This document shows positions 1 to 20,814 of a stretch of 20,814 bases of DNA, one piece after another. Origin of the DNA: a virus; IMG/VR virus record IMGVR_UViG_3300028548_008839, positions 1 through 20,814 of that record; one strand, 5' to 3'. Each line of letters opens with the position of its first letter. Within the stretch, counting starts at the first letter, position 1. The position numbers and the translations under genes are program-made. The notes under the pieces are model-generated. The model was not told the origin of the DNA. It did not search any database and saw nothing but the letters and a program-made list of their open reading frames with translations.

Positions 1-6
1 GACATA

Positions 7-303
7 GTGCGCACTGACAGTCGCTACAAGGGACGTTCGTTAGCAGTTCGTGTGTATGTGTTGATTATGAAGAAACTATCGATACAACTGCAAGCAGGCG
101 GTATACAGAGCTCTGGTGGTAGATACCTTTGGAACAAACTCGCATCACATAAAGACATATTAGTATATGCAAGGAAACAACGTGGATCAATCAAGTTATC
201 ATTACCAAAATCAGGTAAAAGACAATTGCACTCTATAGAGATTGATTTGTATGGTTTAGATAATTCGGGAACTGATGCAGAGATATATGCCATAGCTATT
301 TGA
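7..303 (+). CDS. Small hypothetical protein, possibly 5'-truncated
   Basis: I do not recognise this protein. The reading frame is open to the left edge of the window, so the GTG at 7 may be internal to a longer gene. An alternative start is the ATG at 67, giving 78 residues beginning MKKLSIQLQAGG. No convincing Shine-Dalgarno sequence precedes either start. The product is basic in the middle (KQRGSIKLSLPKSGKRQ) and ends with an acidic, hydrophobic segment, DLYGLDNSGTDAEIYAIAI. There is no signal peptide or membrane segment. It heads the same-strand cluster of small genes. The frame is probably coding because it is long for this AT-rich DNA and all its neighbours have the same orientation, but the product is unknown. 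Confidence 0.5.
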   Translation: MRTDSRYKGRSLAVRVYVLIMKKLSIQLQAGGIQSSGGRYLWNKLASHKDILVYARKQRGSIKLSLPKSGKRQLHSIEIDLYGLDNSGTDAEIYAIAI

Positions 304-370
304 GTTAGTAAGACATTATCGGTATAGGTAATCACTTGACATAAAGGGATGCACTAAAACTGGCAATACA

Positions 371-475
371 ATGTTAGACTACAAATGCAATAACGTCTCT
401 ATCACACAAATCAAACCTATATTAATAAAGCACACTCCCCCAAACCTCAGAGCAACTCTAAATAATTCCATATGA
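371..475 (+). CDS. Possible 34-residue peptide in the 304-471 gap
   Basis: The 168-base gap after the first gene contains one short open frame, from ATG 371 to TGA 473-475 (MLDYKCNNVSITQIKP...). Its stop overlaps the next gene's start as ATGA (472-475), the overlap type used by several neighbours. There is no clear ribosome binding site and no recognisable motif. The overlap is the only support, so this is a tentative call. I see nothing else in the gap apart from a TTGACA without a suitably spaced -10. Confidence 0.25.
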   Translation: MLDYKCNNVSITQIKPILIKHTPPNLRATLNNSI

Positions 476-684
476 AAAAATCACCGTATATAAAAAATGA
501 CTCCGAGATGGTTATAGCCAAAGAGATTACCGATTGGAACTTTAGCAATCACACTTACCTACTTACTAAAAATAAGATGAAGTGTCATGGGTATTGGAAA
601 AATCATCATGAGTATATCAGATTTTCTGTACCCTTTCAGTTTAACAAGGCAAGACGACAGTTTCAGTATACCAAGATTGTCTGA
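472..684 (+). CDS. Small basic hypothetical protein (70 aa)
   Basis: The protein has 70 residues, starts at ATG 472 and stops at TGA 682-684. It is rich in Lys, His, Tyr and Phe, with the segment CHGYWKNHHEYIRFSVPFQF near residues 39-58. The C-terminus (KARRQFQYTKIV) is basic. There is no transmembrane segment, zinc-finger spacing or other family motif that I can name. It lies upstream of a strong-looking promoter (715-743), so it probably belongs to a different transcription unit from the genes that follow. It could be a small nucleic-acid-binding or host-takeover protein, but that rests only on its charge. Confidence 0.55.
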   Translation: MKKSPYIKNDSEMVIAKEITDWNFSNHTYLLTKNKMKCHGYWKNHHEYIRFSVPFQFNKARRQFQYTKIV

Positions 685-714
685 CAGTCATATGAAAACG
701 GTTTGACCAAAGCC

Positions 715-743
715 TTGCAAACATCACCGAAGCCCTGTATAAT
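715..743 (+). promoter_or_regulatory. Sigma70-type promoter
   Basis: The -35 is TTGCAA (715-720, 4 of 6 consensus bases) and the -10 is TATAAT (738-743, perfect), separated by exactly 17 bases. Transcription would start near 750, giving a leader of about 28 bases before the ATG at 778. This placement argues against the TTG at 703 as a start codon. It would be an early-type promoter read by unmodified host polymerase and would drive the 778-2032 gene cluster. Confidence 0.65.
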
Positions 744-753
744 AGCTATTATA
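738..753. repeat. 16-bp perfect palindrome over the -10 box
   Basis: TATAATAGCTATTATA is its own reverse complement. It begins with the -10 hexamer and runs to the expected transcription start. A symmetric site in this place is where a dimeric repressor would sit, so it is a candidate operator. In AT-rich DNA a palindrome that includes TATAAT can also arise by chance. Confidence 0.4.
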
Positions 754-777
754 GACACTGGAAAAAGAACAGAACAA

Positions 778-1056
778 ATGAAGATTAAACAAATTGCATC
801 TAACATGACTCTGCTATCACTTAGTGATGGTTCCGAAGTGATGTTCTCATATGAAACGCCTGTTGCCGGACGGGATTCGTTGTTCGCGTTTCGCACGACA
901 GAAAAATACAGTGTTACCACCACGAAGCATATCAATAAATATCTGCGTGGGTTGCCAGTCAATTTCACGACTGTTGTCGAAGAATATTCCGAGAAACAGA
1001 TATCAGATATGGTTACAGGTCAACAAACGCTGCTTCAAGACGTACTGGGCAAATGA
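778..1056 (+). CDS. Conserved-looking small phage protein (92 aa)
   Basis: I chose ATG 778 because a promoter occupies 715-743; the in-frame TTG at 703 lies upstream of it. The product has 92 residues, beginning MKIKQIASNMTLLS. The pattern LSDGSEVMFSYETPVAG followed by a KYSVTTTKHINKYLRG segment resembles small phage proteins of unknown function that I have seen under a DUF8033-type label, but I cannot confirm the family name from sequence alone. The predicted fold is mixed beta then alpha, with no membrane segment. Its TGA overlaps the next ATG at 1053 (ATGA), which suggests translational coupling. It is the first gene after the promoter and is somewhat richer in G+C than its neighbours around 860-980. 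Confidence 0.75.
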   Translation: MKIKQIASNMTLLSLSDGSEVMFSYETPVAGRDSLFAFRTTEKYSVTTTKHINKYLRGLPVNFTTVVEEYSEKQISDMVTGQQTLLQDVLGK

Positions 1057-1253
1057 AAATTTTACCATTAAAATCAGAAGACAATCAAGGTATTAAGAGA
1101 TACATTTATACTGTATATGACCCTGAGATTAATGATGTAGTATTTCAGGGTTCAATGTCTGCATGTCAGTCGTATATTGATTATTGCAATGATGAATCTA
1201 GCAACGAAAGGCTAACTGCATTTAAATCTGCAAAAGACCCTTTAATCAATTGA
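1053..1253 (+). CDS. Small hypothetical protein (66 aa)
   Basis: This 66-residue protein starts at ATG 1053, which overlaps the stop of the upstream gene, and ends at TGA 1251-1253. The sequence YIYTVYDPEINDVVFQGSMS (about residues 17-36) looks like a short beta-rich domain, followed by a helix containing CQSYIDYC. I recognise no family. The tight overlap with the gene before it indicates a shared transcript and probable translational coupling. Confidence 0.65.
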   Translation: MKILPLKSEDNQGIKRYIYTVYDPEINDVVFQGSMSACQSYIDYCNDESSNERLTAFKSAKDPLIN

Positions 1254-1276
1254 CCTATTTTTTACCGAATAACAGA

Positions 1277-1624
1277 ATGTTTAACACGTATATATTAGAA
1301 TTAGTGAATATCTTACACACTATGAATAAAAAAACCGAAAGTTTAGAAACTATTGCAGTGATTCATTGTGCACATGAGGATTTTCCGAGAACGGTTGCAT
1401 TGATTGAAGTTGACCCATTATTGACTGATAGAATCAAGATAGAAATGGCGTATGAGCTTACTAACAGTCATGATGTCGAATGGTGGAAAAATAAAGAAGT
1501 TACAAAAATGTTTCCAAACAAAACTTGTCGCTCAAGTGATGTTGGTGATCAAGTATTGATTGAGGATAGAAAATACGCATTCAATGGTGAACGCGGCGCG
1601 ACAATCGCACGAGTGGACAGATAA
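1277..1624 (+). CDS. Hypothetical protein with TNSxDxxWW / CRSxxVGD motif
   Basis: The start is uncertain: TTG 1250 overlaps the previous stop as TTGA, while ATG 1277 and ATG 1322 are in frame. None has a clear ribosome binding site. From 1322 the product would be 100 residues beginning MNKKTESLETIAVIHCAHED. The conserved-looking core is AYELTNSHDVEWWKNKEVTK then CRSSDVGDQVLI. I recall similar TNSxDxxWW...CRSxSVGD patterns in small uncharacterised proteins of phages and plasmids, but I know no function for them. The product is soluble with no signal peptide. It lies in the same-strand run of small genes and is followed 4 bases later by the next start. Confidence 0.65.
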   Translation: MFNTYILELVNILHTMNKKTESLETIAVIHCAHEDFPRTVALIEVDPLLTDRIKIEMAYELTNSHDVEWWKNKEVTKMFPNKTCRSSDVGDQVLIEDRKYAFNGERGATIARVDR

Positions 1625-1628
1625 ATTA

Positions 1629-1805
1629 ATGTCTGCTAATATTAGTTCTATTGTAAGTTTGCTTGGTGATACACTACGCCGACGTTGTGATTGTGTCATT
1701 TGCGAGACAGAAATTGATGAATTGTTGAAAGAATTGCTGAGAATAGAAAAAGATAACTTGATAGAGCTTGCTGAACTACAAAGTCAATTGAAAGGGAAAA
1801 ATTAA
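1629..1805 (+). CDS. Small Cys-containing helical protein (58 aa)
   Basis: I chose ATG 1629 over the upstream in-frame ATG at 1560, which lies inside the preceding gene. The product has 58 residues. It carries CDCVICE (Cys 20, 22 and 25) followed by an acidic amphipathic helix, ETEIDELLKELLRIEKDN, that could form a coiled coil. Three cysteines alone do not make a convincing zinc site. Its TAA overlaps the next ATG (TAATG at 1803-1807), which implies coupling. The family is unknown. Confidence 0.55.
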   Translation: MSANISSIVSLLGDTLRRRCDCVICETEIDELLKELLRIEKDNLIELAELQSQLKGKN

Positions 1806-2032
1806 TGTCTATTAAAATTGGTGATATTGTAGAACTAATGCCAGTCAGTACACGTAATAGACAATTACGCAATCAAGATGGTATGACAGATTGGGAAGTG
1901 ATGCAAATCAGAAGCACTCAATGCTTTGATGGTGAAATTGGTTTTGATATAAAAGCGCTGGGTTCTTCGAAGTCTCGCTGGGTGCAAAGACATGAAATTT
2001 CAGTTCGAATCTGTCGTGAAAATAGGCATTAG
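1805..2032 (+). CDS. Small hypothetical protein (75 aa), SH3-like pattern
   Basis: This 75-residue protein begins MSIKIGDIVELMPVSTRNRQ, with its start overlapping the previous stop. The opening KIGDIVELMP and the later KSRWVQRHEISVRI resemble the strand pattern of small SH3-like barrels (a 'GDxVxL' entry and a closing strand). This is a guess from pattern only. It is the last gene of the promoter-proximal cluster and is followed by 85 bases without a gene before the tRNAs. Confidence 0.6.
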   Translation: MSIKIGDIVELMPVSTRNRQLRNQDGMTDWEVMQIRSTQCFDGEIGFDIKALGSSKSRWVQRHEISVRICRENRH

Positions 2033-2085
2033 CAATGATTAGGGTGTGTTATGCTATTGTAATAATTTTTTTAATATGTTTGGTC

Positions 2086-2094
2086 TGGTAAAAT
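2086..2094 (+). promoter_or_regulatory. Possible extended -10 promoter for the tRNA pair
   Basis: TGGTAAAAT matches an extended -10 element (TGnTATAAT with one mismatch) about 24 bases before the first tRNA. The -35 region 17 bases upstream is only a run of T, so the call rests on the extended -10 alone. The tRNAs may also be read through from the upstream promoter. Confidence 0.35.
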
Positions 2095-2117
2095 GAAATC
2101 AAAAGATAAACACAATC

Positions 2118-2194
2118 GCGCTCGTAGCTCAGTTGGATAGAGCATCGGCCTTCTAAGCCGATTGTCATAGGTTCGAATCCTATCGAGCGCACCA
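2118..2194 (+). tRNA. tRNA-Arg(TCT)
   Basis: A full cloverleaf can be drawn by eye. The acceptor stem is GCGCTCG (2118-2124) with CGAGCGC (2184-2190). The D stem is GCTC/GAGC, the anticodon stem TCGGC/GCCGA, and the T arm ATAGG-TTCGAAT-CCTAT. The seven-base loop CTTCTAA has anticodon TCT (2152-2154), which reads AGA. Discriminator A and CCA are encoded. AGA is the common Arg codon in the neighbouring phage genes, so the tRNA probably supplements the host pool. Confidence 0.96.
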
Positions 2195-2203
2195 ATTTAC
2201 TAA

Positions 2204-2280
2204 GGGCCCATAGCTCAGCTGGTTAGAGCATCGGACTCATAATCCGTTGGTCCTAGGTTCGAGTCCTAGTGGGCCCACCA
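2204..2280 (+). tRNA. tRNA with CAT anticodon, likely Ile2 (AUA) rather than Met
   Basis: The acceptor stem is GGGCCCA (2204-2210) with TGGGCCC (2270-2276). The D stem is GCTC/GAGC and the T arm CTAGG-TTCGAGT-CCTAG. The anticodon loop CTCATAA carries CAT (2238-2240), and CCA is encoded. The pair 27-43 is T-T, the only mismatch. Pairs 1-72 are G-C, so it is not an initiator tRNA. Positions 4-69 and 5-68 are both C-G, the feature used by E. coli TilS to choose tRNA-Ile2 for lysidine modification; elongator tRNA-Met has U4-A69 and A5-U68. AUA-reading Ile2 is therefore favoured by inference. Confidence 0.93.
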
Positions 2281-2287
2281 ATTTTAT

Positions 2288-2295
2288 GATAAATA
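2288..2295 (+). promoter_or_regulatory. Late-promoter-like motif, 7 of 8
   Basis: GATAAATA differs from the T4 late motif TATAAATA at the first base only. It lies just after the tRNAs and about 10 bases before the ATG at 2305, inside a short AAAT-repeat stretch (2291-2302), so it may be chance. If used, it would start the membrane-peptide/peptidase transcript late in infection. Confidence 0.25.
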
Positions 2296-2304
2296 AATAA
2301 ATAT

Positions 2305-2403
2305 ATGATTAATAATTTTTTAAAATCTGTGTTGCAAGTATTGTTGTTTGTAATGATAATTTTTATATTTGTTTATGTTGAAACGTTTTTTAATAGTTTA
2401 TGA
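2305..2403 (+). CDS. 32-residue single-helix membrane peptide
   Basis: ATG 2305 opens a 32-codon frame beginning MINNFLKSVLQVLLFVMIIF. After a short polar start it has one unbroken hydrophobic segment (about residues 9-24), long enough to span a membrane, and a short polar C-terminus. Its TGA (2401-2403) overlaps the ATG of the next short frame as ATGA. No ribosome binding site is obvious. Hydrophobic frames occur easily in T-rich DNA, so the overlap chain is the main support. Small membrane peptides of this kind are common in T4-like genomes and mostly uncharacterised. Confidence 0.4.
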   Translation: MINNFLKSVLQVLLFVMIIFIFVYVETFFNSL

Positions 2404-2555
2404 AATATTTAATTAATCTCTTTTTTAATAGTTCTTTCTACCAACTTTATTTTCCAACAGGGATGTGTTCTATATTTTCAGTGGGAGTAATGATGTTTAT
2501 AGAAATAATTTATATTTTTATTGTTTTGGTTTGTTGTTTTCTGTTAATACAATGA
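2400..2555 (+). CDS. 51-residue (or 20-residue) membrane peptide
   Basis: The frame runs from ATG 2400 to TGA 2553-2555, giving 51 residues, with ATGA overlaps to the genes on both sides (2400-2403 and 2552-2555). A second possible start is ATG 2493, which has the best ribosome binding site here (GGGAG at 2483-2487, 5 bases before it) and would give the 20-residue peptide MFIEIIYIFIVLVCCFLLIQ, almost entirely a membrane helix with a Cys pair. Either form would be a membrane micro-protein, translationally coupled to the metallopeptidase-like gene downstream. Function unknown. Confidence 0.4.
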   Translation: MKYLINLFFNSSFYQLYFPTGMCSIFSVGVMMFIEIIYIFIVLVCCFLLIQ

Positions 2556-3019
2556 TTATTATAGAAACAACAGGCGGTATCAAAGAAGACAGAAATCTTG
2601 CCGAAAATGTTATGGATTTTTGTGTAAAAAAATTATTATCACGTCATCGAAATTTAAACATTCAATGTATAATTAGAAACACTCTAAAAGAGAATGCTTA
2701 TGGGTTTTGCTATAAGGATGTTGGTTATAAATCGTATATTATTGAAATAGATAGAAGATTATCTCGTGATGGAATTATAGAAGGGATTGACGATGGTATT
2801 GATGCATTTATTTCTACCGTTTGTCATGAAATGGTACATGTTATGCAAAATGCAACTAAAAGTATGATAAGCACTCATAGTTGGAGATGCAAGGATGGCA
2901 AATATAGAAGATTCTCTAAAAAAGAACCGTGGGAAACAGAAGCATATGCTTTGCAGGGCCCATTGGCAAAAGAATTCATAGAGAATAATTTTAATCGTCA
3001 AGGAATATATGTCAATTAG
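2552..3019 (+). CDS. HExxH zinc-metallopeptidase-like protein (SprT-like)
   Basis: I chose ATG 2552, overlapping the previous stop as ATGA, over the in-frame GTG at 2465, which would add a hydrophobic N-terminus out of character with the rest. The product has 155 residues. Residues 91-98 read CHEMVHVM, a zinc-binding HExxH with His92 and His96 as ligands and Glu93 as the catalytic base. KEPWETEAYALQ at 124-135 supplies a likely third ligand (Glu128 or Glu130). This HExxH plus PWExEAY arrangement is common in small SprT-like or uncharacterised metallopeptidase-like proteins of phages. The protein should be soluble. Substrate unknown; maturation of a virion protein or attack on a host protein are both possible. 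It sits between two membrane-peptide genes. Confidence 0.82.
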   Translation: MIIIETTGGIKEDRNLAENVMDFCVKKLLSRHRNLNIQCIIRNTLKENAYGFCYKDVGYKSYIIEIDRRLSRDGIIEGIDDGIDAFISTVCHEMVHVMQNATKSMISTHSWRCKDGKYRRFSKKEPWETEAYALQGPLAKEFIENNFNRQGIYVN

Positions 3020-3021
3020 AA

Positions 3022-3189
3022 ATGTTTATAATAATAATATTACTAATAGGGCTTCTTTCTTATTATTTTATACGGCATCCAGTAGTAACAATATTTTTTA
3101 TATTTAAAATTTTAGGTTTGTTTGTTTTAGGTTTAATCACAATAGCAATATTTGTTTTTTTAATTGCTTTAATTGGAAATAGTTTATAA
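3022..3189 (+). CDS. 55-residue two-helix membrane peptide
   Basis: ATG 3022 lies 2 bases after the peptidase stop, and the TAA (3187-3189) overlaps the next ATG (TAATG). The 55-residue product has two hydrophobic stretches, MFIIIILLIGLLSYYF at residues 1-16 and about residues 21-52 (e.g. LGLFVLGLITIAIFVFLIAL at 31-50). They are separated by the polar turn IRHP, so it would be a hairpin or two-pass membrane protein. It fills the whole gap between two solid genes, with overlap or near-overlap at each end, which supports it as real. A holin-like role is conceivable from size and topology but not shown. Confidence 0.6.
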   Translation: MFIIIILLIGLLSYYFIRHPVVTIFFIFKILGLFVLGLITIAIFVFLIALIGNSL

Positions 3190-3833
3190 TGAAACATGAA
3201 GAATGGTATGTGCCAGGATATGGTACGGAAAAAGTCGGTCCATTTCTTGGTAGTCTTATAGAAATGGTAAGACCACAAAAAATATTGGAAGTTGGTTTTG
3301 GATACACTACACCATTTTTGATAGAATCATTAAAAAATAATTTTGAATTGGTTTGGGACAATAATTGCGATCCTGAATATCTAAAAAACAAATATGATCC
3401 AAAATTAGTCATTATTGACAACCAAAGTTTAGAAAAAAATACAAATAGAGCAAAACAACGACGTAATTTTCTCAAAGAACAACCAACAAATTTAGTTGAT
3501 TTTATTGAAGGGGATTTTACTCAATCAAGTATTGTTTCACAGGTAAAAGAAAATTATTCTCAATTTGATTTGTGCTGGTTTGATTGTGGTGGGCCAGAAG
3601 AATATCAATTTTTCATTGATAATTATTTTGATATGATTAAAGAATTTAGTATTTTCCATTTTACCTTTTTCAAAGGAGAAGAAAATAAAAATGGAAAAAT
3701 TATATCAAAATGTTTGTCTGAATATTTAAGATCAACTGGTTCGAATATGCAACGATTAGATATAATCGAACCACATAAATTTAAACAGGGTAGTATCACT
3801 ATATTGAGAAAAGTTAATAATGAAAATCAGTGA
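3189..3833 (+). CDS. Class I SAM-dependent methyltransferase-like protein
   Basis: The 214-residue protein has a glycine-rich SAM-binding loop, ILEVGFGYTT, at residues 32-41 (motif I, E-V-G-x-G). An acidic residue follows in the next strand region (VIIDN, about 74-78). VDFIEGDF at 103-110 fits the motif III position and FDLCWFDCGG at 126-135 fits motif IV. This order and spacing are those of the Rossmann-fold methyltransferases. There is no target-recognition or DPPY/NPPF motif, so it is not an ordinary DNA adenine methylase. Small-molecule, protein or sugar methylation are possible. The start overlaps the preceding stop, and the last 14 bases overlap the next small gene. It may act with the 2OG oxygenase downstream in some modification, by proximity only. 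Confidence 0.8.
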   Translation: MKHEEWYVPGYGTEKVGPFLGSLIEMVRPQKILEVGFGYTTPFLIESLKNNFELVWDNNCDPEYLKNKYDPKLVIIDNQSLEKNTNRAKQRRNFLKEQPTNLVDFIEGDFTQSSIVSQVKENYSQFDLCWFDCGGPEEYQFFIDNYFDMIKEFSIFHFTFFKGEENKNGKIISKCLSEYLRSTGSNMQRLDIIEPHKFKQGSITILRKVNNENQ

Positions 3834-3996
3834 GAATGAAGAAATTGATATTCTTAGGAAAAAATGTGACATGCAAGAAAAAATTTTACAAGATGTAAAT
3901 TTTCTTTTAAAATATTACACTAACAACATTGATAGGAAACTGCAACAATATGAGCAATTTGTCGAATCTAGCGAAAACAATAAAGAATCAAAATAA
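3820..3996 (+). CDS. 58-residue charged helical protein
   Basis: ATG 3820 lies inside the end of the methyltransferase gene and the frame ends at TAA 3994-3996, inside the start of the oxygenase gene. The 58-residue product (MKISENEEIDILRKKCDMQE...) is rich in Lys, Glu, Asn and Gln, with hydrophobic residues at helical spacing (I-L-V-L-L about residues 9-31), so it is probably one long amphipathic helix or coiled coil. It fills what would otherwise be a 116-base gap and overlaps both neighbours, which supports coding. No family recognised; it may be a small adaptor or a coupling peptide. Confidence 0.55.
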   Translation: MKISENEEIDILRKKCDMQEKILQDVNFLLKYYTNNIDRKLQQYEQFVESSENNKESK

Positions 3997-4573
3997 ACCA
4001 TCAAATATGTTTAATAGGTCACCACATTCTAAAAATTTTACAGAAAAATTTCCTGTTATTAAAGTTGACTTGCTTCCTTATCAAGAAGCAACGTTTTATG
4101 GCAAACACTGGTCTTCGCCGTTAAATGAAAATCTCGAAAAACAAATTCGAGAATGTGGTGATAAACAAAATAAAAAAACTAATGTCAAAGCACAAATGAC
4201 CAATTGGTTTATGCATCATGATTCTACTGAATTTCAGTGGGTTTGTGATAGAGCAATTGATTTGGCCACAAAGAATAATCCACACAAAATTGGTATGATT
4301 GCTTATGATTGTTGGGGAGCAATATATTGTGAAGGTGATTATACAATTATGCACAACCATTGGCCAAATCTTTGGAGTTTTGTTTATTATGTGAACTGCC
4401 CACCTCAATCGGCACCATTACTATTGAATAACTCTGAAAAATCAATTACAATCCTGCCAAGTGCAGGCATGATGGTTCTTTTTCCTGGCTGGATTAATCA
4501 CTCAGTGCCCGCGCATGTAGGCGAAGATAGAATTGTTGTTGCTGGAAATCTTGTTTGGAATTTTCAATTGTAA
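3950..4573 (+). CDS. 2OG-Fe(II) oxygenase family protein
   Basis: I chose ATG 3950, which has AGGAAA upstream at 3934-3939; the in-frame TTG at 3929 is less likely. The 207-residue protein has the double-stranded beta-helix signature of 2-oxoglutarate/Fe(II) dioxygenases found in many marine T4-like phages. HNHWPNLWSFVYYV at 135-148 carries the first iron-ligand region. LFPGWINHSVPAH at 177-189 carries the distal His184. DRIVVAGN at 193-200 has Arg194, placed to bind the 2OG carboxylate. The N-terminal 30 residues are polar and probably flexible. The substrate is unknown; hydroxylation of a virion or host protein is the usual suggestion for phage members. It overlaps the preceding small gene by 47 bases and is the last gene before the late promoter at 4588. 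Confidence 0.85.
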   Translation: MSNLSNLAKTIKNQNKPSNMFNRSPHSKNFTEKFPVIKVDLLPYQEATFYGKHWSSPLNENLEKQIRECGDKQNKKTNVKAQMTNWFMHHDSTEFQWVCDRAIDLATKNNPHKIGMIAYDCWGAIYCEGDYTIMHNHWPNLWSFVYYVNCPPQSAPLLLNNSEKSITILPSAGMMVLFPGWINHSVPAHVGEDRIVVAGNLVWNFQL

Positions 4574-4585
4574 CATAGTTATATC

Positions 4586-4620
4586 ATTATAAATACTTTT
4601 ATAATAGGGGTATTTATAAT
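4586..4620 (+). promoter_or_regulatory. 11-bp inverted repeat spanning late promoter and start codon
   Basis: ATTATAAATAC (4586-4596) is the exact reverse complement of GTATTTATAAT (4610-4620), with a 13-base loop. The left arm holds the late promoter. The right arm begins at the last G of the AGGGG ribosome binding site and ends on the first base of the TTG start codon. Read-through RNA would contain both arms and could fold. RNA started at the late promoter (about 4600) would lack the left arm and stay open. This is the arrangement known for T4 late genes such as e and soc. Confidence 0.6.
4588..4595 (+). promoter_or_regulatory. T4-type late promoter for the hub operon
   Basis: TATAAATA is a perfect match to the T4 late-promoter -10 element recognised by the phage sigma-like factor gp55. 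It lies 24 bases before the start of the gp5-like gene, so transcription should start near 4600, leaving a leader of about 20 bases that keeps the AGGGG at 4606-4610. The same octamer occurs at two other gene starts in this window and nowhere inside a gene that I could find. Confidence 0.85.
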
Positions 4621-5639
4621 TGAAAGAAATTTCAAACTTTGCTGGTATGGATGGATTTTCTTGGTTTATCGGCCGAGTTGAAGCACGCGTGGTTTCTGAC
4701 GGAACCACAAAAGAAATACCTGTCTATGATGAAGATGATGGTAGTTTGGTTGGCACAACTTTCAAAAGTTCCGCCGGAACTGATCCATTACGATTAGGCA
4801 GAGTAAAAGTTCGCGTCATAGGACACCATAGCGAAGATATTACGCAGTTGCCTACTGAGCATTTGCCGTGGGCAACTGTTATGCATCCAGTAACTTCAGC
4901 TGGTTCAAATGGAGTTGGATCAACAGCCAATCTTATAGAAGGCACAACCGTATTTGGTTTCTTTTTAGATGCATTAGACAAACAACATCCTGTTATTATT
5001 GGAACTATCCCCGGCCGTGATTCTCCTGGCACAAATAGTGATGTTAGAACATCATATGCACCACAGCAATTAGACAATGCGCCCAATATAGATTCTATTC
5101 CTGACATTATTGGACAGGATATAGAAGATTGTTTGTATAAAAAAGAAATTTATGGTAAGTTTGATGCATCATCTCAATCATGGCCTGATATGAAAGAATT
5201 TACCCGTGGCAATAATCCTAAACTTAGATCTATGTTTAATCAAATTGGTTTTAAAAACTTAACAGGTGAAAACACGGCATGGTGTGCCGCATTTGTAGCT
5301 CATATTTTAAAATGTGCAGGATATCCGTCCTTGCCTGGAAATAAATTGGGAGCCAGAAATTATCAAAACTATCCTGGCGATGTGATATGGAATGGCAATG
5401 ATAATCCAATACCCTATAACAAATTTCAGAAAAATGATATCATGGTATTTGAGCGTCCAGGCCGTGTTGGTGCTGGGCATGTTGGATTATATCATAGCAC
5501 CAACAAAGGTAAACTTAGAATGGTCAGTGGAAATGCTGGTAATACATTAAAATTGGATAAAAATGGCAGAGATCCTAATAGGTTTGGACGAAAACTAATT
5601 AGAGTTATCAGACCAATAAAATCGACACTAGAAACATGA
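4620..5639 (+). CDS. 5: gp5-like baseplate hub protein with CHAP/NlpC-type peptidoglycan hydrolase domain
   Basis: This 339-residue protein is made of two parts. Residues 11-135 (DGFSWFIGRVEARV...DPLRLGRVKVRVIG...LPWATVMHPVTSAG...GTTVFGFFLDALDKQHPVIIGTIPG) match the N-terminal OB-fold of T4 gp5 and VgrG-like hub proteins. Residues 215-315 carry AWCAAFVAHIL (Cys222), GDVIW, NDIMVFERPG, GAGHVGLYH (His287) and SGNAGN. This is the Cys/His pattern of CHAP or NlpC/P60-type endopeptidase/amidase domains (TIGR02594-like). T4 gp5 has a lysozyme domain in this place. The expected role is the hub at the tail tip, opening the cell wall during injection. The beta-helical needle of T4 gp5 is missing here and is encoded by 7222-8205. 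I chose TTG 4620 because AGGGG lies 9 bases upstream; the in-frame ATG 4647 is possible. Confidence 0.9.
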   Translation: MKEISNFAGMDGFSWFIGRVEARVVSDGTTKEIPVYDEDDGSLVGTTFKSSAGTDPLRLGRVKVRVIGHHSEDITQLPTEHLPWATVMHPVTSAGSNGVGSTANLIEGTTVFGFFLDALDKQHPVIIGTIPGRDSPGTNSDVRTSYAPQQLDNAPNIDSIPDIIGQDIEDCLYKKEIYGKFDASSQSWPDMKEFTRGNNPKLRSMFNQIGFKNLTGENTAWCAAFVAHILKCAGYPSLPGNKLGARNYQNYPGDVIWNGNDNPIPYNKFQKNDIMVFERPGRVGAGHVGLYHSTNKGKLRMVSGNAGNTLKLDKNGRDPNRFGRKLIRVIRPIKSTLET

Positions 5640-5649
5640 GTATTTAAAA

Positions 5650-7209
5650 ATGTCAAAACCAGCTGGCCGAGTAATATCAAAACTAAGCAATCTTGCTCTT
5701 GATGAGTTTGGAAATTATCTCATAGGAACTTCGAGTATTGATTTGCCACTCATTCCTGATAATGCCGCAGAAATTGTAAAAGGTATAAAATTAGCAACAA
5801 AAGGTTTGTCAGGTTTACCGGGCATACCGGGTTTACCAGAATTGCCTGATGTTGCTAAACAATTTTCAGGTAAAATTGAAAATGTAAAAGACAAGCTTCA
5901 AGAATCAATCACTAATATATTAGGAAATTTAACAACTGATGCATCAATTACATCAGATTTAAAGGGTAAAATGGAAAATGTGGTTGGTGAACTTCGCAGT
6001 GTAATTCCAAAAATTCCATCTTTACCCAATCTAAATTTACAAGATGAATTGGGGAGTTTGCTTTCTTTTGATGTTGGTTCTACAAAATTTATCAGTTCGT
6101 TTGCAAATATTAAAGATAAATTTGGTGATACATTATCAGGCAAAGGTATTGATTTAGATGGAATAATTAATAATTTAAAAGATGCATCAAATCCTCTTGT
6201 TTTAAGTCAGTTAGGAGAATTAGATACAATAGTTGACAGTATGAAATTAAAAATTAAAACTTTGGGAAATTCTGGGGCAATAATTGATCCTGAATTAGTT
6301 GAAGTTTTACAACTTCCAGAATTATTTGATGAAGAAGATATTGAACATTATGGATCTGGTTCTCGAAAAGAATTTATTTACAATATGCCAGATTTAGTTG
6401 AAAAAAATCTTCCTTCAGTAAGTAAAGAATCGTTAAAAGGTTTAAAATCTCAGCTGAGTGCACAATTGGGGCAGATAGAATCAGTTAAAAATTTATTATC
6501 TGATCAAATTGGTAGTGCAGGAACAGATTTGCCCGATATGATATCTAAAATTGTTCCAAATCTTGAAATGCCTGCACTTGGTGGTGATGTTATTGAAAAA
6601 GCAAAAAAGGCAATTCAATCTGCTGTAGATTCTGTTCAAGAAGAACCTGCCGAATTAAATTTAAATCCAGAAATAGTTAGATTATCAAGCAAATTACGTG
6701 ATAATCTAACAGCTTTTCCTATTGGAGATGGAAACGATAAGGGAAAGATTATTTGGAACGATATTCTAAAAAAATCTGAATTAGTGTTGCCAGATATAAA
6801 AAAGAATATTCCTGTTACAGAATTAGTAGACAAACCAGTAGATATAAAGGGGCTGATGGATAATTTAGTAAAAGAATTAGAAAATGCTGATCTTGGGCTT
6901 GGTGTGTTTTCTGGGAAATTAGCTGGTGAAGGAGATCTTTCAGATTTATTTAAACAAGCAGAAAATTCATTATCAGAAATACCAATAGAATTATTTGAAC
7001 TTGATAACAATTCTCCTTTAAATATTCCTGCCGTTGATGATTTTGCAAAGATTACCAAAACTTTAGATGATCTCTCTAAAAAAATTAATCCAACATTAGA
7101 TCAAGGACTTTCTGATATAAGTTCATCACAAACAACATTTAGTTCTGATGCTGGTGATTTTACTGGATCCCAAGTAACAACATTTAGTTCTGATGCTGGT
7201 GGATATTAA
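5650..7209 (+). CDS. Putative hub-associated structural protein (519 aa)
   Basis: I do not recognise a family. The 519-residue product lies between the two halves of a gp5-like hub/needle, so a tail-tip or baseplate role is likely. Residues about 40-70 hold a Pro/Gly-rich stretch (GLSGLPGIPGLPELPD). The rest alternates amphipathic helices rich in Lys, Asp, Ser and Leu with short Pro breaks, as in IPKIPSLPNLN and MPDLVEKNLPSVS. No transmembrane or signal sequence is present. The C-terminal 25 residues contain a duplicated TTFSSDAG and end in GGY. The mostly helical make-up and size (T4 gp29 tape measure is 590 residues) make a tape-measure/hub protein conceivable, but I see no sequence match. 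The start has only a weak ribosome binding site and may be coupled to the gene 10 bases upstream. Confidence 0.8.
   Translation: MSKPAGRVISKLSNLALDEFGNYLIGTSSIDLPLIPDNAAEIVKGIKLATKGLSGLPGIPGLPELPDVAKQFSGKIENVKDKLQESITNILGNLTTDASITSDLKGKMENVVGELRSVIPKIPSLPNLNLQDELGSLLSFDVGSTKFISSFANIKDKFGDTLSGKGIDLDGIINNLKDASNPLVLSQLGELDTIVDSMKLKIKTLGNSGAIIDPELVEVLQLPELFDEEDIEHYGSGSRKEFIYNMPDLVEKNLPSVSKESLKGLKSQLSAQLGQIESVKNLLSDQIGSAGTDLPDMISKIVPNLEMPALGGDVIEKAKKAIQSAVDSVQEEPAELNLNPEIVRLSSKLRDNLTAFPIGDGNDKGKIIWNDILKKSELVLPDIKKNIPVTELVDKPVDIKGLMDNLVKELENADLGLGVFSGKLAGEGDLSDLFKQAENSLSEIPIELFELDNNSPLNIPAVDDFAKITKTLDDLSKKINPTLDQGLSDISSSQTTFSSDAGDFTGSQVTTFSSDAGGY
7131..7201 (+). repeat. 26-bp direct repeat, 45-bp period
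   Basis: AACAACATTTAGTTCTGATG plus CTGGTG is present exactly at 7131-7156 and 7176-7201. The 45-base period keeps the reading frame and encodes the duplicated TTFSSDAG at the C-terminus of the 519-residue protein. Confidence 0.9.
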
Positions 7210-7221
7210 AGGAAAATTATA

Positions 7222-8205
7222 ATGAATGATAAAACTATATACGGAAGTGGACCAAATCCTAAACATTTTGGTATACCACCAGGCACAGAAGGTGGTAGAA
7301 ACCAAGAAGATACTCAAGCTACCAAACTTGCTCGTGCATTGCAAGGAGATCGTGAATTTCCAACAGCAAGTAAGACTCATTTAATTTCGTTGGGCGAAAC
7401 AGGCAAACCAGAACCTCGTGGAACTGAAACAATACCAAGATATGCTGGAGTTGATCCAAGCGATCCTGTTTATCTCAGCGCACAGTATCCATATGTAAAA
7501 ATTCAAAGAAGCGAAAGCGGGCATATAGATGTTATCGATGATACTTTAGGTGGCGAAAGATTATTAAAACAACATAAAACAGGAACATACGAAGAATATT
7601 TACCAAATGGTGACAAATCCGTTATGGTTGTTGGCGATGGATATGAAGTTATTGCTGGTAAAAAATCAATATTCATTAATGCTGCGGGAAGAGGTGATAG
7701 AGAAGATGGGTTAGTCATAACTGTTAATGGTAATGTGCGGCAATTAGTCAAAGGCGATTATGTTTTAGAAGTTGAAGGTGATTATCATGAAAAAGTTCAC
7801 GGAAATAAATTTACAAAGATAGGTGCAGGTATTGGTGGTAATCATAAAGTAGAAATCAGAGGAAATTATTCTGAACAAATTAATGAAGATTACAAATCTC
7901 GCATTACTGGTAATTATGATGCAACAATAGAAAAGAATAGAACAACATTAATCAACGGTAATGATTCACTTGGTGTTGTAGAAGATATTTCTCTCATATC
8001 AACCACAGGTAATGTTTTGTTGTTCGCTATTAAAAATGTATCCATTAGTGCCAATGATAGTGCAGCAGGAATTATTTCATTAAAGGCCGCTGGTGTAGTT
8101 GACATTCGTTCTGTTGGACAAACCAACATTGTTGCAGGAACTATACTTGATCTTGATTCTGGTGGTGGTTCTCCAACATCAACAAATAGAATTAATTTGA
8201 ATTAA
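7222..8205 (+). CDS. gp5C-like beta-helical needle/spike protein
   Basis: The 327-residue protein has AAAGGA (7208-7213) 8 bases before ATG 7222. Residues 90-150 (PYVKIQRSESGHIDVIDDT...GTYEEYLPNG...GDGYEVIAGKK) match the domain that precedes the needle in gp5/VgrG-like proteins. From residue 168 there is an eight-residue repeat of the VxGxxxxx kind: hydrophobic positions 168, 176, 184, 192, 200, then 212, 220, 228, 236, 244 and 252, many followed two residues later by Gly. This is the signature of the triple-stranded beta-helix of T4 gp5C. The 200-212 step has four extra residues. The C-terminal part (about 255-310) is beta-rich without the strict octad. The N-terminal 85 residues are polar and unrecognised and may anchor it to the hub. 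It would form the membrane-piercing needle below the gp5-like protein. Confidence 0.9.
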   Translation: MNDKTIYGSGPNPKHFGIPPGTEGGRNQEDTQATKLARALQGDREFPTASKTHLISLGETGKPEPRGTETIPRYAGVDPSDPVYLSAQYPYVKIQRSESGHIDVIDDTLGGERLLKQHKTGTYEEYLPNGDKSVMVVGDGYEVIAGKKSIFINAAGRGDREDGLVITVNGNVRQLVKGDYVLEVEGDYHEKVHGNKFTKIGAGIGGNHKVEIRGNYSEQINEDYKSRITGNYDATIEKNRTTLINGNDSLGVVEDISLISTTGNVLLFAIKNVSISANDSAAGIISLKAAGVVDIRSVGQTNIVAGTILDLDSGGGSPTSTNRINLN

Positions 8206-8243
8206 TATGATTTTTCTTTATAAAATTATAGTGAATGATTCCT

Positions 8244-8251
8244 TATAAATA
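8244..8251 (+). promoter_or_regulatory. T4-type late promoter for the wedge operon
   Basis: This is a perfect TATAAATA in the 68-base gap before the gp25 gene. Transcription would start near 8257, just upstream of the CGGAG ribosome binding site (8263-8267). It should drive gp25, gp6 and the gp7-like gene, which are joined end to end. Confidence 0.85.
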
Positions 8252-8273
8252 ATTAAAAATAACGGAGTGTTCA

Positions 8274-8741
8274 GTGGCCATAGTAGAAAGAACGGGTAGT
8301 TTTAAAGAACTGACAGCACTTAGAGATGCAGAAAGACAAAACAATTCTACTCTAAATGTTAGGCAGTATAGAGATCTTGATTTGTTCTTTACTCGTAAAT
8401 CTAAGGACAATGATGTAAATGTTCTTACAAATATTACAGCAATTAAAAGATCAGTTCGAAATTTAGTTTTAACTGATTTTTATGAAAAACCTTTTCATCC
8501 AGAAATAGGTTCTGGTGTTAGAGGTTTGTTGTTTGAAATTGTTGGTCCATTGACGGCGATTGCATTAGCACAATCTATTGAAGATGTTATAACTAACTAT
8601 GAACCTAGAGCTTCATTGATTAATATTGATGTTATTGATAATATGGATTCTAATGCTTATGATATAACAATAGAATTTGAGGTGGTAAATGCGCCAGGGG
8701 AAATAATTCAACTAGACGTACTTTTGGAGGCGTTGAGATAA
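8274..8741 (+). CDS. 25: gp25-like baseplate wedge subunit
   Basis: The 155-residue protein belongs to the gp25 family of contractile injection systems, whose members bind the inner baseplate wedge and trigger sheath contraction. The matching pattern is DLDLFFT at 34-40, DVNVLTNITAIKRSVRNLVL at 47-66, FYEKPFHPEIGSGV at 69-82, NYEPR at 108-112 and a closing strand AYDITIEFEVVNAPGE. Length is close to other marine T4-like gp25 proteins. The start is GTG with CGGAG (8263-8267) 6 bases upstream; no better ATG exists. Its TAA overlaps the ATG of the gp6 gene (TAATG at 8739-8743), which indicates translational coupling of two proteins that contact each other in the wedge. Confidence 0.96.
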   Translation: MAIVERTGSFKELTALRDAERQNNSTLNVRQYRDLDLFFTRKSKDNDVNVLTNITAIKRSVRNLVLTDFYEKPFHPEIGSGVRGLLFEIVGPLTAIALAQSIEDVITNYEPRASLINIDVIDNMDSNAYDITIEFEVVNAPGEIIQLDVLLEALR

Positions 8742-10651
8742 TGGCAAACAATCAAAAATTAGATATTTCAGAACTTGATTTTGATTTGATTAAAGGAAAT
8801 CTTAAAACATTTCTAAAAAATCAAGATCAATTTCTTGATTATGATTTTGAAGGTTCTGGCATGAGTGCATTGTTAGATGTTCTATCCTATAACACCCATT
8901 ATCTAAGTTTTCATGCAAATATGATTGCAAATGAAATGTTTCTTGACAGTGCTGCATTGCGGTCTAGTGTTGTGTCTCATGCAAAAACATTGGGTTATGA
9001 AGTTAGATCAGTTAGAGCACCAAAAGCAAAAATCAATGTTTTTCTGAATGATATTTCTTTACAAACAGCAACTATGAATTCAGGTCAAGTATTTACTAGC
9101 AGAATTGATAATGTGAATTATCAATTTGTAACTGTGTCTGATTTTACTGCTTCTCAAACAGGTTCTGGTCTTTTATTTGCTGATGTGTCAATTTATGAAG
9201 GAACATATGTCAATACAAGATATACAGTTGATAGCACAAATGTTGATCAAAGATTTATATTAACAAGTAATGTGGCAGATACTTCAACATTAATAGTCAA
9301 AGTACAAAACTCTTCAACTGATAGCACTACCGTGGCTTATACTAAAGCAACTGACATAACACAGCTGACAGGAACTAGTGCTGTATATTATTTGCAAGAA
9401 TCAGAAGATGGACTTTTTGAAGTTTATTTTGGCGATGGTGTTGTAAGTAAAGCGCTGTCAGATGGCAACATAGTTATTCTTAACTATGTTGTTACAAATA
9501 TTGGTGAAGCAAACGGTGCATTTTCATTTACTGCCTCAGGTGCAATCAATACTGTTACTAATATTGACACAACCACTATTGAAGCTGCAAACGGCGGTTC
9601 ATTCGCAGAAAGTATTCAATCAATAAAATTATCTGCTCCTCTTGATTATGCTGCACAGGGTCGTTGTGTTACCACAAATGATTATAAAGTTTATGTGAAA
9701 AAATTACATCCTAATGCAGACAATGTTCAAGTATTTGGTGGAGAAAATGGTTCTTTCGATCCTGTTTTGGGTGTTGTAAGCACACCAGAATATGGCAAAG
9801 TATTTATCTCTGTAAGTAATACTCAGGGAACTAATTTAAGTTTGCAAGAAAAGGTTTCATTGATTGATGCTTTAGAACCTTTCAAAGTTGCGTCAATTAC
9901 TCCTGTTATTGTTGATCCAGATTATACCTATATTTTTCTCACAGTTAATTTTAAGTTCGATTCTAATTTGACAACTAAAACAAAAGATACTTTGGTTACT
10001 GAAATTACATCGACACTTACTTCCTATAATACAACAGAACTTACAAAATTTAATGCAGTATTGAGAAATTCTTTTCTGTTGAGATCTATTGATAATACAG
10101 ATAATTCTATAACTGCTAGTTCTGTTGTTCCAAGATTGGTAAAATATTTTAGTCCTACTTTGAATTCACTTACAAGTTATAATCTATTTTTTAATAATGC
10201 TTTGTTTAATCCTCATAGTGGTCATAATGAAGCACTCGGTGGTGTTTTGTCATCTTCTGGTTTTAATATTAGTGGAGCAACCGAGGAATATTTCCTTGAC
10301 GATGACGGTAATGGAAACATAAGATTATATTATATTTCTACTGGTGGAGACAGAGTTTATACAAACCCAATTATAGGCACGATAAATTATGCCACTGGTC
10401 AAATAAAAATTGACCAAATTAATGTAACAGCTATATCGAATTTTGATGGTGAATCTTCTACTCTTGTAAGAGTAATTGTTGTTCCTAATTCTAGAGATAT
10501 TGTAGCATTAAGAAATCAAATTTTAGAACTTGATTTAATTAACACTACCGTAACTGGCGAGATTGATAGTATTGCTGTGGGTAGTGAAAGTGGTGGAGCG
10601 ACTTATAGTGCGCCATCTGCTTCTGTAAGTCCATCAGGATCGGGTTACTAA
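8741..10651 (+). CDS. 6: gp6-like baseplate wedge subunit
   Basis: The 636-residue product is close in length to T4 gp6 (660 residues). Residues 34-90 hold the family's conserved N-terminal block, with DYDFEGSGMSALLDVLSYN followed by THYLSFHANMIANEMFLDSA and ALRSSVVSHAKTLGYEVRS. Two gp6 molecules per wedge form the inner baseplate ring. The region around 290-330 (LSAPLDYAAQGRCVTTNDYK and the stretch after it, containing VKKLHPNADNVQVFGGE) is also typical of gp6/J-type baseplate proteins. The last 16 residues (a Ser/Ala/Pro/Gly-rich tail ending PSGSGY) look disordered. It lies in the T4 order 25-6-7, with its start overlapping gp25 and its stop 3 bases from the next start. Confidence 0.95.
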   Translation: MANNQKLDISELDFDLIKGNLKTFLKNQDQFLDYDFEGSGMSALLDVLSYNTHYLSFHANMIANEMFLDSAALRSSVVSHAKTLGYEVRSVRAPKAKINVFLNDISLQTATMNSGQVFTSRIDNVNYQFVTVSDFTASQTGSGLLFADVSIYEGTYVNTRYTVDSTNVDQRFILTSNVADTSTLIVKVQNSSTDSTTVAYTKATDITQLTGTSAVYYLQESEDGLFEVYFGDGVVSKALSDGNIVILNYVVTNIGEANGAFSFTASGAINTVTNIDTTTIEAANGGSFAESIQSIKLSAPLDYAAQGRCVTTNDYKVYVKKLHPNADNVQVFGGENGSFDPVLGVVSTPEYGKVFISVSNTQGTNLSLQEKVSLIDALEPFKVASITPVIVDPDYTYIFLTVNFKFDSNLTTKTKDTLVTEITSTLTSYNTTELTKFNAVLRNSFLLRSIDNTDNSITASSVVPRLVKYFSPTLNSLTSYNLFFNNALFNPHSGHNEALGGVLSSSGFNISGATEEYFLDDDGNGNIRLYYISTGGDRVYTNPIIGTINYATGQIKIDQINVTAISNFDGESSTLVRVIVVPNSRDIVALRNQILELDLINTTVTGEIDSIAVGSESGGATYSAPSASVSPSGSGY

Positions 10652-10654
10652 AAG

Positions 10655-13600
10655 ATGGGACAAGAATCATCATTAATAACTAAAATATCGCCATTAATTG
10701 ATGGTCAAGTACCTGATTATATTCAGGCAGACCATCCAATCTTTGTTCAATTTTTAAGACAATATTATAAATTTCTTGAATCTGCCCAAATGACTATAAC
10801 TGGTACTGTAGATCAAGTTTTACTTGAAACAGTATCAACTAGTTATATTACATTAGATGGTACTGATAGATTCAATTCTAATGAATCAAATAAAATTGTT
10901 TTTGAGGATAGCACTGGCAAATTTCAAGTAGGCGAAACAATTACTGGTGGAATCAGTAAAGCAACTGCTACAATATTAGTAGATGATGATGAAACTCTTT
11001 ATACTTCTGCAAACCAAAGATTTAAAGAAGGCGAAACAATTACTGGTGGAACTAGTGGTGCAATTAGTACCCTAGTTAAGTATCGTGCTAACCCTGTTCA
11101 AAATATACAACAACTTTTTGAATATGCAAATCCTGATAATACTGTAGATCATTTTCTCTCTGCATTCAAAGATTCTTTTATGGAATCTATACCGTTTTCT
11201 CTTACCAGTGGTGTTTCAAAAAGAAATCTTATTAAACAAATTAGAGATTTGTATGCAGCGAAAGGAACATCTGAAGGACACAAACTTTTCTTCAGAATAT
11301 TATTAGGTCAAGAAGCGACAATCGATTATCCTGAAAAGTATATGATTAGATCAAGCGATGGTAATTGGGCAGTACCAATTATCATTCGTTGTACTTCTGA
11401 CAAGCCCGGTGCTGTTCCTGCTGATATGGTTGGTAAAAATATTATCGGAGCATCTTCTGGAACAACAGCTCAAATTATTTCTGAATATAGTTTTCAACAA
11501 GGTACTGAAAATATAGTTGAATTTACTCTTAGAGAAGATACTATAAAGGGTACTGGATTTACAATATCGGAACTATTTACTGGAATATCTGAAACATCCG
11601 ACATAGCTATGCAATTTACTATTCAAGGAATAGTAACAAAAATTGATGTTGTTGATGGTGGTTTGCTTTATGATAAAGGCGAAATTATAACTTTAGATTC
11701 AAGAGCTGGCAATGGTAATGCTAGTGCTGAAATTTCTGAAATATCTTCGGGTAGTATTAGTGAAGTTCTTGTTGAAAGTGGTGGTACTGGATATAAAGTT
11801 GGTGATGCTATTAAATTTACCAATGCATCTGTTGATACTAATACTTCTTCTGCTCGTGCATTTGTATCTGTTGTTGGTGGTAGATTGTCTAGCGAAGAAA
11901 CAACTACATCAGAAAATTTTCTTTTAGAAGATGGAACAAAAAAACAACTTGTTTCACCTTCTGTTTTGTTGGATGGAACTAGCCTAGCAACGCCTGCATA
12001 TGCACCATATGCTGTATTTGGTATTGACAGAAGATTTAGTGATAGCAAATCATATTATTATCCATTATTTATAAACAAATTAAAATCACAAATTAGTTCA
12101 GTTAGTACTGGTGGTGCTATTGTTTCTGTTCTTGTTACAGATTTTGGTTCTGATTACACAAATGGAACTTACTATGCAGCGATTTTTGGTGATGGTAACA
12201 ATCAAGGCACATCTTCTGGTGCAATTATAAGAATTGTTGTTAAAGAAAATAAAATTGTTGCATTTGGTACTACCATTGCAACTGAAACTACAATACATAG
12301 GTCTGGAACTGGTTATACTTTCGGAAATGTAAAACTTACAAGTGGATTTACTTTTTCTGATGCAAAATTAACCACGACATCTGATATGGGTGGAACTGGT
12401 GGTACAATATTGGTAAACCCCAATACAACAATTGTACAATCCAATCAATATATTTTTGATGAATTTCCAGACATAGTTTTTTGGATGCCAAGTGATAATC
12501 AAAATAATGCCAAGTCAACTTATGACAGTAATGATTATGATTTGTTTCAAACACTAACAAAAACTATTGATGATGGTTTTCAATTACGACAAGAAGATGG
12601 AACAACTGGTGATGGTTTAGGCGATAGGGTTATATCAGAAGATTTAGATTTAATTACAGATAGTTATGGTAATTTATCAGATGGTATAGTTTTAGAAACA
12701 GAAACTTTAACAACTTCTGAGCAAGGTGAGCTTATTAAAGTTCATCTTGGTGATGTTGGTGGTGGTTATACTTCATTGCCCACAACAAGAATTACTACAG
12801 AAAACGGTTTAAGTGCAAACCTCATCTCAAATACAACTGATATTGGTAAAATAATTGAAATCAAAGTTATTGATAATGGATTTAAATATTCTACTGCTCC
12901 AGATACAACTATTAATACGCACCTTATTCTTAAAGATGTTAGTGGTGTATTTGGAATAGGAAATACTTTTACTAATGATAATGGTTCAGTTGTTTCGTAC
13001 AATCCTGATACACAAGAACTTGTAATAGATTCTCCACCAATAGAAAGAGTAAAATTAGAACAATCCGACACATATAATGATGGTGTTCAGTTAGAAGGTG
13101 TTGATGAATCGGGTTCTGGTTTTAATATTAATAATTCTGCTCAAATAGAAACAGGTATTGATTTAGAAAATGAAGTTGGTCAAATCATTTCTGATGCTAT
13201 TGATGCAAATGTTTTTCAGATTAGTTTAGAAGACGATGATGGTGGTAGGATTGAAGTAGGTATTGGATTAGAAGATAGTTTAGTTGTAAGGAATGATGTT
13301 GCCGGTAGATTTTTATTAGATGGAAAAATAAACGAAGCTGATTTATCTTTAGAAGATGCTACTGTAGGATTGAATGTATTCGGCGAACAAAATTCTGGTT
13401 CTTTAATAAGTCAATCTAATGATACTTTTGTTACTGATAAAGTAATAATTAATAATTCAGATGCAGTTATTTTAGAAAATTCTCCAAATAGTGGGTCATT
13501 TAATTATCTATTCAATGAAGGATCAGGTAATGAAATAATATTCAATGGAACAGATTCGGACAGCAATGATGCCGGAGATAGTTTTATAATTCGTACATTC

Positions 13601-16345
13601 AATCTAGATGTTGAAAAAGATAATATTATTAGTGAAGAAGAGTCACAAAAATTCATTACACATGCTGGTGGTGAACTATTATTAGAAATTGAACCTGGGA
13701 ATAAATTTATATTTCCTGATTATGGACAATCAATAAAACATGTTAATACACCAAACCCTAGACTTGTTGGTGAATCATTAGAAACAATTATTACAGAAGA
13801 TTCTCCTGATGTAACAACTGTTTCAACTGGTAAAATTCTTTATGACCAAGTTATTTTTGATGGTGACCAATCAGATGGTTTCGGTTTTATTGTTCAAGAA
13901 GATGATAATAAAATACTGAATGAAATAGGCAACAATATTCTTTTAGACGGTACAGATTTTTTATCTGCTAATATTAATTCTCAACTGATAATGGAAAATG
14001 AGATTCTTGGCGATGAACTTGCTTTAGATGGAACAGATAGCACTGGAGCAGATGCTGGCGATGAAGTTATTCTAGAGCCTGGTGCAAATGTTTTTAATAT
14101 TGTTGGGGACACAATAACAGATTCCGGTGGTGCAACAGCAACAGTTCTTACACAAGGAACAGGAACTACAAATGTAACTTTTGGAACTACTGCAACCAGA
14201 GTAGGTAAATATCTCAATATTGATAGTACTCTTAGCGAAGATATTATTCGCATTCAAGATTCTCGTTTCTATCAACAATTTTCTTATGAAGTAAAAGTTG
14301 ACGCAGCTATTTCTGAATACATGAATGAATTGAAATCTTCAATCCATCCAGCAGGATTTGCACCATTTGGTAAAATTGCAATTGCAACACAAATTTCAGC
14401 TGCAATTGGAATTAGTGGTGTTGGTATTGGCGATGGAGTTGCTGCACTGTTTAGATTGGTATTTAGTGTACAAAATAATCTTGGAATGCGCCAAGACGTA
14501 CTTTCTCCAGATGGTGAAAGTAGTTTGTTTGATGGGTTGCTCATAGAAAACGGTGTAGCAATTGGTGATAAACTTCTAGAAGAAACAGATGGTGATAATT
14601 TACAATTTGAAAGCGGTCTTGATATTTCAATAGAAAACTCTGGTAATGCTGGTGATGGTTCTGTTAATCTAGAAGAAGGTTCCGGTGGCGGTCGATTACT
14701 TGTAGAAACAGCACTTGGTGAAAATAGTATTCATAATAGAACAGTTTCAAAAGTAACCAAACTTAGTGTTAAACCACAACTTGTTTCTGCAAAAAGATCT
14801 TATGGCGCACCGCTCCTATCTAATACTTTACCCGGTTCAATTTTCTTTGATAGGCCAGGAATTCAATTAGAAATTGGTAATAGAGACAAATCACCTATTA
14901 TCATGGAAGATAATTTGGTGATGGATGGTATTGATATAGGAGATAGAATAGTTTATGAAGATTATTGGGATAACTCTACTGATTCTAGTGTAAAAATTAA
15001 TGAAATTTCTTCAATATCTATATCTGATCTTGTTGGACTTAACACTGTTGGATTTACTGAACCAGCTGGAACGTTAAATACTAATGATGGTGGTATAATA
15101 TTTGAAGAAAGTTCATCTTTTGATGAATTAACTTTAGAAGATTTTATTTTATTCGACTTGGGTGCAGATGAAGTTAGAAATGAAGTAATAATATCAGAAA
15201 ACGGTAATCAAATATTATTAGAAAATACTGGTAGAGGTAGATTTAGAGACAATGAAGTTAGTAGAATAACAGTTGAGTCTGGTTCAGAAAATAATGCATT
15301 TACTACTGGTTCAGATGTTAATATTATTAAACTAGAAACTGAAACAGATTCAAACGGATATTTGTTAGGAGAAAATATTGGAGTTGGAGATAACAGTGTT
15401 AATATTGTTATCGAAAGTGGTCTTCGTGAAAATAATAAAATAATTACAGAAGGAAGTTTGATTGAATTTGAGGGTGATACTAATCAAGGTGAAATTCCAG
15501 AAGAGAATTATAACAATAGAAATATAGTACCATTCACAAGAGAAGCTAGAATACACACAGAATTAGCAGTAAATAGAATATCACTGCAAGATGATCGTGA
15601 AACTAATGTTTTCATTGGGCAAGAATCTGGAACAGGAACAGGAAATATTATTTTTAATGGCACATCTGCTGTTTTGGATATTGGAGAAAATATTCTTTTA
15701 GATGGTACAGATCCCGGCAAGTCTAATGATGGAGATAAAGTTTTAATAAATGGTAGTGTTGATGCAGTTGGACTTGAAAATAATAGTCTTATTGGACTTG
15801 AAACAGGAACAGGAAGGTTATTACTAGTCGGAACAGATGGTGGTTCTACTAACGCTGGAGAGTCATTAATTAGTGAACATGGTTATTTAGGTACAGGAAC
15901 AGGAATAGGAACAGGAAGGTTAGCACTAGTCGGAACAGATGGTTCATCTACTAACGCTGGAGAGGCATTAATTACTGAATCTGGTGTTATCGATGTTGGG
16001 GATGACATTATTCTTAACAGTACGGGCGGCCGTGATGATGGTGATCGTATTCAATTTTCAAACACAAATTATAATTTGATTCCCGGCAACGAAGGCGGTT
16101 TTGTTTTATTAAATGGTACAGATGGTTCTTCAACAAATGCTGGTGATGAATTATTATTAGAATTAGGAACACTTGAATTTTTACAACAAAACACTTTAAA
16201 TGTGTCACTTGGTGTCGCATCAGAAGATGGTGGCCTTGTTTTACCTATAAGTGAAATTTCACTTGTTGGTGCTGCTCAAGCAACTACATTTGATTCTAAT
16301 CTTGCAACATATGATTCAACAATTATAACCTTTGATGCTGTATAA
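10655..16345 (+). CDS. 7: Giant gp7-like baseplate wedge protein with repeat expansion (1896 aa)
   Basis: Position after gp6, and the N-terminal pattern HPIFVQFLRQYYKFLESAQ (27-45), LIKQIRDLYAAKGTSEGHKL (192-211), FFRILLGQEATIDYPEKYMI and RSSDG, match the large structural protein that marine T4-like phages carry in the gp7 position. T4 gp7 itself has 1032 residues, and I cannot show homology to it directly. A second conserved block lies at about 1195-1260 (RIQDSRFYQQFSYEVKV, then HPAGFAPFGKIAIATQ). The rest is beta-rich repeat: two GETITGG units (83-141), a module also found in the gp8-like protein (486-589), and at least eight copies of an LxGTDGSSTNAGD-type unit from about residue 960 on. 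The protein is very acidic, has no membrane segment and ends FDSNLATYDSTIITFDAV. It would initiate wedge assembly and probably extends to the baseplate rim. Confidence 0.88.
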   Translation: MGQESSLITKISPLIDGQVPDYIQADHPIFVQFLRQYYKFLESAQMTITGTVDQVLLETVSTSYITLDGTDRFNSNESNKIVFEDSTGKFQVGETITGGISKATATILVDDDETLYTSANQRFKEGETITGGTSGAISTLVKYRANPVQNIQQLFEYANPDNTVDHFLSAFKDSFMESIPFSLTSGVSKRNLIKQIRDLYAAKGTSEGHKLFFRILLGQEATIDYPEKYMIRSSDGNWAVPIIIRCTSDKPGAVPADMVGKNIIGASSGTTAQIISEYSFQQGTENIVEFTLREDTIKGTGFTISELFTGISETSDIAMQFTIQGIVTKIDVVDGGLLYDKGEIITLDSRAGNGNASAEISEISSGSISEVLVESGGTGYKVGDAIKFTNASVDTNTSSARAFVSVVGGRLSSEETTTSENFLLEDGTKKQLVSPSVLLDGTSLATPAYAPYAVFGIDRRFSDSKSYYYPLFINKLKSQISSVSTGGAIVSVLVTDFGSDYTNGTYYAAIFGDGNNQGTSSGAIIRIVVKENKIVAFGTTIATETTIHRSGTGYTFGNVKLTSGFTFSDAKLTTTSDMGGTGGTILVNPNTTIVQSNQYIFDEFPDIVFWMPSDNQNNAKSTYDSNDYDLFQTLTKTIDDGFQLRQEDGTTGDGLGDRVISEDLDLITDSYGNLSDGIVLETETLTTSEQGELIKVHLGDVGGGYTSLPTTRITTENGLSANLISNTTDIGKIIEIKVIDNGFKYSTAPDTTINTHLILKDVSGVFGIGNTFTNDNGSVVSYNPDTQELVIDSPPIERVKLEQSDTYNDGVQLEGVDESGSGFNINNSAQIETGIDLENEVGQIISDAIDANVFQISLEDDDGGRIEVGIGLEDSLVVRNDVAGRFLLDGKINEADLSLEDATVGLNVFGEQNSGSLISQSNDTFVTDKVIINNSDAVILENSPNSGSFNYLFNEGSGNEIIFNGTDSDSNDAGDSFIIRTFNLDVEKDNIISEEESQKFITHAGGELLLEIEPGNKFIFPDYGQSIKHVNTPNPRLVGESLETIITEDSPDVTTVSTGKILYDQVIFDGDQSDGFGFIVQEDDNKILNEIGNNILLDGTDFLSANINSQLIMENEILGDELALDGTDSTGADAGDEVILEPGANVFNIVGDTITDSGGATATVLTQGTGTTNVTFGTTATRVGKYLNIDSTLSEDIIRIQDSRFYQQFSYEVKVDAAISEYMNELKSSIHPAGFAPFGKIAIATQISAAIGISGVGIGDGVAALFRLVFSVQNNLGMRQDVLSPDGESSLFDGLLIENGVAIGDKLLEETDGDNLQFESGLDISIENSGNAGDGSVNLEEGSGGGRLLVETALGENSIHNRTVSKVTKLSVKPQLVSAKRSYGAPLLSNTLPGSIFFDRPGIQLEIGNRDKSPIIMEDNLVMDGIDIGDRIVYEDYWDNSTDSSVKINEISSISISDLVGLNTVGFTEPAGTLNTNDGGIIFEESSSFDELTLEDFILFDLGADEVRNEVIISENGNQILLENTGRGRFRDNEVSRITVESGSENNAFTTGSDVNIIKLETETDSNGYLLGENIGVGDNSVNIVIESGLRENNKIITEGSLIEFEGDTNQGEIPEENYNNRNIVPFTREARIHTELAVNRISLQDDRETNVFIGQESGTGTGNIIFNGTSAVLDIGENILLDGTDPGKSNDGDKVLINGSVDAVGLENNSLIGLETGTGRLLLVGTDGGSTNAGESLISEHGYLGTGTGIGTGRLALVGTDGSSTNAGEALITESGVIDVGDDIILNSTGGRDDGDRIQFSNTNYNLIPGNEGGFVLLNGTDGSSTNAGDELLLELGTLEFLQQNTLNVSLGVASEDGGLVLPISEISLVGAAQATTFDSNLATYDSTIITFDAV
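10931..11050 (+). repeat. 21-bp direct repeat encoding GETITGG
   Basis: GGCGAAACAATTACTGGTGG plus A occurs exactly at 10931-10951 and 11030-11050. The offset is 99 bases (33 codons). Each copy sits in a short unit of the type F-x-x-GETITGG-x-S/T-x-A, a common beta-structured repeat in marine phage tail proteins. A diverged unit of similar type is seen in the last protein of the window. Confidence 0.85.
12110..12420 (+). repeat. Module copy A, shared with the gp8-like gene
   Basis: Encodes about residues 486-589 of the giant protein. It contains NGTYYAAIFGDGNNQGTSSG, SGTGYTFGNVKLTSGFTFSD and GGTGGT. The same order with about half the residues identical by eye occurs at 17906-18210 (NGTYFAAVYGDGASQGTSSG, SGYTFGTVNLASGFTFSD, GGSGGA). 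Short runs match at the DNA level too, for instance AGTGGATTTAC. Confidence 0.85.
13535..16170 (+). repeat. Series of degenerate GTDGSSTNAGD-type coding repeats
   Basis: Units of about 20-25 residues recur in the giant protein: FNGTDSDSNDAGD (13541 on), LDGTDSTGADAGDEVIL (about 14027), LDGTDPGKSNDGDKVLI (about 15700), LVGTDGGSTNAGESLI, LVGTDGSSTNAGEALI and LNGTDGSSTNAGDELLL (about 15827-16160), plus more diverged copies. The pattern is hydrophobic strand, G-T-D, Ser/Asn-rich turn, A-G-D/E, hydrophobic strand. Copies at the 3' end are the most alike, suggesting recent growth there. Confidence 0.8.
15803..15974 (+). repeat. Near-identical tandem duplication with GGAACA hexamers
   Basis: The 67-base segment at 15806-15872 recurs at 15908-15974 with about 61 matching positions, an offset of 102 bases (34 codons). 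Both copies begin in GGAACA repeats. Similar hexamer runs are at about 15629-15642 and 15894-15916, encoding GTGTG-type linkers. All changes in copy number would be in frame. Confidence 0.85.
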
Positions 16346-16349
16346 TCAT

Positions 16350-16357
16350 TATAAATA
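16350..16357 (+). promoter_or_regulatory. T4-type late promoter for the fibre/gp8 unit
   Basis: This perfect TATAAATA lies in the 34-base gap between the giant gene and the next start. A GAGGA ribosome binding site (16367-16371) follows before ATG 16380. It should drive the fibre-like gene, gp8 and the DUF4815-type gene. Confidence 0.85.
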
Positions 16358-16379
16358 ATAAGGAATGAGGAATCAATAA

Positions 16380-17303
16380 ATGGCATATCAAGCAATAGGA
16401 ATAGGTGCAGGCTCCAACGATGGTAGCGGTGATACATTAAGAGCAGGAGCAACGAAGCTCAATGCTAATTTTGTAGAATTGTATGATGTCCTTGGAGGAA
16501 GCGGGGCAACTAGCCTAAGTAGTGGTATTAGTGCATCATCTACTGTTATATCATTGTCTGCTCCTAATATTAGTGGTGTTGTTGCTGGTACACAAACTTC
16601 TGCTACTATTACTACACTTGCAACCACAACAGTTAATGGAACTACCCTTAAAGGTGGAACTCTTATATTAGCTGCTGGTTCTATCACAGATACTTCTGGT
16701 GCGATTAGTTTTGGTAATGAAAATATTAGCACTACTGGTACTGCAACGCTTGCAACTGTAGATATTAATGCTGGTGCTATTGATGGAACAGTAATTGGTG
16801 CTAACTCGGCAGCGGCTGGCACTTTTACAGCTATAGTAGGAACTTCTTTTTCTATTGGGGGATTGACAGTAGCTGCTGGTTCTCTCACAGATAGTTCTGG
16901 TGCGATTAGTTTTGGCAACGAAAACCTTACTACTACTGGTAACGTTACTGTTAGTGGTACTGCAACGCTTGCAACTGTAGATATTAATGCTGGTGCAATT
17001 GATGGAACAACAATTGGTGGTACTAGTGCCGCGGCTGGTACTTTTACTTCTTTGGTACTTGGTACAAATGGAACAATTGTTCTTGAAGGGTCATCTGCTG
17101 ATGCGCATGAAACAACAATTACTGTGGTAGACCCAACAGCAGACCAAACAGTTACAATTCCAAATGAAACTGGAACTTTTGTAACTACAGGTTCTTCCAA
17201 TAATGTTACAGGAAATATGTTGAAAGATGATTCAACTCTTCTTATCAAAAATTCTGGTGGTACTACTTTAAAAACAGTTATTGGCGCTGGTAGCGCAACA
17301 TAA
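16380..17303 (+). CDS. Tail-fibre-like structural protein with internal duplication (307 aa)
   Basis: The 307-residue protein opens with GAGSNDGSGDTLRAGATKLN and then NANFVELYDVLG (residues 9-39), a start shared by many phage fibre and appendage proteins (NDGTGDTLRxGxxKxNxNFxE). The middle is low-complexity Thr/Ser/Gly/Ala with two copies of a roughly 70-residue unit: AAGSITDTSGAISFGNENIS, TATLATVDINAGAIDGT and SAAAGTFT (about 98-150 and 165-223). Residues 251-267 (DPTADQTVTIPNETGTF) are another fibre motif. No receptor-binding tip is evident, so it may be a short fibre, a decoration of the baseplate or an adaptor. GAGGA lies 8 bases before the ATG. It stands between the gp7-like and gp8-like genes. 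A very long open frame on the opposite strand is a by-product of its composition. Confidence 0.85.
   Translation: MAYQAIGIGAGSNDGSGDTLRAGATKLNANFVELYDVLGGSGATSLSSGISASSTVISLSAPNISGVVAGTQTSATITTLATTTVNGTTLKGGTLILAAGSITDTSGAISFGNENISTTGTATLATVDINAGAIDGTVIGANSAAAGTFTAIVGTSFSIGGLTVAAGSLTDSSGAISFGNENLTTTGNVTVSGTATLATVDINAGAIDGTTIGGTSAAAGTFTSLVLGTNGTIVLEGSSADAHETTITVVDPTADQTVTIPNETGTFVTTGSSNNVTGNMLKDDSTLLIKNSGGTTLKTVIGAGSAT
16671..17045 (+). repeat. Imperfect tandem duplication in the fibre-like gene
   Basis: A 42-base segment is identical at 16736-16777 and 16955-16996 (offset 219 bases). The upstream part, starting GCTGCTGGTTCT, is at 16671 and 16872 (offset 201). The difference of 18 bases is an insertion encoding NVTVSG in the second copy. 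Both offsets preserve the reading frame. Confidence 0.9.
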
Positions 17304-17306
17304 ATA
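17299..17306 (+). promoter_or_regulatory. Weak late-promoter-like motif before gp8
   Basis: CATAAATA differs from TATAAATA at the first base and overlaps the TAA of the fibre-like gene. Its distance to the ribosome binding site (AGGAAA, 17315-17320) and to ATG 17327 fits late-promoter geometry. It could be a secondary late promoter or chance. Confidence 0.25.
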
Positions 17307-17326
17307 TATAAAATAGGAAAGTATAA

Positions 17327-18823
17327 ATGGCAGCTATTATCACAGAAAAATTTAGACTTCATAATGCCGACCAATTCGAAGAGTCGTTTACTGAATCGTC
17401 TAATAATACATATTATCTTTTTATAGGTAAGAATACCCCATACACTTCTGGAACAAGTGGTGGTTCTGATTCAGCACCGCCAACTCCTGTTGATGGTCCT
17501 TCTGAAGAATTTTTTGTTTGGGACGATATGATTGCTGCCAAAAAGATTGCAACATCAAATGTTCAACGAGTTATTCCACGTAGAAATTGGGTAAACGGGA
17601 CCATATACGATATATACAGACCAGATTATAGTGCATCTGTAACCACAACTTCTGGTGCTTCCAATCTTTATGATTCCACTTTTTATTTTATAACTTCTGA
17701 TTTTCGTGTTTATAAAGTTTTGGATAATAATGCAGGAACAGCATATAGTGGTACAGAACCAACGAGCACTGCTTCGGCACCATTTTCTCTTGGTGGTTAT
17801 GTGTTACAATTTATGTATTCATTAACAAGTAGTCAAATTAATAGTTTTCTTACTGCTGATTTTATACCAGTCAACACAGATTCTACAATTAGTACTGCTG
17901 CTACTGATGGTGCAATTGATTCTTTGATTGTTACTGCTGGTTCTGGATATTCAAACGGAACTTACTTTGCCGCAGTATATGGTGATGGCGCAAGTCAAGG
18001 CACTTCTTCTGGTGCAGTTGTAAGAATTACTGTATCATCAAATATAATTCAAGATTTTGGGTTGACTGCTGGTACAGATACCACAGTTCATGCAGCAGGA
18101 TCTGGTTATACTTTTGGTACAGTAAATCTTGCAAGTGGATTTACATTTTCAGACACAGCTCTAAGCAGTGCTTCTGCAATAGGTGGTTCTGGTGGTGCAA
18201 TTACAGTTGTGATTGGACCCAAAGGTGGTCATGGATTTGATGCACCAAAAGAACTCGGTGGACACTTTGTAATGATGTCAACAATTCTGACGGGTGCAGA
18301 GGGTGATGATATTACTACAGGAAATGATTTTAGAAAAATAGGTATTGTTGTTGATCCACATACTTTTGGAACAACTTCAGTGGCTTCAATCACAACTGCA
18401 AGAATGACATATGCACTTAAACTAACTACACAATCAGGAACATTTGATGGTGATGAAAAGATAAGTCAAGCAACAACTGGTGCAATTGGTAAAGTTGTAG
18501 AATGGGATTCATCAAATTCAATTTTATATTATACACAAGAACGATTTGGTGATTTTGGGACGAATAGTACTACAGGTTCGTATGTTGCTTTTAGTGGAGC
18601 AAATGTTGTTACTGGCGCAACATCCAGCGCAGTAGGAACACCAGATTCAAGTGCTGACAGTCTTGTCACTCTTGCTGGTGGAAACACAATTAGTTTCACT
18701 GATGGGTATGCAAATCCAGAATTGGCAGCTGATAGTGGTAATCTTATTTACTTAGAAAATCGCAAACCAATCAGTCGATCTAATGACCAGATTGAAGATA
18801 TTAAAGTTATAGTGGAGTTTTAA
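17327..18823 (+). CDS. 8: gp8-like baseplate wedge subunit (498 aa)
   Basis: The protein matches T4 gp8 at both ends. The N-terminus has ITEKFRLHNADQFEESF, FIGKNTPYT, APPTPVDGPSE, VWDDMIAAKKI and VIPRRNW (82-88), compared with T4 VTSKFR, FGRSEPW, APPYPTD and VIPRRDW. These are followed by YKVLDNNAGTAYSG and PTS, then the GGYVLQFMYSLT region. The C-terminus NLIYLENRKPISRSNDQIED parallels T4 MIYMENRPPIIMAMDQTEE. T4 gp8 has 334 residues; the extra length here is mainly an inserted module at about 194-295 that is also present in the gp7-like giant protein. Next to it is KGGHGFDAPKELGGHFVMMS. gp8 forms part of the baseplate wedge and binds gp7 in T4. AGGAAA lies 6 bases before the ATG, and the next gene starts directly after the stop. 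Confidence 0.93.
   Translation: MAAIITEKFRLHNADQFEESFTESSNNTYYLFIGKNTPYTSGTSGGSDSAPPTPVDGPSEEFFVWDDMIAAKKIATSNVQRVIPRRNWVNGTIYDIYRPDYSASVTTTSGASNLYDSTFYFITSDFRVYKVLDNNAGTAYSGTEPTSTASAPFSLGGYVLQFMYSLTSSQINSFLTADFIPVNTDSTISTAATDGAIDSLIVTAGSGYSNGTYFAAVYGDGASQGTSSGAVVRITVSSNIIQDFGLTAGTDTTVHAAGSGYTFGTVNLASGFTFSDTALSSASAIGGSGGAITVVIGPKGGHGFDAPKELGGHFVMMSTILTGAEGDDITTGNDFRKIGIVVDPHTFGTTSVASITTARMTYALKLTTQSGTFDGDEKISQATTGAIGKVVEWDSSNSILYYTQERFGDFGTNSTTGSYVAFSGANVVTGATSSAVGTPDSSADSLVTLAGGNTISFTDGYANPELAADSGNLIYLENRKPISRSNDQIEDIKVIVEF
17906..18210 (+). repeat. Module copy B in the gp8-like gene
   Basis: Encodes about residues 194-295 of the gp8-like protein: IVTAGSGYSNGTYFAAVYGD, QGTSSGAVVRITV, HAAGSGYTFGTVNLASGFTF and GGSGGAITV. 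It is homologous to the module at 12110-12420 in the giant gene and lies where T4 gp8, being shorter, has no counterpart. Confidence 0.85.
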
Positions 18824-20814
18824 ATGCCTGAATCTACAAACCTAAATGTAGCACCGTATTATGATGATTTTGATTCGACTGAAAATCATGTTAAAACATT
18901 ATTTCGGCCTGGGTTTGCTATTCAGGCAAGAGAATTAACACAACTCCAATCTACTCTTCAAAATCAAATTGAACAAGGATTTAGTCACATCTTTAAAGAT
19001 GGAACTGTAGTTATTCCTGGCCAAGTATCTTATTTGGGAAATAAAACTGCACCAAGATATGTTAAAGTTCAAAGTAATTTTGGTGGTGAAAGTATAGATG
19101 TTTCTCAATATTTAAATGAGGATATTCCTGTAACATTGACTGGTGCTATATCTGGTGTTAAATTTAGAGTTATTGCATCGGCCGCTGCAACAGAAACTGA
19201 CCCTGCTACACTTTTTGGTGTATACACATCTAGCAATCTTTCTGGAACTGAGGCAGGAACTTTTACAGAAGATGTAACCACGATTTCTCGTAGTAAATTG
19301 GATGCGGCAGGTTTTGACAGTTTCGTTATTGGTGAAAATTTAAGTGCAGACATTTCAGTGCAACATGGCACAACAGCATATTCGGCAAATGTTGCTTCTT
19401 TGACAACCGCGGCAACAGAAACTATAAGAACAACGACCACAGCAAATGCTTCAATAAACACACCTGTTACTGGTAAATCTGTTTTAGTAAAAATATCAAA
19501 CGGAATTTATTTTATTCGAGGACATTTTGTTGAAGTTGCAGATCAAACTATTGTTGTAGAAAAATATAATAATAACGCAAATGCAAAAATAGGTTTGCAG
19601 ATTAATGAAACTATTATTACTCCAGAATCAGATTTAAGTTTATTAGATAATGCAACTGGTACTTCTAATTTTGCTGCCAAAGGTGCACATAGATTACAAT
19701 TAACTCTTACCTTGATATCTAAACCATTAAGTTCTATAGATGATAAAAATTTCGTTGAACTAATTAAAGTGGAAAATGGTATTGTTCAAAAGCTTGCCCG
19801 TAATACTGAATATTCAATTCTTGAACAAACTCTTGCTCGCAGAACATTTGATGAATCTGGCAATTATACTGTAAGACCTTTTACATTTGAAATGAAAGAA
19901 TCTGTTGATGTTAGTGTAAGAGAAACTGATTTTGACGGTGTATATGCTTCTGGTGTCACAACAAGAGATGGTAATAAAGCGTCAGCTGATTTGTTGGCTC
20001 TTCAAGTGTCTACTGGCAAAGCATATGTCAAAGGATATGAAATAGATAAAATTGCACCAACTATTATTGATGTTAACAAAAGTAGAGATTTTAGAACATT
20101 AAATGCTGCAGCTTCAGCAATTGATTTGGGCAACTATATCAAAGTTACTAATCTATATGGAACACCAGATGTTTCAAGTATTTCTGGTGAAACAACTGTT
20201 TATAAACAACTTGATTTGTATGATACAAATGTAGCAACAAGAGGTACAGCTGTAGGAGTGCATATGGGTGTTGCTCGTGTAAGAACATACCAATATGATT
20301 CGGGAACCGCCGGAGAACAAGCTGCAACATATAGATTGTATCTTTTTGATATTCGTATGTTTACACGAATTATATTAAGTGGTACACCCAGTCCAACTAT
20401 TTTGTCTGCTGCAAGTAATGGCGGTCAACGAGTAGTGGGTAGTACTAGTGGTGCAACTGGTTTTGTGTTTGGTTCGGGTACAACTGGCACTACTTTGCTT
20501 CTTACAAATGTTACAGGAATTTTTTCGTCTGGTGAAACTTTAGCATTGTCAAATTCAACTGAAACTGGAAATTTGATTGAAACTTCTGGTAATGATGATA
20601 TCACAGCTGTTGAGATTACACCATTTAATTTTGAAAATACTCGGTCGGTACATCAAGAAGACACTAGTTCAGATAGTGGACAAGATTTTACTGCTGATGT
20701 TCAATTTGTTTCAATTTCGTCTTCTTCATCTTCTTTGGTTCAAGAGGGCGGCGGCGGCAATGAAAATGAAAGTGTTCTGCTAGAAAACGGTGGAACACAA
20801 TCATTACAATCGAG
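18824..20814 (+). CDS. DUF4815-type virion structural protein, cut by the window end
   Basis: The frame is open from ATG 18824 to the window edge (663 complete codons), so the C-terminus is missing. GGAG (18814-18817) lies 6 bases before the start, which abuts the gp8 stop. The N-terminus PYYDDFDSTENHVKTLFRPG, FAIQARELTQLQSTLQNQIE, FSHIFKDGTVV is the hallmark of large structural proteins of marine T4-like phages carrying DUF4815. NGIYFIRGHFVEVADQTIV (about 226-244) and GKAYVKGYEIDKI (about 398-410) fit as well. Later it contains a GSTSGATGFVFGSGTTGTTL repeat-like unit and a Ser-rich then Gly4 stretch (SSSSSSLVQEGGGG). Position after gp8 is that of T4 gp9/gp10, so a peripheral baseplate or fibre-attachment role is likely, but there is no match to those. 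Confidence 0.9.
   Translation, partial: MPESTNLNVAPYYDDFDSTENHVKTLFRPGFAIQARELTQLQSTLQNQIEQGFSHIFKDGTVVIPGQVSYLGNKTAPRYVKVQSNFGGESIDVSQYLNEDIPVTLTGAISGVKFRVIASAAATETDPATLFGVYTSSNLSGTEAGTFTEDVTTISRSKLDAAGFDSFVIGENLSADISVQHGTTAYSANVASLTTAATETIRTTTTANASINTPVTGKSVLVKISNGIYFIRGHFVEVADQTIVVEKYNNNANAKIGLQINETIITPESDLSLLDNATGTSNFAAKGAHRLQLTLTLISKPLSSIDDKNFVELIKVENGIVQKLARNTEYSILEQTLARRTFDESGNYTVRPFTFEMKESVDVSVRETDFDGVYASGVTTRDGNKASADLLALQVSTGKAYVKGYEIDKIAPTIIDVNKSRDFRTLNAAASAIDLGNYIKVTNLYGTPDVSSISGETTVYKQLDLYDTNVATRGTAVGVHMGVARVRTYQYDSGTAGEQAATYRLYLFDIRMFTRIILSGTPSPTILSAASNGGQRVVGSTSGATGFVFGSGTTGTTLLLTNVTGIFSSGETLALSNSTETGNLIETSGNDDITAVEITPFNFENTRSVHQEDTSSDSGQDFTADVQFVSISSSSSSLVQEGGGGNENESVLLENGGTQSLQS

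Follow-up and report, generated by a model that had tools for sequence, protein, structure and literature searches.

A predicted hairpin across a late promoter at the start of the baseplate hub gene in a T4-like virus and its relatives

Why does a late promoter lie inside an inverted repeat whose second arm ends on the start codon of a baseplate gene? The window analysed here is the whole 20.8-kb stretch of a virus record, a fragment of a T4-like myovirus. The initial annotation had pointed to eleven perfect base pairs around a 13-base gap at positions 4586-4620, and the same arms were recovered both by reading the sequence and by a repeat search. The left arm ATTATAAATAC (4586-4596) and the right arm GTATTTATAAT (4610-4620) are 100% complementary and are separated by TTTTATAATAGGG (4597-4609, 13 nt). 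The late promoter that had been placed in the left arm is confirmed by an exact match to TATAAATA at 4588-4595, 24 nt 5' of the start codon TTG 4620. The features of the locus and its controls are as follows.

2118-2280, plus strand: two tRNA genes, Arg-TCT (2118-2194) and Met-CAT (2204-2280), from ARAGORN and Rfam, in the non-structural region upstream of the hub gene
3929-4573, plus strand: 2OG-Fe(II) oxygenase gene, upstream and co-directional (phrog_81 1.5e-24, PF13759)
4586-4601, plus strand: 5' strand of the predicted RNA stem, with 11 perfect pairs at 4586-4596 and then a C/U tract pairing with the Shine-Dalgarno (SD) sequence
4588-4595, plus strand: T4-type late promoter TATAAATA, exact match within the left arm
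4605-4620, plus strand: 3' strand of the predicted RNA stem, covering the SD, its last base being the first base of the start codon
4606-4610, plus strand: SD-like AGGGG, 9 nt 5' of TTG 4620
4611-4618, minus strand: exact match to TATAAATA, a by-product of the palindrome
4620-5639, plus strand: N-terminal part of a baseplate hub gene 5 homologue (phrog_1922 5e-37, PF06714 8e-14)
8244-8251, plus strand: late promoter of gp25, a control, with a weak imperfect hairpin
16350-16357, plus strand: late promoter of a gp9/gp10-like gene, a control, with no hairpin beyond chance

The hub ORF read from TTG 4620 is 339 aa long and contains a Gp5 OB domain and a TIGR02594-like hydrolase domain (residues 199-311, 1e-8, under that model's curated cut-off); the label "peptidoglycan hydrolase" is due to the latter. 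The C-terminal part of gp5 is encoded by a separate ORF (7222-8205), which is followed by gp25, gp6 and others. The OB/hydrolase and C-terminal parts are separated by a 519-aa ORF (5650-7209), so that gene 5 is split; this ORF has no PHROG or Pfam match and only three relatives in viral contigs. TTG 4620, which had been proposed as the start, is likely the true one and is favoured over ATG 4647 because the SD stands at a workable distance and because relatives align upstream of Met 4647 (SNFAGMDGF vs NYFMGLDGF). The 2OG-Fe(II) oxygenase gene ends 12 nt 5' of the stem. The upstream genes are on the same strand as the hub gene and a scan found no terminator-like site between the oxygenase gene and the stem, which is consistent with read-through into the hub gene. 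An Rfam search of the window returned only the two tRNAs. A sigma-70 scan of the upstream region gave 38 matches against 25 expected and is too unspecific for placing early promoters.

The predicted RNA stem is longer than the DNA repeat. It has 16 bp (4586-4601 with 4605-4620) closed by a 3-nt loop, and its extension joins CUUUUA (4596-4601) to UAGGGG (4605-4610) by one C-G, three G·U and two A-U pairs. The initial annotation had let the right arm run from the ribosome binding site; this does not hold for the perfect 11 bp, which include only the last G of AGGGG, and does hold for the predicted 16-bp stem, which in the read-through RNA takes up the whole SD as well as the first base of TTG 4620. 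The stem alone folds at -10.7 kcal/mol, whereas shuffles of 4586-4620 average -2.2 (z -5.3) and none of 200 was as good. T4 late promoters span positions -13 to -6 (PMC1524935), a placement that puts the predicted late start at about 4601. Provided that transcription starts there as in T4, the late RNA would lack the 5' strand of the helix; in predicted RNAs beginning at 4601 or 4602 the SD is unpaired. The computed cost of exposing SD and start is about 9.7 kcal/mol in the read-through RNA versus 2.4 in the RNA from 4601. The same calculation for T4 gene e, used as a control, gave 16.3 versus 1.2 kcal/mol for the long and the late RNA, an extra cost of about 15. Folding with and without the left arm came out as had been foreseen, with the SD hidden in the long RNA and free in the late form. 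The duplex is rich in AU and GU pairs, so repression may be partial.

With good confidence, we read the repeat as a translational gate that overlaps the promoter and would hide the SD of the hub gene. What the analysis shows, by computation, is the sequence, the predicted fold, its loss in the late form and the conservation of pairing. RNA entering from the tRNA and oxygenase region would carry the left arm, form the 16-bp hairpin and conceal the SD and the start region. RNA from the late promoter would begin at about 4601, without the left arm, and leave the SD open. The hub protein would then be made from its own late promoter only. Where late RNA starts, that any RNA reads through, that it is repressed and to what end are inferred from this. 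The purpose could be either timing, by which the wall-cutting hub is kept from the early cell, or insulation, by which its dosage is set by its own promoter; the two are inseparable from sequence.

Such a device has precedents in T4. The initial annotation had invoked the control of late genes such as e and soc by leader hairpins, and this is documented: in the longer RNAs of e, soc, 49 and I-TevI the SD and/or the AUG lie in an inhibitory helix, the late RNAs of e lack the 5' strand of the stem, and the long form of e yields about 100-fold less lysozyme (PMC3014915). Features of these switches are found here as well, namely a late promoter immediately upstream, a predicted helix over SD and start, and a structure kept in relatives. 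T4 gene e has its late promoter(s) directly 5' of the gene and its ribosome binding site and start sequestered in the long RNA, with the same pattern of opening cost as computed here; its product is a lysis enzyme, whereas the window gene encodes a baseplate hub. The other three T4 genes are alike in the SD/AUG helix, as described, and again differ as genes (PMC3014915). A further RNA structure at the start region of a baseplate gene is the "split" initiation region of T4-type gene 25, but that structure aids translation by shortening the spacing between SD and AUG (PMC3014915), while the window hairpin should inhibit it. The mechanism would thus be that of e, soc, 49 and I-TevI. We found no earlier record of a leader switch at gene 5 in the literature searched, which lay mostly outside subscription journals; marine T4-like phages appear in PMC3014915 in a figure legend, only as lacking gene e.

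The leading alternative differs from the reading above in purpose only, the hairpin mechanism being common to both. It holds that the hairpin is an insulator rather than a timer, so that hub output is set at all times by its own promoter, for stoichiometry or for protection from cargo transcription. The gene context bears on it. Among 68 dereplicated hub leaders with enough upstream DNA, a hairpin was scored where the extra opening cost was at least 4 kcal/mol. This was the case for 27 of 36 leaders with a late promoter and for 0 of 32 without one. Of 23 hubs behind a 2OG gene, all but one carry a late promoter (22), with a hairpin in 18 of these; of 19 behind a tail gene (phrog_350-like), one carries a promoter and none a hairpin. 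The hairpin occurs where the hub owns a late promoter, typically after an oxygenase/tRNA cargo region, and is absent behind a tail gene, which is what a device against read-through predicts. Exceptions are the hubs of the cultured cyanophages L251, L253 and L254, with a late promoter and no such hairpin, and S-CAM22, in which a 2OG gene lies two genes upstream. This distribution favours insulation, and a hub enzyme in the early cytoplasm would not obviously be harmful. Against it, the proven T4 members e and I-TevI gate early or middle RNA (PMC3014915). We give insulation as the purpose slightly less than an even chance.

The gate finds its strongest support in the comparison between leaders. 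Viral contigs and cultured phages supplied 199 hub leaders with a late promoter near the start, of which 41 remained after removal of similar ones. Many uncultured marine relatives have the hairpin, in other sequence, at the same place before the hub gene. Some leaders have the late promoter and lack the hairpin, as in the cultured cyanophages L251, L253 and L254 and in LIMEstone (L258). The hubs of T4 (g5), KVP40 (5), HTVC008M, Mosig and a Rhizobium phage have neither a late promoter at the start nor a hairpin, and T4 gene 5 is in this respect unlike the window hub.

These leaders also speak on whether the repeat is instead a two-way late promoter, with two TATAAATA boxes facing apart and no role for RNA. 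An exact minus-strand TATAAATA does stand at 4618-4611, and a blind scan for TATAAATA...TATTTATA gave many loci flanked by gene starts on either side. But the left-hand neighbour is a plus-strand gene, no convincing minus-strand gene begins at the site, the nearest relatives lose the minus box (GTGTTTGTAAT) and keep the RNA pairing by G-U, and such a box is present in only 2 of the 41 hub leaders. A divergent promoter is therefore very improbable, and the minus-strand match, which has no matching minus-strand gene, is judged incidental. The scan itself collected palindromes of the form TATAAATA-N8..28-TATTTATA (L042-L121). About one third of these 80 viral-contig loci lie between opposite-strand gene starts, often with an ORF of about 148 aa on one side, and are divergent late promoter pairs, not hairpin switches. 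Since the scan often returns such pairs, a TATAAATA palindrome alone is no evidence, and its loci were left out of the hub-leader census.

Could an AT-rich promoter and an AT-rich leader be complementary by accident? Perfect 11-bp inverted repeats with loops of at most 25 nt are not rare, as there are three of them in the AT-rich 20.8-kb window. A perfect complement of at least 11 bp that overlaps the promoter, by contrast, came up only 29 times in 20,000 rounds of dinucleotide shuffling of the downstream bases, a chance of about 0.0015. The hub class was then compared by swapping arms, each left arm being folded against the right arms of other leaders, which keeps the composition of both promoter and SD and so controls for them. 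In the 41 non-redundant leaders own arms reached -8.87 kcal/mol versus -6.26 for swapped arms (z -7.9), and as whole-hairpin chimeras z was -9.0 to -10.7. The whole-hairpin swap gave z -1.0 to -1.3 for 39 gp25 leaders and z -0.5 to -1.2 for 34 other late leaders. Opening SD and start in the longer RNA costs a median of 7.6 kcal/mol more at hubs, as against 1.3 at gp25 and 1.1 at the other genes (P ~2e-6). Within one family of 30 leaders own arms beat swapped ones (z -4.3, p 1e-4). The leaders are related, so that these P-values treat them as more independent than they are; that the stems differ so much in sequence is the stronger argument. Hub leaders beat swaps that keep composition and the other late leaders do not, which with the shuffle result makes accident a far-fetched account of the repeat. 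A first census that mixed all late promoters had a modest mean effect, and splitting it by gene concentrated the effect at the hub. Column-based covariation of the 30-leader family was set aside, as differing loop lengths kept it from registering the inner helix; the arm-swap test was used instead.

The two other late promoters of the window had been said to show no such inverted repeat. This stands for the promoter at 16350, whose leader fold has z +0.9, and fails for gp25 at 8244, where an imperfect hairpin of -8 kcal/mol pairs the SD, no better than shuffles (z -0.9). In the gp25 leader (8230-8285) the SD pairs with bases 5' of the late promoter, at an opening cost of 7.8 vs 2.4 kcal/mol. 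With shorter arms the gp25 leaders reach p 0.013, and a weak pairing effect there is possible; as a class the gp25 hairpin is not clearly significant.

Conservation of the pairing in relatives had been named as a check, and the pairing is kept through changed letters, in the arm swaps as in the alignment of the window's subfamily. The window's own leader was found once, no cultured phage gave a nucleotide match to the window, and the contigs of the 98-99% relatives (L162/L243, L242/L001, L244) run out before the leader is reached; the closest leaders for comparison belong to hubs about 40% identical in protein. In the window's subfamily (L163, L261-L270) the promoter arm is invariant, and opposite it the right arm has moved away from GTATTTATAAT, to GTGTTTGTAAT and GTGTATATTTGT. 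There 91.5% of cells are paired vs 37-55% in slid controls; four pairs vary only among standard pairs, and no pair in the subfamily has changes on both sides. Farther away the stems are different sequences altogether: AUCCUUAUAAAUAGUC/GACUAUUUAAAGGGAU with an AAAA loop in L288 (-22.4 for the longer leader; L352 has -21.3), AAAUAAUUCU-GAAA-AGGAUUAUUU in L167, UUCAUAUAAA/UUUAUAUGAA with the AUG included in L200, and AAUCCCUUGU/ACAAGGGAUU with the promoter in the loop in phage Melnitz.

The least probable reading, that the repeat is a DNA palindrome for a dimeric regulator or an intrinsic terminator, can draw on the perfect DNA symmetry in the window and on Melnitz-type leaders in which a U-run after the stem could terminate, but relatives' RNA pairing through G-U breaks the symmetry (31 of 38 leaders with at least 6 RNA pairs have G-U), the window stem is followed by UGAAAG with no U-run, and no terminator was called in the interval. 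In the nearest relatives, G·U changes keep the RNA stem and break both the DNA palindrome and the minus-strand TATAAATA. This way of keeping the pairing argues for RNA rather than DNA as the form that matters.

What the SD-hiding hairpin would mean can be put in one picture, to which we give an even chance. In the broad group of marine T4-like phages to which the window belongs, a late-promoter/SD hairpin may have arisen again and again where cargo genes (2OG, tRNA) give way to the hub operon, and transcription of the cargo would then yield no hub; stem sequences and the position of the promoter (in the arm or the loop, sometimes with a possible terminator) would turn over while the pairing is kept. 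Apart from this picture, the gate itself would carry a classic mode of T4 control over to the gene of a core virion part in uncultured ocean phages, and its rule is simple: no hairpin unless the hub has a late promoter of its own, typically behind cargo genes. In ocean phages regulation is poorly known and middle promoters have not been found: Melnitz, a Methylophilales phage, was reported to carry 31 early promoters, 15 late ones, few terminators and none of the middle type (PMC9004378), and in pelagimyophages late promoters were not predictable by the method tried (PMC7029224). As the arm-swap test shows, comparison of sequences can be enough to reveal such switches, with no need of transcript data.

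Phage Melnitz offers a cultured test case. As in the window, a stem across the late promoter of its hub leader hides the SD and a tRNA lies upstream; unlike in the window, the promoter is in the loop and a U-run stands 3' of the stem, so termination may add to the block. We found no description of this hairpin in its paper, as far as searched (PMC9004378). A strong stem followed by a U-run is seen in the Melnitz-type leaders L249:915-955 (ACAAGGGAUUUUUUAU) and L377 ~1450-1495 (GGGGUUUUCUUU), and the hairpin could there also be an intrinsic terminator for the upstream tRNA transcript.

Three further observations concern the leaders and their surroundings. The contigs of the closest relatives (L001/L242, L162/L243 and L244) all break off within the hub gene or shortly 5' of it, 25-740 bp ahead of the ORF at 5650, which suggests a strain-variable stretch that breaks assembly near this gene. 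GNRA-type tetraloops (GAAA, GAGA) close the SD-hiding stem in the hub leaders L167:1850-1885 and L171. Two overlapping late promoters CATTATAAATAGTATAAATAATG with alternative stems are found in the hub leaders L198:60-105 and L204, an arrangement that recalls the two late promoters of T4 gene e.
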